Below are positions 1-64,000 of a DNA stretch of 64,000 nt, in pieces. How positions within the stretch are numbered: the first letter of the stretch is position 1; every line of letters begins with the position of its first letter. The position numbers and the translations under genes are program-made. The stretch comes from Oscillatoria sp. FACHB-1407 (lineage in GTDB: Bacteria; Cyanobacteriota; Cyanobacteriia; Elainellales; Elainellaceae): the NCBI RefSeq assembly GCF_014697545.1, contig NZ_JACJSA010000001.1, positions 620,001 through 684,000 on the forward strand, in the 5' to 3' direction. The notes under the pieces are model-generated. The model saw only the letters and a list, made by a program, of their open reading frames with translations, searched no databases and was not told the origin of the DNA.

Positions 1-1149
1 GCGCATAAGGTGTTAGTGATTGCAGGCAAAATTCCGCAGATGACGGTGTTGGGGATTGCGGGTCCGGGAGATCCGTTAGCCAATCCAGAAAAGACGTTTC
101 GCACCTTTGAGTTAATTGCAGACAAAGCACCCGACATTAAATTATGTCTGTCTACTAACGGATTGATGCTGCCAGAGTATGTCGATCGCATCAAACAACT
201 CAACGTGGATCACGTCACGATCACCATTAATATGGTTGATCCCGAAATCGGCACTCGCATTTATCCCTGGGTTCACTACAAGCGCAGACGCTACAAAGGG
301 CTAGAAGCAGCGCGGATTCTACACGAGCGGCAAATGGAAGGCTTGCAGGCTCTCAAGGAGGCTGACATCCTCTGTAAGGTCAACTCCGTAATGATTCCAG
401 GTATCAACGACGAGCATCTGGCTGAAGTCGATCACGTCATTCGGCAAAAAGGCGCATTCCTGCACAACATCATGCCGCTGATCTCGGCTCCAGAACATGG
501 CACCTACTTTGGGTTGAATGGTCAACGTGGTCCCACTCCAGGTGAGTTGAAGGCACTGCAAGACAAGTGCGCCGACAGCAACATGAAAATGATGCGTCAC
601 TGTCGCCAATGTCGCGCTGATGCTGTTGGGTTACTGGGTGAAGACCGATCGCAGGAATTCACCAAAGATAAGTTCCTGGAGATGCAACCGGAATATGACC
701 TGGAAACTCGCCAGGAAGTCCACGCAGGGATTGCAAAATTCAAAGATGAACTCAAATCAGCGAAGGCAAAACTCAAGCCCAGCCAAAAAGTTGCTAACAG
801 TCCCAAAATTCTCGTAGCCGTGGCAACTAAAGGGGGCGGATTGGTGAATCAACACTTTGGTCATGCCAAAGAATTCATGATTTACGAGGTAGATGCCAAC
901 GAAGCCAAGTTTGTCGGGCACCGGAAAATCGATAACTACTGTCAGAGCGGTTACGGAGAGGATGCCACACTGGAATACACCATTAAGGCGATTTCAGACT
1001 GCAAAGCCATTCTGGTTTCAAAAGTGGGTGAATGTCCCAAAGCAGAATTGAGAGAGGCTGGCTTACAAGTCGTTGAAGCCTATGACGTGATTGAGAAAGT
1101 GGCACGGGAGTTTTACAACACCTACATACAACAAACTCAACCATCCTGA
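1..1149 (+). CDS. nifB: NifB, nitrogenase cofactor maturase (5' truncated by window)
   Basis: Carboxy-terminal part of NifB, the radical SAM enzyme that fuses two [4Fe-4S] units with a carbide and a sulfide into the NifB-cofactor precursor of FeMo-co. The frame is open from base 1 without a start, so the N-terminal CxxxCxxC radical SAM motif lies outside the window. Visible are [12 protein letters not shown] near the edge, the NifB signature [15 protein letters not shown] at about base 600, and a C-terminal NifX/NafY-like domain from about base 804 ([13 protein letters not shown] onward), which in the family handles cofactor. It is followed 42 bp later by fdxN, the usual partner, and opens the nif cluster. 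Identification is firm; the true start cannot be seen. Confidence 0.97.
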
Positions 1150-1191
1150 TTGCTGAGTTTTCTCACTTGGGAATAAAGCGGGGATAAAGCC

Positions 1192-1569
1192 ATGACCTAC
1201 ACCATCACAGATCAATGTATCGGTTGCGATCGCTGCTATTCTGCCTGTCCAACACATGCCGTTCAGTTGAGTGCAACATCTGTTTGGATTGATGCGACTC
1301 TTTGTAATCACTGCATTGGATCGTATAGCGTTCCTCAATGCGTGGCTGCCTGTCCAACTAATCGGGCTTGTGTCATGAGTCCTACAAACTATTGGGAACA
1401 GTGGTTTGACACTTACAACACTCGCATTGCCCGGTTAGATCGGACTCGTGATGTCGCTTACTGGAATTGGTGGTTTGAGCTTTATTCCCAACGACTCACA
1501 ACCCAAATTTTGTCTCAGTCTAGTTCAACTTCTCATTCAAGAAAGTTACTACAACTGAACACCCACTAA
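1192..1569 (+). CDS. fdxN: FdxN, 2[4Fe-4S] ferredoxin of the nif cluster
   Basis: Small bacterial-type ferredoxin of 125 residues. The first cluster motif is CIGCDRCYSACP (CxxCxxCxxxCP, residues about 9-20). The second is the expanded CNHC...CVAACP with eight residues between the second and third cysteines, typical of FdxN. The C-terminal half (about residues 60-125) has no further cysteine motif and is Trp/Tyr-rich. Its position directly after nifB fits the known role of FdxN as electron donor or cluster helper for NifB. The ATG follows GATAAAGCC with only a weak ribosome site, so translation may be coupled to nifB. The gene is intact, with no excision element as found in some heterocystous cyanobacteria. 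Confidence 0.95.
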   Translation: MTYTITDQCIGCDRCYSACPTHAVQLSATSVWIDATLCNHCIGSYSVPQCVAACPTNRACVMSPTNYWEQWFDTYNTRIARLDRTRDVAYWNWWFELYSQRLTTQILSQSSSTSHSRKLLQLNTH

Positions 1570-1618
1570 CACTTTCGACCTTCTCTAAATTTGCTCCCGA
1601 TCCTTGGAGATCTTCCGC

Positions 1619-2818
1619 ATGAACACAATCTATCTGGACAACAACGCCACAACAAAAGTAGATCTCGCTGTTGTTGAAGCAATGCTTCCTTATCTGAGCG
1701 AATATTATGGTAATCCGTCATCCATGCATACCTTTGGCGGACAGGTCAGCAAAGCCATTAAAGAAGCTCGCGAACATGTTGCGTCGTTGTTTGGCGCAAC
1801 GGATTCCAGTGAAATTATCTTCACCAGTTGTGGCACAGAAGGCAATAACACCGCCATTCGTGCAGCCCTCGCAGCCCAACCCGATCGCCGCCACATTATC
1901 ACCACTCAGGTAGAACATCCCTGTGTATTGAACGTCTGTAAGCAACTGGAAAAGCAGGGATATACCGTCACCTATCTGTCCGTCGATCGCCAGGGCATGG
2001 TGGATCTGATGGAGCTAGAAGCCGCTATCACCGGCAACACGGCGTTGGTGACAACCATGTATGCCAACAACGAAACGGGTGTGGTGTTCCCGATTGAGCA
2101 GATTGGGGCGATCGCCAAGGAATACGGAGCCACATTCCATGTGGATGCTGTGCAGGTCGCTGGAAAATTGCCTCTCAACATGAAAACCAGCACCGTTGAT
2201 TTGATGACAATCTCCGGGCATAAACTGCACGCCCCCAAAGGCGTTGGTGCCTTGTATGTGCGGCGCGGGTTCCGCTTCCGTCCGTTCCTCATCGGCGGAC
2301 ACCAGGAGCGAGGACGCAGAGCCGGCACCGAAAACGTTCCCGGCATTATCGGGCTGGGCAAAGCAGCGGAAATTGCTAACTTTGAAGTCAGCTATTTAGG
2401 ACGGGAACAACGCCTGCGCGATCGCCTGGAGCAGGGCATTCTTGCCACCATTCCCAATTGCGAAGTCAACGGACATCCAACTCAACGCCTGCCTAACACG
2501 ACCAACATCGGCTTCAAGTACATCGAAGGTGAAGCCATTCTCCTCTGGCTCGACCAACACGGTATTTGTGCCTCCTCCGGATCTGCCTGCACCTCCGGTT
2601 CTCTGGAACCTTCTCACGTCCTGCGGGCAATGGGTCTGCCGTACACCATTCTGCATGGTTCCATCCGCTTTAGCCTCTCCCGCTTCACCACCGAAGCCGA
2701 GATCGATCGCGTCCTCGAAGTCCTCCCCGGCATTGTGTCTCACCTGCGATCGCTCTCTCCCTTTAACAGTGATGAAGCCGACTGGCTACAAGAACGCTCA
2801 TTAGTGAGCAGCCAGTAG
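1619..2818 (+). CDS. nifS: NifS, cysteine desulfurase
   Basis: PLP-dependent cysteine desulfurase supplying sulfur for nitrogenase Fe-S clusters, partner of NifU. The start is taken at ATG 1619: GGAGA at 1606-1610 lies 8 bp upstream, and the protein then begins MNTIYLDNNATTKV as in other NifS. An in-frame TTG at 1604 overlaps that ribosome site and is less likely. At 399 residues it is the normal length. The PLP lysine is K202 in SGHKLHAPKG, and the persulfide cysteine is C324 in SSGSACTSGSLEPSHVL, positions matching the characterised Azotobacter enzyme within one residue. The GTEN.PGIIGLG segment is also present. A low-complexity spacer of about 230 bp separates it from nifU. Confidence 0.97.
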   Translation: MNTIYLDNNATTKVDLAVVEAMLPYLSEYYGNPSSMHTFGGQVSKAIKEAREHVASLFGATDSSEIIFTSCGTEGNNTAIRAALAAQPDRRHIITTQVEHPCVLNVCKQLEKQGYTVTYLSVDRQGMVDLMELEAAITGNTALVTTMYANNETGVVFPIEQIGAIAKEYGATFHVDAVQVAGKLPLNMKTSTVDLMTISGHKLHAPKGVGALYVRRGFRFRPFLIGGHQERGRRAGTENVPGIIGLGKAAEIANFEVSYLGREQRLRDRLEQGILATIPNCEVNGHPTQRLPNTTNIGFKYIEGEAILLWLDQHGICASSGSACTSGSLEPSHVLRAMGLPYTILHGSIRFSLSRFTTEAEIDRVLEVLPGIVSHLRSLSPFNSDEADWLQERSLVSSQ

Positions 2819-3047
2819 TAGGGAGTGGGGAGTAGGGAGTAGGGAGTGGGAGACTGCTGCATAGGGACTGTTCACCCTTCTATTCATTTGCCCTCTACTT
2901 ATTCACCCTCGCACTCCTTCACCCTGCTTTCTTCTTCCATCTTCTTTTTTATCCTTTATCCTTCATCGTTTATCCTTTCTTCTTCTCTCTTCTCTCTTCC
3001 TTCTTCTTTTTTCCTTCTTCCTTCTTCCCTCTTCTAGGAAACCTGCC
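2819..3047. repeat. Low-complexity nifS-nifU spacer (GGGAGTA runs, then pyrimidine-rich TTCTTCC/TTTATCC runs)
   Basis: Begins with GGGAGTAGGGAGT-type tandem heptamers (about 2820-2850) and continues as an almost purely pyrimidine strand with repeated TTTATCC, TTCTTCC and TTCATC motifs (about 2930-3035). An open frame across it encodes only Ser/Phe/Leu/Pro runs and is not a gene. The same TTTATCC/TTCATCC vocabulary recurs at 35387-35560 and 49728-49747 and 50042-50071, so it is a dispersed microsatellite-like sequence here. A plausible ribosome site for nifU (TAGGAAACC) is at its end. Confidence 0.7.
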
Positions 3048-3944
3048 ATGTGGGACTACACTGAGAAAGTTTTAGAACACTTCTACAATCCCCAAAACCA
3101 AGGGGCGATCGCAGATACAGACGAACCGGGCATTGCCATTGTCTACGGCGAAGTCGGTAGTATTGCCTGTGGTGACGCATTAAGACTGCATCTCAAAATT
3201 GAGATCGAGAGCGATCGCATTCTCGATTCTCGCTTTCAAACCTTTGGCTGCACCAGTGCGATCGCGTCTTCGTCGGCATTAACCGAGTTAATCAAAGGGC
3301 TGACGCTGGATGAGGCGTTGAATATCAGCAACCACGATATTGCTAACTTCTTAGGCGGATTGCCCGAAGCAAAAATGCACTGTTCCGTTATGGGACAGGA
3401 AGCTTTGGAAGCGGCCATTTTTAAGTATCGTGGGATTGAAGTTGAAGTCCACGAAGAAGACGAAGGCGCGTTAGTTTGTACATGTTTTGGAGTAAGTGAC
3501 AATCGTATCCGTCGAGTTGTTATTGAGAACAATTTAACCACCGTCGAGCAAGTGACAAACTACGTCAAAGCGGGGGGCGGGTGCGGTTCCTGCCTGGTGG
3601 ATATCGAAGACATTCTGGCAGCAGTCGCAGAAGAGAGAGCCGCAATGCCCGCCAAATTAGCCGCAGAGATTGCGATCGCTCAAGAAACCACTCAACCGCG
3701 TGCTCTGACAAACGTTCAGAAGATTACTCTGATTCAACAAGTCCTGTCTGAGGAAGTGCGCCCTGTGCTGATGGCAGATGGCGGCGATGTCGAACTCTAT
3801 GACGTAGATGGCGATCGCGTCCAGGTCTTGCTCAAAGGGGCATGTGGCTCCTGCGAGAGCAGCACTGCCACCCTCAAAATTGCGATCGAAGCCCGGTTAC
3901 GCGAACGTGTTCTACCCAATCTCGTGGTTGAAGCCGTTTCATGA
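3048..3944 (+). CDS. nifU: NifU, Fe-S cluster scaffold
   Basis: Three-domain scaffold on which clusters are built from NifS sulfur for NifH and other nitrogenase proteins. Domain 1 (1-130) is IscU-like, with C41 (ACGDALRLHLK, including D43), C68 (FGCTSA) and C112 (MHCSVMG). Domain 2 (about 140-190) is the BFD-like permanent [2Fe-2S] ferredoxin with C144, C146, C179 and C182. Domain 3 (about 220-298) is the Nfu-type domain with C265 and C268 (KGACGSCESS). All expected ligands are present and 298 residues is the normal size. The stop lies 141 bp before nifH, and that spacer contains a strong hairpin. Confidence 0.97.
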   Translation: MWDYTEKVLEHFYNPQNQGAIADTDEPGIAIVYGEVGSIACGDALRLHLKIEIESDRILDSRFQTFGCTSAIASSSALTELIKGLTLDEALNISNHDIANFLGGLPEAKMHCSVMGQEALEAAIFKYRGIEVEVHEEDEGALVCTCFGVSDNRIRRVVIENNLTTVEQVTNYVKAGGGCGSCLVDIEDILAAVAEERAAMPAKLAAEIAIAQETTQPRALTNVQKITLIQQVLSEEVRPVLMADGGDVELYDVDGDRVQVLLKGACGSCESSTATLKIAIEARLRERVLPNLVVEAVS

Positions 3945-3969
3945 AACCTTTGTTATTTCAACGTTTTCC

Positions 3970-4007
3970 GGTTGGGCGATCGCCCCCTACAGCGATCGCG
4001 CCCAACC
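3970..4007. repeat. Hairpin in the nifU-nifH spacer
   Basis: Arms GGTTGGGCG-ATCG and CGATCGCGCCCAACC, with a loop around CCCCTAC, make a GC-rich stem-loop of about 38 nt containing two overlapping HIP1-like octamers. No T tract follows, so it is not a standard intrinsic terminator. It could act as an RNA processing or 3'-end stabilising structure between nifU and nifH. The structure is read directly from the sequence; the function is inference. Confidence 0.7.
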
Positions 4008-4034
4008 TGTTCAATCAGCACGACACAATGCTGA

Positions 4035-4982
<948 letters not shown>

Positions 4983-4987
4983 TTTTC

Positions 4988-5057
4988 GTAGGATGCGTTG
5001 GTAAAGCCGTAACGCATCACCATCAACGATGCGTTACGCGCCGCTAACCCATCCTAC
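4988..5057. repeat. 70-bp palindromic element, copy 1 (nifH-nifD spacer)
   Basis: Outer arms GTAGGATGCGTTGG and CTAACCCATCCTAC and inner arms CGTAACGCATC and GATGCGTTACG make an imperfect 70-bp hairpin starting six bases after the nifH stop. The same element, also 70 bp, overlaps the nifD stop at 6631-6700, and a degenerate copy lies at about 20630-20698. The GTAGGRTG...GCGTAACGC vocabulary resembles widespread bacterial palindromic repeats. It could cap the nifH transcript and favour nifH over nifDK accumulation. Confidence 0.85.
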
Positions 5058-5122
5058 AACTAACTCCCCACTCCCGATTCCCTTACCCCTACCCCATCCT
5101 TAAATACCCAGAGAGGCAGAAT

Positions 5123-6634
5123 ATGACACCTCCCGAATCCGCTACTCTTGATGCGATCGCCCCTCCAGATGAACTCACCGTTGCCGACAAAAAAGAATTG
5201 ATCAAAGAAGTTTTGGAAGTCTATCCCGATAAAGCGAAGAAAAAACGGGAAAAACATCTAAACGTCTACGAAGAAGGCAAATCGGATTGCGGCGTTAAAT
5301 CCAATATCAAGTCTGTTCCTGGTTCCATGACCACCCGTGGTTGCGCTTATGCCGGATCAAAGGGTGTGGTTTGGGGACCGATCAAAGACATGATCCACAT
5401 CAGTCATGGTCCTGTCGGTTGCGGTTACTATTCCTGGTCAGGTCGTCGTAACTACTACATCGGCACCACAGGCATTGACTCCTTCGGCACAATGCAATTC
5501 ACCTCTGACTTTCAGGAACGAGATATCGTATTTGGCGGTGACAAAAAACTTGCCAAATTAATCACTGAACTGGATGAACTGTTTCCGCTCAATCGCGGTG
5601 TATCCATTCAATCAGAGTGTCCCATTGGGTTGATTGGAGATGACATTGAAGCAGTTGCCAAAAAGTCCGCCAAAGAAATCGGCAAAACAGTCGTCCCCGT
5701 CCGTTGCGAAGGCTTCCGGGGCGTGTCCCAATCGCTCGGACACCACATCGCCAATGACACCGTGCGAGACTGGGTATTCCCTCAATACGACAAGCAAAAG
5801 AAAGCCGGAACGCTGCCCGAAGGAACTCCCTACGATGTTGCCATCATCGGTGACTACAACATCGGTGGAGATGCGTGGTCAAGCCGGATTCTCTTAGAGG
5901 AAATTGGCTTGCGCGTTGTAGCTCAGTGGTCAGGAGATGGCACCCTCCACGAGATGATCAACACGCCTTCCGTGAAGTTGAATCTGGTTCACTGCTACCG
6001 CTCAATGAACTATATCTCTCGCCATATGGAAGAGGCGTATGGGATTCCCTGGTTGGAGTACAACTTCTTCGGTCCTACCCAAATTGCCGCATCCCTGCGT
6101 GAAATTGCTTCTAAATTTGACGAAACTATCCAGGCCAATGCCGAAGCGGTGATTGCCAAATACGAAGCGCAAACTCAAGCCGTCATCGAGAAATATCGTC
6201 CTCGCTTAGCAGGCAAAACCGTTGCGCTGATGGTAGGCGGTCTGCGTCCTCGCCACGTTGTTCCTGCCTTCCATGATTTGGGGATGCAACTCATCGGTAC
6301 AGGCTACGAGTTTGGTCATAACGATGATTACAAACGCACCACTCACTACATCGAGAATGGCACGTTGATCTACGACGACGTATCCGCCTATGAGTTTGAG
6401 GAGTTTATCAAAGAGTTGAAGCCTGATCTGGTTGCCTCTGGCATCAAGGAGAAGTATGTCTTCCAGAAAATGGCACTACCCTTCCGTCAGATGCACTCCT
6501 GGGATTATTCCGGTCCTTATCACGGTTACGACGGATTCGCCATCTTTGCGCGTGACATGGATCTGGCACTCAACAGCCCTACCTGGAGCTTAATCGGTGC
6601 TCCCTGGAAAAAAGCTGAAGAAGCCACTCCGTAG
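5123..6634 (+). CDS. nifD: NifD, nitrogenase MoFe protein alpha chain
   Basis: Alpha subunit of the MoFe protein, which carries FeMo-co and half of the P cluster. P-cluster cysteines are C74 (RGCAYAG), C100 ([10 protein letters not shown]) and C166 ([11 protein letters not shown]). FeMo-co ligands are C291 ([12 protein letters not shown]) and H458 ([15 protein letters not shown]). R109 and N110 of GRRNYYIG and Q200-region residues are in family positions. At 503 residues it is slightly longer than proteobacterial NifD, with an extended N-terminus. No excision element interrupts it. The ribosome site is weak (GAGAGG). The stop TAG is supplied by the first bases of a 70-bp palindromic repeat, so insertion of that repeat may have set the present C-terminus. 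Confidence 0.99.
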
Positions 6635-6700
6635 GGTGTGTTAGCAAAGCGTAACGCACCGCAAAATACATCAAAATGGTGCGTTACGAATGCACCCTAC
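6631..6700. repeat. 70-bp palindromic element, copy 2 (overlaps nifD stop)
   Basis: GTAGGGTGTGTTAGC...GCGTAACGCACC faces GGTGCGTTACG..TGCACCCTAC. It has the same length and arm organisation as 4988-5057. Its first four bases, GTAG, contain the TAG stop codon of nifD. It lies at the start of the unusually long 231-bp nifD-nifK spacer. Confidence 0.85.
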
Positions 6701-6737
6701 AGGCACTCTTTGTACAGACGCAATTGATGTACAGACG

Positions 6738-6839
6738 CGATTGATCGCGTCTCTCCTCCCATTACGATTGATCGCGTCTCTCCTCCCATTACGATTAATC
6801 GCGTCTCTCCTCCCATTACGATTAATCGCGTCTCTCCCC
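6738..6839 (+). repeat. Tandem 27-bp repeat, 3.8 units, in the nifD-nifK spacer
   Basis: Units start at 6738, 6765, 6792 and 6819 (last one partial). Each reads CGATTRATCGCGTCTCTCCT followed by CCCATTA. Each unit begins with the core CGATTAATCG/CGATTGATCG and, with flanking bases, resembles the 20-bp palindrome AGACGCGATTAATCGCGTCT found complete at 15629-15648 and near-complete at 28029-28048. The pyrimidine strand TCTCTCCTCCC is the nifDK coding strand. Small open frames across it are periodic artefacts. Confidence 0.9.
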
Positions 6840-6865
6840 ATCAACTTCATAGGAGAACACCTATC

Positions 6866-8404
6866 ATGGCTCAAAACGACATTAACCGCATTAAAGACCA
6901 CGCTGAATTATTTCACCAGGACGAGTATCAAGAACTCTTTGCTGCCAAAAAACAATTTGAAGGGGGACATGACCCCGACCTAGTTGCTCAAACGGCTGAA
7001 TGGACAAAGACCTGGGAATATCGTGAGAAAAACTTTGCCCGTGAAGCACTCACGGTCAATCCAGCAAAAGCCTGTCAACCACTGGGTGCAATCCTGGCTG
7101 CTGTTGGCTTTGAGAAGACATTGCCCTTCGTGCATGGCTCTCAAGGATGCGTGGCGTATTTCCGTAGCCACTTTACCCGTCACTTTAAGGAACCCTTCTC
7201 TGCTGTCTCCTCATCCATGACCGAAGATGCAGCGGTGTTTGGTGGACTCAACAACATGAAGGATGGGCTTTCAACAGCCTACAACCTCTATAAGCCCGAC
7301 ATGATTGCTGTGTGTACCACTTGCATGGCAGAGGTGATTGGGGATGACCTACAAGCCTTCATCAAAACCTCAAAGGATGAGGAATTTATTCCCCAGGAAT
7401 TGCCAGTTCCCTTCGCTCATACTCCCAGTTTTGTGGGTTCTCACATCACGGGTTACGACAACATGATGAAGGGTATCCTGAGCAACCTGACCGAAGGCAA
7501 GAAGCAGGAAACCACCAACGGCAAGATCAACTTCATTCCTGGCTTTGAAACCTACATTGGCAATCTACGTGAGATCAAGCGGATTGCGTCTCTAGTGGGC
7601 GTAGACTACACCCTGTTAGCCGATAACTCAGAGTATCTGGATTCCCCTAACACAGGCGAATACAACATGTATCCCGGTGGTACTCCATTGGCAGAGGCCG
7701 CAAACTCGATCAACGCCGAAGCAACGATCGCCTTCCAGGCTTATTCCACGACCAAAACCCGTGAATACATCGAGAAAGAGTGGAAGCAACCCACTTCTGT
7801 TGTGCGTCCCGTCGGCATTCGTGGCACTGATGAGTTCCTGATCAAGCTCTCTGCCCTAACTGGCAAACCCATTCCAAAAGAATTGGAGGATGAGCGGGGT
7901 CGTGCGGTGGATGCGCTCACCGATTCCCAGGCGTGGCTCCATGGCAAGCGTGTGGCTCTGTATGGTGATCCTGATCTGGTGATTGGCTTAGTGCAATTCC
8001 TGCTGGAAATTGGTGCAGAACCTGTTCACATTGTTGTCACCAACAGCAACGACGTGTTTGAAGCGGAACTGCGAGCACTGCTCGATTCCAGTCCGTTTGG
8101 AGCAGGTGCGACCATTTGGGGTGGCAAAGATTTGTGGCACATGCGATCGCTCCTGTTCACAGAACCCGTAGATCTGCTCATCGGCAACTCCTACGGCAAA
8201 TATCTGTGGCGCGATACCAAAACTCCCCTCGTGCGGATTGGCTATCCCATTTTCGATCGCCACCACCTGCACCGCTATAGCACCTACGGCTATCAAGGCA
8301 CGATTAACCTGTTGAACTGGATTGTCAATACGTTGCTCGATGAACTCGATCGCAACACGATCATTCCAGCCAAGACAGATATTTCCTACGACTTGATTCG
8401 ATAG
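6866..8404 (+). CDS. nifK: NifK, nitrogenase MoFe protein beta chain
   Basis: Beta subunit of the MoFe protein. P-cluster cysteines are C70 (AKACQPLGA), C95 ([11 protein letters not shown]) and C153 ([12 protein letters not shown]), the same numbering as the characterised Azotobacter protein, and the loop [13 protein letters not shown] is intact. 512 residues is normal. The start ATG is preceded by AGGAGA at about 6851-6856. The 231 bp separating it from nifD, filled with a palindrome and tandem repeats, is unusual because the two chains are needed one to one and are normally closely coupled. Confidence 0.99.
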
Positions 8405-8438
8405 TCACTGGGCAATGAACCTCTCCCCACCTACGGCA

Positions 8439-8461
8439 CCCCTCTCCTGGCAGGAGAGGGG
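8439..8461. repeat. Perfect 11-bp-arm palindrome in the nifK-nifV spacer
   Basis: CCCCTCTCCTG-G-CAGGAGAGGGG is a perfect inverted repeat with a one-base centre. There is no T tract. It is of a type repeated in cyanobacterial spacers and could cap the nifK end of the message before nifV. Confidence 0.75.
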
Positions 8462-8511
8462 ACGGGGAAAGGTCATCCATGATTCCAACAGGCTACGTTT
8501 GGGGAAAGACC

Positions 8512-9642
8512 ATGAGCACGATTCAAATTAACGACACCACGTTACGAGATGGCGAACAGGCCGCAGGTGTTGCCTTTACCCTAGAGGAAAAAGTAGCGAT
8601 CGCCCAACTATTAGACGCGATCGGGGTGCATGAGCTAGAGGTCGGTATTCCAGCGATGGGGGAGGAGGAGATCCAAGCCATCACTGCTATCCGCAATCTG
8701 GGCTTAAAAGCCGAATTGCTCGGTTGGAATCGAGCCACCATATCGGACATCAACGCCTCTCTGTCATGCGGTCTGCAACGAGTTCACATTTCCATTCCCG
8801 TCTCGGAAATCCAGATCGAAACCAAATTTCGAGGGGATTGCCAGCAGATGCTCAACCGCTTGCGCGACACCATCACCTATGCTTGCGATCAGGGGCTATT
8901 TGTCGCAGTCGGTGGCGAAGATTCCTCCAGAGCCGATGAAAGTTTTCTGTTGGATGTCGCTGGCTACGCTCAGGAGTGGGGTGCTTCCCGGTTTCGGTTT
9001 TGCGATACCGTTGGCATTCTTGACCCATTTAGCACTTACAAAAAAGTCAACAAATTGGTGGAGGCATTGACCATCCCCATCGAAATGCACACGCACAACG
9101 ACCTGGGACTCGCCACTGCCAATGCTCTTGCTGGCGTAAAAGCGGGAGCCAGTTCCGTGAATACGACAGTGAATGGATTGGGCGAACGCGCAGGTAATGC
9201 AGCCCTGGAAGAAGTCGTCATGGCACTCAAACAAATCTATGGCATTAAATCGGGGATTCAAACCGATCGCCTGATTGAGTTGTCGCGGTTAGTCGCTCAG
9301 GCATCCCGATGCACACTACCCCCCTGGAAGGCGATCGTCGGTGAAAACGCCTTTGTGCATGAGTCGGGGATTCATGCTGATGGCATTCTCAAAAATCCTG
9401 CTACCTATCAACCCTTTGCACCAGAGGAATTAGGACAACAGCACCGTTTGGTTGCAGGCAAACATTCAGGGCGGCACCTTGTCGCAAACCTCCTGCAACA
9501 ATGTGGGATTCAACTGGATAATGATGCCGTGCAAATTGTTTTAGGTGCTGTGCGGCAGCGATCGACCCAACTCAAACGCAATTTAACAACTGACGAACTG
9601 TTAAACATCGTACGTGAAAGGAGCCTGACCGATGCAGTCTGA
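8512..9642 (+). CDS. nifV: NifV, homocitrate synthase
   Basis: Condenses acetyl-CoA and 2-oxoglutarate to R-homocitrate, the organic ligand of FeMo-co. The TIM-barrel motif [15 protein letters not shown] opens the protein, [16 protein letters not shown] gives the metal histidines, [13 protein letters not shown] follows, and ESGIHADG lies in the C-terminal half. ATG 8512 is preferred because GGGGAAAG sits just upstream and NifV usually begins a few residues before [11 protein letters not shown]. An in-frame ATG at 8479 would add 11 residues. It is 376 residues from 8512. Its 3' end overlaps nifZ by 11 bp, indicating translational coupling. NifV placed directly after NifK, without nifE-nifN-nifX between, is a notable local order. 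Confidence 0.95.
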
Positions 9643-9889
9643 CATCATTGAAATCGATTCTCCACCTGAGTTTGAAATTGGGCAAAAAGTCAGAGTCAAG
9701 AAGTTGATTCGCAATGACGGCACATTTCCAGGGAAAGACATTGGAGAAACGTTAGCGAAGAAAGGCGATACAGGTTACGTCGTCAGCATTGGCACATTTT
9801 TGCAATCGTCTTATATCTACGCTGTCCATTTTTTGCACACGGGATATGTCGTCGGTTGTCGTTGCAAAGAGTTGGAATTGCCAGAGTAG
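9632..9889 (+). CDS. nifZ: NifZ
   Basis: NifZ family protein of 85 residues, a small SH3-like protein that in Azotobacter and Klebsiella helps form the second P cluster of the MoFe protein. The family features PPEFEIGQKVRVKKLIRNDGTFPG and GYVVSIGTFLQ...YAVHF are seen as separate segments. AAAGGAGCC lies upstream of the ATG inside the nifV coding end, and the two genes overlap by 11 bp. The short length is usual for cyanobacterial NifZ. Confidence 0.95.
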   Translation: MQSDIIEIDSPPEFEIGQKVRVKKLIRNDGTFPGKDIGETLAKKGDTGYVVSIGTFLQSSYIYAVHFLHTGYVVGCRCKELELPE

Positions 9890-9950
9890 AGAATTTTGCT
9901 CGGCACCCATTATTAACGCCATGACAAAAAAGTGAATTGGAGCAAGTGTA

Positions 9951-10154
9951 ATGAAAGTGATGTTACGTCAGAATTCTTTAGGGCATTTAACAGTCTATGT
10001 GGCGAAGAAAGATTTAGAAGAAGAAGTCGTGAAACAAGAAGCTACAGAAGTTGGCAAGATCTTTACGCTGGCGAATGGTTGGGAGCTAGAGATTCCCCAA
10101 TTAGAAGAACCTCTCAAGTTGCCCCAAACTATTGAAGCAAGACGCTTAGCTTAA
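9951..10154 (+). CDS. nifT: NifT/FixU
   Basis: 67-residue NifT family protein. It starts MKVMLRQNSLG and has LTVYVAKKDLEEEVV and ..LANGWELEIP, all typical of NifT/FixU. Its exact role is unknown even in model diazotrophs; it is nearly always next to nif structural genes and may assist MoFe maturation. It lies 61 bp after nifZ and 22 bp before the next gene. An overlapping 67-residue frame starting at 9932 is a shadow. Confidence 0.93.
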   Translation: MKVMLRQNSLGHLTVYVAKKDLEEEVVKQEATEVGKIFTLANGWELEIPQLEEPLKLPQTIEARRLA

Positions 10155-10176
10155 AGCGAGGAGAGAATAAAAAGCG

Positions 10177-10671
10177 ATGGTTGTATCCTGGTTGTCTGTT
10201 TCAGAAAACATCCAACACCTCTTAGAGCAAGCCGTCTCGCAATGGGAAACAACATCCCCATCTCAGCCTCTGATTGAGCAAGCCTTTATTGAGCAAGCAT
10301 TAATTGAGTCTGAGCATGATCTAGAGGTTTTGGTTGCAGCCTATCGCTATTACTTCTATAGAAACAACAATCCCATGGCATTGGTCGTGGCATCCAAAAC
10401 AGTTGAGTTGATTCAAACTCAAGAATGCCTCCCGCAAGATTGGATGCAGTTAAAGCCGATTCTCCTCGATCGCATTGAAGATCCTGTGATTCGGCTGTAT
10501 CTCAACGCCTACTCTGCATCAGGATTACTGCTTGCAAAACTGGGAGAGATTGAACGAGCCAAAGCGATCGCCACACAAATTCAAGCGATTGATTTGAGAA
10601 ATGAGTTCGGAGCAACGCTAATTCTAGACATTCTAACTCCATCGGTAGAAGACGATGACGAGGCAAACTAA
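10177..10671 (+). CDS. Unknown 164-residue helical protein in the nif cluster
   Basis: I do not recognise a named family. The sequence is acidic and alpha-helical, with SENIQHLLEQAV, LEVLVAAYRYYFYRNN and a C-terminal LLAKLGEIERAKAIATQIQ stretch that reads like a tetratricopeptide-type helical hairpin. The acidic tail is VEDDDEAN. There is no signal peptide, membrane segment or cysteine cluster. The start has GAGGAGAG upstream. It overlaps the cupin gene by 17 bp and follows nifT by 22 bp, so it is almost certainly co-transcribed with nifVZT. A role in nitrogenase assembly or stability is inference from position only. Confidence 0.8.
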   Translation: MVVSWLSVSENIQHLLEQAVSQWETTSPSQPLIEQAFIEQALIESEHDLEVLVAAYRYYFYRNNNPMALVVASKTVELIQTQECLPQDWMQLKPILLDRIEDPVIRLYLNAYSASGLLLAKLGEIERAKAIATQIQAIDLRNEFGATLILDILTPSVEDDDEAN

Positions 10672-11293
10672 CACGATTAATCAGGACTGGTTGGTTACGA
10701 GTGATGGGCAATGTCAACCGCGTCCATCTAGCCGAGAGTGGGATCTGATCCGCGATCGCTACTACCTTCACCAGTTCTTGAGCGAGATTGTGGATATGCT
10801 CAATAGCGTCTCTGACCCTGCCGATGAGTGGGACTATTTGCCGCAAATTCGGATGCGCGTCAGACAGTTGATTACCAACTCCTACTGGGTGCGATCGCAA
10901 TTTGCCGATCCCGACCCCAAAACGGGTGTTGCCATCCTTACGCTCTATGATGAAATTGGCTATCCGCTCACCGTTCAAACAGTCATCACCAATCCCGGTG
11001 TTTGCTCACCCATTCATAATCACGGTACATGGGGAGTAATTGCCGTTTTGCAAGGTCGAGAGGAGCACACCTTTTGGCGATGCACAGGCGACCTGGACTC
11101 CCCCGATCGCATTGAACTGGTCGGCTTAAAAACACTCTGTCCTACAGAAATCATCAGTTTTGTTCCCGATGCAATTCATCGCGTCAAAGCCATTGGCAAT
11201 GAACCCGTCGTTGCCTTTCATCTCTATGGTGATACCCAACCGCGATCGCGCTTCGAGTTCAACCCCGCAACCCATACCGCCAAACCCTTTTAG
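10655..11293 (+). CDS. Cysteine dioxygenase-like cupin in the nif cluster
   Basis: Single-domain cupin of 212 residues resembling bacterial cysteine/3-mercaptopropionate dioxygenases, which oxidise thiols to sulfinates at a three-histidine iron. The first motif CSPIHNHGTWGVIAVLQG gives two of the histidines (HNH) and DAIHRVKAIG the third. Where mammalian cysteine dioxygenase has its cross-link cysteine after HxH there is Gly, as in many bacterial thiol dioxygenases. It overlaps the preceding unknown gene by 17 bp and is 31 bp from nifO, so it belongs to the nif transcript. It may control cysteine levels during heavy Fe-S assembly, which is inference. The substrate cannot be assigned from sequence alone. 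Confidence 0.82.
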   Translation: MTRQTNTINQDWLVTSDGQCQPRPSSREWDLIRDRYYLHQFLSEIVDMLNSVSDPADEWDYLPQIRMRVRQLITNSYWVRSQFADPDPKTGVAILTLYDEIGYPLTVQTVITNPGVCSPIHNHGTWGVIAVLQGREEHTFWRCTGDLDSPDRIELVGLKTLCPTEIISFVPDAIHRVKAIGNEPVVAFHLYGDTQPRSRFEFNPATHTAKPF

Positions 11294-11324
11294 CCACACC
11301 CTACTCCCTACTCCCCATTCGCTC

Positions 11325-11786
11325 ATGACCACCGTCATCTTCTACGAAAAGCCTGGTTGCGTGAACAACACCAAACAAAAAACACTCCTTCTATTAGCGG
11401 GTCACACCTTAGAAATTCACAACTTGCTGATCGAACCCTGGACATGCGATCGCCTGCGTTGTTTCTTTGGCGAACGTCCCGTGGCGGAGTGGTTTAACCG
11501 CACCGCTCCGCAAATCAAATCGGGGGAAATTGTGCCTGAACAGCTTGATGCGGAAACAGCGTTAACTCTGATGATTCAGAACCCGATTCTAATTCGTCGT
11601 CCGTTAATGCAGGTGGGCGATCGCTATACCGTGGGGTTCAACGCCGAACAGGTGGATCAATGGATTGGCTTAAGTGCCGTTTATACTCTTAAACACGTAT
11701 CTCATCAACACCTTATACAACAGGATTTAGAAACCTGTCCCCGCACTTTAAGCGAACATCATTCAGCGTCTTGTTCGCATTCCTAA
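11325..11786 (+). CDS. nifO: NifO-like nitrogenase-associated ArsC/Spx-fold protein
   Basis: 153-residue protein of the ArsC-like nitrogenase-associated family (NifO). It opens MTTVIFYEKPGCVNN, a thioredoxin-fold entry in which only the first Cys of the usual CxxC is kept (CVNN), and contains RPVAEWFNRTAP and NPILIRRPLMQVGDRYTVGF, the arsenate-reductase-like RRP loop. Start ATG 11325 is chosen because the family begins here; the frame is open further upstream but overlaps the cupin gene. In Azotobacter nifO affects molybdenum allocation between nitrogenase and nitrate reductase. It is the last recognisable nif-linked gene of this block. Confidence 0.88.
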   Translation: MTTVIFYEKPGCVNNTKQKTLLLLAGHTLEIHNLLIEPWTCDRLRCFFGERPVAEWFNRTAPQIKSGEIVPEQLDAETALTLMIQNPILIRRPLMQVGDRYTVGFNAEQVDQWIGLSAVYTLKHVSHQHLIQQDLETCPRTLSEHHSASCSHS

Positions 11787-11871
11787 ACCGTCAATCATTA
11801 ACAACTCATGGCAGCAATTCATTTGGACTGGCTATAGACTAATAACCAAAGATTAATAACCAATAACTCCT

Positions 11872-12516
11872 ATGCCTGACCTCCAAACGTCCTCTGGTAG
11901 CCCCTTTCAGTCATCCCAACGATGGGCAGATTACTACAATGCTGTGGCAGGTCGTCCTCCCCGTGACACGTTAATTAAGGCGTTAGAGCAGTTTGATAGC
12001 GAACCGTTTCCCGACTCTCCTCGGTTTGCCGTCGATTTAGGGTGTGGGGATGGGCGAGACACGGTTGAGTTGTTACAGCGAGGGTGGCGTGTGTTGGGGA
12101 TTGATGGAGAAGCAGAGGCGATCGCCCGTCTTCGTGATCGCCCCGATGTCGATTTAACTCATCTTGAAACACAGGTGATACGGTTTGAAGCCCTCACCCT
12201 ACCTCACAGTGTGGATTTAATGAATGCCAGTTTTTGCCTGCCCTTTTGCCCACCTGAACACTTTGCAACCCTGTGGGAAACCATCGTAACGGCATTAAAA
12301 CCGGGAGGACGCTTTTGTGGGCAGTTGTTTGGCGATCGCGACTCCTGGGCAACCATTCCCACGATGACGCACCACACGCGATCGCAAGTCGAAAATCTGT
12401 TGCGATCGTTTGAGGTGGAGTGGTTAAACGAAGAGGAACATCCTGGCAAGACTGCCCTCAATGAAGACAAGTACTGGCATTTATTTCACATCGTGGCACG
12501 TCGCAAATCTCCCTAA
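11872..12516 (+). CDS. Class I SAM-dependent methyltransferase
   Basis: 214-residue Rossmann-fold methyltransferase. Motif I is AVDLGCGDGRDTVELLQRG (about residues 58-76), followed by the acidic end of strand 2 in VLGIDGEAEAI and the post-motif LKPGGRFCGQLFGDRDSW. It resembles the TehB-like/general methyltransferase group; the substrate is unknown. It lies 85 bp after nifO on the same strand and could be read through from the nif operon. It converges on the NB-ARC gene with a 46-bp gap. Confidence 0.88.
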   Translation: MPDLQTSSGSPFQSSQRWADYYNAVAGRPPRDTLIKALEQFDSEPFPDSPRFAVDLGCGDGRDTVELLQRGWRVLGIDGEAEAIARLRDRPDVDLTHLETQVIRFEALTLPHSVDLMNASFCLPFCPPEHFATLWETIVTALKPGGRFCGQLFGDRDSWATIPTMTHHTRSQVENLLRSFEVEWLNEEEHPGKTALNEDKYWHLFHIVARRKSP

Positions 12517-12562
12517 ATCAGGGGTTCTGCAATTTGGCTGAGATCTGAATGCCAAGCTTCTA

Positions 12563-14968
12563 TCAGTGACTCCCGATCAGGCTATCTTGAATTCGTTTGA
12601 CTTGTTTAGGGGCATTGATTTCACGAAAAAGTTGAATCGCATTTTGAAAGTAGCGATCGCTCTCTGTTAAATTCCCCATTCTCTGGTAAGTCAATCCCAA
12701 TTGATAATACGTTTCTGCTAAATCGCATTTAGCCCCGATCGCATCCAAGAGCTCGATCGCGGTGATGTGATTCGAGATAGCGTTAGCAAATTCCTGTTGT
12801 TCGCGGTACAACTCAGCTAAACAATTGGTGGCTTTTGCCTTGACTTGAGTGAAATGGTTGTCTTCTGCATAGCCAATCGTCTGTTGGCAGAGTGACGTTG
12901 ATTCTACCAAATTTCCCAAATTCTTGTGGGTTAACCCCAAAAAGAGCAGACTATAACCCTTGCCCCAGGGTGTTAGTTGGTTAGCAGACACAAGCCGCTC
13001 AGCTGTTTGCACGGTTGTTAGGGCATCTTTTCCTAAACCCAAACAAGAGTCAATAAACGCCAAACAACATTGAGCATAGATCGCGTACTCCTCGCAATCT
13101 GGCGTTTCGTTGGCGACTGTCAACACAGAATTAAAGTGCGATTTGGCATCGTCCAGTTCCCACAGTTCCGTTTTGCACAACCCAATATTAAATAGAGTCG
13201 AAAGTCGGGCGCGATCGAGCTTAAAGATTTCAGAAATCTTGCTGGATTCTTGATGGCATTCTAAGGCTTTGCCAATGCTGCCCATGAGTCGATAGGTATA
13301 TCCCAAAATGTTGTACAGCCGCATTTTGCGCTGATCCGAGGCAATCTTTGAGAGAATGCGGTTGATCACAGAAATGATCTTTTGTAACAACCCTAACTGA
13401 TAAAAAGAAGACCCCAACGGCAACCCCTTATCCTGATTGCCGCGACCTTGAATAATCACATTACAAGCCGCTTCAAAGTCTTCAATTTCTAAATAATGAT
13501 AGTAAGCTTCCAGAGCAATTAATGCATCTCTGGCATCTTTCACAATAGGCACCTGTTGTGTCCAAAAGCCTGCCGCTGTACGGTTTACGGCTTCCCATTC
13601 GTCACTCGCTCTCAGGGCGGCGATCGCTTTTGACCGCACAACGGAATGCAGCCAATATTGTCCTTTTCGTGTCTCAATCAGCGACAAATCTTGCAAGATC
13701 CGAATGATGGGTCGGCGTCGCTCTTCGGGCACATCCCACAGCAAACACAACAAGCCATCAATCGGCACAGATGACACATCCTGATAGCGATAACACGCCA
13801 TGCGACAGAGCAATTGATAGGCATCTTGATTCACCTGTTGCAGGCGGTTAAATTGGCTGCTGACTAAATCTTGCAACTCTCGCTCAATCAGCAGATCGTT
13901 GCTGTTTTCTTGCCAATAGGCATCAATATCGCCATAAAAATCGGTGAGAATGGCTCCGCTTAAAATCTGCATCGCTTTGGCGTTGCCCCCGTAGGCTCGC
14001 CACATCTCACTCAAGGCGGGGGAGTTGGGGTCAATGTCTCGGCTACCAAAGAACTGTTGCCACACCGCCTCCTCTAGCCCACCCAGTTGGTAAAGCTGAA
14101 CCTGAATGCTGGATTCATACAGTCGTTCTCGGCTCGTAATCAGCGTGACCGATTGCACCGCTGGATCAGCTAATACCCGCAGCAGATCCACATAGGAGCG
14201 ATGCGCTTCCACAAACTTACCCTGCCCATCCAGTGCAGGTTCCAGGTTATCGATCAACACACCGACTCGCCAGTTAGCATCGCGCAGTTGGCGGCGCAAC
14301 CGCTCTAAGTTGATGGCAAATTCTCGACCAGGGTCTTGGTTTAAATCGCGCCGCAACCATTCCTCAACGACACTCTCAATCGGAGCAACGTTCTGAGTTT
14401 CGGTTGCCATCCACAACTCTAGATAGAAATCAAACCCCTGGGTTTTGAAATAGCGACGTGCCAGGGTCGTTTTACCCAGCCCACCTTCGCCGTGAATCAG
14501 GATGACTTTTGCACCTTGATTCACCAGTCGGTTAAGATCTGCGATCGCCCCTTCGCGCCCAATAAAACCCAAGTCATATTGAAAGACCGCAGGTGAATTA
14601 CCCTCTAACTCACCGCGCAGGTCGGCAACGGTGGGAGGGGAAGGGGGCATAGAAGGTACGGGATCTGTCTGAGGCAAGGGAACCGAAGCCGTAGTTATTT
14701 CGGAGTGCGATCGCCAAAACCGTTCTAAAGCGGCTCGAAAGCTCGTCTTGGTTACCCGCTCTTGCAACACCTGAGACAACAGGCGACACAGTCCTGCCCC
14801 TTCCTCTTTGATATAGCTCTCGTTATAGCCCAGCGAATCTGCAATACTTTCGTAGGTTTGCCCTGCCCAGGCTCCCTTAAAGACGGCTCGTTTCAGATCG
14901 CTTAAATGTTCACCCGTCGCCTCAAAGACTAACTTGTCTGCCAGTTCTAACGCTTCTTCCGCACCCAT
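12563..14968 (-). CDS. STAND NTPase: VMAP-type HTH, NB-ARC and TPR domains
   Basis: 801 residues. Residues 1-85 match the cyanobacterial vWA-MoxR-associated N-terminal helical domain (LADKLVFEATGEHLSDLK, GAWAGQTYESIADSLGY). After a Pro/Ser linker (95-115) comes an NB-ARC ATPase with a FIGRE entry, Walker A HGEGGLGKTTLA (159-170), Walker B VGVLIDNLEP and a sensor-like TLITSRERLY. A winged-helix region follows, then about six TPRs from roughly residue 540 to 790 (GKALECHQESSKI, LGLTYQRMGNLTESDRYF). This architecture is a STAND switch: the TPRs sense, the ATPase oligomerises and the N-terminus recruits an effector. Such proteins are common in cyanobacterial signalling and in VMAP-based conflict systems. 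No effector gene is adjacent, only the divergent NfeD-like gene. Confidence 0.88.
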   Translation of the reverse strand: MGAEEALELADKLVFEATGEHLSDLKRAVFKGAWAGQTYESIADSLGYNESYIKEEGAGLCRLLSQVLQERVTKTSFRAALERFWRSHSEITTASVPLPQTDPVPSMPPSPPTVADLRGELEGNSPAVFQYDLGFIGREGAIADLNRLVNQGAKVILIHGEGGLGKTTLARRYFKTQGFDFYLELWMATETQNVAPIESVVEEWLRRDLNQDPGREFAINLERLRRQLRDANWRVGVLIDNLEPALDGQGKFVEAHRSYVDLLRVLADPAVQSVTLITSRERLYESSIQVQLYQLGGLEEAVWQQFFGSRDIDPNSPALSEMWRAYGGNAKAMQILSGAILTDFYGDIDAYWQENSNDLLIERELQDLVSSQFNRLQQVNQDAYQLLCRMACYRYQDVSSVPIDGLLCLLWDVPEERRRPIIRILQDLSLIETRKGQYWLHSVVRSKAIAALRASDEWEAVNRTAAGFWTQQVPIVKDARDALIALEAYYHYLEIEDFEAACNVIIQGRGNQDKGLPLGSSFYQLGLLQKIISVINRILSKIASDQRKMRLYNILGYTYRLMGSIGKALECHQESSKISEIFKLDRARLSTLFNIGLCKTELWELDDAKSHFNSVLTVANETPDCEEYAIYAQCCLAFIDSCLGLGKDALTTVQTAERLVSANQLTPWGKGYSLLFLGLTHKNLGNLVESTSLCQQTIGYAEDNHFTQVKAKATNCLAELYREQQEFANAISNHITAIELLDAIGAKCDLAETYYQLGLTYQRMGNLTESDRYFQNAIQLFREINAPKQVKRIQDSLIGSH

Positions 14969-14990
14969 GCATTAGCCGACCATCAATAAT

Positions 14991-15120
14991 TTGGTAGTGG
15001 TTTTGGTAGTGAAATGTACAACGATTCAAAGTCTCTATAATCTAACCCGACTTTTTTCACTCCGACAAAAGGCACCCGACTTTTTCCGACCTTCGGTGAG
15101 GGGTTAAACCCCCGACCTTA
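14991..15120. promoter_or_regulatory. Divergent promoter region with short direct repeats
   Basis: The 257-bp gap between the divergent NB-ARC and NfeD-like genes contains a TTGGTAGTG doublet (14991 and 15003) and three CCCGAC sites followed by T/C-rich bases (15046, 15075, 15111), the first two spaced 29 bp apart. This could be a shared operator region. No protein is assigned. Confidence 0.4.
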
Positions 15121-15225
15121 ACCAACTGACAGATTCTATCAGGTTTGGCATCTTTATGGTGTGAGCCACCCAAAGTTCACAAAACCTTCACTGAAGTCTA
15201 GATTGCACCCAGGAGCGATAGAGAT

Positions 15226-15516
15226 ATGTTTAACCCCTTAAAAACACTTGAATCTCTCTTCTCATCGAGTGACACTCAAACGGTTCCCAACTTCAGTGCA
15301 CCTCTCTTTGGGGTCAACGCAACTGACAAAGAAAGACAAGCCTTAGTGGATCAACCCATCCAACCCGGTGCTCCCGGACGAGTTAAGTTTCAAGGTTCCT
15401 GGTGGCCTGCCCGGTGCGAAAAGAATTTGCGACTCATGCAAGGTGAAATCGTTCGAGTGGTCGGCGTTCGCAACATCACGCTCCTCGTTGAGCCTGTTTC
15501 ATCCTTACAGTTCTAA
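15226..15516 (+). CDS. NfeD-like OB-fold protein, soluble
   Basis: 96-residue protein whose C-terminal half, GRVKFQGSWWPARCE followed by GEIVRVVGVRNITLLVEP, matches the OB-fold C-terminal domain of NfeD proteins. The N-terminal half is Ser/Thr-rich and has no membrane helix, unlike full NfeD. NfeD domains partner with stomatin-like proteins or membrane proteases; no partner is next to it. It is divergent from the NB-ARC/TPR gene and may share regulation. The start ATG is preceded by AGGAGCGATAGAGAT, a reasonable ribosome site. Confidence 0.8.
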   Translation: MFNPLKTLESLFSSSDTQTVPNFSAPLFGVNATDKERQALVDQPIQPGAPGRVKFQGSWWPARCEKNLRLMQGEIVRVVGVRNITLLVEPVSSLQF

Positions 15517-15628
15517 CCAGGCTCGGTACTTTTGCAATACTGATTGCAACATTGACTCAGGCTATTCAAACTCAACGTATAGCGATCGCCAAAACCATTA
15601 GGACATTGAATTTGAGTCCTGCTGAGAG

Positions 15629-15648
15629 AGACGCGATTAATCGCGTCT
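15629..15648. repeat. Perfect 20-bp palindrome AGACGCGATTAATCGCGTCT
   Basis: Identical on both strands. Near-copies occur at 28029-28048 (one change, ATTAAT to ACTAAT) and as the core of the 27-bp tandem units at 6738-6839. The embedded TCGCG suggests a relative of the HIP1 vocabulary. Function unknown. Confidence 0.85.
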
Positions 15649-15700
15649 GTCCTGTTGAGTGCCTTGTCTTAACTGAGGTGACTACAGCTATAAATTGCAT

Positions 15701-15733
15701 CTAGTACAGCAAAAAATAAGTTTTGAAAGGGGT
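15701..15733 (+). repeat. 33-bp dispersed repeat, copy 1
   Basis: CTAGTACAGCAAAAAATAAG followed by TTTTGAAAGGGGT. An identical 33-bp copy lies on the opposite strand at 37752-37784. Both are followed by a GGGGTGG-type segment, then diverge. Probably the end of a mobile or MITE-like element. Confidence 0.85.
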
Positions 15734-15921
15734 GAAGGGGTGGAACCACTTCTTGGGGGCGAAGCCCCAAACCCCCTACATTGCAGAACTTTGTGTTCGC
15801 AATACTAGTGTCGGGTTAAAGCCTTCTGAATCATTATTTTGAATTAGGTTGGTATTGCCTTGGGATGGGGGTTGGCTTTAATCAGGATGTAACTGCCTTT
15901 GATCATCGTTCTCCCATGCGT

Positions 15922-18900
15922 TCACCTGCTACAGGCAACAGGGGCGATCGCGACCGAATGAGGAGCCTGAGCAACCAGCGTCACTGCTCCATCGGCACCC
16001 GTCACCCAACCCTGCGCTTCAATGGGAAGGGGAGAGGGGGGAATAGCTTCTGAGCGGGATGAGGGGCGATCGCTCGTTTCGGTAGGGTCATCCACGCTAA
16101 CAAATGAGGTCAAGACATCGCCGCTGCCCAACAACTCATTCGGATTGGGGGGCAAACCGCCGCGACCTGTGATCACAAACTCGCTTGTGCCTGAGGCATT
16201 GGAACCTTGATCAGAGCAGTTCTGAGCAATCTGTTGAGTGACATCAGCAATATCCGTGGGCAAATCCGCTAACCCGCGACTGGGATCAACATCGGGAGTG
16301 GCGATCGCTACCGTTCCCTGAATCCCCCGTTCTGAACTGGCGGTGATGTCGCTCAAAGGCGTAATGAAGGGTCTGGGAGCAATGCCAAACAAGCCTTGTG
16401 TGGTCACGTCTACTCTGCCACCGTTGCCCTGAAAGGCGTTTGCGGTAATGTCGCTGTTTTCCGTTGGAATCGCCACAATAAAATCGGCATCAACAGCAAT
16501 GTTGCCGCCATCTCCACCCGCACCCGTTGTTCCGGCATTGGTGGAGATACTGCTGCGATCGCGCAATACCAGTTGATCCAGACCGGACAAGAAAATGCTG
16601 CCACCATCCACTGTTTGAGTGTCGGCAACTAACCGTCCTCCATTGGCGAGGCGTACCGATGCTGCCTGGATTCGGATATCCCCTGCGGCACCACTTCCTA
16701 AACTGTTGACCTCGACCCTGGCTTGCCCCTCAACCTCTAACTGATTCGTGCTGATGCGAATAGTACCGCCTTGCCCTGTAGAGTTGCGAATAGTATTGGC
16801 AAATAAACCACTGGCTGCCCCTTGATTGCTGACGGCATCTCGAAATCGTCGGACTCGTGTTGCGTAATTGGGGTCAGTGCCCCTGAGCGAGAGATGACGA
16901 GCATTGAGTGTCATATTGCCTGCCCGTCCCTGATTAAGGGCTGTGGTAATGATTTGCCCACCCTCCGAAAGAACAAGGGTATTGGCATTGATCACCACAT
17001 CACCCCCCTGGAAGCGACTCAAGGTTTCGGCGTTGATGATGGCTCCTCTAGAAATTTGGAGCGCATCCGTGGTGACGGCAATACTGCCTCCCCGTCCTCC
17101 AGCATCGCGTTCAGTGGTGGTGAAAAAGCCGCTGGATACTCCATTCTGGCGACTGCTGGCATCCAACAGGACTGTCTCTCGCGCTGTGACGACGACATTT
17201 CCGGCATTGCCCTGACCTGCTGTGTTTGCCAGTAACTGAGCCCCATTCGTAAGGGAGAGCGTCCCCGTCGTGAGGCGAATCGTGCCACCCCGACCATTCC
17301 CCGTTGGCTCGACATCACTCAAGATGTCGCTGTTATCAAGTGAGATGCGATCGCCCACCGAAATCAGCACGCTGCCTGCATCCCCCTGACCGCTGGTATC
17401 TGCCTGTAATTGAGAATTGTTGCTCAGGGAGAGCCTGTCTGTGGTGAGGCGAATCGTGCCGCCACGACCGTTTCCAGTGCGTTCAACATCACTAAAGATA
17501 AAGCTGTTGTTCAACGCGATGCGATCGCTCGCTGAAATCAACACATTCCCCGCATTGCCCTGTCCGCTGGTGTCTGCCAACAGTTGGGCATTGTTGCTGA
17601 GGGACAGAGTATCCGTGGTGAGGCGAATCGTGCCACCGCGACCCGTTCCAGGTCGATTGACTCGGCTGAAAATATTACTGTGGTTGAGTGAGATGCGATC
17701 GCGAGCTTGCACAATCACATCCCCGGCGTTCCCCTGTCCAAACGTACCTGCCGACAATCCCGCCCGATTTGTTAAAGACAGAATGGGGGTCACCAGACGA
17801 ATCGTACCACCTTGCCCCTGCCCTGTTTCCTCGACGTTGCTGATGATAAAGGCGTTGCTCTCTAACGAAATGTGGTCGTCTGCCTCAACCAGGAGATTGC
17901 CTGCACTGCCCTGCCCGTAAGTTCTGGCGGTTAATCTAGCCCCGTTCGTCAGGGAGAGCGCATCGGTTATCAGGCGAATCGTGCCTCCGCGTCCATTGCC
18001 CGTCGGATTCACATCACTCAAAATCGAGGCATTGTTCAGGGAAATGCGATCGCGAACGTCGAGGATCATATCCCCTGCATTGCCCTGCCCAGAGGTTTCA
18101 GCCGTCATGCGAGCACCATTCGTCAGGGAGAGGGTATTGGTCGAGAGGCGAATGATGCCGCCCTGTCCGCGCCCCGTTCCTTCAACACTACTCAAAATGC
18201 CGCTGCGAAATTGCCCATTGCGACTAGCCCCATCCAGGGTGATGCGATCGCCCGCCTCGACGATGACACTTCCGGCATTGCCCTGCCCAAAGGTGCTGGC
18301 AATCAAGCGTGCCCCATTGGTGATAGAGAGCACATTGGTTGAAAGGTTGATCGTGCCTCCTCGCCCGTTGGCTCGTTCGCCTACCGTGCTAAACACCCCA
18401 CTCAAAAATTGCCCACCCGAAGCCGTACCATCCAATATGATGCGATCGCGGGCTTCGACAAAAACATCCCCCGCACTTCCCTGTCCAAAGGTTCGGGCAC
18501 TGAGTTGTGCCCCATTGGTGAGGGAAAGCACGTTTGTCGAGAGGTTAATCGTGCCGCCCTGCCCGTTACCTGCATCCTCAATACTGCTAAAAATTCCGGT
18601 GGGAAATCGTCCATTCGCACTGGCACCGTCTAATAAGATGCGATCGCTTGCCTCGACGATGACATCCCCCGCCTCTCCTCGCCCAAAGGTACTGGCAACC
18701 AACTGAGCCCCGTTTGTGAGAGAGAGCGTGTTGGTCAAGAGATTGATGGTGCCACCCTGCCCATTGGCGTTTTGTTCAAGGCTGCTAAAAATGCCAGTGA
18801 GAAACCGCCCCCCCGGACTGGAGCCATCGAGTGTGATGCGATCGCGGGCTGTGACAAAGACATCGCCTGCGTTGCCCTGTCCAAAGGTACTGGCAACCAA

Positions 18901-20292
18901 TTCTGCCCCGTTTGTCAGCGATAGCGTGTTGGTCGAAAGGCGAATTGTCCCTCCACTTCCATTGCCCGCCCGATCAACACTACTAAAAATGCCGCTGACA
19001 AATCGCTCATCCGCACTGATTCCATCCATTGAGGCGCGATCGCCCACCTCGATGGTGACGTTGCCTGCATTCCCCTGTCCAAAGGTGCTGGCACTGATTT
19101 GTGCTCCACTCATCAGGTCAAGTGTGTTGGTCGAGAGGCGCATCGTTCCCCCTTGCCCGATGCCGCCTTCCCCGACGCTGCTAAAAATGTCGCCGCCATT
19201 CAGCGTGACGCGATCGCGGGCTTCCACCACAACCCCTCCGGCATTGCCCCGTCCAAAGGTGCTGGAACTCAACTCAGACCCCTCTCCCAAAACTAGAGAA
19301 CCCGTGCTGATCACAAGTCTTCCACCATTACCGATGGAATTGGTGTTCACATCGTTCTCTAAACGACTATTGCCTTCAACTCGAATCTCATTGGTTGCAT
19401 TGACAATCAGATCTCCCGCTTGACTCCCTGGAAGTCCAAAATTCACTTCTATTCCGGCTCGAATTCGACTATCGGTAACACGAATATTTCGCCCTGTAAT
19501 CTCAACATCACCACTTGTATCTAACGTGACATCAACCACTAAATCAGATAACGAAATGTCTGCCCGTTCAATATTCGTTGGAAAACTCAAACTGTAGTCG
19601 TTGTTTAATAAAACACGTCCTGCACTCGCTAAACCGCCAATTGCAACTCGTCCTCCCCACGCATTGAGACGTCCACCATTGATGTTGACATCTCCCCCTA
19701 ACAGCATCAGGGTTTCACCACTAGGAACTCGCAGTCGGGCAGCGTTGCTCTCAAGGTTGCCTGTCAGCTGATTAAACAAAAACGCAGATGGATCGATGTT
19801 AAGTAGAGCCGGATCGGTTGGATTGGATGCACTAAAAAAACCGCGATCGCCAAATTGAATCGCATTGGCTGTCGTCGCAACAAACGAACCCCCCACATTG
19901 AGACTGGCATTTGCACCCAAAATAATGCCATTGGGGTTGAGCAAATACACACTGGCAGTGCTGTTAATCTGACCATTGATAGAGGAAGGCGTTCCACCTG
20001 TAACCCGCGAGAAAATATTACGAACATCAGGAGCACTTTGAAAGGTGACGCGCTCTCCCGTATTCAAATTAAATTGACCAAAACTGTGAAATAAATTGGC
20101 TCCAGACACTCGCCCATCGGCTTGCGGAATCAGGTAGTTGGGGCCAGCGAGAACACGCGGATTTGGGCTGATGGTGTCATCAACAGAGATGCTTTGGGCG
20201 GTAGCAGGAGGAAGGGCGATCGCTCCACTCATCAAAACTCCCACTGCAAGGCTGCATTGCCAGTTGCACTGCCAACCGTTACGACTCCCCAT
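15922..20292 (-). CDS. TpsA-type filamentous haemagglutinin/adhesin with 12 repeats
   Basis: Large secreted exoprotein of about 1456 residues. ATG 20292 is preferred over the upstream TTG 20325 because a signal peptide follows directly (SLAVGVLMSGAIALPPATAQ). The TPS domain starts after it: NPRVLAGPNYLIPQADGRV, GANLFHSFGQFNLNTGE, INSTASVYLLNPNGIILG. The body is a beta-helix of twelve tandem repeats of about 58 or 66 residues with the pattern LSLTNGAQLxAxTFGQGNAG, DRIxLDG, GRGGTIR. Five consecutive repeats carry an extra DGxSxxGxFxxGIFSS segment. The C-terminal region is less repetitive and ends in a Pro/Ser-rich stretch. Export needs a TpsB/Omp85 partner, which is not in the window. Expected at the outer surface, in adhesion or biofilm. 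Confidence 0.9.
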   Translation of the reverse strand: MGSRNGWQCNWQCSLAVGVLMSGAIALPPATAQSISVDDTISPNPRVLAGPNYLIPQADGRVSGANLFHSFGQFNLNTGERVTFQSAPDVRNIFSRVTGGTPSSINGQINSTASVYLLNPNGIILGANASLNVGGSFVATTANAIQFGDRGFFSASNPTDPALLNIDPSAFLFNQLTGNLESNAARLRVPSGETLMLLGGDVNINGGRLNAWGGRVAIGGLASAGRVLLNNDYSLSFPTNIERADISLSDLVVDVTLDTSGDVEITGRNIRVTDSRIRAGIEVNFGLPGSQAGDLIVNATNEIRVEGNSRLENDVNTNSIGNGGRLVISTGSLVLGEGSELSSSTFGRGNAGGVVVEARDRVTLNGGDIFSSVGEGGIGQGGTMRLSTNTLDLMSGAQISASTFGQGNAGNVTIEVGDRASMDGISADERFVSGIFSSVDRAGNGSGGTIRLSTNTLSLTNGAELVASTFGQGNAGDVFVTARDRITLDGSSPGGRFLTGIFSSLEQNANGQGGTINLLTNTLSLTNGAQLVASTFGRGEAGDVIVEASDRILLDGASANGRFPTGIFSSIEDAGNGQGGTINLSTNVLSLTNGAQLSARTFGQGSAGDVFVEARDRIILDGTASGGQFLSGVFSTVGERANGRGGTINLSTNVLSITNGARLIASTFGQGNAGSVIVEAGDRITLDGASRNGQFRSGILSSVEGTGRGQGGIIRLSTNTLSLTNGARMTAETSGQGNAGDMILDVRDRISLNNASILSDVNPTGNGRGGTIRLITDALSLTNGARLTARTYGQGSAGNLLVEADDHISLESNAFIISNVEETGQGQGGTIRLVTPILSLTNRAGLSAGTFGQGNAGDVIVQARDRISLNHSNIFSRVNRPGTGRGGTIRLTTDTLSLSNNAQLLADTSGQGNAGNVLISASDRIALNNSFIFSDVERTGNGRGGTIRLTTDRLSLSNNSQLQADTSGQGDAGSVLISVGDRISLDNSDILSDVEPTGNGRGGTIRLTTGTLSLTNGAQLLANTAGQGNAGNVVVTARETVLLDASSRQNGVSSGFFTTTERDAGGRGGSIAVTTDALQISRGAIINAETLSRFQGGDVVINANTLVLSEGGQIITTALNQGRAGNMTLNARHLSLRGTDPNYATRVRRFRDAVSNQGAASGLFANTIRNSTGQGGTIRISTNQLEVEGQARVEVNSLGSGAAGDIRIQAASVRLANGGRLVADTQTVDGGSIFLSGLDQLVLRDRSSISTNAGTTGAGGDGGNIAVDADFIVAIPTENSDITANAFQGNGGRVDVTTQGLFGIAPRPFITPLSDITASSERGIQGTVAIATPDVDPSRGLADLPTDIADVTQQIAQNCSDQGSNASGTSEFVITGRGGLPPNPNELLGSGDVLTSFVSVDDPTETSDRPSSRSEAIPPSPLPIEAQGWVTGADGAVTLVAQAPHSVAIAPVACSR
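16780..19300 (-). repeat. Coding repeat array of the adhesin gene
   Basis: Twelve in-frame units of about 174 or 198 bp. On the + strand they are visible as recurring GATGCGATCGC...TTCCC/CCTGC...GCATTGCCCTG blocks. Nearly every unit contains a HIP1-like GCGATCGC in the codons for DRI. Long antisense open frames across the array are by-products of its codon periodicity. Confidence 0.8.
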
Positions 20293-20449
20293 AGCTCTCA
20301 ACACCCAGATGACGATGTGAACCAATGTACTACAGAAGGTTGAGAACCGTATTGCAATGGGTCATTCCTCGAAATGCCATCAAGTTTAGTGCATCATCGT
20401 CAAGAGCTTTTCATGGTTCGCTCATTTCCTTCAAATAGGTAGCCCTCAT

Positions 20450-20616
20450 TAACGTCAATTCGGGTTAAACACCTGGCGAATCAATTCGCGGCTATGGGAT
20501 CGAAGTCCGCGCGGGCGGACTACAGAAAATCAAGGTTCGCCGAACCGACGCAGGTCGGTTTTGCTCTTGTAGCGGCAGTTTTAACCGCCAAGATCCTTAT
20601 CCCGAACTCAGGTTAA
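20450..20616. repeat. Triple-hairpin dispersed element, copy 1
   Basis: Ends TTAACGTCAATTCGGG and CCCGAACTCAGGTTAA form imperfect 16-bp terminal inverted repeats. The inside holds three consecutive small hairpins: AAGTCCGCGCGGGCGGACTA, GAACCGACGCAGGTCGGTTT, and AGCGGCAGTTTTAACCGCC. A second copy of the same order lies at 49856-50024. Confidence 0.85.
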
Positions 20617-20629
20617 TTAAACGGAGAAT

Positions 20630-20698
20630 GTGCCAGGCATAGCCGTAACGCATCAAATCCTTCAACAGCATGGGTTACGCTCCCGCCAACCCATCCTA
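20630..20698. repeat. 70-bp palindromic element, copy 3 (degenerate)
   Basis: The left inner arm CCGTAACGCATC and right arms GGGTTACGC and CCAACCCATCCTAC match the elements at 4988 and 6631. The left outer arm has decayed. The start coordinate is approximate. Confidence 0.65.
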
Positions 20699-20850
20699 CA
20701 AAAAGCTCTGTTTATGGACGATCATCCACTTAACAGGTGTTGAAGCATACCTTTAATCGTTCCAGAAATAAATGTTATGTAGGAACCAGCTAATTGACTC
20801 TGTTTGAAGTAAAACTACTCTAAAGCGTTCAATCATTCACTATCGCTGCT

Positions 20851-21837
20851 ATGAACAAGAAGTATTTCCTCCGCTACGGATTGTTTTGGATTGTCGGATT
20901 CTTGAGCGTCTTGTTGTTGAGTTATCCCCTGTTACCGTTACCCTTTTCACTTCCGGCGATCGCCCAAACCCGCCCAACCCCAGTTACTTTAACTGGACGC
21001 ACCCCCTCAGCCCAATCCTTTCAAGCCTTTGGATTAACCTCTACACTGACCCCACTCATCCCCGGAGAGTTGAGGCGATCGAATCAGCCTAATGGTGGTT
21101 CTAGAGGGGTGATTGGTCTGACTGACGATCGCGTACCGATGACGAGCTTTGATTATCCCTGGTCAGCGATCGGTCGGATTGAATATCTTAGCGGGGATGA
21201 GTTTAGCATCTGCACAGGCAGCTTAGTGGCTCCCGATATTGTCTTAACCAATGCCCATTGCATTATTGACATGGAAACGCATCAACCGAAAGCAGGCACT
21301 AAATTTGCACCCAATCTCATCGACGGTTTGGTGCAGGATGAGGAAGACCTTGCAAACGTCGTTGATCTGATTCGGGGCACTGATTTTCGCAATGACAATC
21401 AAATGCCCCACCCCGATGATTGGGCGTTTTTGAGGCTGGATAGACCTCTGGGTGAGCGATACGGCACGCTTGCATGGCAGCCCCTACCTGTATCTACATT
21501 AGTTCGGGAATATGGGAGCCGTTTAACCCTGGTCGGTTATTCCGGTGACTTTCCACCCGATGACCCCGCCTCGACCGCAGGGGCGCATGTGGGATGCAGT
21601 ATTTTGGGCGAAGTCGAAGACAACCTGATTCATGATTGTGATATGTTTGGCGGTTCCTCAGGTGGACCTATTTTGGCAGAGGTGGATGGTGAATTTCGGA
21701 TTGTCGCTCTCAATGCCGCTGAACTCTACGAGGAAGGTGAATTGGATAGCGGTGAACGCATTCGACAGGGGATTGTGAATTATGGGGTCAAGATTTCTCG
21801 GATTACAAACTTGATTCAGCAATATGTGACTCGTTAA
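20851..21837 (+). CDS. Secreted trypsin-like (V8/glutamyl endopeptidase type) serine protease
   Basis: 328 residues with an N-terminal signal peptide (hydrophobic residues about 8-35, ending SLPAIAQT). Catalytic triad in chymotrypsin order: His in LTNAHCIID (preceded by CTGSLVAP), Asp in HPDDWAFLRLDRPLG, and Ser in FGGSSGGPIL. This pattern fits the V8-like/S1B group of periplasmic or extracellular proteases. A propeptide is likely between about residues 40 and 95. It is alone between repeat-rich DNA and glyS. The substrate is unknown. Confidence 0.9.
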   Translation: MNKKYFLRYGLFWIVGFLSVLLLSYPLLPLPFSLPAIAQTRPTPVTLTGRTPSAQSFQAFGLTSTLTPLIPGELRRSNQPNGGSRGVIGLTDDRVPMTSFDYPWSAIGRIEYLSGDEFSICTGSLVAPDIVLTNAHCIIDMETHQPKAGTKFAPNLIDGLVQDEEDLANVVDLIRGTDFRNDNQMPHPDDWAFLRLDRPLGERYGTLAWQPLPVSTLVREYGSRLTLVGYSGDFPPDDPASTAGAHVGCSILGEVEDNLIHDCDMFGGSSGGPILAEVDGEFRIVALNAAELYEEGELDSGERIRQGIVNYGVKISRITNLIQQYVTR

Positions 21838-21959
21838 GGCCGATGAGCACGGGGTGAAAAGGCCACTTTCGTCTCACCGTCACGATAAACTGGGGAAGTT
21901 TAGTAGGTTATTGCCGCTAAAAATCGAGTTATCTTGGCTTAGGGTTTAGGACGCAAAAT

Positions 21960-24107
21960 ATGGTGACGTTTTTGTTGGAAGTGGGAACCGAAGAATTACC
22001 TGCCAGTTTTGTAGCCGATGCACTGGAACAGTGGCGATCGCGCATTCCTGCCAGCTTAAAAGAGCAGTTCCTCACCCCAGAAACCATCGACTACTACGGC
22101 ACGCCCCGTCGCCTCGCTGTATTGCTACATGGCTTACCGACCCAACAACCCGATCGCGAAGAGGAAGTCAAGGGACCCTCGGCTCAAGCCGCTTTTAAGG
22201 ATGGTAAACCCACCAAAGCCGCTGAAGGATTTGCGCGATCGCGCAACGTCTCCATTGATGATTTCGAGATTCGCAGCACCGACAAAGGCGACTTTGTCTT
22301 TGTCAATCAAAAGATTCCCGGTCGTCCCACCGCTGATATCCTCACCGAGTTAATCCCCGACTGGATTTTCGGCTTAGAAGGCAAGCGGTTTATGCGATGG
22401 GGCGATGGGGATCTGCGGTTTCCCCGTCCGATTCGTTGGCTCGTGACCTTGTTGGATGATGCGGTTCTGCCGATTCGACTCGAAAATGGCTCTGAAGTTT
22501 GTGTGAGCGATCGCCTCTCTCAGGGACACCGCGTGTTGCATCCTGAAGCGATCGCCATTACGAATGCAGCGGATTATCTCACCCAGTTAGAAGCTGCCTC
22601 GATTCAGGTCGATCCCGATCGTCGCAAAGCAGCCATCCAGCAGCAAACCGTCGCAGCAGCAACGTCAGTAGGAGGGGTTGCCCTGATCGATTCCGACCTA
22701 CTGGAGGAGGTGGTTGATCTGGTGGAATATCCCACGGCGGTTGTGGGCAAGTTTGACCCCGAATTTTTGGAGTTGCCACCAGAGGTGATCATCTCGGAGA
22801 TGAAAGATCACCAGCGATACTTCCCAGTCCTCAAAGCCGAAGGCTCAACGGAGTTATTGCCCTATTTCATCACCATCTCGAATGGTGATCCGACGAAGTC
22901 AGACATTATCGCGGCGGGTAACGAACGGGTGATTCGGGCACGCCTCTCGGATGGCAAATTCTTCTTTGATGCCGATCGCAAAATTCCCCTGGAGGGCTAC
23001 TTACCGAAACTGGAAACCGTCACCTTCCAGGAAAAACTCGGTTCCGTGCGGGCTAAGGTCGATCGGATTGTCCGCATTGCCGGACAAATTTCCGACCAAC
23101 TAAAGCTCAACGATAGCTCCATTCAACGGGCGGCTCTGTTGTGCAAGGCAGATTTAGTGACTCAGATGGTGGGCGAGTTTCCCGAATTGCAGGGCGTGAT
23201 GGGTCAAAAATATGCCCTCACCAGTGGCGAAGGCAAAGCCGTTGCAGATGCAATTTTTGAACACTACCTGCCTCGTGGCGCAGGCGACCAACTGCCGCAA
23301 ACCTTGCCGGGACAAGTGGTTGGCATTGCCGATCGCCTCGATACCTTAGTGGGCATTTTTAGCCTGGGCATGATTCCTTCGGGTTCCTCTGACCCCTTCG
23401 CACTACGTCGTGCGGCAAATGCGATCGTTAACATTATTTGGTCAGCCAATTTAACTCTCAACTTAGAACAACAGTTGGATCAAGTGATCGCCGATGTCAT
23501 CGCTACCTTTGGCGAAAACGAACACACGCCTCGCCTGCAACCCCAATTGCACGAGTTCTTCCTGCAACGCATTCGCACCTTATTGCAGGACGATCGCCAG
23601 ATTGATTACGACCTGGTAAATGCCGTGCTGGGTGAAAACGACCCCGACTACACCGAACGCGCCTTAAAAGATTTGCTGGATGTGCGCGATCGCGCCCTCT
23701 TCCTGCAATCCATCCGACAAAATGGTGCTCTGGATGCGATCTACGAGACGGTTAACCGTTCTACTCGATTGGCAGGTCAAGGCGATCTCGACAAAGTGCA
23801 ACTTGACCCCAAGTCGCTCATTCAACCCAAGTTATTCCAGAGTCCCTCCGAACAAGCCTTTTATGATGCGCTGGTGAAACTGGTGCCCCAAACGCAGGAA
23901 GCTCAAGCCAACCGCGACTATCAAAAACTGGTGGATGGCTTAACGGCGATCGCTCCCGTAGTCAGCAACTTCTTCGATGGACCCGAAAGCGTGTTGGTGA
24001 TGGATGAGAACCCTGACATTCGCCGCAATCGCCTCAACCTGTTGGGTGTCCTGCGAAACCATGCGCGTGTCCTGGCAGACTTTGGGGCGATCGTCAAAGG
24101 AGCCTAA
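21960..24107 (+). CDS. glyS: Glycyl-tRNA synthetase beta subunit
   Basis: Beta chain (715 residues) of the alpha2-beta2 bacterial glycyl-tRNA synthetase. It begins with the family signature [15 protein letters not shown] and has [56 protein letters not shown] and the HD-like tRNA-recognition region around [17 protein letters not shown] and [16 protein letters not shown]. Length and motifs are complete. The alpha subunit gene (glyQ) is not in the window, which is common in cyanobacteria. Confidence 0.97.
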
Positions 24108-24160
24108 TTCCTGGCAATTTGCATCCCCTAGAATAGAACCAGGCATTTAAAGAGGTGCTC

Positions 24161-24745
24161 ATGAGCCAACCAGCTACTGAACGGGTTTACTGGACGATCG
24201 CCGATCTGGATCTGTTGCCAGACAATGGCACCCGCTACGAAATCATTGATGGTGAGTTGTTTATGACGAGAGCACCTCATTGGAAACATCAGAAGGTGGC
24301 TGACAATATTTGTGCTGCGCTCAACCGTTGGTCTGATGAGACGAAATTGGGAGAAGCGACGACTACACCAGGCATCATTTTTTCTGAGGCTGATAATGTC
24401 ATTCCCGATGTGGTATGGGCAAGTTATGAACGATTAGCCGTATTGCTAGATGAAGCAGGGCATCTTACCGAAGCACCTGAGCTAATTGTAGAAGTCATGT
24501 CTCCCGGAGCAGACAATGAGCGACGCGACAGCGAAGTAAAGCTGAAACTTTATGCCTCTCAAGGAGTGCAGGAATATTGGATTGTGAATCGTCGCTTGCA
24601 ACAGATTCAGGTCTATCGTCGGCAGCAGGCTACGCTAAAACTGGTTACGACCCTAATGCTAACTGACGATATTACGTCTCCCTTATTACCTGGATTCGGG
24701 TGTAGCGTAGCTTCCTTCTTTCGTTCAGAATTACCTGCTTCGTGA
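24161..24745 (+). CDS. Uma2 family (PD-(D/E)XK-like restriction endonuclease fold) protein
   Basis: 194 residues from ATG 24161; AGAGG five bases upstream supports this start over GTG 24155. Family features are RYEIIDGELFM, then VIPDVVWASYERL, APELIVEVMSPGADNERRDSEVKLKLYASQGVQEYWIV. The D, E and K-containing strand pair (PDVV..ELIVEVMS..K) resembles the PD-(D/E)XK core. Uma2 genes are highly multiplied in cyanobacteria and their role is unsettled. A second, diverged Uma2 follows 13 bp later. Confidence 0.9.
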   Translation: MSQPATERVYWTIADLDLLPDNGTRYEIIDGELFMTRAPHWKHQKVADNICAALNRWSDETKLGEATTTPGIIFSEADNVIPDVVWASYERLAVLLDEAGHLTEAPELIVEVMSPGADNERRDSEVKLKLYASQGVQEYWIVNRRLQQIQVYRRQQATLKLVTTLMLTDDITSPLLPGFGCSVASFFRSELPAS

Positions 24746-24758
24746 CGGGGTTTAGACA

Positions 24759-25394
24759 ATGGTTGTAACATCCCATCGAGCCGATCGCGTTTTACTTCAC
24801 AGCATTAGCTGGGAGCAATTTGAGCGGTTGTTGGAGGATTTGGGCGACCATCGTGCTGCTCGAATTGCCTATGACAACGGCACCTTAGAAATCATGACCC
24901 CTCTGCTTGAACATCAGTACTTTAAAGAGGTAATTAGTGATTCAATCCAAGATGTTGCTGAAGAGTTAGAGATAGATTACGAAAGCTACGGTTCAACAAC
25001 CTGGCGCAAGCGCATCAAAATGGCAGGAGTTGAACCTGACAATTGCTTCTACTTTCAAAATGAGCCGATTGTTCGTGGCAGATTAGATCTCGATTTGAGT
25101 CAGGGCGACCCACCCCCTGATCTCGCATTAGAAATCGACATCACCAGCAAATCGCTCGATCGCTTTCCCATTTATGCTCGGCTAGAAGTGCCAGAACTGT
25201 GGTGCTACGACGAAGGCGAGTTGAAAATTTATCACCTCCAGGACGGCAAATACGTCGAAGCTGAAATTAGTCTGGCGTTACCTCAACTTCCCATTCGGGA
25301 ATTGCCGCAGTTGATTGAAACCCATCGCACCGCAGGACGACGAGCGATTCGACGAGCCGTGCGAGAGTGGGCAAGACGTAACGTAAAGGGATGA
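24759..25394 (+). CDS. Uma2 family protein, second tandem copy
   Basis: 211 residues of a different Uma2 subgroup: RIAYDNGTLEIMTPLLEHQ, TTWRKRIKMAGVEPDNCFYF, PPDLALEIDITSKSLDRFPIYA and VPELWCYDEGELKIYHL. The acidic PPDLALEID and following K match the nuclease-like core. The C-terminal 35 residues are Arg-rich (RRAIRRAVREWARR). It shares little sequence with its upstream neighbour, so the pair is not a recent duplication. Probably co-transcribed with it (13-bp gap). Confidence 0.9.
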   Translation: MVVTSHRADRVLLHSISWEQFERLLEDLGDHRAARIAYDNGTLEIMTPLLEHQYFKEVISDSIQDVAEELEIDYESYGSTTWRKRIKMAGVEPDNCFYFQNEPIVRGRLDLDLSQGDPPPDLALEIDITSKSLDRFPIYARLEVPELWCYDEGELKIYHLQDGKYVEAEISLALPQLPIRELPQLIETHRTAGRRAIRRAVREWARRNVKG

Positions 25395-25511
25395 GCGATC
25401 GCCAGCCTCCTCAACAGTTGGTATAAGTAAGGTAGATTTTTGTAGTTGGATCAAAAGTAAACCAAGATTTCATATATAACTCTAGTAAGGATTGTTTCAA
25501 GAGAGAGTTTT

Positions 25512-27998
25512 GTGGCTAAGCAACGCCCTCCCAAGGCTAACCAACTCAGCACTGCATCGTCGCCTCAAGAGCAGTTTCAGGCGAAACTCAAGTCCTTGCT
25601 TCAACAAAAGAAATATCGTCAGGCATTAGATGAGCTAAACAAAGCAAAGCGATCGCAACCTGACCTGACCTTTACCCCTTCAGAAGCCGAAATTTGGTTA
25701 TTGAGCGGTAAACAAGAAGCTCAAAAGGGTGATTTTAAGCAAGCCATTACATCGCTGCGGCAATCGCTAGAGTTGGGGTTAACGGGTGAACCTCATTACT
25801 GGTTAGCCAAATCGTTGCTGTCACTGAATCGCCTGGAGGAAGCGATCGCCCTAATTCGGACTGCGTTTGAAGACGGCAGTTTGCCCAAAGATTACAGCAT
25901 TTGCTACGCCAAATTGTTGTTGCTGAAGGGAGATGTTGAAACGGTTGAGCAACTGCTGAAAAAGCAGTCAAAACGATTTCCAGCGGCGCAACAGCACTGG
26001 ATACGGGGTGTGCTGGCACTCAAGGCACAGCAACCGGACGTTGCACTGGCATCATTCCAAAAGGTCAAGCAACCCATAACACCGGGCGATCGCCCTAAAA
26101 TCTGGCAAATTTACACTCAGCAAGCCCTGCAACAGTGGGATGCAGCGGCAGTGCAATTAGGATTAAATGCGATCGCTAATCCGTTTGGGCGATTTATGCT
26201 CAATCCCGTTTATACCGAGCATCCCATCCTCCAGCGGTTAGCTCTGTTGCAGAAACTCAAAACGGGGCAACCATCTCTGGAGGAGATGCAATTTGCCACG
26301 AATAGTGGGCTTTCTTCAGAACAGATTGATGTGATTGCGCTGCTCGAATTGATTGAGGAGAACAATCCCCACGAAGCAGCTCACGTGTTGCTCAAGTTCG
26401 ATCGCCGTTCTAACAAATTTCCAGAATTGTCAGCCCTCCGTCCAGCCCTTTTAACCCTGGCAGGACAGCAGGCATTGACTCAAGGTGAAATGAGTTGTGC
26501 TTCCGAATTTTGGCAGCTATCGTTACGCGAACAAGAGTTCACCCCACAACTGGCAGTCAACCTAATGAAAGTCCTGGATCTCAACCAGGAATACCAGGAA
26601 CTCCAGCGGTTGATCACCCGCATGATCAAATGGCTAGAGCAGGACTATAAGCAGCACCCCCAAAATTGGACAGAGAAGCGTTATAAAGAAACGCTTATTT
26701 ATGCCCACTGTCGTCTGGCAGATACCTGGATGGTCATGGGACGTGAACGCACCGCTATGGGCGAGTTACAAACTGCCGAGCGCATCGATCCGCGATCGCC
26801 AGAGGTGATTGGGCGACATGGGTTAGTGGCAGTGCTGGATGACAAATTGGAGGAAGCAACCCGTTTGCTGACCCAAGCCCTGGACGAGGGGTGCCGCTAT
26901 CGTGAAGTGTATGTTGTTCTGGTGGATACCTGGAAAAAACTCGGTAACTCAGCCGCCGCCACCGAAATCCGCCGTCGCTTTGGCAAGCAGTTCGGAGATA
27001 TTAATGCTGAAACCGAAGTTGAGCTGCCGCTTTGGGTAGATGCTTTTCTAACAGGCAATTATCCTTTCTTCAGCCGTCTCGTTGAAGAACGCAGGGGTCG
27101 CGATCCGGGAATTCGAGCCTGTCAGCTTTTTGTGGATGCTGTGCAGGGAGAGCCAACCTCTGGCGGTAAGGTGTCGATTGACCAGCAGCAAGCTGTCAAC
27201 CAGTGGAGCCAGTTGCTCAATGAATTGTCACCCCAGGAGCAAGTTGTGGCATCGCAGGCGATCGCCCTCTGCCTCATCATGTTTACAAAACGCGAAAAAG
27301 GCATTGCTGCTCTGATTAACCAATACACCGTGAAGCTGTTTGAGTTGGGTGAGCAACAGCCCGAAGCCAGAGAAGCCCATCTCGTCATCCTGTCACTCAA
27401 AGAACGCGATCCCAAAAAGCTGCAAACACCTCTCCAGTCCTATTTGGCGACCCAACCCCAACCTGGAAATGCACTCGCTCAAATTCAGCTACAACTACGT
27501 CGCTACACTCAAAGCATTTCTCAGGATCAGATTCTCCACTCCTTTTTAGACGAAGCCCTGCAACGGGAACCCCAAAATCCGCTGTTGTTGTTAGCCAGAG
27601 CCACCACCTTCCCAACTGGCTCTGCAAATTACGAGAAGTTTCACCAGCAAGGCTTTGAGATCGCCCGTCGTGTGCAAGACGCAAAAGCATTACAAGCCTT
27701 TCGTGAAGAGGAGACTGTGATAAGTGCACGGATGGCACAAGAGTTTCTCCCTGATCCTGATGCGCTTGAGAATTTCGATCTGGGCGCTATGGATCGAATG
27801 CTGGAGAGCATGATCCGCAAAATGTTTGGCGGTAAAATTCCCCCCAACGAATTGAAGCGAGTCATGCCCCAACTCAAACAAATGATGATGAGCAGTATGC
27901 CCCCTGATTTTGGTGAGGATGACGAAGAGGATTTTGGCTTCCCCTTCGGCGGGTTTACGCCTCCTTCAAGCAAACCTCCCAGACGTAGACGTAGATAA
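25512..27998 (+). CDS. Large TPR protein heading a chaperone operon
   Basis: 828 residues with a GTG start. The first half is tetratricopeptide-like (KKYRQALDELNKAKRSQPD, GDFKQAITSLRQSLELG, NRLEEAIALIRTAFEDG), with more helical repeats at about 400-500 (GRERTAMGELQTAERIDP). The tail is unusual: a helical MDRMLESMIRKMFGG / PPNELKRVMPQLKQMMMSS segment, an acidic GEDDEEDF stretch, then PPRRRRR. No signal or membrane segment, so cytoplasmic. It lies 83 bp upstream of a J-like gene, GrpE and Hsp70. A role as substrate or Hsp70 adaptor is inference. Confidence 0.85.
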   Translation: MAKQRPPKANQLSTASSPQEQFQAKLKSLLQQKKYRQALDELNKAKRSQPDLTFTPSEAEIWLLSGKQEAQKGDFKQAITSLRQSLELGLTGEPHYWLAKSLLSLNRLEEAIALIRTAFEDGSLPKDYSICYAKLLLLKGDVETVEQLLKKQSKRFPAAQQHWIRGVLALKAQQPDVALASFQKVKQPITPGDRPKIWQIYTQQALQQWDAAAVQLGLNAIANPFGRFMLNPVYTEHPILQRLALLQKLKTGQPSLEEMQFATNSGLSSEQIDVIALLELIEENNPHEAAHVLLKFDRRSNKFPELSALRPALLTLAGQQALTQGEMSCASEFWQLSLREQEFTPQLAVNLMKVLDLNQEYQELQRLITRMIKWLEQDYKQHPQNWTEKRYKETLIYAHCRLADTWMVMGRERTAMGELQTAERIDPRSPEVIGRHGLVAVLDDKLEEATRLLTQALDEGCRYREVYVVLVDTWKKLGNSAAATEIRRRFGKQFGDINAETEVELPLWVDAFLTGNYPFFSRLVEERRGRDPGIRACQLFVDAVQGEPTSGGKVSIDQQQAVNQWSQLLNELSPQEQVVASQAIALCLIMFTKREKGIAALINQYTVKLFELGEQQPEAREAHLVILSLKERDPKKLQTPLQSYLATQPQPGNALAQIQLQLRRYTQSISQDQILHSFLDEALQREPQNPLLLLARATTFPTGSANYEKFHQQGFEIARRVQDAKALQAFREEETVISARMAQEFLPDPDALENFDLGAMDRMLESMIRKMFGGKIPPNELKRVMPQLKQMMMSSMPPDFGEDDEEDFGFPFGGFTPPSSKPPRRRRR

Positions 27999-28028
27999 AC
28001 TCATCCCCTCCATCCCCCCATCCAGTCC

Positions 28029-28048
28029 AGACGCGACTAATCGCGTCT
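28029..28048. repeat. 20-bp palindrome, variant copy
   Basis: AGACGCGACTAATCGCGTCT in the short spacer before the J-like gene. It differs by one base from the perfect palindrome at 15629-15648. It lies between pyrimidine-rich CCATCC/CTCCC tracts. Confidence 0.8.
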
Positions 28049-28081
28049 CTCCCACTCCCCCACTCTTCCACCCCTCCACCC

Positions 28082-28381
28082 ATGACTTCCCCCTACGATC
28101 GCCTTGGCATCTCTCCCACCGCTACTCCGGATGAAGTGAAAGCGGCTTACCACGCTAAGCTAAAAGAGTTTCCTGCCCATCGCAATCCAGAAGAATTTAA
28201 GGCAATCCGAGCGGCCTATGACGAGATTCGGAAGGGAGGTACATCAGAAACAGATGATTTCTTTTTCCTGACTCGTCCTCTGGAAGCCACGGTTGACCCA
28301 ACCGTTTTACAGCAATTGCGACAGCGGATCGTAGCCCAACTAGACGTGAGTTTAGATGAGCTAATTCGGGAAACGTTTTGA
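28082..28381 (+). CDS. Short J-domain-like protein lacking the HPD motif
   Basis: 99 residues. SPYDRLGISPTATPDEVKAAYHAKL is a clear J-domain helix I-II and EEFKAIRAAYDEIRKG a helix III. The connecting loop, where DnaJ has His-Pro-Asp, reads FPAHRNPEEF, so the tripeptide needed to stimulate Hsp70 ATPase is absent. No G/F region, zinc finger or client domain follows; the rest is a helical tail (DPTVLQQLRQRIVAQLDVS). It sits between a TPR gene and grpE-hsp70, so it probably works with that Hsp70 as a J-like regulator rather than a standard co-chaperone. Confidence 0.85.
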   Translation: MTSPYDRLGISPTATPDEVKAAYHAKLKEFPAHRNPEEFKAIRAAYDEIRKGGTSETDDFFFLTRPLEATVDPTVLQQLRQRIVAQLDVSLDELIRETF

Positions 28382-28428
28382 GCATACTCGGTTTGAGCAT
28401 ACTATCGCGGCAAGATTGTGGATGAGAC

Positions 28429-29142
28429 ATGATGGATCGGCAGGCGTTATTTGAAAAATTTCTAGACTTCCTTCAAACCAGCCCCACCCCACCTGATTAT
28501 TTGGAAGCAGAACCCTCATCCATCGCCTCATTTGACCCCTATCAGATGGTGGCAGAGTGGATTGCCCTGCGCCATGAGGTCAAGCAACAGGGAAAGTTGT
28601 TGCAAGCCAGTCAAACCACCCTACAAAAAGCGGTTGAAACCCTACAGATAGAGCAAGAACGGCAGCAAGAGCTTCAGGATACTCACCAGGGAACCCCTCA
28701 GATTGAGCAGAAAGCTCTGTGGCGCGACTTACTAACCGTGGTAGACGCCCTGGATCAGGCATACACTCACTGGCAAACGCAACTTGATGAGCTGGTTGCA
28801 GCGGCACCCACGCCATCGTCTCCAAAACCCTGGTGGCAGAGATTTCAAGCTCAACCAGAGACAGATACCGACAACACTCTGCGCGATATATTGGTCAGCA
28901 ACCAACAGGGAATCGACCTGATTCGGCGATCGCTTCTGGATGTTTTACGACAGCGGCAGGTGATTCCCATTGAAGCCCAGGGACAGCCCTTCAATCCTCA
29001 AATCATGTACGCTGTGGGCCGACAAGAAAGCTCAACCATTCCCGAAAACACCGTCATTCAAGAAGTCGTGCGCGGTTACAAGTGGGGCGACCAGGTCTTG
29101 CGAGAAGCACAGGTCATTGTGGCAGCAAAACTCAACCCTTAG
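28429..29142 (+). CDS. grpE: GrpE-like nucleotide exchange factor
   Basis: 237 residues. The middle is a long coiled coil (about 50-95: ALRHEVKQQGKLLQASQTTL). The C-terminal beta-wing has the GrpE pattern: QVIPIEAQGQPFNPQIMYAV, TIPENTVIQEVVRGYKWGDQ, VLREAQVIVA. The family's central DLL.VVDALDQA is present. An inserted Pro/Trp-rich segment (PSSPKPWWQRF, about 125-140) interrupts the helical bundle. Overall it is divergent from the housekeeping GrpE and is probably dedicated to the Hsp70 encoded 90 bp downstream. Confidence 0.88.
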   Translation: MMDRQALFEKFLDFLQTSPTPPDYLEAEPSSIASFDPYQMVAEWIALRHEVKQQGKLLQASQTTLQKAVETLQIEQERQQELQDTHQGTPQIEQKALWRDLLTVVDALDQAYTHWQTQLDELVAAAPTPSSPKPWWQRFQAQPETDTDNTLRDILVSNQQGIDLIRRSLLDVLRQRQVIPIEAQGQPFNPQIMYAVGRQESSTIPENTVIQEVVRGYKWGDQVLREAQVIVAAKLNP

Positions 29143-29170
29143 GCTTCGACAGGCTCAGCCAAATCACGGC

Positions 29171-29232
29171 TCAAAACTCATCACTCATACTCAAAACTCA
29201 TCACTCATACTCAAAACTCATCACTCAAAATC
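29171..29232 (+). repeat. 20-bp tandem repeat upstream of hsp70
   Basis: TCAAAACTCATCACTCATAC is repeated at 29171, 29191 and (partly) 29211, filling most of the 90-bp grpE-hsp70 spacer up to the ATG. No clear Shine-Dalgarno sequence lies before the ATG, so hsp70 may be translated with poor initiation. The repeat number could vary between strains. Confidence 0.85.
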
Positions 29233-31008
29233 ATGGGCAGAACAGTTGGCATTGACTTAGGAACAACCAATTCAGAAGTGGCGATCGTAGAAAACGGTCA
29301 GGCACGAGTTTTGCCAGGTGAGGATGGGGATTTGATCTTGCCCTCCTGCGTTGGCTTTAGCGATACGGGCAAACTCCTGGTGGGGCGCGATGCCTTGCGT
29401 CAATATGCAGCGGCTCCCGATCGCACGGTTCGCTCCATTAAACGGTGGATGGGCACTGACCATCAAACTACCCTGCAAGTTGGGGGAACCGAATCAAATG
29501 AAACCCGTGACTTTTTGCCCCACGAGATTTCAGCCATCATTTTACGTGCTCTTAAACAACGAGCCGAAGCCGCACTGGGAGAGGACGTAACCCAGGCGGT
29601 AATTACGGTTCCCGCTTACTTCACTGATGCCCAACGACAGGCAACTAAAACGGCTGGAGAAATTGCTGGGTTAGAGGTGTTGCAAATTATTAACGAGCCC
29701 ACCGCCGCTGCTTTAGCCTATAACGTGCGATCGGAGGAAACGGAACGGGTATTGGTGTACGACCTGGGAGGCGGCACCTTTGATGTATCGGTGGTGGAGA
29801 TCACCGGAGAGGTGACAGAGGTACTGGCAAGCCACGGCAACAACCAATTGGGGGGAGATGATTTCGATCGCCGCCTACAATTACATCTGGCAGAGCAGTT
29901 TCGGCAGATGCATGGAGTCGCCGTTCCCGACGATCCCGTTACTCAAGCCCGTCTGTTGCGGGCTGCCGAACACATTAAAATCACCCTCAGTGCTCACGCT
30001 TTTGCCCCAGTGCGAGAGGCGTTTTTGGGAAGCAAAGGCAAAACGGCATTGCACCTGGAAACCGAGATTGCTCGAACAGACTTTGAGAAGTTGATTCGTC
30101 CTTTATTAGATGAAACGTTGGAGGCGATCGATCGGGCTTTGAGGGATGCCAAGCTCAAACCGGACGATCTCGATCGCATTATCCTGGTGGGCGGTTCCAC
30201 CCGAATTCCACTGGTGCAGCATATGGTGGAAGAACATTTGGGGCAGGCTCCAGTGGATGGTGTGCAACCCGACCTATGTGTGGCATTAGGAGCAGCTTTA
30301 CAAGCTGGAGTGTTGATCGGTGAGGAGGTTGAGGCAATTTTAGTCGATGTCATTCCCCATTCCCTGGGCATTTCCGCTGCAATCACCACCCCAATGGGTA
30401 TCATGCCAGGATTCTTTAGTGTCATTATTCCACGCAATAGCGTTGTCCCCGTCTCTCGTTCTGAAGTCTATTCCACGCTTAGCCCTAATCAAACAGTGGT
30501 AGAGATCGAAGTCTTTCAGGGAGAGAATGAAGTTGCCGAAGAAAACGTGCCGCTCGGTTCCTATCGAGTCGAAGGATTACCCCCTGGCCCCCCTGGTAGT
30601 ATCCAGATTGAAGTCCATTTTGACTTTGATATGAATGGGATTCTCACCGTCACCACGACCGAAAAAGGTAAAGGACAACAGGGCACTCTGGTTGTGAACA
30701 ATGCGGGAGTTCAACGCCTCTCCAGCCACGAACTGAAGCAAGCCAGAGCCGATTTAGAAGCTCTGTTTGACTTGCATGAGACAGGTACTACTGACACGGC
30801 TGATGCGATCGCAATGCCTCCTGAACTCGCTGCGTTGGTCGATCGCGCCCAAGAAGCGTTAGAAACTTTGGATGAGGAACAAGCCAACGAACTGCAAGAA
30901 CTGCTAGATCAAATTGAGGAAGCACTGGTTGAAGGAGAAACCAGCACTGTCTCTACCCTCCAAGAAGAGCTCTCTGACTTCCTCTATTACGTCACCAATC
31001 CTCAATAG
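29233..31008 (+). CDS. Hsp70 family chaperone (DnaK-like)
   Basis: 591 residues. The ATPase domain has all signatures: GIDLGTTNSEVAIVENG (phosphate 1), VYDLGGGTFDVSVVEI (phosphate 2), INEPTAAALAY, and LVGGSTRIPLVQHMVEE. The substrate-binding domain is at about 390-505 (VIPHSLGIS, NQTVVEIEVFQGENE, GILTVTTTEKGKG). The helical lid is short and acidic, without the EEVD-like or long Gly-rich tail of the main DnaK. Encoded after its own J-like and GrpE genes, it looks like a specialised Hsp70 system rather than the housekeeping one. Confidence 0.95.
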   Translation: MGRTVGIDLGTTNSEVAIVENGQARVLPGEDGDLILPSCVGFSDTGKLLVGRDALRQYAAAPDRTVRSIKRWMGTDHQTTLQVGGTESNETRDFLPHEISAIILRALKQRAEAALGEDVTQAVITVPAYFTDAQRQATKTAGEIAGLEVLQIINEPTAAALAYNVRSEETERVLVYDLGGGTFDVSVVEITGEVTEVLASHGNNQLGGDDFDRRLQLHLAEQFRQMHGVAVPDDPVTQARLLRAAEHIKITLSAHAFAPVREAFLGSKGKTALHLETEIARTDFEKLIRPLLDETLEAIDRALRDAKLKPDDLDRIILVGGSTRIPLVQHMVEEHLGQAPVDGVQPDLCVALGAALQAGVLIGEEVEAILVDVIPHSLGISAAITTPMGIMPGFFSVIIPRNSVVPVSRSEVYSTLSPNQTVVEIEVFQGENEVAEENVPLGSYRVEGLPPGPPGSIQIEVHFDFDMNGILTVTTTEKGKGQQGTLVVNNAGVQRLSSHELKQARADLEALFDLHETGTTDTADAIAMPPELAALVDRAQEALETLDEEQANELQELLDQIEEALVEGETSTVSTLQEELSDFLYYVTNPQ

Positions 31009-31016
31009 CACTTTCT

Positions 31017-31448
31017 ATGAAATGTCCTGTTTGTCGAGCTACCTACCGAGCAACCAATGTTGGGGGTCAGAAGCCAGCAATCGGGGAAGAGAGCCCTTCT
31101 CCAGATTTCACCCCGACCCCTTTGAATTGTCGTCGCTGTGGCGTTGACCTTACCCCATTAATTCACCTGCACGATCAAGCCGTCTGGCATCACCGACAGG
31201 CCATTCAAGCCTTTCAAGCAGGCGACTACTCCGCTGCGATCGCCCAAAACAATCAAGCACTTGCCCTTCACGCCCATCAGGCTGACTTTCACGCCCTAGC
31301 CGGACAACTCTGGGCACTCCAGGGAGACTTTGCCCAGGCGATCGCAGCCTGGAAAATCGCCCACGATCTCAACCCCCAACACCTCACGACCACAACATAT
31401 CTTCAGCACCTGGAAGCGATCGCTTCCAGTGCAAACCATCCCATTTAG
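31017..31448 (+). CDS. Zinc-ribbon plus TPR small protein, last gene of chaperone operon
   Basis: 143 residues. An N-terminal CPVC (residues 3-6) and a later CRRC (about 39-42) make a four-cysteine zinc ribbon, followed by a TPR module (HHRQAIQAFQAGDYSAAIA, ALAGQLWALQGDFAQAIAA). It begins eight bases after the hsp70 stop, so is translationally linked. A client-recognition or scaffold role in the Hsp70 system is inferred from context. Confidence 0.85.
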   Translation: MKCPVCRATYRATNVGGQKPAIGEESPSPDFTPTPLNCRRCGVDLTPLIHLHDQAVWHHRQAIQAFQAGDYSAAIAQNNQALALHAHQADFHALAGQLWALQGDFAQAIAAWKIAHDLNPQHLTTTTYLQHLEAIASSANHPI

Positions 31449-31908
31449 GATCGCTATAACAATCTGAGGATTTGTAAAAAAAGGTATATAATTGAAAAAC
31501 GAATGCAACCTAACTCAAGCTCCGATGACTTAAATCCGGGTGGTTGTAGAATTTCTATGCTGAAATTGTCATCATGGCAAGTGTTGAGATCCCTACAGTT
31601 TTGAAGCCAGAATTCTAGAGAACTCGCCCTAAAACTTTGTTCGATTGTTGCCAACTCTACATTAAGATGTATTAAGTTGGCACTATTGCTGTGGGCAAGA
31701 CGGAGTCTTCAGGTCATGTGAGTGGCCGAGGGGTCATCCTTCTGACTGAAAGGGTGATGACTATTTCCGGTGCGGCTAGTTTCAGTGAGATCTTTGAGTG
31801 TAGAAGTCTATATTCAGGGAATTCACGAGTTGGCAACACCCCAACTCCGTTAGTAATACTTAAAGGTGGTCACCAGCGGTTTGTAGCACTTAACTTTAGA
31901 GAGCAGAT
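31449..31908. other. 460-bp region upstream of EF-G gene, probable long leader
   Basis: No supported gene. A short frame from GTG 31691 has no recognisable product and reads into the EF-G start. GTTGCCAAC...GTTGGCA forms an inverted repeat at about 31647-31681 around the candidate promoter, and GTTGGCAAC recurs at about 31830. The leader of more than 200 nt may carry regulation. Confidence 0.5.
31648..31675 (+). promoter_or_regulatory. Candidate sigma-70-type promoter of the EF-G gene
   Basis: TTGCCA (31648-31653), 16 bases, TATTAA (31670-31675). It lies inside an inverted repeat TGCCAAC/GTTGGCA and would give a 5' leader of about 225 nt. This is a sequence match only. Confidence 0.35.
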
Positions 31909-33999
31909 ATGAAAGACCTCACACGCTATCGAAATATCGGCATCTTCGCACACGTCGATGCGGGTAAAACAACCACAACTGAACGAATTCTCAAATTAAC
32001 AGGCAAGATCCACAAGATTGGTGAGGTGCATGAAGGTGCTGCAACAACAGACTTCATGGAACAAGAGCAGGAACGTGGAATCACGATTCAGTCTGCTGCG
32101 ACAAGCTGCTTCTGGAAAGACCACCAATTCAACATCATTGATACTCCGGGTCACGTAGACTTCACAATTGAGGTATATCGCTCTCTCAAGGTGCTTGACG
32201 GTGGCATCGGTGTTTTCTGCGGTTCAGGTGGGGTTGAACCTCAATCTGAAACCAACTGGCGGTATGCCAACGACTCCAAAGTAGCTCGGATTGTCTACAT
32301 CAATAAGCTCGATCGCACCGGGGCTGATTTCTTCCGGGTTGTGAAGCAGATCAAGGATGTGCTGGCCGCGAAACCTCTCGTGATGGTACTCCCCATTGGG
32401 ATTGAAGATAGCTTTACAGGAGTTGTTGATCTGCTAACCCGCAAAGCCTGGATCTGGGATGGTTCAGGTGACCCCATGAACTACGAGATCAAAGATGTTC
32501 CTGCCGACATGGTCGATCAGGTTGAAAAATACCGCGAGCAGTTGGTCGAAACAGCGGTTGAGCAAGACGATGAACTCATGGAGAAGTACCTGGAAGGGGA
32601 AGAACTCACCATTGAGGAAATCAAGCGTTGTATTCGCAAGGGCACAATCGACATGTCCTTCTTCCCTACCTACTGTGGCTCCTCCTTCAAGAATAAAGGG
32701 GTGCAGTTGGTGTTGGATGCGGTGGTTGATTACCTCCCTAACCCCACAGAAGTGAAGCCCCAGCCTGAGATGGACTTAGAGGGCAACGAAACGGGCGGTT
32801 TTGCTTATGTTGATCCTGAAAAGCCACTGCGAGCATTGGCATTCAAGATCATGGACGATCGCTACGGTGCATTAACCTTTACTCGCATCTATTCTGGAAC
32901 CTTGAACAAGGGCGATACCATTCTCAACACGGCTACTGGCAAAACCGAGCGGGTTAGCCGTCTGGTTGAAATGCACGCTAACAACCGGGAAGAGATCGAA
33001 TCAGCCCAAGCAGGTGACATTATTGCGATCGTGGGGATGAAGAACGTCCAAACTGGACACACCCTCTGCGATCCCAAGAACCCAGCGACGCTGGAACCCA
33101 TGGTCTTCCCTGATCCTGTGATTTCGATCGCCATCAAACCTAAGACTAAGGGTGGTGATGAGAAGATGGGTCTGGCGTTGAGCAAGATGGTTCAAGAAGA
33201 TCCATCCTTCCAGGTGATGACGGATGAAGAGAGCGGCGAAACCATCATTAAAGGGATGGGCGAACTGCACCTCGACATCAAGATCGATATCCTCAAGCGG
33301 ACACATGGCGTGGAAGTCGAAGTGGGTAAACCCCAAGTGGCTTACCGCGAATCGATTACCAAGCACGTTGAAGATGTCTACACCCACAAGAAGCAGTCGG
33401 GTGGTTCGGGTCAATACGCTAAGATCGACTACATTGTTGAGCCAGGTGAACCGGGCACTGGATTCCAGTTTGAATCTAAAGTGGTCGGTGGTGCGGTTCC
33501 AAGAGAATACTGGCCAGCGGTCGAAAAAGGCTTGGAAACGAGCATTGTCCGTGGTGTGTTGGCTGGGTTCCCCTGTGTGGATTTGAAATTCACGTTGGTG
33601 GGCGGTGGCTTCCACCCCGTTGACTCGTCAGCGATGGCATTTGAAATCGCAGCTAAAGCGGCTTACCGTCAAAGTCTGCCAAAAGCAGGTCCTCAATTGC
33701 TAGAGCCGATCATGAATGTGGACGTGTTTACACCGGACGACTACATGGGAGACGTAATTGGTGATCTCAACCGTCGTCGCGGCATGATCAAGTCCCAGGA
33801 GAACGGTCCTATGGGTGCCCGCATCAAGGCAGATGTGCCTCTGAGTGAAATGTTTGGTTACATCAGTGACCTACGGACGATGACCTCTGGTCGGGGTCAG
33901 TTCTCGATGGAGTTCTCCCATTACTCACCTTGCCCCACCAACGTGGCAGAAGCAGTAATTAAGGAAACCAAAGAGCGTCAAGAAGCAGCCGCTAAATAG
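31909..33999 (+). CDS. fusA: Elongation factor G, stand-alone paralogue (Slr1463 type)
   Basis: 696-residue translocation GTPase. G1 is [15 protein letters not shown] (14-28), switch II/G3 DTPGHVDFT (78-86) and G4 [11 protein letters not shown] (132-142). Domains II-V are complete ([47 protein letters not shown] split over lines). It is not in an rpsL-rpsG-fusA-tuf operon, pointing to one of the additional cyanobacterial EF-Gs. C104 (GVFCGSGG) and C241 (KRCIRKG) correspond, with an offset of one, to the redox-sensitive C105/C242 pair I recall from Synechocystis Slr1463, so translation here may be redox controlled. A strong terminator follows. Confidence 0.95.
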
Positions 34000-34013
34000 T
34001 CACCGCTTAATTT

Positions 34014-34050
34014 AAGAAGTCGGAGTTCTTGAAGAACTCCGACTTCTTTG
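34014..34050 (+). terminator. Rho-independent terminator after EF-G gene
   Basis: AAGAAGTCGGAGTTCTT faces AAGAACTCCGACTTCTT in a nearly perfect 17-bp stem with a one-to-two-base loop, ending in CTTTG. It starts 15 bases after the EF-G stop. Confidence 0.85.
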
Positions 34051-34075
34051 CCTTCTCATTCCCAACACGTCATCT

Positions 34076-34438
34076 ATGGAGTTAAATTCTCCACCTACAG
34101 AAATCATTCTGAGTCATCCCCGTTCGACATTAGGGCATTTGCGGTTGGATTGGAACCCTCAACCGGGTGCTCATTTGGAACTGGAGGGACAGACTTACAT
34201 TGTGCTTGAGCGCAAACATCGATATTTATTGAAGTCAGGGCGTTATCAACTCCACCAAATTACGCTCTACGTTCAGCCGTCCCAGCTTCCCTCAGAAAAG
34301 CGGTTAGTCGATGGGCAGTGGATGATCGGCGACATTACCTGCCTATACAATGCCCGATCGGAGTTGCTGCGGTGTGCTGTGAATCCAGAGGGACCGTGCG
34401 ATCGCTGCGTCCATTACCAATCTCTGCCACAGCCGTAA
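34076..34438 (+). CDS. Cyanobacterial conserved protein, DUF6464-like
   Basis: 120 residues. GAHLELEGQTYIVLERKHRYLLKSG reads as a small beta-rich domain, and the C-terminus has a characteristic three-cysteine pattern, DITCLYNARSELLRCAVNP followed by GPCDRCVHYQ (four Cys if the first is counted), probably binding metal. I believe this is the DUF6464 family; function unknown. It lies after the EF-G terminator and may have its own promoter there. Confidence 0.75.
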   Translation: MELNSPPTEIILSHPRSTLGHLRLDWNPQPGAHLELEGQTYIVLERKHRYLLKSGRYQLHQITLYVQPSQLPSEKRLVDGQWMIGDITCLYNARSELLRCAVNPEGPCDRCVHYQSLPQP

Positions 34439-34596
34439 ATCCTCTCTAGAGCAGAACCTGCCTGATACAATCGGGCGATCGCCACAAATCGCTAAGAATT
34501 GCTACAAATTCGATCAAACAGACAAGAGTTTTGATTATCCAATCTTCTGCAATTCTGAGATAATTTGCTCTATTCACTTGAATCAAGACAGTTATC

Positions 34597-35286
34597 ATGA
34601 CATTGCGCCAAAAACTGCACGATATCGTTAGCCAACGTCACCTACTCACCCACCCCTTCTATGTGGCGTGGACGGAAGGTCGGCTGACCCGTGAACAACT
34701 ACAACACTATGCTGAACAGTACTTTCATCATGTGTTGGCATTTCCCACCTACATCAGCGCGATCCATTACAACACGCCGCATTTAGCGGTGCGTCAGGAG
34801 TTGCTGGAGAATCTAGTCAGCGAAGAGCGGGGCGAGAAAAATCACCCTGCTCTGTGGCGCAACTTTGCGATCGCCCTCGGAGCCTCTGCCGATGACCTGG
34901 AAACGACTCCTAAGTTGGAGTCTACTCAAGCGTTGATCGACACGTTTCGTCAAGTGTGCTTGCAATCTCCCTACTATGCAGGGTTAGCTGCGCTCCATGT
35001 CTACGAGTCTCAAATTCCAGACGTTGCCAAAGTTAAAATCGATGGCTTGCAACGTTTTTATGGCATGACCAATCCATCTGACTATGAGTTCTTCAGCGTG
35101 CATGAAGTGGCTGATGTCTATCATGCTGAATCAACGTTGCAACTGATTGAAGCGCATGCCACAACCGAGGCGCAACAGGCAGAAGTGGCTCAAGCCGCTG
35201 AAACCGCAGCCAATGCCCTGTGGGGATTTTTGGATGGAGTCTATGAAGCCTATTGTCAGGGGTTAGCGGCTCCTCAAGCGGCGTAA
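34597..35286 (+). CDS. CADD/PqqC-like di-iron protein (putative pABA synthesis)
   Basis: 229 residues of the haem-oxygenase-like di-iron fold. Helical motifs with metal ligands are visible: SEERGEKNHPALW (E77, E80, H83), HVYESQIPDVAKVK (E137) and FSVHEVADVYHAE (H169, D173, H176). It resembles Chlamydia CADD, which makes p-aminobenzoate from a sacrificed tyrosine using a nearby lysine. Y22 and K145/K147 here are candidates for those residues. In cyanobacteria such proteins would replace PabC-type lyase for folate synthesis. Assignment to the fold is firm; the pABA role is inference. Confidence 0.85.
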   Translation: MTLRQKLHDIVSQRHLLTHPFYVAWTEGRLTREQLQHYAEQYFHHVLAFPTYISAIHYNTPHLAVRQELLENLVSEERGEKNHPALWRNFAIALGASADDLETTPKLESTQALIDTFRQVCLQSPYYAGLAALHVYESQIPDVAKVKIDGLQRFYGMTNPSDYEFFSVHEVADVYHAESTLQLIEAHATTEAQQAEVAQAAETAANALWGFLDGVYEAYCQGLAAPQAA

Positions 35287-35386
35287 ATAGATTGCGATAG
35301 GGGCGAAGCATTCAGTAGTTAAGCTGTTGATTCAACTATCAACCACTAGCCGAATGCTTCGCCCTTCAGTCTTTTTTCTCTTGAGT

Positions 35387-35560
35387 CCTTTATCCCTTAT
35401 CCTTCATCCCTTATCCTTCATCCTTTATCCCTTATCCTTCATCCTTCATCCTTCATCCTTCATCCCTTATCCTTCATCCTTTATCCCTTATCCTTCATCC
35501 TTTATCCCTTATCCTTCATTCTTTATCCCTTATCCTTCATCCTTCTTTCTTCCCTCTTCC
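35387..35560. repeat. Pyrimidine-rich TTATCC/TTCATCC tandem tract
   Basis: About 170 bp of alternating TTTATCC, CTTATCC, TTCATCC heptamers on the + strand. The stop codon and last nine codons of the minus-strand ferredoxin gene are made of this repeat. Open frames across it (Ser/Phe/Tyr/Pro repeats) are artefacts. Confidence 0.85.
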
Positions 35561-36150
35561 TGTTTGAGGTGGCGGTCAATTAGGGTAGGAATCGCGTCCG
35601 GAGAGATGCCACTATACCGAGTTTTGTCGGGCATGATGATATTGGGTCCAGCTTTGCAACGTTTCATGCAGCCCGTTCCTTTGATCGTGACCTGATCGGT
35701 GAGTTGGCGATCGCGCAGTTCCTTCTGTAACGCTTCGGTAATTGCCGTCCCACCCCGTCTGCAACAATCAGATTTTTGACAGACCAAGATTTTGGCTTTG
35801 GTGGCAGGAGTTTCAGCCAGTTCAGTCGTAGCGACAGGTTGATCTAGCCGAGCCGACATTAAACTCGTCGGCGACAGGGGCGTTCCGGGTGTAGTCGTTG
35901 TCACCTGATATGCCTTTAACTTAGGTTCACAGCGATCGCCCTTCTGATAACCCGATACTCTGATCCATTCGCCAGGAGTTAGCGATCGCCACAGGGTAGA
36001 GCGCAACTCTTTGTCAATTTTGATGGTGTATTCACCTGTCACAGTTGCCAACCGCAAATATTTAAGCTTGTAGCTCTCCTTGGCAGCAAAGCCTAAAAAT
36101 CGTCCTTCTAACGTGAAATCGGTCACTGCCTCAAATTTGTGTTTGCTCAT
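35530..36150 (-). CDS. Protein with C-terminal thioredoxin-like [2Fe-2S] ferredoxin domain
   Basis: 206 residues from ATG 36150. An upstream in-frame extension to 36255 is not typical of the family. Residues 1-85 form a beta-rich OB-like domain (DFTLEGRFLGFAAKE, GEWIRVSGYQKGDR), and 85-120 is a Pro/Thr linker. From about 120 the thioredoxin-like ferredoxin follows: KILVCQKSDCCRRGG and GTGCMKRCKAGPNIIM supply the four cluster cysteines (C..CC..C..C). Known relatives include the NuoE-type and Shethna-type folds. The C-terminal tail EEGRKKDEG is encoded by a low-complexity repeat. Likely a stand-alone electron carrier. Confidence 0.9.
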   Translation of the reverse strand: MSKHKFEAVTDFTLEGRFLGFAAKESYKLKYLRLATVTGEYTIKIDKELRSTLWRSLTPGEWIRVSGYQKGDRCEPKLKAYQVTTTTPGTPLSPTSLMSARLDQPVATTELAETPATKAKILVCQKSDCCRRGGTAITEALQKELRDRQLTDQVTIKGTGCMKRCKAGPNIIMPDKTRYSGISPDAIPTLIDRHLKQEEGRKKDEG

Positions 36151-36591
36151 AATGACAACTAAACGGGGTGAATTACAGAACCTGATCAAGAATTGGAAGT
36201 TGAGTGAATGGTTGGAAGCTGAAGGATAGAGTGTTTGCAAATTGTTTGTGAACAAGGGAGTTGGAGGTTTGCTCCTGCATCCCGTTCATATTTCAGTTGG
36301 GATGGCTATAGAAGATGCTGTTAACCTGTGCTGAGGTGAGCCGCATTAAAGGCAGGTTTTAAGCTATGGCTGTAGCTACATTTGATGGGACGGAGATGAT
36401 GGGGCGGAGGCAAGTCAGGAAGCTCCTCCAGAATCAATATTTGAGCCATTGCGGTTGTCCTAAGCTTTCTGACTGAAGCTATATTTCTAGCAAGTTCGGT
36501 TGATCGAATGAGTAGCGTAGCTAAACAACTTTATAAAAAATAACTTTGCAGGAAGTTAAACGCTTCTCAGGCTCTAGCGGCATCCATTGCT
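36151..36591. other. Intergenic region containing a MITE-like element
   Basis: Gap of about 440 bp between two minus-strand genes. It contains MITE-like copy A (36366-36484). The rest has no supported gene. The promoter of the ferredoxin gene should lie near 36160-36300. Confidence 0.6.
36366..36484 (+). repeat. MITE-like element, copy A
   Basis: Starts ATGGCTGTAGC and ends TGACTGAAGCTATAT. Shared internal blocks are GATGGGGCGGAGGCAAGTCA, CCAGAATCA, TTTGAGCCATTG and TCCTAAGCTTTCTGAC. Related copies are at 49751-49853 (+) and 54380-54484 (minus), with a fragment at 46911-46943 (minus). The ATAGC/GCTAT ends form short terminal inverted repeats. All copies are intergenic. Confidence 0.85.
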
Positions 36592-36849
36592 TTACCAACA
36601 CCGATTTAACCAATCAATTAACTGTGAGCGTGAAGCATTGAGTTGAAAGGTAATGCTCCACAGTTGGGATGCTGCCAAGGGACTATTAATTTCTGCCCAG
36701 AGGCTACCATCTTGTAGACAAGTGCAGGGAATGCCGAGTTCTTGCAAACGGTAATAGACTTGCCAGCGATCGCATATAGGAATTTCAATCAACTGGGAAG
36801 AAAGGGAAGCAGAGAGAGTTCGATCCATAGATTCAGAGTGACCAGCCAA
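36592..36849 (-). CDS. Asr1405/Asl0597-like small cyanobacterial protein
   Basis: 85 residues. The core CDRWQVYYRLQELGIPCTC, then PLAASQLWSITFQ, SRSQLIDWLNRCW matches a small cyanobacterial family I recall as Asr1405/Asl0597. No known domain or catalytic motif; Trp-rich. In Anabaena 7120 the asr1405 locus lies, as I recall, close to nifV-nifZ-nifT, but here the gene is 26 kb from them. Function unknown. Confidence 0.75.
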   Translation of the reverse strand: MAGHSESMDRTLSASLSSQLIEIPICDRWQVYYRLQELGIPCTCLQDGSLWAEINSPLAASQLWSITFQLNASRSQLIDWLNRCW

Positions 36850-37043
36850 TTAAATTAATCGTTGGTTGTGGGAAATCCGACACGAAGAGAAGAACAGGCG
36901 CACAGATCTGTAATCCCAGACTTCGATGGATTCCACTAGCCGAATCATGAACAGATCTGGGAAACAGGCTTCTTTATTGAGAACTATAGTCAACAAGTGC
37001 TATTTAAAAGATATTCCAGAACGGGGCTATTTGCAAACAATTC

Positions 37044-37493
37044 TCATTTAGAATTCACACTATCATCTTCAGATGAAGTTAGAGTCAGCAGTTGAACATT
37101 GAGAAACAGCACGAATTCTCCAACCGTTGACAGCGGGTAGTTCAACAGTGGGTCGCTGATATCGATGCCAAAAGAGTGCCAAAAATCTTCACAAAATGCC
37201 ATCTCCCAATCAGCCCAGCAAACCTCAAACCAGTGCAAGTCTTCAACCAGGCGATCGCTAGCAATGACACGGGCAAACTGAATCCCGGAGTAGTGTTGCA
37301 AGTGAGTGTAGGCAAAGGTTGCAACAGCAGGAGTCACTCCCATGGGTTGACAAAACGCCTGAAACCATTGCTCCTGGGTCATCGCTGGACGCTGACTCAA
37401 CGATTGGTTAACCAGTCGCCGTGCTACAAGGTCAGGACTCAGAATCCCGTAAGTCTGAACACTGTGAAAAAGATTCCTGAGCCTACGCCACAT
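37044..37493 (-). CDS. Hypothetical cyanobacterial protein, acyl-carrier-like C-terminal half
   Basis: 149 residues, not recognised with confidence. A helical N-terminus (MWRRLRNLFHSVQTYGILSP) leads to LSQRPAMTQEQWFQAF and a C-terminal part DWEMAFCEDFWHSFGIDISD...STVGEFVLFLN. The latter resembles the helix II-III region of acyl-carrier/DUF1493-like folds, but there is no DSL serine for phosphopantetheine. It is followed by an acidic tail. The neighbouring Asr1405-like gene on the same strand may be co-expressed. A predicted fold would decide the family. Confidence 0.65.
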   Translation of the reverse strand: MWRRLRNLFHSVQTYGILSPDLVARRLVNQSLSQRPAMTQEQWFQAFCQPMGVTPAVATFAYTHLQHYSGIQFARVIASDRLVEDLHWFEVCWADWEMAFCEDFWHSFGIDISDPLLNYPLSTVGEFVLFLNVQLLTLTSSEDDSVNSK

Positions 37494-37897
37494 AGTTTAG
37501 AAGCCTCATAGCAGCCTCACTGGTGAGACTTCCCCAGTATGCCCATCCTGTTGATTGGATATGCTTTCAAAAATTTAAAATTTTTCGTACATCAGGGATT
37601 ATCCAGCGATCGCCCGTGTCATGCGTCATGCTGACCATCCTGAATGGCTACAGCCATATACCTGCGTTGATACAACCGTCAATCACCTGAAGCAACGTGA
37701 ATTGAATATATAGCAGTACTTACTAAGGTTAGAACGGGGTGCAGGGGTGGAACCCCTTTCAAAACTTATTTTTTGCTGTACTAGGCTATAATAAGCAGCT
37801 TCCTTGCTGTACGGGTTTGGCAATGCCAACCCCCTCCAGAAAAATTGCACTTTATTAATCCATAATCCTAAGCCAGGTTCATTGTCACTGAAACCCT
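37494..37897. other. Intergenic region with inverted copy of the 33-bp repeat
   Basis: 404 bp between two minus-strand genes. It contains the 33-bp repeat at 37752-37784 (minus). No gene supported. Confidence 0.65.
37752..37784 (-). repeat. 33-bp dispersed repeat, copy 2
   Basis: The reverse complement reads CTAGTACAGCAAAAAATAAG then TTTTGAAAGGGGT, identical to 15701-15733. It is flanked by GGGGTGCAGGGGTGGAACC, a segment also echoed at copy 1. Confidence 0.85.
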
Positions 37898-39244
37898 TTA
37901 CCCCCGAATCAGGTGCTGGAGGGTATCGATAAACCCCGGATAGGAGACAGCAGCAGCTTCAGCCCGATTGATTGTCGTTGTGCCTTGAGCCGTCAGAGCG
38001 GCGATCGCCAGACTCATGGCAATGCGATGATCGGTAAAGCTATCTACCTCGGCTCCTCGAAGTTGGGTTCCGCCCGTGATTTCTAGACCATCCGGCAATT
38101 CCGTGATGTTGGCCCCCATCCGGTTGAGTTGAGTTGCCATCACGGCGAGGCGATCGCTCTCTTTAACTCGCAACTCAGCCGCATCACGAATCACCGTTGT
38201 GCCTTTGGCATGAGCAGCAGCGACTGCCAGAATAGGAATCTCGTCAATCAAGCGAGGAATCAACTCTCCAGCGATTGTGCAGGCTTTCAAGACACTGTGA
38301 CGTACCCGCACATCCGCAACGGGTTCCCCAGCCACCTCCCGCTGGTTTTCAAGCGTGATGTCTGCCTCCATCTGCATCAGCGCATCCAATACCCCGGTTC
38401 GTGTGGGGTTCACGCCGACATTTTGCACCACCAATTCAGACCCCGGAACGATCGCCCCTGCGACCAACCAGAATGCGGCTGAACTGATATCACCGGGAAC
38501 GATGACCGTCTGTCCTTGTAAGCGAGCCAGACCTGTCACCGTGGCACTGGTAGTTTCAGGATCAATGGCGATCGCGGCTCCAAACGCTTTTAACATGCGC
38601 TCACTGTGATCACGAGATAGAACGGGTTCTGTCACCGTTGTTTGCCCTTCAGTCATCAGTCCTGCCAACAAAATGCAAGATTTGACCTGAGCAGAGGCGA
38701 TCGGAGAGTGATAATGAATGGGCTTGAGCGATTGCCCTTGAACAGCAATTGGAGCGAATCCACCCTGGCGATGCCAAATTGCTGCTCCCATTTGTTGTAA
38801 AGGTTGAATCACACGGGACATGGGGCGCGATCGCAACGAGTCATCCCCTGTCACCGTGAAAAAACGTCCTGGATGAGATGCCAAAATCCCTAACATCAGC
38901 CGCATGGTCGTGCCTGAGTTCCCGGCGTTCAGCACATCGGCAGGTTCCTGGAGTTGCCCCAAACCAATTCCCTGGATTGTGACCAATTCCGTATTGAGGT
39001 CTGAAATTTGGGCACCCATTGCCCGAAAACATGCCGCTGTACTACGGGGATCTTCGCCCAACAACAGCCCTTGAATTTTAGTTTCACCCTCTGCCAGGGC
39101 ACCCAACATCAACGCCCGGTGAGAAATTGATTTATCACCCGGAATCTGCACCAACCCCTGTAGAGCTACCCCCGATGCAGGCGAGTGAATTTTTAGCAAA
39201 TCATGCTGTTTAGTTGTCTCCAGGACAATAGTACCGTTTGGCAT
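37898..39244 (-). CDS. aroA: 3-phosphoshikimate 1-carboxyvinyltransferase (EPSP synthase)
   Basis: 448-residue shikimate-pathway enzyme joining shikimate-3-phosphate and phosphoenolpyruvate. Motifs in order: [92 protein letters not shown] and [13 protein letters not shown]. Gly and Ala spacing in NAGNSGTT is the typical glyphosate-relevant region, with Gly present. The first 20 residues ([16 protein letters not shown]) are an N-terminal extension. Complete and ordinary. Confidence 0.97.
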
Positions 39245-39304
39245 TGGGATACACTATGAATGCGGCGTTAAGTCATCCTACCGCATTCCCTCCCCCACAA
39301 ACCC

Positions 39305-39799
39305 ATGCTGACTCATCACTGCAAGCCTGTCTGCCTCTCTCTCATGGCGTTTGATATCCCTGTTTGGTCAGCGGTAGAAACGGCTGCAACGCTCTATCAA
39401 CGTGATAGCGATCGCTTCCATTTGTTGCTGACAGAGCCGTTGATTCAGGAATCGCCCCATCTCAGAGAAACGCCAGAACCATCCTCTGAAACTCCCCGAT
39501 TGCTATGGTTGGAATTTTCCCCCAATCGAGTGATTATGACCATGCAGGGAAACGGCAAGTTTAGCTATCGCCACATTTGGCAACGGGGCGTATACGGGAT
39601 CAGTCGCTATTGGCTGCAAGGCGATGATGCCATCGGCAGTGAGCAGATGCAGTTACAAAATTACACCCGCAGCCTTGACCTCAAAGGGGAATCTATGTCA
39701 GAGGGATTTTTACCCCATCATCTGCGCCTGGAATATGAGTTGTGGTCAGGTCGCGTGCGGTTTGGTCACTATGTCTTGAATTTAGATATTCATCATTAA
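39305..39799 (+). CDS. Hypothetical cyanobacterial protein
   Basis: 164 residues from ATG 39305. An in-frame ATG at 39344 (MAFDIPVWSAVETAATLYQ) is an alternative and lacks the odd Cys-rich leader. Beta-rich C-terminal half: PRLLWLEFSPNRVIMTMQG, HIWQRGVYGISRYWLQGDD, LRLEYELWSGRVRFGHYVL. No known motif, signal peptide or membrane span. Divergent from aroA (60-bp gap) and tail-to-tail with the sucD-like gene, overlapping it by four bases. Function not recognised. Confidence 0.7.
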   Translation: MLTHHCKPVCLSLMAFDIPVWSAVETAATLYQRDSDRFHLLLTEPLIQESPHLRETPEPSSETPRLLWLEFSPNRVIMTMQGNGKFSYRHIWQRGVYGISRYWLQGDDAIGSEQMQLQNYTRSLDLKGESMSEGFLPHHLRLEYELWSGRVRFGHYVLNLDIHH

Positions 39800-40689
39800 G
39801 CGATCGCCGAAGTTTGCAATGCCTGTTTGACCAAAGCTGGAATCTGTGAGGGGCGATCGGCAACTGGAACCTGCGCTTGAATAAAGGCAGCTATTTTGCT
39901 GTCAGCATCACCAATGCGCGTGTTCGAGAGTTGGAATCCAGCGATCGCCTCGGTGTAGCCCAAAAATTCTTTAGGGGCATTGCGCCCAGCAATGTAAGCA
40001 ATCACAGGCTTATCAATCGCTTCAGCAATGTATCGGGCTGCAACTTCTTCGCCATCTCCACCAACGCCACCTAACAAAACAATTACCTCGGTTTTGTCGT
40101 CTTCCTCCAGGATCTGGAGCCACTGTTGAAACGAAGAACCCACCACGCGATCGCCCCCGACTCCAACCGCGATGGATTGCCCAAACCCAGCACGGGTCAA
40201 CTCCAGAGCGACCTCGTGGGTCAGCGTGCCACTGCGACTGATCAGCCCTACGGAACCGGGCATATAGAAGTCGGTGGGATGGGTGCCCAACAAAATTTCT
40301 CCAGGAACGATGACTCCAGCGGAGTTTGGACCCACCACCAGGGTTTCAGTTGACTCAGCTTTACGAATCAGCCGCACCATATCCAACGGGGGCACACCTT
40401 CCGTCATCAGAATGATCTGACGAATCCCGGCTGCGATCGCCTCCAGGGCAGCATCCAAAACGGAGTAAGGGGGCACAAAAATAACGGTCGTATCCACCAT
40501 CCCCACCTGAAACAGGGCCTGTTCAACCATGTCAAATACGGGAATGCCTTGATGTTTTTCGCCACCATATCCCGGTGAGATACCCGCGACGATTTGAGTG
40601 CCATAGGCTTGCATCAACGGCGCGTAGGTTGCTCCGATGGGTTCGGTAATCCCCTGAATCAGTACTTTGCTGTCTGTGGTGAAATTCAT
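39796..40689 (-). CDS. sucD: Divergent succinyl-CoA ligase alpha subunit homologue without the phospho-histidine
   Basis: 297 residues with the full SucD layout: VLIQGITEPIGATYAPLMQAYG, GISPGYGGEKHQGIPVFD, GPNSAGVIVPGEILLG, VGLISRSGTLTHEVALELTR. In canonical SucD the phospho-His sits in GHAGAI after YIAGR.AP; here the same place reads YIAGRNAPKEFLGYTEAIAG, so His is Tyr and the loop is changed. GPNCPG is GPNSAG and the CoA loop GKxGTFH is EPIGATYA. A normal ADP/GDP-forming ligase mechanism is therefore doubtful. It pairs with the sucC-like gene 89 bp upstream. Confidence 0.85.
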   Translation of the reverse strand: MNFTTDSKVLIQGITEPIGATYAPLMQAYGTQIVAGISPGYGGEKHQGIPVFDMVEQALFQVGMVDTTVIFVPPYSVLDAALEAIAAGIRQIILMTEGVPPLDMVRLIRKAESTETLVVGPNSAGVIVPGEILLGTHPTDFYMPGSVGLISRSGTLTHEVALELTRAGFGQSIAVGVGGDRVVGSSFQQWLQILEEDDKTEVIVLLGGVGGDGEEVAARYIAEAIDKPVIAYIAGRNAPKEFLGYTEAIAGFQLSNTRIGDADSKIAAFIQAQVPVADRPSQIPALVKQALQTSAIA

Positions 40690-40711
40690 GAATAGCTTTA
40701 TGCAGTTGTAC

Positions 40712-40752
40712 GGGCTTGATGTGTGTATGGGCTTGATGTGTGTGGGCTTGAC
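40712..40752 (-). repeat. Short tandem repeat in the sucC-sucD spacer
   Basis: GGGCTTGATGTGTGTAT, GGGCTTGATGTGTGT, GGGCTTGAC on the + strand: two and a half units of 15-17 bp filling much of the 89-bp spacer. Confidence 0.75.
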
Positions 40753-40778
40753 TTACGTGCATTCGACTGATGTACAGG

Positions 40779-41930
40779 TCATGTGCGAGATTGACTCAGC
40801 AAAACGACCTGAGCGATCGCCTCATCCAAGCTTTGTACCAGTGGCACATCGACCGCTGCCAAAATTTCTCTAGCCTGTTCTAATTCCTTACCGACCAATC
40901 GCACGACCATAGGGGGTACAGAGTGACCATAAGCCCGTCGCTCCACGTAATTAGCAACCACAGTAGCAATTTGGCGACAGGAAATCGTGTTGGTAAGAAC
41001 ATTAATCAAAACAGCTTTGATGCCTCGACCTTGCAACATCAGCTCTAGTCCTTGTGCAACCCGCTCAGGCAGGCTACTTGCCAGCGCATTAAACTGAGAC
41101 TCATCCCCCACATTCAGGAGATTCGCTACTTTTCCACCAGCGGCTGTGACTAAATCGAGCGTCGCCAGGGCTAACCCCATCCCACTACAGAGAGTCGCGA
41201 TCACACCCTCCAGTTCTAACAGGTGTAAGCCCGACGAAGCGGCGATTGTGACGCGATTTTGGTGACCTATTGTTTTCGGTTGTAGGGCAGCGAGATCAGC
41301 ATGTCGCCCCAGGGCTGCATCGTTAACGATGATCTTGCCATCGAGTGCCATCAACTCACCCGCAGGGCTGACCGCCAGAGGATTGATCTCAACTAGATCC
41401 AGATCATTCTGGACAAACAGGCGATACATCTTTTCGAGAAGCTGACTCACCGATTCAATCAGTTGCCCCGTTAGCCCCATCTTGAGAGCCAGACGACGCG
41501 CATAAAAGAGCGAGAATTCCTGATCGACCACAACCTGCTGCATCTGTTGAATCACCGACTCCAGGTCAATGCCACCCACTTGCGAGCCTAACAACACAGG
41601 ACGACGGGTCGATTGGCTAATGGCGATCGCCAAATACAACTCTCGATCAGACTCATACTTCGCTTCTGCCAACAACACCTCTGGATATTGCCCCACAATT
41701 GGCAGGTTAAAAATGGCTTGAGCGGCTGCAACGGCATCAATCGTATTGGCAACAAAGCGAATTCCCCCTGCTTTGCCACGCCCTCCTGTATAGACCTGTG
41801 ACTTGAGAACGACGGGATAGGGAATTTTTAGCCCCTTTAAATCTTTGGGGTGATCAATGCGTTGAGAGGGCAACACCGGAATACCCATCTCATTGAACAA
41901 CTCTTTAGCTTGATACTCCAGTAGATCCAT
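40779..41930 (-). CDS. sucC: Divergent succinyl-CoA ligase beta subunit homologue
   Basis: 383 residues from ATG 41930 (MDLLEYQAKELFNEMGIPV), the family start; a GTG nine bases upstream is less likely. The ATP-grasp N-terminus is well kept: PVVLKSQVYTGGRGKAGGI, VEINPLAV, ALDGKIIVND. The C-terminal flavodoxin-like domain is altered: the usual NGAGLAM is CSGMGLAL, and the LVNIFGGIxRCD loop that meets the phospho-His of the alpha chain is LINVLTNTISCRQIA. This mirrors the loss in the alpha homologue. It lies 10 bp after the SDR gene and 89 bp before sucD, one operon. Confidence 0.87.
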   Translation of the reverse strand: MDLLEYQAKELFNEMGIPVLPSQRIDHPKDLKGLKIPYPVVLKSQVYTGGRGKAGGIRFVANTIDAVAAAQAIFNLPIVGQYPEVLLAEAKYESDRELYLAIAISQSTRRPVLLGSQVGGIDLESVIQQMQQVVVDQEFSLFYARRLALKMGLTGQLIESVSQLLEKMYRLFVQNDLDLVEINPLAVSPAGELMALDGKIIVNDAALGRHADLAALQPKTIGHQNRVTIAASSGLHLLELEGVIATLCSGMGLALATLDLVTAAGGKVANLLNVGDESQFNALASSLPERVAQGLELMLQGRGIKAVLINVLTNTISCRQIATVVANYVERRAYGHSVPPMVVRLVGKELEQAREILAAVDVPLVQSLDEAIAQVVLLSQSRT

Positions 41931-41940
41931 GACCTGCACC

Positions 41941-42846
41941 CTAGGCTTGTTTGTGGTACTTCCAGTCTTGCGCGACGCGATGAATTGCGTAGAACCGTTG
42001 CCAGAACAAATCGGTCATACGGGTGGGCAAGAGCTTGGTCATAAGGAAAATAAGGATATTACCACCAGTTGCCGCGATATAGCGAGGGTGGGGACGGCGA
42101 TCGCTCAATGCCCTGACAATCACCTCCGCCACCCGTTCAGACGACCAGGCTTGCCGATCAACCTGCTGTTGTAAGCCTTCAAGGTTCTCATAGGCAGCAC
42201 GATAGGGCGTATTGAGTGGGTCAACCTCCATGGCATCTACCCCTTGTTTGACCACATCAAAAAACTCTGTCCTCACAGGACCAGGCTCCACCACCACCAC
42301 CCGAATATTGAATGGAGCAAGCTCCATCCGCAGGGCATCGCTCAACCCCTCAAGGGCGAACTTAGAAGCACTATACAATCCTCCAAAGGGAAACGCCATC
42401 CGCCCCCCCAGGGAACTGATGTTAACGATGCGTCCGCCTCCCTGGGCACGCATCCCAGGAATCAGCGATTGAATCAGGGCGATCGCCCCAATCACATTCA
42501 CCGCAAACTGGTTTTGCACCCGATCCGTCGCAATTAGCTCTACAGCCCCCATCTGACCGTAACCTGCATTATTGACCAACGCATCCACTCGACCAAACCG
42601 CTCTAAAACGGCTTGAGATAGGGCTGTCACCTGCTCTGGTTGCGACATATCGGTTGGCACTGCCAACACATCTGCGCCGAATTGGCGACAGGCTTGTGCC
42701 ACTTCATCTAGTTTTTGAGTGTTGCGGGCGGCCAATGCCAGACGAATGCCAGAATAACGGTGAGCTAATAGTCGGGCGAGAGCCGCGCCAATTCCAGTAG
42801 AGGCACCTGTGATTAAGATGACCTGTTCAGTAAGAGGGTGAGACAT
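41941..42846 (-). CDS. Short-chain dehydrogenase/reductase
   Basis: 301-residue classical SDR. The NAD(P) motif TGASTGIGAALARLL, NNAG (LVNNAGYGQMG), catalytic Ser in VNISSLGG and YSASKFALEG (Tyr-x-x-x-Lys) are all present. An Arg after the second strand (AARNTQKLDEV) suggests NADPH preference. The C-terminal 50 residues (GGNILIFLMTKLLPTRMTDL) are hydrophobic and may contact membrane, as in DltE/YqjQ-like SDRs. First gene of the SDR-sucC-sucD operon. Substrate unknown. Confidence 0.92.
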   Translation of the reverse strand: MSHPLTEQVILITGASTGIGAALARLLAHRYSGIRLALAARNTQKLDEVAQACRQFGADVLAVPTDMSQPEQVTALSQAVLERFGRVDALVNNAGYGQMGAVELIATDRVQNQFAVNVIGAIALIQSLIPGMRAQGGGRIVNISSLGGRMAFPFGGLYSASKFALEGLSDALRMELAPFNIRVVVVEPGPVRTEFFDVVKQGVDAMEVDPLNTPYRAAYENLEGLQQQVDRQAWSSERVAEVIVRALSDRRPHPRYIAATGGNILIFLMTKLLPTRMTDLFWQRFYAIHRVAQDWKYHKQA

Positions 42847-42977
42847 TGTAAAGCGTTTTAGTAAAGCGAGAACAAAGACACAGAGTGACTTAGATAGCAG
42901 CTAAGCCACCCTAGAATCGCCTATAACAAAGCTGGCGAGCAGAAATCGGAACTTTAAATATATCGAGAATTTGCAAG

Positions 42978-43628
42978 ATGACATCTTATATCTACTTACA
43001 TGGGTTTGCATCTAGCCCAAGATCTGCAAAAGCTCGTGACCTGGGCGATCGCTTTCGCTCTCTGAGTATTCCCTTAGTCATTCCTGATCTCAACCAGGGT
43101 GACTTCTCCCATTTGACGATTACTCGCCAACTTCAGCAAGTGCAGGGTGACTTTCCACCCTCCCCCACACCCGTTACGCTGATTGGCTCCAGTCTGGGTG
43201 GCTTGACCGCTGCCTGGTTAGCTGAGAAAGATGTTCAGGTGCAGCGGCTTGTGTTGCTTGCCCCAGCCTTTAGTTTTTTAAGCTACTGGTTGCCCAAACT
43301 CAGTATTGAGCAGCTTGATCACTGGCAAACGGAGCAGTTTTTATCGGTATATCACTACGCTGAGGGGCGATCGCTGCCGTTACATTATGAATTCGTGCAA
43401 GATGCCATGCAATATCACGATGATGAATTGCAGCGTAGTATCCCCACGTTGATTCTTCACGGAAAGCAGGATGAGGTGATTCCTGTTCAAGCCAGCCGAG
43501 ACTATGCCCAGTCTCGCCCCTGGGTAAAGCTCATTGAACTGGACAGCGATCATGCTCTGGGCACGGTGAAGGACGAGATCTGGCAGGCAATTTGCGAGTT
43601 TTGTGAGCTGGATAACCCGAAGGAGTGA
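42978..43628 (+). CDS. YqiA-type alpha/beta-hydrolase esterase
   Basis: 216 residues. It begins SYIYLHGFASSPRSAKA and has the nucleophile elbow GSSLGG (Ser, residue about 71), an Asp in LHGKQDEVIPVQ and a His in DSDHALG, the complete triad. It resembles UPF0227/YqiA esterases. It is divergent from the SDR gene, and its last codons contain the ribosome site of the next gene, from which it is separated by two bases. Confidence 0.9.
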   Translation: MTSYIYLHGFASSPRSAKARDLGDRFRSLSIPLVIPDLNQGDFSHLTITRQLQQVQGDFPPSPTPVTLIGSSLGGLTAAWLAEKDVQVQRLVLLAPAFSFLSYWLPKLSIEQLDHWQTEQFLSVYHYAEGRSLPLHYEFVQDAMQYHDDELQRSIPTLILHGKQDEVIPVQASRDYAQSRPWVKLIELDSDHALGTVKDEIWQAICEFCELDNPKE

Positions 43629-43630
43629 GC

Positions 43631-44419
43631 ATGTTAGGAGCGATCGCCGGAGACATGATTGGCTCGGTATATGAGTTTGACAATTGCCGTCGCAAAGACT
43701 TTCCGCTCTTTAGCCCAGATAGCACTTTTACAGACGACTCGATTCTGACGGTTGCAGTTGCAGATGTTGTGCAGCAAGGGGGCGACTACGTCACTCAGTT
43801 CAAGCAATACTACCAACGCTATCCCAATCCGATGGGCAGCTACGGAGCCAGATTTATCCAGTGGGCAATCTCTGCTAACCCACAGCCTTACAACAGTTGG
43901 GGCAATGGCTCAGCCATGCGGGTCAGTCCCATCGGGTTTGCCTACTCTGACCTGGAAAGGGTATTGCAAGAAGCAAAACGCAGTGCCGCAGTCACCCACA
44001 ACCATGCAGAAGGCATCAAAGGGGCACAAGCCACAGCTGCGGCTATTTTTTTGGGACGAACCGGACACAGCAAAGCCGAGATTCGCTCGTATGTTGAGAC
44101 GACCTTTGGCTACGATTTAAGCCGGACACTCAATGACATTCGTCCGGTTTATGAGTTCAACGAGTCCTGTCAGGGAACCGTACCAGAGGCCATCATCGCC
44201 TTTCTAGAATCGACCGACTTTGAGGATGCCATTCGCAATGCTGTATCGCTGGGGGGAGACAGCGACACATTGACCTGCATCACCGGAGGCATCGCCGAGG
44301 CATTTTATGGAGGAGTACCAGAGGCGATCGCCCAAACGGTTTTGGAACGGCTTGATCCGCCTTTGCGTTACATCACTGAAACCTTTATGTCATTAATTAC
44401 ACTATCTGAGACAAACTAG
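43631..44419 (+). CDS. ADP-ribosylglycohydrolase family protein
   Basis: 262 residues from ATG 43631; AAGGAG at 43619-43624 supports this over GTG 43625. Begins LGAIAGDMIGSVYEF and carries the dinuclear metal ligands in FTDDSILTVAVAD and SLGGDSDTLTCITGGIAEAFYG, the two DraG/ARH signatures. Such enzymes remove ADP-ribose from arginine or other acceptors. True DraG reactivates NifH, but no DraT is seen and the gene is 40 kb from nifH, so a link to nitrogenase is only a possibility. Translationally coupled to the esterase gene. Confidence 0.92.
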   Translation: MLGAIAGDMIGSVYEFDNCRRKDFPLFSPDSTFTDDSILTVAVADVVQQGGDYVTQFKQYYQRYPNPMGSYGARFIQWAISANPQPYNSWGNGSAMRVSPIGFAYSDLERVLQEAKRSAAVTHNHAEGIKGAQATAAAIFLGRTGHSKAEIRSYVETTFGYDLSRTLNDIRPVYEFNESCQGTVPEAIIAFLESTDFEDAIRNAVSLGGDSDTLTCITGGIAEAFYGGVPEAIAQTVLERLDPPLRYITETFMSLITLSETN

Positions 44420-44617
44420 CCCCACATCTCCAACAAAACGACGTCTGGGTAGATATAGCAGTCTTATCTGATGTGTGAAAAAGGTAACGAAGAGAAAGAT
44501 GAGAAAAACCTGAGGATTTTCAGTAATTTTCTCAGAAAACTACCTTTAATTAATCACTTCATAATCTTTGCCTTCTAGACTAAGCCGTGTTGTTCAATTC
44601 CTCAAACCGATCCTGTC

Positions 44618-46840
44618 ATGCCGAAGAGACTCAATAACTGGGGAGACAGTGTAGATCCCGATAACGATATTTACAATACCTCCGATAATGATTCATTTAG
44701 TGATGTTTTGAATCGTGCTCGCCTGAGTCGTCGAGGTTTTCTGAAAGGTAGCTCGTCCTTCGCGGCTGCCTCTATGTTAGGCATGGGGTTGGCTTTCCTG
44801 GCAGATGCTGTGAATCCCGAAGGTCAAGTTGCTACAGCAACTTCCCGTCCCAATCTCAGCTTCAGACCTATCTCAAAAAGCATTGCCGATACGCTGACAG
44901 TTCCCGAAGGCTATACCGCCTCCGTTCTGATCGCGACTGGCGATCCGCTCAAGAGTAACGTTACTCCCTACAAAAACGACGGCACAGACAACGATTTCGA
45001 TGTCCGTGTGGGTGACCACCATGATGGGATGCATTACTTTGGGTTGAACCAGCCTGGAAACGGTTGGGATCCAAATAACTCTAATCGTGCTCTGCTCTGC
45101 GTCAACCATGAAGTTTGCGAAGACCTCGGTTTCGTACATCCAAATGGTCCAACCGATTACGGTACCGATAGCACTGCTGCCCGCCCAACAATTGAAATCG
45201 ACAAAGAAGTTGCAGCGCATGGCGTAACAGTTGTTGAAATTGCTAAGCAAGGTTCTACTTATCAGGTAAACCGCAATTCCCGCTACAACCGTCGTGTTAC
45301 AGCGGCTACCCCCTGTGAAATCTCTGGGCCTGCTCGCCGTAGCTCCATGATGGCGACAGCCTTTTCCCCTAGAGGTGAGCAAACACGGGGCACCCTGAAC
45401 AACTGCGCTCATGGCTACACCCCCTGGGGCACCTACCTCACCTGTGAGGAGAACTGGGCAGGCTATTTCCATCGTCGGGAAGAAGATACAGCTCGCACAG
45501 CGAAAGAAGTGGCATCCTTTAAGCGGTATGGTGTTGGTAATGCTACTTCGGGTCGCTACAACTGGTCACGGGCTGGCGCACCGGACAACACTGACCTTTA
45601 CCGTCGTTGGGATGCAAGCAAGACGGGTAACAGTGCAAACCAGGATTTCCGCAATGTAGCCAATACCTTTGGTTGGGTTGTTGAAATTGATCCCTTTAAC
45701 CCCAATGCAGCACCCAAAAAGCGGACAGCCATTGGCCGCTTTGCCCATGAAGGTTGCTGGGCTGCTCCTGCTGTTGCGGGTCAACCCCTTGTCTTCTATT
45801 CCGGAGACGACGCTCGCAACGAATACATCTACAAGTTTGTTTCCAATGAAGCATGGAATCCCAGAGATGCAAGACGGGGCATGGCTGCCGGAGACAAGTA
45901 CCTGGATTCTGGTGTCCTCTATGCCGCGAAGTTTAACGATGATGGGACAGGGGAATGGTTGCCACTGACTCTAAGCAATCCCAGCATTGCCAACTACGCT
46001 GATTATGCCTTTGCAGATGAAGCAGATGTATTAATCAATGCTCGCCTGGCTGCTGATGCAGTTGGCGCAACAAAGATGGATCGCCCAGAGTGGGGTGGGG
46101 TCAATCCGGTCAATGGGGATGTTTACATGACCATGACCAACAGTGTATCTGGCAGCAGTGGACGGGGTTCAAAGACACCTCTCGATGCGGCTAACCCTCG
46201 TTACTACGCGGATGAGAAAAACTCCAGAGTCAGTCAGGGTAACGTCAACGGTCATATCATTCGTTGGCGTGAGGCAGGTGGCAACCACACCGCTAGAACG
46301 TTCAACTGGGATATTTATCTCTTTGGGGCTCAGGCGGATGCTGGATCCGACGTCAACCTGTCTGGTCTGACAAATGAAAATGATTTTTCTAGCCCAGATG
46401 GTCTTTGGTTCAGCACGGCTGTTCCAGGATTGTTGTGGATCCAAACCGATGATGGGGCTTACACCGATGTAACCAACTGTATGATGCTGGCAGCACTGCC
46501 AGGAGCAGTGGGTGATGGTGGTGCCAAGATGGTCACGAGTAAGGCAGTACCGAGCAATGGGGATGCTGACCAGACAGTGAGAACCTATGTGGGGCAATCT
46601 GTTACTCCAATGACCCTGAGCCGCTTTTTGGTAGGCCCTCGTGATTGTGAGATCACGGGGATTACTGAATCGCCAGATGGTAAGACTATCTTTGTCAATA
46701 TTCAGCACCCTGGCGAAAATAGCGATTCGGTGACTGATCCCGCTCAGTTTACCAGTCATTGGCCTGACGGTGGCACCGCTCGCCCTCGTTCGGCAACGGT
46801 AGTCATCACCCGCAATGATGGTGGCCGGATTGCAATCTAA
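44618..46840 (+). CDS. phoX: PhoX family alkaline phosphatase (Tat-exported)
   Basis: 740 residues. The N-terminus has a twin-arginine signal, LSRRGFLKGSSSFAAASMLG (about residues 35-55). The body matches PhoX/DUF839 beta-propeller phosphatases, which use Ca and Fe: LLCVNHEVCED, NNCAHGYTPWGTYLTCEENW, GRFAHEGCWAAP, FYSGDDARNEYIYKF, FSSPDGLWF, PRDCEITGI. PhoX releases phosphate from organic esters outside the cell during phosphate limitation. I see no convincing Pho box in the 198 bp upstream. An intrinsic terminator follows. Confidence 0.93.
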   Translation: MPKRLNNWGDSVDPDNDIYNTSDNDSFSDVLNRARLSRRGFLKGSSSFAAASMLGMGLAFLADAVNPEGQVATATSRPNLSFRPISKSIADTLTVPEGYTASVLIATGDPLKSNVTPYKNDGTDNDFDVRVGDHHDGMHYFGLNQPGNGWDPNNSNRALLCVNHEVCEDLGFVHPNGPTDYGTDSTAARPTIEIDKEVAAHGVTVVEIAKQGSTYQVNRNSRYNRRVTAATPCEISGPARRSSMMATAFSPRGEQTRGTLNNCAHGYTPWGTYLTCEENWAGYFHRREEDTARTAKEVASFKRYGVGNATSGRYNWSRAGAPDNTDLYRRWDASKTGNSANQDFRNVANTFGWVVEIDPFNPNAAPKKRTAIGRFAHEGCWAAPAVAGQPLVFYSGDDARNEYIYKFVSNEAWNPRDARRGMAAGDKYLDSGVLYAAKFNDDGTGEWLPLTLSNPSIANYADYAFADEADVLINARLAADAVGATKMDRPEWGGVNPVNGDVYMTMTNSVSGSSGRGSKTPLDAANPRYYADEKNSRVSQGNVNGHIIRWREAGGNHTARTFNWDIYLFGAQADAGSDVNLSGLTNENDFSSPDGLWFSTAVPGLLWIQTDDGAYTDVTNCMMLAALPGAVGDGGAKMVTSKAVPSNGDADQTVRTYVGQSVTPMTLSRFLVGPRDCEITGITESPDGKTIFVNIQHPGENSDSVTDPAQFTSHWPDGGTARPRSATVVITRNDGGRIAI

Positions 46841-46873
46841 GCTGTTTCAGGCTGAAGTTTAGTGATCTGAGAT

Positions 46874-46899
46874 AGGCTCGACCGAGGTCGAGCCTTTTT
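46874..46899 (+). terminator. Rho-independent terminator after phoX
   Basis: AGGCTCGACC-GA-GGTCGAGCCT: a perfect 10-bp stem with a two-base loop, followed by TTTTG. Confidence 0.9.
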
Positions 46900-46910
46900 G
46901 CTGGCGATCG

Positions 46911-46943
46911 CTTCTGCGCCCCATCGAATGTGGCTACGGCTAT
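46911..46943 (-). repeat. MITE-like element fragment
   Basis: The reverse complement reads ATAGCCGTAGCCACATTCGA then TGGGGCGCAGA, the 5' end of the family seen at 36366, 49751 and 54484. The rest of the element is missing. Confidence 0.65.
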
Positions 46944-47508
46944 AATCGGCAAGTTTGCTGATCTGAGTACTGCTATTCACAGATAGGATTCGGAAATAAA
47001 ACCCCTGCACTCCAAATTTCCACCCTTATCTATGACGAGTTGTACTTAGTGTTTCTTAACCTTCGGTCAGCACTTCTTTACAAAAGAAAGACGGCTAAAT
47101 TCTTGAATTTCATCAACTTTTGACAAAAAGCGTCCCGTTATTAGGTATATTTACTTGTCATACGATTAACTTTCCCTAAGCTAGAGTCACCCTAGTTTGT
47201 AGTTTCTTATACTATAATTAAAGAAATGACAAACTTTCGTGATTTCCTTTGGTTAACGTGTGGTTCAGTAGGTACGACTTACTGACGGCAACTTACGTAA
47301 ATGTAATTTAGTGAGTACGAGTTATTCCTGAGTTGTGTTAGACGCAGTGCAAATGGGGAATCTTCTTGGGAGCCGATCAGTTCCCGATGTTTAAGATTTC
47401 TGAGCGATTTAGTTCAAGTTACACGCTGGCAGATGGTAGTCATCCAACTGGAAAACGATTGCCGCCCTGCTGGCAGCAGTTCCGACCTGTTGAGACAACT
47501 ACTAGTGC

Positions 47509-49263
47509 GTGAGAGAGGCAGACAACAGCGTGAGCCAAGATACATGGAGCCAGATGCGGCACTATAATGCGGCAGCGATCGCCCAACACTATCGCTATCG
47601 CCCCTGGAGAGCACTGTGGCGTGCATTCAGGATAGTCTGGTTATTCGCCATTTTTGTCATCGGGTTGAAGTGGGATGAGTGGCAAGGTCAGAGCAACGCT
47701 TATAAAACGACTCGTGCCGTTCAACTGCGAAAGACCTTAACCCAACTTGGACCCACCTTTATCAAAGTAGGGCAAGCTCTTTCAACTCGCCCCGATTTAA
47801 TTCGCAAAGACTTTTTAGAGGAGTTGGTCAAGCTACAAGACCAGCTTCCACCATTTCCCACACCGCATGCGATCGCCATTATCGAAACCGAGCTTGATCG
47901 CTCCATTGACGAGATTTTTAGTTATTTCTCGCCGTCTCCTGTAGCGGCGGCTAGCCTGGGGCAGGTCTATCAGGCAAAGCTCCGCACAGGGGAAGAGGTT
48001 GCTGTTAAGGTGCAGCGCCCTCATCTCCGCCCTAACATCACCTTAGATCTGTATTTAATGCGTTGGGCAGCTACGTGGATTGCTCCGTGGCTCCCGCTCA
48101 ACCTGGGTCACGATCTGACCCTGATTGTGGATGAATTTGGCACCAAACTTTTTGAAGAGATTGATTATCTCAATGAAGGGCGCAATGCCGAAAAGTTTGC
48201 AGCAAATTTTCAAGACGATCCAACCGTCAAAGTTCCCTCCATCTATTGGCGATACAGCAGTTCTCATGTGCTGACGCTGGAGTGGATCAACGGCTTTAAG
48301 CTGACCGATACGCAGCGCGTGAAAGAAGCCGGATTGAATACCAATTCGTTGATTGAGATTGGTGTTCGTTCTGGGTTGCGCCAGTTGCTAGAGTTTGGCT
48401 TCTTTCATGCCGACCCCCACCCCGGCAACCTATTTGCTATGCCCGATGGGCGCATGGCATACATTGATTTTGGCATGATGGATCAACTCAGTCAGGATAC
48501 CAAAGAGACACTGGTTGACTCCGTGGTACACCTGATTAATCGCGATTACAACGAACTTGCCAAAGACTTCGTCAAGTTAGGCTTTCTGACCCCTGAAACC
48601 GACATTAACCCCATCATTCCGGCGTTAGAGTCCGTCTTGGGAAATGCGATCGGGGAAAGTGTTGGGGATTTCAACTTCAAAACCATCACCGATCAATTCT
48701 CAGAATTGATGTTCGATTATCCCTTCCGCGTACCGGCTAAGTTTGCACTGATCATTCGATCGCTCGTCACTCAAGAAGGGTTAGCTCTCAGCCTCAACCC
48801 CAACTTTAAGATTGTTGAGATTGCCTATCCCTATGTGGCACAGCGGCTCTTAACGGGGGAATCACCTGAATTGCGCCGACGATTGATCGAGGTGCTATTC
48901 AAAGATGGCAAGTTCCAGTGGCAGCGATTAGAAAACTTGATTGCGATCGCCCGCTCCAACAACGAAAACTTCGACATTCTGCCAACCGCTCAGTTAGGTC
49001 TGCAATATCTGCTGTCCGATGAGGGACGTTTCCTGCAACGACAGGTCATCCTGGCACTGGTAGAAGACGATCGCCTCCATACCGAAGAGGTTCAACGCCT
49101 GTGGAATCTCATCAAAGATGACCTCAAGCCCTCTCGGCTAATGCATGCGGCGTTGGGTGCGTTAGCGGACTTCTCAGCGGAGGGTGCAGCGGCTTTGTTG
49201 CCGTCGGTAGCGATGTTCCCGCTGTTTCAGAGCCAGAAATTTCAGGACTCTAAAACCAACTAG
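47509..49263 (+). CDS. ABC1/UbiB (AarF) family atypical kinase
   Basis: 584 residues with a GTG start (a second GTG at 47530 is possible). UbiB/ABC1 hallmarks: KVGQALSTRPDLIRKDFLEE (the KxGQ helix), the A-rich loop PVAAASLGQVYQAKL replacing the P-loop, VAVKVQRP (lysine), FHADPHPGNLFAMPDG and YIDFGMM. A hydrophobic stretch near residues 40-60 (RIVWLFAIFVIGL) may anchor it. Such proteins act in quinone/isoprenoid metabolism and thylakoid homeostasis; cyanobacteria have several paralogues and this one cannot be assigned further. Confidence 0.93.
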   Translation: MREADNSVSQDTWSQMRHYNAAAIAQHYRYRPWRALWRAFRIVWLFAIFVIGLKWDEWQGQSNAYKTTRAVQLRKTLTQLGPTFIKVGQALSTRPDLIRKDFLEELVKLQDQLPPFPTPHAIAIIETELDRSIDEIFSYFSPSPVAAASLGQVYQAKLRTGEEVAVKVQRPHLRPNITLDLYLMRWAATWIAPWLPLNLGHDLTLIVDEFGTKLFEEIDYLNEGRNAEKFAANFQDDPTVKVPSIYWRYSSSHVLTLEWINGFKLTDTQRVKEAGLNTNSLIEIGVRSGLRQLLEFGFFHADPHPGNLFAMPDGRMAYIDFGMMDQLSQDTKETLVDSVVHLINRDYNELAKDFVKLGFLTPETDINPIIPALESVLGNAIGESVGDFNFKTITDQFSELMFDYPFRVPAKFALIIRSLVTQEGLALSLNPNFKIVEIAYPYVAQRLLTGESPELRRRLIEVLFKDGKFQWQRLENLIAIARSNNENFDILPTAQLGLQYLLSDEGRFLQRQVILALVEDDRLHTEEVQRLWNLIKDDLKPSRLMHAALGALADFSAEGAAALLPSVAMFPLFQSQKFQDSKTN

Positions 49264-49329
49264 CGATCGCGTTTAGAACCAAATCATTAGACAATATGAG
49301 GATGTGTAACGTTTAGTTAGGAAATCGTT

Positions 49330-49704
49330 GTGCCCTACTATTATCCTGATCCTCCCTATTTTCTAATGGTCTTTGGTCTGCTGATCGCTGGCACATCGGG
49401 CATTGCGTTTAATGCAACCTTAAAGCAAGCGGTGCAAGCCTGGGCAAAAAATCGCTCGACTCGCACGCTCGCCAACTTAAAAGGACCGCAACTCTTAATT
49501 CCCTTTTTAGGAATCTCCCTGGGCATCGGCTTCTTTCTCTCCGCTGGACTCCAAATTTTCGGCTTCCCCGACAAACTGGCGATTGGATCTGCCGTTCCCC
49601 TCACCATCTTTACAAGTTGGCTGGTTTGGTGGCAGTTAGGCAAAATCCTGATCCAACTTGAGCGGGGTGGTTCACAGGCGATCGACTTGGATTCCTGGGG
49701 ATAG
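49330..49704 (+). CDS. Small cyanobacterial membrane protein
   Basis: 124 residues, GTG start. Three hydrophobic segments are apparent: FLMVFGLLIAGTSGIAFNA (about 12-30), LLIPFLGISLGIGFFLSAG (about 55-73) and AVPLTIFTSWLVWWQLG (about 88-104). Between them lies QAVQAWAKNRSTRTLANLKG. No known family motif. It follows the ABC1 gene by 66 bp on the same strand and may share its transcript. Confidence 0.8.
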   Translation: MPYYYPDPPYFLMVFGLLIAGTSGIAFNATLKQAVQAWAKNRSTRTLANLKGPQLLIPFLGISLGIGFFLSAGLQIFGFPDKLAIGSAVPLTIFTSWLVWWQLGKILIQLERGGSQAIDLDSWG

Positions 49705-49750
49705 AGTGTAACGCTGAAGGATAAAGGATGAGGGATGAAGGATAAAGAGG

Positions 49751-49853
49751 ATAGCTGTAGCCACTTTTGATGGGGCAGAGATGAGTCGGGCAGCTTCCCC
49801 AGAATCAGTGTTTGAGCCATTGTCTTTGTCCTAAGCTCTCTGACCAAAACTAC
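49751..49853 (+). repeat. MITE-like element, copy B
   Basis: ATAGCTGTAGCCACTTTTGA, then TGGGGCAGAGATGAGTCGGG, CCCCAGAATCAGTGTTTGAG, CCATTG, GTCCTAAGCTCTCTGACCAA. Aligns along its length with copies A and C. It abuts the triple-hairpin element. Confidence 0.85.
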
Positions 49854-49855
49854 AA

Positions 49856-50024
49856 TTCAACCTCAATCCGATTTAAGAGCTCGACGAATGAATTTGTAGC
49901 TATCAGAGCTAAGTCCGCCGACGCGGACTACGGAAAATCAAGGTTTGACGAACCGACGCAAGTCGGTTTTGCTCTCATAGCGGCGGTTAAAACCGCCGAA
50001 ATCCTTATCCCGAATTCACGTTAA
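49856..50024. repeat. Triple-hairpin dispersed element, copy 2
   Basis: Left end TTCAACCTCAATCCGATTTA (approximate start), right end CCCGAATTCACGTTAA. Hairpins AAGTCCGCCGACGCGGACTA, GAACCGACGCAAGTCGGTTT and GCGGCGGTTAAAACCGCC occur in the same order as at 20450-20616. Confidence 0.85.
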
Positions 50025-50072
50025 GTAGGTCAGTCCTATCTCTAATCCTTTATCCCTCATCCTTTATCCTTC

Positions 50073-51263
50073 CTAATACATCACTGGATTGTTAGGGTCA
50101 GGCGCAAAGGCTAACCACAACGGAAATTGCAGCAACGATAAGTTAATTAACTCTTCTGACTCATCCATGATGATCAGCGGTAGCTGTTTTTGCTTCACCA
50201 GGCGATCGGCACGTTGTGCCAATGGCTCTGGAGCTTCAAACAAAACCACTCCCTGGTCTGCACCAAAATCAGCCCGTGAGATACCGAGACAATCCTGCAA
50301 GCCCCGTCGCCATTCACCGAGCCGTTCAGGGGAATCTGCCAGAATCAGCGTACGAGCGCGATCGCCATACAAATCTCGTAGCACGGAAATCACCGCCGAT
50401 GCAATCAAAATATTTTGCAGGCGCGACCCCATCGATCGCAGTGCGCCACGTCCCCCTTGTGTAAAGAACCAATTGGACACCCGCTCAGCATGGACGGGTT
50501 CAAAGGTGCGGCGGAGTTGCCAGGGTGGACCGTAGTAATCGGGAGAATTGCGATATTGGTCGAGCGATCGCCGAATCCGTTTGGTCTGCTCCTCAAACGT
50601 CTGCTCAGCAAATTGAGGGGTCACTGGAGCCGAGGTAGAACGGCTTGCTTCCTGAGGTTCATTTGCTGCGGCACGTCGGGGAGCTTCTGCCTTGGGGGCT
50701 AGCTGCAATTGCTCGGCAGCTGTTGCCAGATCTTGCAAACTGCCCACCAGATAGTCCTTAAAGCCCTGCACGCGAATGGCTAGATCTTGCGAAGAGCCAG
50801 CGAAGGTAGTCCGCATCTCAGCCCGAATGCGTTCCTGGCGACGTTCAAGCTGTTCTACCGAAATTTGTAGCGTCTGCTTGCGTTGTTCCAGTTCACTTAA
50901 TCCGTCCTTGACCAACCGCCCGATCGCCATCTGCGCTTCAGTTACTTGCTGCCGCATCATGGTGTTGTAGGACGTTTGCAACGTGGCGATCTCTTGCTTG
51001 AGTCGCTGTTCTTCCCGCCGCAACTCTGCCACTCGTTGTTCTAAACTCTCAAGCTCATTGCTAGGGGTTGACCCACTGGAGGACTGAGCCGAAAAATTAA
51101 TCCCTCCTGTGCCACTCGACCCACCAGAATACGTCGATTTTGGAGGAATTGCCCCAAGTGGCTCTGAGGGATTTGGGAGATTTAAGGGGGTTAGGGGTTC
51201 AGAATTCGTCGATTGCTCTGAGTAATCCGATTCGTCAGGCAGCATGGGCAAAACTCGTGTCAA
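50073..51263 (-). CDS. DUF3086 domain protein
   Basis: 396 residues. The N-terminal 70 residues are Ser/Pro/Gly-rich and disordered. Residues about 70-150 form a long coiled coil (LEQRVAELRREEQRLKQEIA, LEQRKQTLQISVEQLERRQE). The C-terminal DUF3086 domain spans about 225-396 (RIRRSLDQYRNSPDYYGPPW, WFFTQGGRGALRSMGSRLQN, LPLIIMDESEELINLSLLQF). Cyanobacterial/plastid-lineage protein of unknown function. It is encoded just downstream of DUF3119 and an MlaE-type permease on the same strand, a conserved-looking group that suggests a link to envelope or lipid transport. Confidence 0.9.
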   Translation of the reverse strand: MTRVLPMLPDESDYSEQSTNSEPLTPLNLPNPSEPLGAIPPKSTYSGGSSGTGGINFSAQSSSGSTPSNELESLEQRVAELRREEQRLKQEIATLQTSYNTMMRQQVTEAQMAIGRLVKDGLSELEQRKQTLQISVEQLERRQERIRAEMRTTFAGSSQDLAIRVQGFKDYLVGSLQDLATAAEQLQLAPKAEAPRRAAANEPQEASRSTSAPVTPQFAEQTFEEQTKRIRRSLDQYRNSPDYYGPPWQLRRTFEPVHAERVSNWFFTQGGRGALRSMGSRLQNILIASAVISVLRDLYGDRARTLILADSPERLGEWRRGLQDCLGISRADFGADQGVVLFEAPEPLAQRADRLVKQKQLPLIIMDESEELINLSLLQFPLWLAFAPDPNNPVMY

Positions 51264-51291
51264 AGAATTTAAGCGTCTTCAGGCAAAGCAT

Positions 51292-51687
51292 TTATAAGCT
51301 TGGGCAGCGTTGCTCCAGGCATTGTCTCAATACTTTGGGGTCAAACAAAATGGGCAAAAAGTGAATGCTTTTGACCTCTTTGAAATAAAACAAGATGGGC
51401 ACAGGCGACCAGAAAATTCGCCAGTTTTGCCACTCTTGATAGGGAAAGCGGCGAATCAGGGTTTCACCTCTAAAGACGTCTAGAGCCGTTGGTGTAAAGA
51501 TCAGCCGTAATGTCACCGCTTGAAACAGAAGAAACACCGCAAAGAGGGCGATCGCACCCCCCACCCAGGGTTGCCACAAAAACACCAGAACCCCAATCAC
51601 AACTAAAGCAAGGGGCAGATTGTAGCTGGGGGCAAGTTGTACGCTCTCTGAAACAGAAGTTGAAGTAGAGGTTGTAGTCACGATCAC
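51292..51687 (-). CDS. DUF3119 family membrane protein
   Basis: 131 residues. Two adjacent hydrophobic helices (LPLALVVIGVLVFLWQPW and GGAIALFAVFLLFQAVTL) are followed by a PH-like beta domain (TPTALDVFRGETLIRRFPYQ, EWQNWRIFWSPVPILFYFKE, SIHFLPILFDPKVL). Typical of DUF3119. It lies 28 bp before DUF3086 and 114 bp after the permease gene. Function unknown. Confidence 0.9.
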   Translation of the reverse strand: MIVTTTSTSTSVSESVQLAPSYNLPLALVVIGVLVFLWQPWVGGAIALFAVFLLFQAVTLRLIFTPTALDVFRGETLIRRFPYQEWQNWRIFWSPVPILFYFKEVKSIHFLPILFDPKVLRQCLEQRCPSL

Positions 51688-51801
51688 TAACCTTTTAGCA
51701 AACAGCAGAACGTCACTCCCATTCTATAGCAACAGTCCTGTTGGTTAAGACAGAGCCGAGGAGGTAATGAAAGTGGGTTTAGTTTCACAGAACTAATCTG
51801 A

Positions 51802-52596
51802 CTAGAGGCTAAAGCCCCCCCGACCCGGTCCCTGGAACATCAGCCAGGACAGGAAGAAATTGGTCACAAAAATGGTTAACAAAGCTGTGACGACAGCCGT
51901 TGTTGTGGATTGACCGACTCCTTTTGCCCCCCCAGTTGTCGTTAACCCCCAACTCGACCCGATGACTGCGATCAACGCTCCAAACACAACTCCTTTAATG
52001 CAACCGCTGATGAGATCCCAGACGCTGAGGAAGGTTCGGGCTGAGTCGAGAAATACGGTTTGAGAGATGCCATAGAGTGTGTCAGCAATCAGCACCCCAC
52101 CTGCCATGCCTGTAACAAACGACAGAATCGTGAGAATCGGCAACATCGCACAGCAGGCGATCACTCTGGGAATGACCAGGTAATCAATCGGGTCAGTCTT
52201 CAGCATTTGCAAGGCATCAATCTGCTCGGTCACTTGCATCGTGCCCAACTCCGCCGCAAACGCTGACCCGACTCGTCCTGTCACGATGACAGCGGTTAAT
52301 ACTGGGGCAAGTTCTCGTGCGAGTGCCAGTGCTAAAACGCCACCCACAGCAGTTCCGGCTCCTAAATTGATAAACTCGCGGGAAACCTGAATGGTAAACA
52401 CCATACCCACAGTAGCGGCTGTTAACAGCGCAATGAGTAACGAGCCTGGGCCCACCAACGCCATCTGCTCCAGAGTATTACGCCGATGAAGCTTTCCTCG
52501 GAGGACATGAACAAGGACCTGCCCGCCCAGCAAGATTGCAGCGAGTAATCGCTGGGTCCATATGGCTAATCCACCTACACTTTTGACTTCACTCAA
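51802..52596 (-). CDS. MlaE/TGD1 family lipid ABC transporter permease
   Basis: 264 residues with five or six hydrophobic helices. Family signatures are MALVGPGSLLIALLTAATVG, VGGVLALALARELAPVLTAV, GRVGSAFAAELGTMQVTEQI, IDALQMLKTDPIDYLVIPRV and TTTGGAKGVGQSTTTAVV. It is the inner-membrane permease of Mla-type phospholipid or lipid transport (TGD1 in chloroplasts). No ATPase or MCE substrate-binding gene is adjacent, which is usual for cyanobacteria. Confidence 0.93.
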   Translation of the reverse strand: MSEVKSVGGLAIWTQRLLAAILLGGQVLVHVLRGKLHRRNTLEQMALVGPGSLLIALLTAATVGMVFTIQVSREFINLGAGTAVGGVLALALARELAPVLTAVIVTGRVGSAFAAELGTMQVTEQIDALQMLKTDPIDYLVIPRVIACCAMLPILTILSFVTGMAGGVLIADTLYGISQTVFLDSARTFLSVWDLISGCIKGVVFGALIAVIGSSWGLTTTGGAKGVGQSTTTAVVTALLTIFVTNFFLSWLMFQGPGRGGFSL

Positions 52597-52868
52597 CGGT
52601 CAGACACCTACATGCAACTCTTCTGCCTCCTAACGATAGCGGATGCTGAGTGTAAAAAGATGATTTCGTAAGGAAGAAATTGTGGCAAACGGTGACCTTT
52701 GATACAGTCCATGCCAGATCTCAAGAATTATTCATATGTCTTCAACAAGCTTTTTAATATCAATTTAAGATTTCTGACATTCTGTCCACGCTACCGCGAT
52801 CGCCCTCTATTGTAGTAATTCAGAATCATCTATCCAGATGCGACTTCGGTTGCTCCAGCCAAGCCCTT

Positions 52869-53162
52869 ATGAGCCTACTGCCCAACCTCCTGCGATCGCT
52901 CCTGATTACCGGAATCTTTAGCTTCCTGGCACCTGCTCTGCTAGTGGGTCTGCTTTGGGGAGGCATTTCTCTCATGGGTTACGTTCCCGGTTTAGAAACC
53001 GTTAGCCGTATGGGGAGTGCTCAAGTGGCCCATGTCTTGAATGTATTTGGCAGTGGTAGTGCTATTCGAGGCGTCCTGGTCATTGGGTTGGTTTGTAGCT
53101 CAGTCGGTGTGTTGTTCGATACGTATACTTTCTACCGCTATCAAAAGATCAATAACCTGTAA
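52869..53162 (+). CDS. Small membrane protein
   Basis: 97 residues. Helix 1 is LLITGIFSFLAPALLVGLLWGG (about 11-32) and helix 2 IRGVLVIGLVCSSVGVLFDTY (about 66-86). The connecting loop PGLETVSRMGSAQVAHVLNVFG looks amphipathic. No family recognised. It precedes two pilin-like genes on the same strand by 49 bp. Confidence 0.75.
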   Translation: MSLLPNLLRSLLITGIFSFLAPALLVGLLWGGISLMGYVPGLETVSRMGSAQVAHVLNVFGSGSAIRGVLVIGLVCSSVGVLFDTYTFYRYQKINNL

Positions 53163-53211
53163 GAAATCAACGGGTCAGCAAGGTTTTCCCATCTCGTGAG
53201 CATCCCAACCT

Positions 53212-53781
53212 ATGCAACAGGAACTAAACCAGCAGGGGTTTGTTCGGTGGAGGAGTGTGGCAATCGTTGTGCTGGTAGCAGGGGCGATCGCTCTGCTTCC
53301 TGGATTGCTCAGTTGCCACAATCGAATGCCCGGTTTTATGAGATGTTCTGACCACTCAGCAAACCTTTCTTTTGAAGGGCGACGGGCTTTTAGAACGATT
53401 CTGCGCGTTCAACAGGCGTACTATCTCGACCATCAGCAATTTGCCACCTCAATGGCTGAACTGAATGCGTATGCCATGACAGGGGATCAATCGCCCCAAT
53501 TTGATTACTCTATTCAGTCTGTGCCTCCGCTCATCCTGATTTACAGCATTCCCAAAGAACCCAGCTTGCCGATTCAAGTTCGTTTTCAGGGGTTGTCGTG
53601 GGCAGAACGGTATCCCGTTCACAGTGCTGTTTTAGCGATCGCTCCACCTGCCTCACCTGATGCATTGGCAGAAGGAATTGTCTGTGAAAATGTGGAATCT
53701 GGAGTGCTGCAACCCGCCACACCCATTCTACAAAACGGTCAATTAACCTGTGCTGCTACAACTCAACTCGTTGATCCTTAA
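53212..53781 (+). CDS. Type IV pilin-like protein, first of a tandem pair
   Basis: 189 residues. One N-terminal membrane helix (SVAIVVLVAGAIALLPGLL) is followed by a periplasmic domain with the pilin-like pattern RTILRVQQAYYLDHQQFATSMAELNAY, as in cyanobacterial PilA-type proteins after their helix. The GFTLIE prepilin peptidase site is absent, so it is pilin-like in the globular part only. Four cysteines (CHNRMPGFMRC, IVCENVESG, GQLTC) may form disulfides. The C-terminal TPILQNGQLTC is shared with the next gene. Probably a pseudopilin-derived anchored protein. Confidence 0.75.
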   Translation: MQQELNQQGFVRWRSVAIVVLVAGAIALLPGLLSCHNRMPGFMRCSDHSANLSFEGRRAFRTILRVQQAYYLDHQQFATSMAELNAYAMTGDQSPQFDYSIQSVPPLILIYSIPKEPSLPIQVRFQGLSWAERYPVHSAVLAIAPPASPDALAEGIVCENVESGVLQPATPILQNGQLTCAATTQLVDP

Positions 53782-53786
53782 ACACT

Positions 53787-54371
53787 ATGGCAACACTCAG
53801 AAAACACTTTTTCTCTACAAGTAGTAGCACTCAAAGAGGAATCATTCTCTGGCGACTGATCGTGATTTTTGTTGTATTGCTGATGATTGCAATATATATG
53901 CAGTGGATGTTAATCAATGCACCTGTTCAGACAAACTTTAATATGCAAGCACGAGGTATGGTCTTCAGCCTAACTCGCTTCCAGGAGTATTACTTTAAAA
54001 ATCATCAACGGTTCGCTGACTCCACACAAGCATTTCAAGACGAGTTTCAAATCGATGTTATTCCAGGGGCAAACGTTTACCATTATTCAATTCGCACTAC
54101 TCCCCAACTGACGCTGATCTACGGTATTCCCCACGCTTATCCCGTCAAAGTAAGGCGACAGTTTAGCGGGTTTACGTGGTACGAGAAGGTGTCACGCGAT
54201 CGCCTTCAAAGTTATGTAGGAGCCGTTGTAGCCCAACCGACGGCTGATGACTCCTACAAAGTCAGTTCAATTGTCTGTGAGACAGAGTTTGGTCAGTTAC
54301 CTCACACGACCCCACACCTTCAAAACGGTGAGTTAACGTGTGGTTCTGGTACAACTCCCTATCGTCGGTAA
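53787..54371 (+). CDS. Type IV pilin-like protein, second of a tandem pair
   Basis: 194 residues, five bases after its paralogue. Helix LWRLIVIFVVLLMIAIYMQWML, then LTRFQEYYFKNHQRFADSTQ and TTPQLTLIYGIPHAYPVKVR parallel the first copy's RVQQAYYLDHQQFATS and PPLILIYSIPKEP. The C-terminal SSIVCETEFG and TPHLQNGELTCGSG match as well. No prepilin cleavage site. An ancient tandem duplication; role unknown. Confidence 0.75.
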   Translation: MATLRKHFFSTSSSTQRGIILWRLIVIFVVLLMIAIYMQWMLINAPVQTNFNMQARGMVFSLTRFQEYYFKNHQRFADSTQAFQDEFQIDVIPGANVYHYSIRTTPQLTLIYGIPHAYPVKVRRQFSGFTWYEKVSRDRLQSYVGAVVAQPTADDSYKVSSIVCETEFGQLPHTTPHLQNGELTCGSGTTPYRR

Positions 54372-54379
54372 ACGCTCTC

Positions 54380-54484
54380 ATATAGCTTTGGTCAGCAAGC
54401 TTAAAACAAAGGTTACGACTCCAAACCTGATTCTAGGGGAGCTTTCTGACTCGCCTCCGCCCCATCGCATATGGCTACGGCTAT
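54380..54484 (-). repeat. MITE-like element, copy C
   Basis: The reverse complement starts ATAGCCGTAGCCATATGCGA, TGGGGCGGAGGCGAGTCAGA and ends TTAAGCTTGCTGACCAAAGC TATAT. Full-length relative of copies A and B, in opposite orientation, between convergent genes. Confidence 0.85.
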
Positions 54485-54489
54485 CTCAA

Positions 54490-54975
54490 TTAACGAGCTT
54501 CTTCTATCGCAACTTCTAGCCGACGCATTACTTCTTGTTCTGCGCCTCCAGCATTGCCAACCGTTTCCAAAGCGGTTTGTCCAGAGCTATTCTCTAATGT
54601 CGGGTCGGCTCCCGCTTCGAGTAATCGCTCCACGGCTGTTAAATTAACCCAACTTGAGGCATTCATCAACGGAGTGTAGTTGCCCGAAACCAGCCCAACG
54701 TCTGGATTGGCTCCAGCATCTAACAACATATCCATCACGTCAAACCCTCCCTTGGGTCCAGTCGCTAAATAGAGCAGCGATTGTCCCTGCGCATCTACAT
54801 AATCAGGATCGCCACCTGCTGATAACCACTGTTCCACAAACTCGACATCGTTTGCTTTGACAGCTTCTTCAATGGATGCAGACGGGCGATCGCTCTGTGG
54901 GAACAACTGATTTATGTCGCTGCATCCTTGTGTTAACCCAATCACCATCAAACCAGTAATAATTGTGTGTTTCAT
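54490..54975 (-). CDS. Ankyrin-repeat lipoprotein
   Basis: 161 residues. Signal peptide with lipobox: MKHTIITGLMVIGLTQGC, Cys 18 being the lipidated residue. Then about four ankyrin repeats: EAVKANDVEFVEQWLSAGGD, QSLLYLATGPKGGFDVMDML, TPLMNASSWVNLTAVERLLE, QTALETVGNAGGAEQEVMRR. An exported, membrane-anchored protein-binding module. Its start overlaps the end of the methyltransferase gene by four bases, so the two are coupled. Confidence 0.9.
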   Translation of the reverse strand: MKHTIITGLMVIGLTQGCSDINQLFPQSDRPSASIEEAVKANDVEFVEQWLSAGGDPDYVDAQGQSLLYLATGPKGGFDVMDMLLDAGANPDVGLVSGNYTPLMNASSWVNLTAVERLLEAGADPTLENSSGQTALETVGNAGGAEQEVMRRLEVAIEEAR

Positions 54976-55601
54976 CCTATTTTGTCAGCCTGAATCAGTT
55001 GCAAACTCCCTCCCGCATACCGTTTGAATCGCTTCACTACAAATCCTTTTTCTGTTAACACGTTTGGCAGGTTCAGTTGAACAAAGTCCCAGGCGGTTTG
55101 ATGTTCAAACAACCAGAGAAACCCATATAGATTCAACCGAAATACCCAATTTTTAGGACGATGAAAGTCAATTTGAGTAAAACATCCCCCTGGTTTCAAC
55201 ACACGATGAACTTCTTGCACAATTTGTAGACATTGTTCAGGCTGCATTTCATGTAATGTGGCACTGGTGTAAACAATGTCAAACTCGTTATCCGCAAAAG
55301 GCATTTCTTCTGCCCATGCCTGCACATACTCCGCCTGTGGAACCCGTTGTTTTGCCCGCTTTAACGGCACTGCATCCGCATCTAACCCAATCACATGGTG
55401 CGATCGCTCCACTAAATATTGCGTTCCCTGTCCACTCCCACAACACAAGTCCAACACCTTCATCTCTGGATAAATTTCTAAACCCTCTAGTGGCAACTGG
55501 CGAAATCGAGGCTCACCCCCCACTGCCAGCGATGACATCCCCACAATCAGGTCAAACAACCATTGATAGCGATAACTGAGCGATCGCAATACAGTAGCCA
55601 T
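54972..55601 (-). CDS. Class I SAM methyltransferase (Methyltransf_11-like)
   Basis: 209 residues. Motif I KVLDLCCGSGQGTQYLVE (about 48-65), then VIGLDADAVPLKRAKQRVP, DNEFDIVYTSATLHEM and VHRVLKPGGCFTQIDFHRP. It resembles small-molecule or quinone-type methyltransferases; the substrate is unknown. The C-terminal lobe FRLNLYGFLWLFEHQTAWDF is hydrophobic and may bind a lipid-like substrate. Overlaps the ankyrin gene by four bases. Confidence 0.9.
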   Translation of the reverse strand: MATVLRSLSYRYQWLFDLIVGMSSLAVGGEPRFRQLPLEGLEIYPEMKVLDLCCGSGQGTQYLVERSHHVIGLDADAVPLKRAKQRVPQAEYVQAWAEEMPFADNEFDIVYTSATLHEMQPEQCLQIVQEVHRVLKPGGCFTQIDFHRPKNWVFRLNLYGFLWLFEHQTAWDFVQLNLPNVLTEKGFVVKRFKRYAGGSLQLIQADKIG

Positions 55602-55723
55602 AGATCACGTGAAGTTGATTGTGGAATGCCATATTGTAATTCAGCATAATCCTGACTAACAAAAGCTTCACAGCTTACCTTCTGCTCGGTCACTGAAATG
55701 CCCTGGATGTGCTATTTTTCTTC

Positions 55724-56449
55724 ATGCCTATCGATGCAACTGAACAAACTCAAGCTCTCAATTGGCTACCTCCTGCACCCCCTACGCCTCTCATTTTTGA
55801 TGATGAAGAGCCTTTGGAAACAAATCGTCACCGGATTGCCATGAACGTGCTAATTCGTTCTCTTAAACAGGGTTGGTCAGAGAAACAGAATTACTTTGTC
55901 GGTGGCAATATGTTCATCTATTACAGTAGTCAGCAACTTCGCAATCGAGATTTTCGGAGACCTGACTTCTTCGTTGTCCTCAATGTCAAAAGTGACCCCA
56001 CTTGCAAAGGATGGGTGGTATGGGAGGAAGGTGGACGGTACCCTGATGTGGTAATTGAATTGCTCTCAGAGAGTACAGCTGAAGTCGATAAAGATGTTAA
56101 GAAGAACCTGTACGAACGAGTCTTTAAGACTCGTGATTACTTCGTCTTTGATCTATTTGACTCACAGTCTCTTCAAGGATGGAGTTTACATGACCAGCTA
56201 CAGTATCAACTGATTGTTGCTAATGAGCGAGGATGGTTATGATCACGGACTTTAGAGCTGTGGCTAGGGACATGGGAAGGTTGTGTGGAAGATGACACGA
56301 CTGAGTGGTTGCGGTTTTACGATGCAAAGGGTGATTTAGTATTCCTGCCTGAAGAGGCACTTCAACAACAATTAGAGCAAGAGCGACAATCACAAAACCA
56401 GTTAATGGAAAAATTACGACAACGAGGAATTGACCCCAATCAGCTGTAG
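55724..56449 (+). pseudogene. Uma2 family gene interrupted by in-frame TGA
   Basis: ATG 55724 (GTG 55709 also possible) opens a normal Uma2 protein: NRHRIAMNVLIRSLKQGWSE, FRRPDFFVVLNVKSDPTCKG, RYPDVVIELLSESTAEVDKD, KTRDYFVFDLFDSQSLQGWS. At 56240-56242 a TGA stops it after ANERGWL, where intact relatives read a Trp. Beyond it the same frame stays open to TAG 56447 and encodes the expected ending (LELWLGTWEGCVEDDTTEWL, FYDAKGDLVFLPEEALQQQL, coiled coil). A TGG-to-TGA change explains it. The 5' part alone keeps the nuclease core, so a shortened protein may still be made. Confidence 0.85.
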
Positions 56450-57003
56450 GAGTATCTCAGTTAATTAACCTCCCAGGAGTTTAATCCTTTGGTGTGCGAT
56501 CGCACGTCTTCATATTTCTGATCGAGTGCCCCACTTACTAAACCTGAATCACTATAGCTAGGGGTGGTGTCACAGGAGATCAGGTGTAATCTGTAGCAGC
56601 AATTTCTAGATCTGATATAGGAACCTACGTCCACCTTTTCCAAAGGATTAAGGGGAATCTTGTCCTGCAATGCGATTGTAGCTCCGACAATGCGATTGCA
56701 GCTCCGACAATGCCATTGCAGCTCCGACAATGCCATTGCAGCTTCGACAATGCGATTGCAGCTCCGACAATGCCATTGCAGCTCTTACAATACGATTGCA
56801 GCTCCGACAATGCCATTGCAGTCATTATATTAAGAGCTGATTTATAAGCAGAGCTTTCGTTCTCCCTAAATTTCCCTTCAAAAGAGGGACTTCAGCTTCC
56901 ATCAATTAAATAGAACAGCTATATATCAACAAAGACTGACATTACCTGTTAGTGGTTTTTCTCGCTGGGCACATTAAAGAAGTAATTTTTTAGAGGTCAG
57001 TAC
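56450..57003. other. 554-bp intergenic region with 20-bp tandem array
   Basis: Holds the array at 56668-56821; the flanks show no gene. Minus-strand frames across the array are repeat artefacts because the 20-bp unit shifts through all three frames. Confidence 0.7.
56668..56821 (+). repeat. 20-bp tandem repeat array, 7.7 units
   Basis: Units CAATGCSATTGCAGCTCCGA (S is G or C) start at 56668 and every 20 bases to 56808, with few substitutions. Units with CAATGCCATTG contain a perfect odd palindrome. The regular 20-bp pitch (about two helical turns) would place identical sites on one DNA face, as in iterons or protein arrays. Confidence 0.93.
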
Positions 57004-57372
57004 ATGCCTTCCTCAGATGTTAGTAGACGATTGGCTCGTCAAATTATCGATCAGGATATTGATTCTTTGAATGGTCTTAATGCTGTAGGCGAATATACAA
57101 TCGCTCGTCCTGAAGGCTCACCCGCCAACTTAAAAGCGACCTATGCTGCAATGTTAGAACAACGACAAATTGAAGTTGAAAAATTAGCTGTCTATCGGGC
57201 TGCTGTGGATGCGGCTCGACAGGCAGAATGGGAATTTCACAACGCGGTTTTAGCAATGAAAGGAATGGTGCTCGGGCAATTTGGTCCTGATAGTGACCAA
57301 GTGCAAGCCATTGGCTTAAAGAAGAAGTCAAACCGCAAACGCCCAACTCGTCAAAAAGCTCAATCTGCTTAG
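57004..57372 (+). CDS. Hypothetical protein
   Basis: 122 residues. SSDVSRRLARQIIDQDIDSL, then a long helix AMLEQRQIEVEKLAVYRAAV DAARQAEWEFHNAVLAMKG and a basic C-terminus KKKSNRKRPTRQKAQSA that could bind nucleic acid. No named family is recognised. A ribosome site (TTAGAGG) precedes the ATG, and codon usage looks normal, so it is probably real. Next to the RHS island but transcribed towards it. Confidence 0.7.
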   Translation: MPSSDVSRRLARQIIDQDIDSLNGLNAVGEYTIARPEGSPANLKATYAAMLEQRQIEVEKLAVYRAAVDAARQAEWEFHNAVLAMKGMVLGQFGPDSDQVQAIGLKKKSNRKRPTRQKAQSA

Positions 57373-57541
57373 CCCCCATTAGCTCAGTATGTTTTTAGCG
57401 ATCGCGTTCGTTTTGTAAGCAAGCTTCAACGAGTGCGATTGTTTTATTTTGAGTTAATTTGGGCGATCGTTCTAGCTGTAATAACACTTGGAGGGTAATC
57501 AATTTTCTGATTTTAGAACGGTTGAGCCGAATGTAGCATAC

Positions 57542-57739
57542 CTACACTTATGATGCCTATGGAAACTTGGTGCGCTCCAGTGGGGCGGTTGAAAACAACT
57601 ACTTGTACCGAGGAGAACAGGTTGACCCCAACATTGGAATGCAGTATCTCAGAGCAAGATACTATGACCAAAATACTGGAAGATTTGCTAGCACTGACCC
57701 CTTTGAAGGGTGGCAAGAGCAACCAATGTCAAGGCATCG
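57542..57739 (+). repeat. 198-bp inverted repeat, left arm (RHS core)
   Basis: Matches the reverse complement of 60452-60649 at 196 of 198 positions by eye (two changes, at about 57689 and 57692). It encodes the C-terminal RHS core YTYDAYGNLVRSSGAVENNY through PMSRHR. Both arms begin at the same base of the core, and each is preceded by an in-frame stop. Confidence 0.95.
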
Positions 57740-58400
57740 TTACGTTTATGGAAATGATAATCCTCTGACGTACAGCGACCCAAGTGGTTTATTTGGCTTA
57801 GCTGAACTAACTGCTACCGCAAAAACTTTGGCAGAGCTTGGGGGAGCAATGTTTGCTGTTCAGTATACAGCTGTTCAAGTTATTCGAACACTTGCAAAAG
57901 AAGAAATTGAATGGACTGGTAAACAGTTTTCGGCAAGTGTGAGTGCAGGTACCAGATTCCCAGCAGGTACATCGTTAGGAGGTATATATACTATTGCCGA
58001 TTCTTCATGGTATCCCAAAGCAAGTGGTGGATATGAAAGGTATGTTGGTGGAGAGTGGTTTACGATGTTAGGGGGAGCTGGTGTGGCTTTGAGACCTGAA
58101 ATACTGGGAGGGTTAGGGGGATCTTTCTTTATAGGTGATGCTACCCTCCAATCTCCTATGATTTTAGGGGCGGGACCAGAAACACTATCCGGAGGTACAG
58201 TTTCTATAGGTGCTGCAATTGGTTTAGCAATAGGTGGCAGTTATACCTTGTTTCTTCAAATGGGTTACGCTTCTGGTAATTTTAGCTGGCTTCCCACGAT
58301 AGGAACAGGGATTGGAGCAAGTCTTGATGCCTTAGTTGGAATCTCAATACCTACAAAAATAGGAAGATATGAGTATACATCAACTCCTCTACCTTCCTGA
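57567..58400 (+). CDS. Orphan RHS C-terminal tip 1 (fragment)
   Basis: The open frame begins at about 57537, just after a TAG; the TTG at 57567 is only a formal start. Residues 1-75 are the RHS-associated core (YLYRGEQVDPNIGMQYLRAR, YYDQNTGRFASTDPFEGWQE, YGNDNPLTYSDPSG). After DPSG comes a unique C-terminal domain of about 200 residues, Gly-rich with alternating hydrophobic strands (GGAGVALRPEILGGLGGSFF, SIGAAIGLAIGGSYTLFLQM). In RHS proteins this variable tip is normally a toxin. Here the rest of the RHS shell is missing, so it is an orphan cassette. A membrane protein follows 77 bp later as candidate immunity protein. Toxin family not recognised. Confidence 0.85.
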   Translation: MVRSSGAVENNYLYRGEQVDPNIGMQYLRARYYDQNTGRFASTDPFEGWQEQPMSRHRYVYGNDNPLTYSDPSGLFGLAELTATAKTLAELGGAMFAVQYTAVQVIRTLAKEEIEWTGKQFSASVSAGTRFPAGTSLGGIYTIADSSWYPKASGGYERYVGGEWFTMLGGAGVALRPEILGGLGGSFFIGDATLQSPMILGAGPETLSGGTVSIGAAIGLAIGGSYTLFLQMGYASGNFSWLPTIGTGIGASLDALVGISIPTKIGRYEYTSTPLPS

Positions 58401-58477
58401 TTTAGAGCTTGTTTTCTAAGATTCTCGCTTTTTGATTCCTAAGTACAAAACATAATTATTTTTGGCAAAAATCAACC

Positions 58478-58996
58478 ATGCATTTATCAGATCAGCAAAG
58501 CCGACGGCTGATTAGCACACTTATTTTAGTAATGCTTATAGCATTTATATTTGGTCGTAAGAGTGAAATTCTTACAATCACACTTGTAGGTTTAGCCTTT
58601 CTTTTTATAAATAAGCCTAATTTTCAAAGGCTTGTCCAAGAGCCAATTCTAGAATCTCAAAAGAAAAAAATAGTACAAAGATTGAACACTACTTTTGTTA
58701 TCAGTGTTTTGCTTTATGTATCAAGTCCTTTAACAGTAGGAGTTTTTGAGCTAATAACTAGTTTGCGGCCTTCCTTCGCAACAGGAACTTATGAATATAA
58801 CGACTTAGTATTTGTTCAGACACTTCATAGCATACAGTTTTCTTTATGGTTACTTCAGTTATATTGGTTGTGGTTAAGCAGACAAGGAAAGTTCCTGTTT
58901 AAGTTGCTTAAAAATGTTTGGATTACTAGATTTTTCTGGACATTGTCAGTTTTTATAGATGTTATTTGGTCCTTCTATCATTTCTCAAACAAATGA
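58478..58996 (+). CDS. Multi-pass membrane protein, candidate immunity protein of tip 1
   Basis: 172 residues with about four or five hydrophobic segments: LISTLILVMLIAFIFG, ILTITLVGLAFLFI, TTFVISVLLYVSSPLTVGVF, SLWLLQLYWLWL, FFWTLSVFIDVIWSFYHF. AT-rich and unlike the flanking genes in base composition. No family recognised. It directly follows the RHS tip on the same strand, the normal position of an immunity gene. A membrane location suggests the tip acts at or through the membrane. This assignment is inference. Confidence 0.75.
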   Translation: MHLSDQQSRRLISTLILVMLIAFIFGRKSEILTITLVGLAFLFINKPNFQRLVQEPILESQKKKIVQRLNTTFVISVLLYVSSPLTVGVFELITSLRPSFATGTYEYNDLVFVQTLHSIQFSLWLLQLYWLWLSRQGKFLFKLLKNVWITRFFWTLSVFIDVIWSFYHFSNK

Positions 58997-59175
58997 CTAC
59001 TGTGGTCGTTTGTCCAGATGCATCCGTTTCACTCAGCAATTTGGCTGTTGGGACCATAAGTTTAATAGGTGGTATGACTGAGTGCATCCGTCTCGCTCAG
59101 CTTATTGCGATCGCGTCATAGATAAAAGTCGGTTGTATTTACCTTAAAAAAACATGTCTTTGATTTTATCTCTCA
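58997..59175. repeat. Junction between the two RHS halves, with 19-bp direct repeat
   Basis: TGCATCCGTTTCACTCAGC (59020-59038) is repeated as TGCATCCGTCTCGCTCAGC (59083-59101), two mismatches, 63 bp apart. It lies at the centre of the mirror-image structure, between the two convergent membrane-protein genes. Confidence 0.8.
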
Positions 59176-59757
59176 TTAATGAATTTCCTCGGAGTCTACT
59201 AGTGATCTGTCCTTTATATAGAAAAGATCTATGAAGTTTTTAATTTGTAGTGATATAAAACTTGAGTAAGCAGGAACAAAAAAACAAATAGGAGCTAGCT
59301 GAGATAGTTGAGTTAGAAGTAATGATTGATTACTTTTTAGAGTAAGAATCTGAAATACTTTTAGTAAGTTTACTAGAACAATCATTGCCAAGCCTGGAAT
59401 AAGAATTGAACACATAGAGAGATTTGATATTCGTAATCCACCGGTACGTATAACTTGATCATCGACATACTCAAAATAGCTCCAATCACCCATAAGCATG
59501 TAAAAGGTTTCACTTGAAATGGAGCCATCAAAGTTATATTTGACAAGAACATGAGAGTACTTTTCAGGACGACGCTGTGAAAGTGGTGTATATTCTCTTT
59601 TATTGAATAGCTGAGATGATGATGTACTGACGTTATATCTTGATCGGAGAATTATACGAACAATTACACCAACCATTAATGCTATTAGCAGCTGTACAGT
59701 AACTAATACCAGTATTATTTGCAGATAGCGACAAGGATTAACAAAATATTGAGACAT
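59176..59757 (-). CDS. Membrane protein, candidate immunity protein of tip 2
   Basis: 193 residues with an N-terminal helix (LQIILVLVTVQLLIALMVGVIVRIIL), a middle soluble part (SHVLVKYNFDGSISSETFYM) and two C-terminal hydrophobic segments (MCSILIPGLAMIVLVNLLKV; LAPICFFVPAYSSFISLQI). Not similar to the 172-residue protein of the other half. It is encoded downstream of RHS tip 2 (60-bp gap) on the same strand, again the immunity position. Confidence 0.75.
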   Translation of the reverse strand: MSQYFVNPCRYLQIILVLVTVQLLIALMVGVIVRIILRSRYNVSTSSSQLFNKREYTPLSQRRPEKYSHVLVKYNFDGSISSETFYMLMGDWSYFEYVDDQVIRTGGLRISNLSMCSILIPGLAMIVLVNLLKVFQILTLKSNQSLLLTQLSQLAPICFFVPAYSSFISLQIKNFIDLFYIKDRSLVDSEEIH

Positions 59758-59817
59758 GGTCTTACCTATTTGAATACCTCAATTGAATGGCTTTTTCGGA
59801 AATCATCACGATACTAT

Positions 59818-60624
59818 CTAAAAACTTGTACTGGCGAGTATAGAAATACCAGTAGAAATTCCTCCTCCATACTCATATCCCACAGATTCCCCATCTACAG
59901 AAAAACCTCTTGCGATTCCTCCGCCAGCTATACCAAATAGAGTGATGCCACCTTCTAATTCTGGTAATCCTGGAAGACTAATCCCAACACCACCTGATGC
60001 AAATACTCCTGTGAGATCATTTAAACTTGCAGGACCTACCAACGAGCGAGAAATAGCTTTCACAGATCCTCTTGTAGAGGATGCAAAAAAACCTACTCCG
60101 TAATCTGCTCCGATTATCAGCCATGACCCCTGTAAGTTACGATTGGTTGATCTTAACCTCAATACACTGATTGATGCCCCAGGACCAAAGTTAGGATCGA
60201 AGCCCAACAAACCTCCAGGAAGACCAAATGAGTTTGTTGTCAAAGTTCCTTCCCAATCAGTAAGGGAGTTCTGAAAATTTCTCCTAATTATATTAAGTCC
60301 TAATCCAACTGCTACAGCACCAACAGTAATTGCTGTAAACTCCAAAACTTTTTGTACTTCGAGTCCGCCTAAAAGACCGGGTAAGGAAAGATCAGCACTT
60401 CTTCCACTTGGATCAATATATTTAATCGGATTATCATTCCCGTACATATACCGATGCCTTGACATTGGTTGCTCTTGCCACCCTTCAAAGGGGTCAGTAC
60501 TGGCAAATCTTCCAGTATTTTGGTCATAGTATCTTGCTCTGAGATACTGCATTCCAATGTTGGGGTCAACCTGTTCTCCTCGGTACAAGTAGTTGTTTTC
60601 AACCGCCCCACTGGAGCGCACCAA
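59818..60624 (-). CDS. Orphan RHS C-terminal tip 2 (fragment)
   Basis: 268 residues from a formal TTG start; the frame begins at about 60658 after a TAA. The first 75 residues are almost identical to tip 1 (same inverted-repeat core), changing to YMYGNDNPIKYIDPSGRSAD. The following 190 residues differ from tip 1 but share a Gly-rich, hydrophobic style (GLNIIRRNFQNSLTDWEGTL, SWLIIGADYGVGFFASST, GGITLFGIAGGGIARGFSVD). As for tip 1, the RHS shell is absent. Probably another polymorphic toxin-type tip; no known toxin motif is seen. Confidence 0.85.
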   Translation of the reverse strand: MVRSSGAVENNYLYRGEQVDPNIGMQYLRARYYDQNTGRFASTDPFEGWQEQPMSRHRYMYGNDNPIKYIDPSGRSADLSLPGLLGGLEVQKVLEFTAITVGAVAVGLGLNIIRRNFQNSLTDWEGTLTTNSFGLPGGLLGFDPNFGPGASISVLRLRSTNRNLQGSWLIIGADYGVGFFASSTRGSVKAISRSLVGPASLNDLTGVFASGGVGISLPGLPELEGGITLFGIAGGGIARGFSVDGESVGYEYGGGISTGISILASTSF

Positions 60625-60649
60625 GTTTCCATAGGCATCATAAGTGTAG
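60452..60649 (-). repeat. 198-bp inverted repeat, right arm (RHS core)
   Basis: Reverse complement of 57542-57739 with two mismatches. The recombinase gene starts 35 bp outside this arm. Confidence 0.95.
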
Positions 60650-60683
60650 CTATGGTGAATTTAGTTATTGAGAACCAGACACT

Positions 60684-61564
60684 ATGCAAACAACCGAATC
60701 AATGTCATTTATGCCTTCAGCTTTAGCCGAGGTACAAACCAACGAAGAATTGATTGAGCTGTGGCTTTACGGCAAAAGCCCTCACACGGTTAATGCTTAT
60801 CTGAGAGATATCAAAATTTTTTTACCTCTATTGGAGATAAGCCCCTTCAATCTGTGACACTGAATAACCTTCAAACCTTTGCCAAAACCCTGATCAAACA
60901 GGGATATTCTCCTGCAACACAGAAACGGCGCATCAATACCATTAAATCTCTATTAGGGTATGGCTATGCTCTGGGGGTACTCTCTGTAAACGTTGGTAAA
61001 TTACTCAAACCACCCAAAGTCAAAAATACATTAGCCGAACGTATCCTGAGCGAAACGCAGATTCATTCCATGATGGCTCTTACCCCCAACGAGCGGGATC
61101 GGCTTTTGTTACGGTTGATTTATGCCACAGGTGCGCGAGTTTCTGAAATCAGTTCCCTCTGTTGGCGAGATGTTCAGTCCGCTGGGCAAGGGCAAGGACA
61201 AGTGACCTTGTTTGGCAAAGGTAACAAAACTCGCATCATTATTTTTAGCCAGGAAACCTGGCAACAGCTTCAACATCTCCGAGGAGAGGCATCACTAGAT
61301 GAACCTGTTTTCAAAGGCTATCGGGGCAAAGCACTGAGTAGACACCAAATTCAACGAATTGTCAGAGAAGCCGCCAAACGAGCTGGAATTGAAGGAGCCG
61401 TTTCTCCGCACTGGTTGCGTCATGCCCATGCGTCTCATGCGATCGAACGAGGTACCCCCATTGCATTAGTACAAGCTACATTGGGTCACGCCAGCACTAC
61501 CACAACTGGAATGTATTTACATGTGCGCCCGAAAGCATCCAGTGCCTTGTATCTGTCGGTATAA
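60684..61564 (+). CDS. Tyrosine recombinase (XerC/D type) split by a -1 frameshift at T TTT TTA
   Basis: The N-terminal frame, ATG 60684 to TGA 60857 (57 residues), contains the start of the core-binding domain (ELIELWLYGKSPHTVNAYLR). The continuation is in the -1 frame, open through 60824 to TAA 61564 (SIGDKPLQSVTLNNLQTFAK, then catalytic domain). Catalytic residues are Arg in TGARVSEISSLCWRD, Lys in GKGNKTRIIIF, HxxR in SPHWLRHAHASH, His in TLGHAST and Tyr in TGMYLHVRP: a complete set. The frames meet at 60818-60824, where zero-frame codons TTT TTA form T TTT TTA. A -1 slip gives 293 residues, normal for Xer proteins. GAGAGA nine bases upstream resembles a stimulatory Shine-Dalgarno. Either programmed frameshifting or a one-T deletion. 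Confidence 0.85.
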
Positions 61565-61743
61565 CGTTGTAAATTGAGCGATCGCTTAAAGTAGAAACGT
61601 GTATTTCCTGATACTAAATTGTATCGTCTCTTTGAACACGAAAAAGTTAGAGAACAGTTATTGAGTGTTATCAGGTGATAGACAATTGGAAAACATGATT
61701 TAAAGACACTATTCTCCAAAGAATTGTTAGCAAAGACATCACA

Positions 61744-62391
61744 TCAAGAGCAATGTTCTAGCTGGCATGACTGATTTGATATTGAGAGAATACGTGAACC
61801 AATAGTAGTTCCTAAAAGCTGGATTGCTTTTGTTTCTATAACTCGAAAGCCAAGAGATTCATAGAGCTTTTGGGCTCTTGTATTACTCACATCAACACTA
61901 ATGAATAGGGTGCTAGAAGCCGCGATCGCATCAGCGATACACTGCGACAACAACTGACGACCGATACCCTGACTCCGATGGGTTGCTGCAACGGCAAGGC
62001 TACCAATATACAACGTTCCTGGTGGATAGCGGTGTCGCAACACATACCTGAGAATGAGACGCCGCACCAGAGCTAACCAGAGCCGCTGCCAACCATTGAG
62101 AACATCACGATAATCTGCGTCATCATGAAGACGCTCTGAGGGAACCAATACGGCAACTCCCACAACCTGATGATCTAGAACTGCAACACGAATGTATTGA
62201 TGACTAAAGCGATTGTGCGATCGCTCCACCAATGCTGTGAGACAACAAACAGCTTGTGTTGCAAATATGAGATCAAACAGAGCCGGGGCTGACTCATAAA
62301 TCAACTCCGCAACATCTCTAACGTTGTGATCAGCCAGAGACATCGGGAGATAACAAATTGGTTGAGTTGACTGCTCCATCCTTCCAATCAC
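61744..62391 (-). CDS. GNAT family N-acetyltransferase
   Basis: 215 residues (ATG 62379 also possible). The GNAT core is in the C-terminal half: LYIGSLAVAATHRSQGIGRQ LL (acetyl-CoA loop, motif A) and SVDVSNTRAQKLYESLGFRV (motif B). The N-terminal half, LADHNVRDVAELIYESAPAL FDLIF, is typical of a cyanobacterial subgroup. Substrate unknown. Co-directional with and eight bases from the radical SAM gene, so one transcript. Confidence 0.9.
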   Translation of the reverse strand: MIGRMEQSTQPICYLPMSLADHNVRDVAELIYESAPALFDLIFATQAVCCLTALVERSHNRFSHQYIRVAVLDHQVVGVAVLVPSERLHDDADYRDVLNGWQRLWLALVRRLILRYVLRHRYPPGTLYIGSLAVAATHRSQGIGRQLLSQCIADAIAASSTLFISVDVSNTRAQKLYESLGFRVIETKAIQLLGTTIGSRILSISNQSCQLEHCS

Positions 62392-62399
62392 CTCTGAAC

Positions 62400-63989
62400 T
62401 TACACCGAGCTAGACACTGCCAAAGGTATATCGTTTGACTGTCGCAATGCGTATTCGGCTAACTCCGTTTCAACTTCATTCCAAATAATCTGACGATATT
62501 CCAGGAAGTGTTCAAGATGTGCACAACTGGTTAAATAGTACGAAAAAAGGCTTGGATTTTTTCGCATGATTAGAAACAGTTGTTTCCAAAACTGCCAGCG
62601 CGTGTTGCGTTTAATACCTTGTCGCCAAAAGATGATCAACAGTGCTCGAACTTCCGCCAGTTCTAGCTTTGCAGGTTCTTTCTTCTGATGCGGAATTGGA
62701 GGCATGTTAATGTGATGGCGATACACCCGTGCTAGATAGCGATCTGGTTCATACAGCTGCCAGAAACAGTTGATATATTCCCGCGCAATTTCTTCAATCG
62801 GGCGAGTTGGTACAAAATTCATCAGCGTGGTTTGTTTTCCACTAACGGCGGTTTGATCCGCTCGCAGACGCCCTTCTTTCTCCAGGCGATACCAGAGTGC
62901 TGTTCCAGGGAGGGCTTGCAACATGCCCAGGAGAGCTTGGGGAATCGCGGTTGCTTCTACAAAGTCAATGATGCGATCGCCTGCTCCTGATTTCTCACCA
63001 TCAAATCCAATAATGAATCCTGCCATGACTCGCAGTCCTGAGCGATTGATGGTTTGCACCGCCTCAATTAACGAGTTGCGCGTGTTTTGGTGCTTTTGTG
63101 TCATCGAGAGACTGTCAGTGTCAGGCGTCTCAATGCCCAAAAAGACAGCATTAAAGTTAGCTGCGATCATCAAATCCATTAATTCCTGGTCTTGCGCCAG
63201 ATCGACCGAAGCCTCAGTTGCAAAGGTAAATGGATAGTCGTGTTCAGCCATCCAGGGTGCCAGTTCGCGCAGCATCACTTTGGCATTGCGCTTATTGCCG
63301 ATAAAGTTATCATCCACTACGAAGACCGATCGCCGCCAACCCAGGTCATACAACGTCTGTAGCTCTGCCAATAATTGAGCAGGAGTTTTCGTGCGGGGTT
63401 TGCGTCCATACAACACAATAATGTCGCAAAACTCACATTGATAGGGACATCCCCGTGAGAACTGAACCGACATATCGCTGTAAGCACTCAAATCGAGCAA
63501 ATCAAATCGAGGAATGGGAGTCGTCGTCACATCCGGTTTCTCCCCATTCGCCCGAAAGATCCCAGACGTTTCTCCACGCTCCAACGCTTCAACCAACATT
63601 GGTAAGGTAATCTCACCTTCATCCAACACCAGGAAATCGGCTCCTGCTTCCAACGCTGGGTCGGGCACCGAAGTCACATAGGGACCACCTACCGCAACTC
63701 GTTTGCCCCGTTGTTTAGCGGCTTTGATCAGGTCTAGCAGATCATCTTTTTGGACGATCATGCCTGAGAGAATGATCAGGTCTGCCCACTCCCAATCGGC
63801 TTCACTTTCATAGTTGACGTTGCGATCGACCAGGCGCAATTCCCAGGTTTGAGGCAGGATAGCAGCAACCGTAATTAACCCAAGCGGAGGAAGCGAAACC
63901 TTACGCCCAATCAGCTCCAGTGTCTTGTCAAATGACCAGAAAGACTTGGGAAAAAGTGGATACAGTAATAAAACTCGCATGATAATCAC
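62400..63989 (-). CDS. B12-binding-domain radical SAM protein with DUF4070-type C-terminus
   Basis: 529 residues (second Met at 63980, MRVLLLYPLFP, is a likely start). An N-terminal cobalamin-binding-like Rossmann domain at about 1-150 includes GGPYVTSVPDPALEAGADFL; the DxHxxG of true B12 binders is not evident. Radical SAM cluster RGCPYQCEFCD (CxxxCxxC) is at about residue 185, then the TIM barrel (FVVDDNFIGNKRNAKVM, ATEASVDLAQDQELMDLM, FLGIETPD). A C-terminal DUF4070-like region is at about 400-520. Such enzymes include methylases and hopanoid HpnJ-type proteins; substrate unassigned. Confidence 0.9.
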   Translation of the reverse strand: MIIMRVLLLYPLFPKSFWSFDKTLELIGRKVSLPPLGLITVAAILPQTWELRLVDRNVNYESEADWEWADLIILSGMIVQKDDLLDLIKAAKQRGKRVAVGGPYVTSVPDPALEAGADFLVLDEGEITLPMLVEALERGETSGIFRANGEKPDVTTTPIPRFDLLDLSAYSDMSVQFSRGCPYQCEFCDIIVLYGRKPRTKTPAQLLAELQTLYDLGWRRSVFVVDDNFIGNKRNAKVMLRELAPWMAEHDYPFTFATEASVDLAQDQELMDLMIAANFNAVFLGIETPDTDSLSMTQKHQNTRNSLIEAVQTINRSGLRVMAGFIIGFDGEKSGAGDRIIDFVEATAIPQALLGMLQALPGTALWYRLEKEGRLRADQTAVSGKQTTLMNFVPTRPIEEIAREYINCFWQLYEPDRYLARVYRHHINMPPIPHQKKEPAKLELAEVRALLIIFWRQGIKRNTRWQFWKQLFLIMRKNPSLFSYYLTSCAHLEHFLEYRQIIWNEVETELAEYALRQSNDIPLAVSSSV

Positions 63990-64000
63990 TGGCTTAGGTT

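Follow-up and report, generated by a model that had tools for sequence, protein, structure and literature searches.

Why do two fragments of RHS toxin genes, each with its own C-terminal 'tip' and a small membrane protein gene, lie in mirror image beside a tyrosine recombinase, with no toxin 'shell' joined to either of them? The locus that raises this question sits within a 64,000-nucleotide stretch of the genome of Oscillatoria sp. FACHB-1407 (the window). Our preferred reading, to which we give a probability of about 0.6, is that it represents a detached, two-module piece of a shufflon-like toxin-tip switch with an Xer-type recombinase. A little less firmly, at only slightly better than even odds, we suggest that some cyanobacteria possess a dedicated site-specific machine for switching the tip of a giant RHS toxin, in which an Xer-type half-site has been merged into the codons that start the RHS core, such that inversion would swap the tip within a clone; the toxin itself being probably type I secreted.

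Anatomy of the inverted repeat

The features of the locus, in order along the window, are as follows.

57542..57739, + strand: left arm of the inverted repeat and start of RHS core 1 (196/198 identity)
57542..57556, + strand: candidate site 1, core CTACAC (57542-57547) plus right arm TTATGATGC, with the left arm GTAGCATAC just upstream
57549..57791, + strand: RHS-associated core 1 (TIGR03696), no shell joined (profile match; upstream in-frame stop)
57789..58400, + strand: tip 1, about 203 aa, Gly-rich, in a beta-rich family that includes the tip of the shell on contig C52 (profile, sequence comparison)
58478..58996, + strand: candidate immunity protein 1 (172 aa), with two or more predicted transmembrane segments
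59176..59757, - strand: candidate immunity protein 2 (193 aa), with two or more predicted transmembrane segments
59818..60402, - strand: tip 2, about 194 aa, in the broad family of tip 1 (profile)
60403..60642, - strand: RHS-associated core 2 (TIGR03696), no shell joined (profile match)
60452..60649, - strand: right arm of the inverted repeat (196/198 identity)
60635..60649, - strand: candidate site 2, CTACAC TTATGATGC (15-mer search, site alignment)
60629-60655, - strand: candidate site 2 with its left arm, CCATAG-CTACAC-TTATGATGCCTATGG
60684..61564, + strand: Xer-type tyrosine recombinase that diverges from tip 2 (its frame is interrupted at a T7 run, 60817-60823)

The two arms, 57542-57739 and the reverse complement of 60452-60649, are equal at 196 of 198 bases; identity starts at CTACAC in both (57542 on the forward strand, 60649 on the reverse) and ends abruptly upstream of each, bearing out the near-identical, opposed cores with a common start base described in the first-pass annotation of this DNA. 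Each copy opens an RHS-associated core that leads into its own tip and then a small membrane protein gene, the two halves scoring 66.3 and 61.2 bits against TIGR03696 (cut-off 32.5). In-frame stops lie just upstream of both cores and neither is joined to a shell, again as first described. Past the conserved DPSG end of the RHS core the tips diverge; the order of core then variable tip, found in both halves, is that of RHS polymorphic toxins, here as orphan tips. Both tips and both immunity reading frames are open. The 19-bp direct repeat reported previously is also present (59018-59037 and 59082-59101); as there is no further copy in the window or in the loci of other genomes it is given no weight here, and is unexplained. 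An Rfam search of this island of the window gave no match.

Across the whole genome (8.1 Mb, 66 contigs) there are four RHS cores: the window pair and one each on contigs C50 and C52. The sole shell is that of C52 (C52:8552-12538; 1328 aa, open at the contig end), and its core shares 85% DNA identity with those of the window; the full-length partner that the first-pass annotation proposed to look for does, then, exist. The orphan core on C50 lies within about 60 bp of a divergent and intact recombinase. No truncated shell was found flanking a recombinase, and the idea that a recombinase element had inserted into an RHS gene, splitting it in two, was dropped on that account.

A short conserved block at the start of RHS cores

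Within the 8.1 Mb the boundary 15-mer, CTAYACTTATGAYGC, has four occurrences, one at each of the RHS cores, and its reversed control has none; chance is thus excluded. It is confined to core starts, each module therefore bearing the site at one end only. Aligned with one another, the cores present a variable left arm, then a 6-bp core, then TTATGAYGC; the 6-bp core reading CTACAC in the window pair and C52, CTATAC in C50, and CTCCCG in five out of five copies in the array of Leptolyngbya boryana (see below). Across the five L. boryana cores the 15-bp block is the longest invariant run, the next longest being 6 bp, and its four codons are the same in all five copies, as against 4/32 of the other conserved codons (p 0.0012). 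At the recombinase loci of the genomes G000 and L. boryana, six of the seven orphans start at this block, which keeps its 6-bp core beside non-shell sequence. The first-pass annotation had placed tip exchange within the conserved core; what these data favour is a short recombinase site right where the core begins.

The right half-site is found in 10/11 sites. Only window site 2 and the C50 site have the left half, CATAG; these two (CCATAG-N6-TTATG) resemble a CATAA-N6-TTATG form with a weakened left arm. The left arms in L. boryana are without a CATA half-site, which we count against the switch reading. Relatives of the recombinase that are free of RHS genes have 11-6-11 palindromes just upstream of the gene, several of the CATAA-N6-TTATG type (for example ACGCAACATAA TCGGCG TTATGTTGCGT), with 10 or 11 of the 11 palindrome bases complementary at 10 of 31 such loci. 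The site pattern with the left arm CCATAG was absent from 338 other genomes of the phylum.

An Xer-type recombinase beside opposed modules

The window recombinase adjoins the right-hand copy of the repeat. It matches PF00589 (E 1.7e-32), retains all of the catalytic residues (R, K, H-x-x-R, H and Y), and has XerC/XerD-type models, not integron integrases, as its nearest NCBIfam relatives. The T7 run splits its frame into 60684-60857 and 60854-61564, the N-terminal part being the one hit. It is 57% identical to the intact copy on C50, which is in turn 57.5% identical to the L. boryana enzyme; a third copy, on contig C11, is a pseudogene. Relatives are frequent on cyanobacterial plasmids. No RHS core lay near the homologs from 25 GTDB loci, from eight additional cyanobacterial genomes or from four more plasmids; viral contigs yielded three distant recombinases only.

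The recombinase noted in the first-pass annotation is thus real, and its link to RHS genes recurs: there are four independent-looking junctions (window, C50, L. boryana and the congener G527), at each of which an orphan core divergently adjoins the enzyme. Support for the RHS-linked recombinases having arisen once is weak (70/27), and this weakness is also counted against the switch reading. Alternative C-terminal segments lie opposed beside the recombinase in the window, L. boryana and G527. Among the matches listed, opposed RHS pairs occur at the three recombinase loci with more than one core and nowhere else, neighbouring pairs being on the same strand in 34 of 34 cases at 17 other cyanobacterial loci, again among the matches listed; an association between orientation and recombinase that has, for those same matches, a locus-level Fisher p of 9e-4.

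A complete array in Leptolyngbya boryana

In L. boryana the array sits beside its recombinase on a 554-kb plasmid. A giant Ig/RHS protein (CDS 308997-330137) is followed by a convergent immunity candidate and then by spare tips, A and B on the strand of the shell, C and D on the other one, and small genes beside them; giving four spare tip-immunity modules in both orientations in addition to the shell. Past the tips comes first the divergent recombinase, then genes for a PpiC isomerase, for an ABC transporter with a C39 peptidase and for an HlyD-type protein; the locus includes type I secretion genes. The congener G527 has the same layout, but with two tips. A shell is therefore present in the locus in both of these genomes, and absent from that of the window.

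The shell-joined module of L. boryana (L070:17278-18893) has its match in G527 in the inverted module proximal to the recombinase (L083:16987-15376), with tips 78% and immunity candidates 66% identical and with direct matches on both sides, an arrangement that inversion would leave. The two G527 cores are identical over 99 bp, as a perfect inverted repeat, and a 38-bp duplication in the shell copy at this repeat looks like an unmerged assembly overlap; for these reasons the orientation in G527 is uncertain and may be the assembler's choice, and we have downgraded the comparison as proof of inversion. The recombinase-proximal site in G527 is also damaged. The four L. boryana assemblies do not differ anywhere in the locus, though a single isolate may be the source of them all; with one arrangement amongst them, inversion was not directly observed. 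Tip C of L. boryana has additional shell sequence upstream, as homologous displacement would leave.

Proposed switch and alternative explanations

In its intact form the switch would consist of one shell gene, spare tip-immunity modules in both orientations and a divergent Xer-type recombinase. We infer that the enzyme would bind and exchange strands at the 15-bp sequence (the 6-bp core plus TTATGATGC), which doubles as coding sequence for the residues that open the RHS core (YTYDAYG or SRYDAFG). Crossover between opposed sites would invert the intervening DNA and bring a different tip into frame behind the shell, and the variable left arm would favour inversion over deletion. The two opposed sites of the window could, in this way, flip 57542-60649. 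The first-pass annotation had suggested an invertible or mobile cassette store. That the window copy is itself an active invertible cassette is not supported: the locus has no shell and its recombinase is frameshifted, for which reasons the two modules are probably a silent, stranded store. The broader notion of a store of tip-immunity modules is supported, and a shell with a compatible core is present on C52.

The anatomy can also be read in terms of ordinary orphan RHS tips that swap through homologous recombination within the conserved core, as happens in Salmonella, with the recombinase a passenger and the sharp boundary simply marking where conserved coding sequence ends. Such homologous exchange is documented for orphan rhs tips (PMC3967940), the repeats are long enough for it (198 bp in the window, 99 bp in G527), and the longer shell fragment kept at L. 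boryana tip C is what it predicts; moreover, the 196/198 identity of the window arms needs gene conversion or recent duplication, site-specific crossover alone being insufficient. This account sits uneasily with the start of six of seven orphans at the 15-bp block, with the conservation of that block at silent positions and the keeping of its 6-bp core beside non-shell sequence, with the confinement of opposed orientation, among the matches listed, to recombinase loci, and with a recombinase that adjoins the site in four loci; on balance we think it unlikely. Somewhat less probable still is an integron-like or mobile-element route, whereby circular tip-immunity modules would be inserted or excised at the recombinase's own site and inversion would be incidental. 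The recombinase is indeed divergent from the modules and beside its site, as in integrons, many of its relatives on cyanobacterial plasmids have a palindromic site beside the gene, and the distance of the window modules from any shell implies that modules or whole arrays can move; against this, each module has one site, at one end, the modules lie in both orientations, no truncated shell flanks the recombinase, and its nearest profiles are those of XerC/XerD rather than integron integrases.

That the window array is a dead relic, severed from its shell and decaying with no present role, strikes us as very unlikely, even with a frameshifted recombinase, the missing shell and promoter-like sites in no excess over chance (7 against an expected 10.8). 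The reading frames of the two tips and of the two immunity candidates are all open, the repeats are still 99% identical, and the homopolymer frameshift may be a sequencing error; decay here would in any case be compatible with the switch mechanism acting at intact loci elsewhere.

Relation to known systems

In integrons a divergent tyrosine recombinase lies beside its site, with the modules pointing away. The arrays described here share the divergent enzyme adjoining its site and modules directed away from it, but have no site at the far module ends, hold modules in both orientations, and use as their site a piece of toxin coding sequence; membership of the integrons was rejected on the absence of module-end sites and the opposed modules. 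The closer likeness is to the R64 shufflon, in which a single gene has alternative C-terminal segments in both orientations and a nearby tyrosine recombinase (PMC11852207). In the sfx sites of R64 the core and right arm are conserved and the left arm varies, an asymmetry thought to limit the enzyme to inversion (PMC11852207); the candidate sites here, at segment starts, are likewise short and asymmetric and follow the same pattern. The differences are that pilV encodes a pilus adhesin, whereas the protein switched here would be a polymorphic toxin with immunity genes; that the site core is 7 bp in R64 and 6 bp here, where inversion is a proposal; that the constant N-terminal gene is not in the window locus, though it is present in L. 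boryana and G527; and that Rci, the R64 recombinase, is placed in the IntP2 subgroup (PMC8138268), the present recombinase being Xer-like by its closest profiles (XerC/XerD). By analogy, then, the system would work like a shufflon; membership of the Rci family would go beyond the XerC/XerD-type profile evidence.

Orphan rhs-CT/rhsI pairs of enterobacteria offer the same spare tip and immunity gene without a shell, exchangeable with the main gene, but are tandem fragments exchanged by homologous recombination (PMC3967940); here they are opposed, have one fixed start site and adjoin a recombinase. XerC/D genes have also been noted beside polyimmunity loci, a comparable pairing of an Xer-type recombinase with polymorphic toxin genes; the loci there are immunity-gene arrays, and the passage on them describes no site or inversion (PMC3482391).

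Tip exchange in polymorphic toxins is usually credited to rare homologous recombination. If our reading is correct, a dedicated recombinase and site would make for a programmed, possibly frequent tip switch, and shufflons would reach beyond pilus adhesins to antibacterial weapons. A tip-flipping clone must carry all of its immunities together, and the stored immunity genes fit this. A search of the open literature (subscription journals and most preprints being outside this scope) turned up no account of a shufflon, or of DNA inversion, operating on polymorphic toxins. L. boryana is culturable, has complete genomes and carries the full system, making the idea directly testable.

Tips and candidate immunity proteins

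The sole shell of the genome, on C52, has a tip that shares 27% identity with tip 1 (E 7e-6). The link between tip 1 and tip 2 is weak when taken alone; a profile seeded with both of these and the C52 tip retrieves three more RHS-type tips from other genomes, so that the window tips, the C52 tip and three relatives of other cyanobacteria form one family by profile. One of these relatives (in G374) is fused to a same-type RHS core and another (in G482) overlaps an RHS repeat frame. Judged from sequence, the window tips are probably divergent relatives; the first-pass annotation was right that they differ, but they are not simply different domains. Tips were also sought among plasmid records, where there were none.

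A structure model built on three sequences was useless (pLDDT 33), and one of a tip relative built on six (pLDDT 73, pTM 0.70) has N-terminal helices and eight main strands. The profile and structure searches suggested at the outset have thus given related RHS-type tips but no fold match, the six-sequence model finding none at E 0.001 amongst the PDB and viral models. Family searches with the two candidate immunity proteins likewise gave no match, although their suggested membrane character is upheld by the predicted transmembrane segments in each. Given that there is no fold or family match, we claim no toxic mechanism.

In other genomes, the proteins encoded beside members of the tip family also have predicted transmembrane segments, consistent with a target in the membrane or periplasm for the family. 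Tip C of L. boryana scores above cut-off for the NucA/NucB DNase family; the protein next to it has a likeness to SUKH-1 immunity proteins that falls below cut-off.

RHS shell sequences and tips

The loci considered here carry the following features:

L009:5793-14261, giant Ig-repeat protein, located at one end of contig C50
L008:8552-12538, RHS shell, at the end of contig C52
L008:6853-8274 (C52), Ser/Thr kinase, predicted to span the membrane twice, convergent with the shell tip
L103:1459-2121, tip of the window/C52 family in another cyanobacterium (G482), overlapping the final stretch of an RHS repeat frame
L060:7010-7831, third copy of the RHS-linked recombinase, on contig C11
57004-57372, 122-aa ORF, left of the island

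Aligned to the 4591-aa RHS shell of G527, a congener of Leptolyngbya boryana, the Ig-repeat protein of C50 extends up to residue 3263 and the shell of C52 starts from residue 3450; the two match consecutive parts of one protein and are therefore, judged by sequence, probably two halves of a single gene, with about 0.6 kb missing between them. At the tip of the C52 shell, the expected position of an immunity gene is taken by the Ser/Thr kinase. The G482 tip lacks an RHS core, the picture that deletion of the core would give.

Further copies and relatives of the recombinase

The C11 copy is 94% identical to that of C50; it carries three in-frame stops and its start is replaced by other sequence. 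In RHS-free relatives of the recombinase (L024, L025, L034, L077, L081 and others), found in Bacteroidota, Rhodothermota, Chloroflexota and cyanobacteria, 11-6-11 palindromic sites adjoin the start of the recombinase's own gene, with L024 and L025 having an additional, weaker recombinase match directly upstream.

Repeats within and beside the island

Between the two halves of the island lies a 19-bp direct repeat, TGCATCCGTYTCRCTCAGC (59018-59037 and 59082-59101), with no further copy elsewhere in the window or in the loci searched from other genomes. To the left of the island, family searches with the 122-aa ORF returned nothing beyond a weak match (E 0.018) to phrog_16364, a phage family of unknown function. 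Immediately left of the island, a 20-bp unit resembling CAATGCGATTGCAGCTCCGA is present seven times in tandem (56668-56821).
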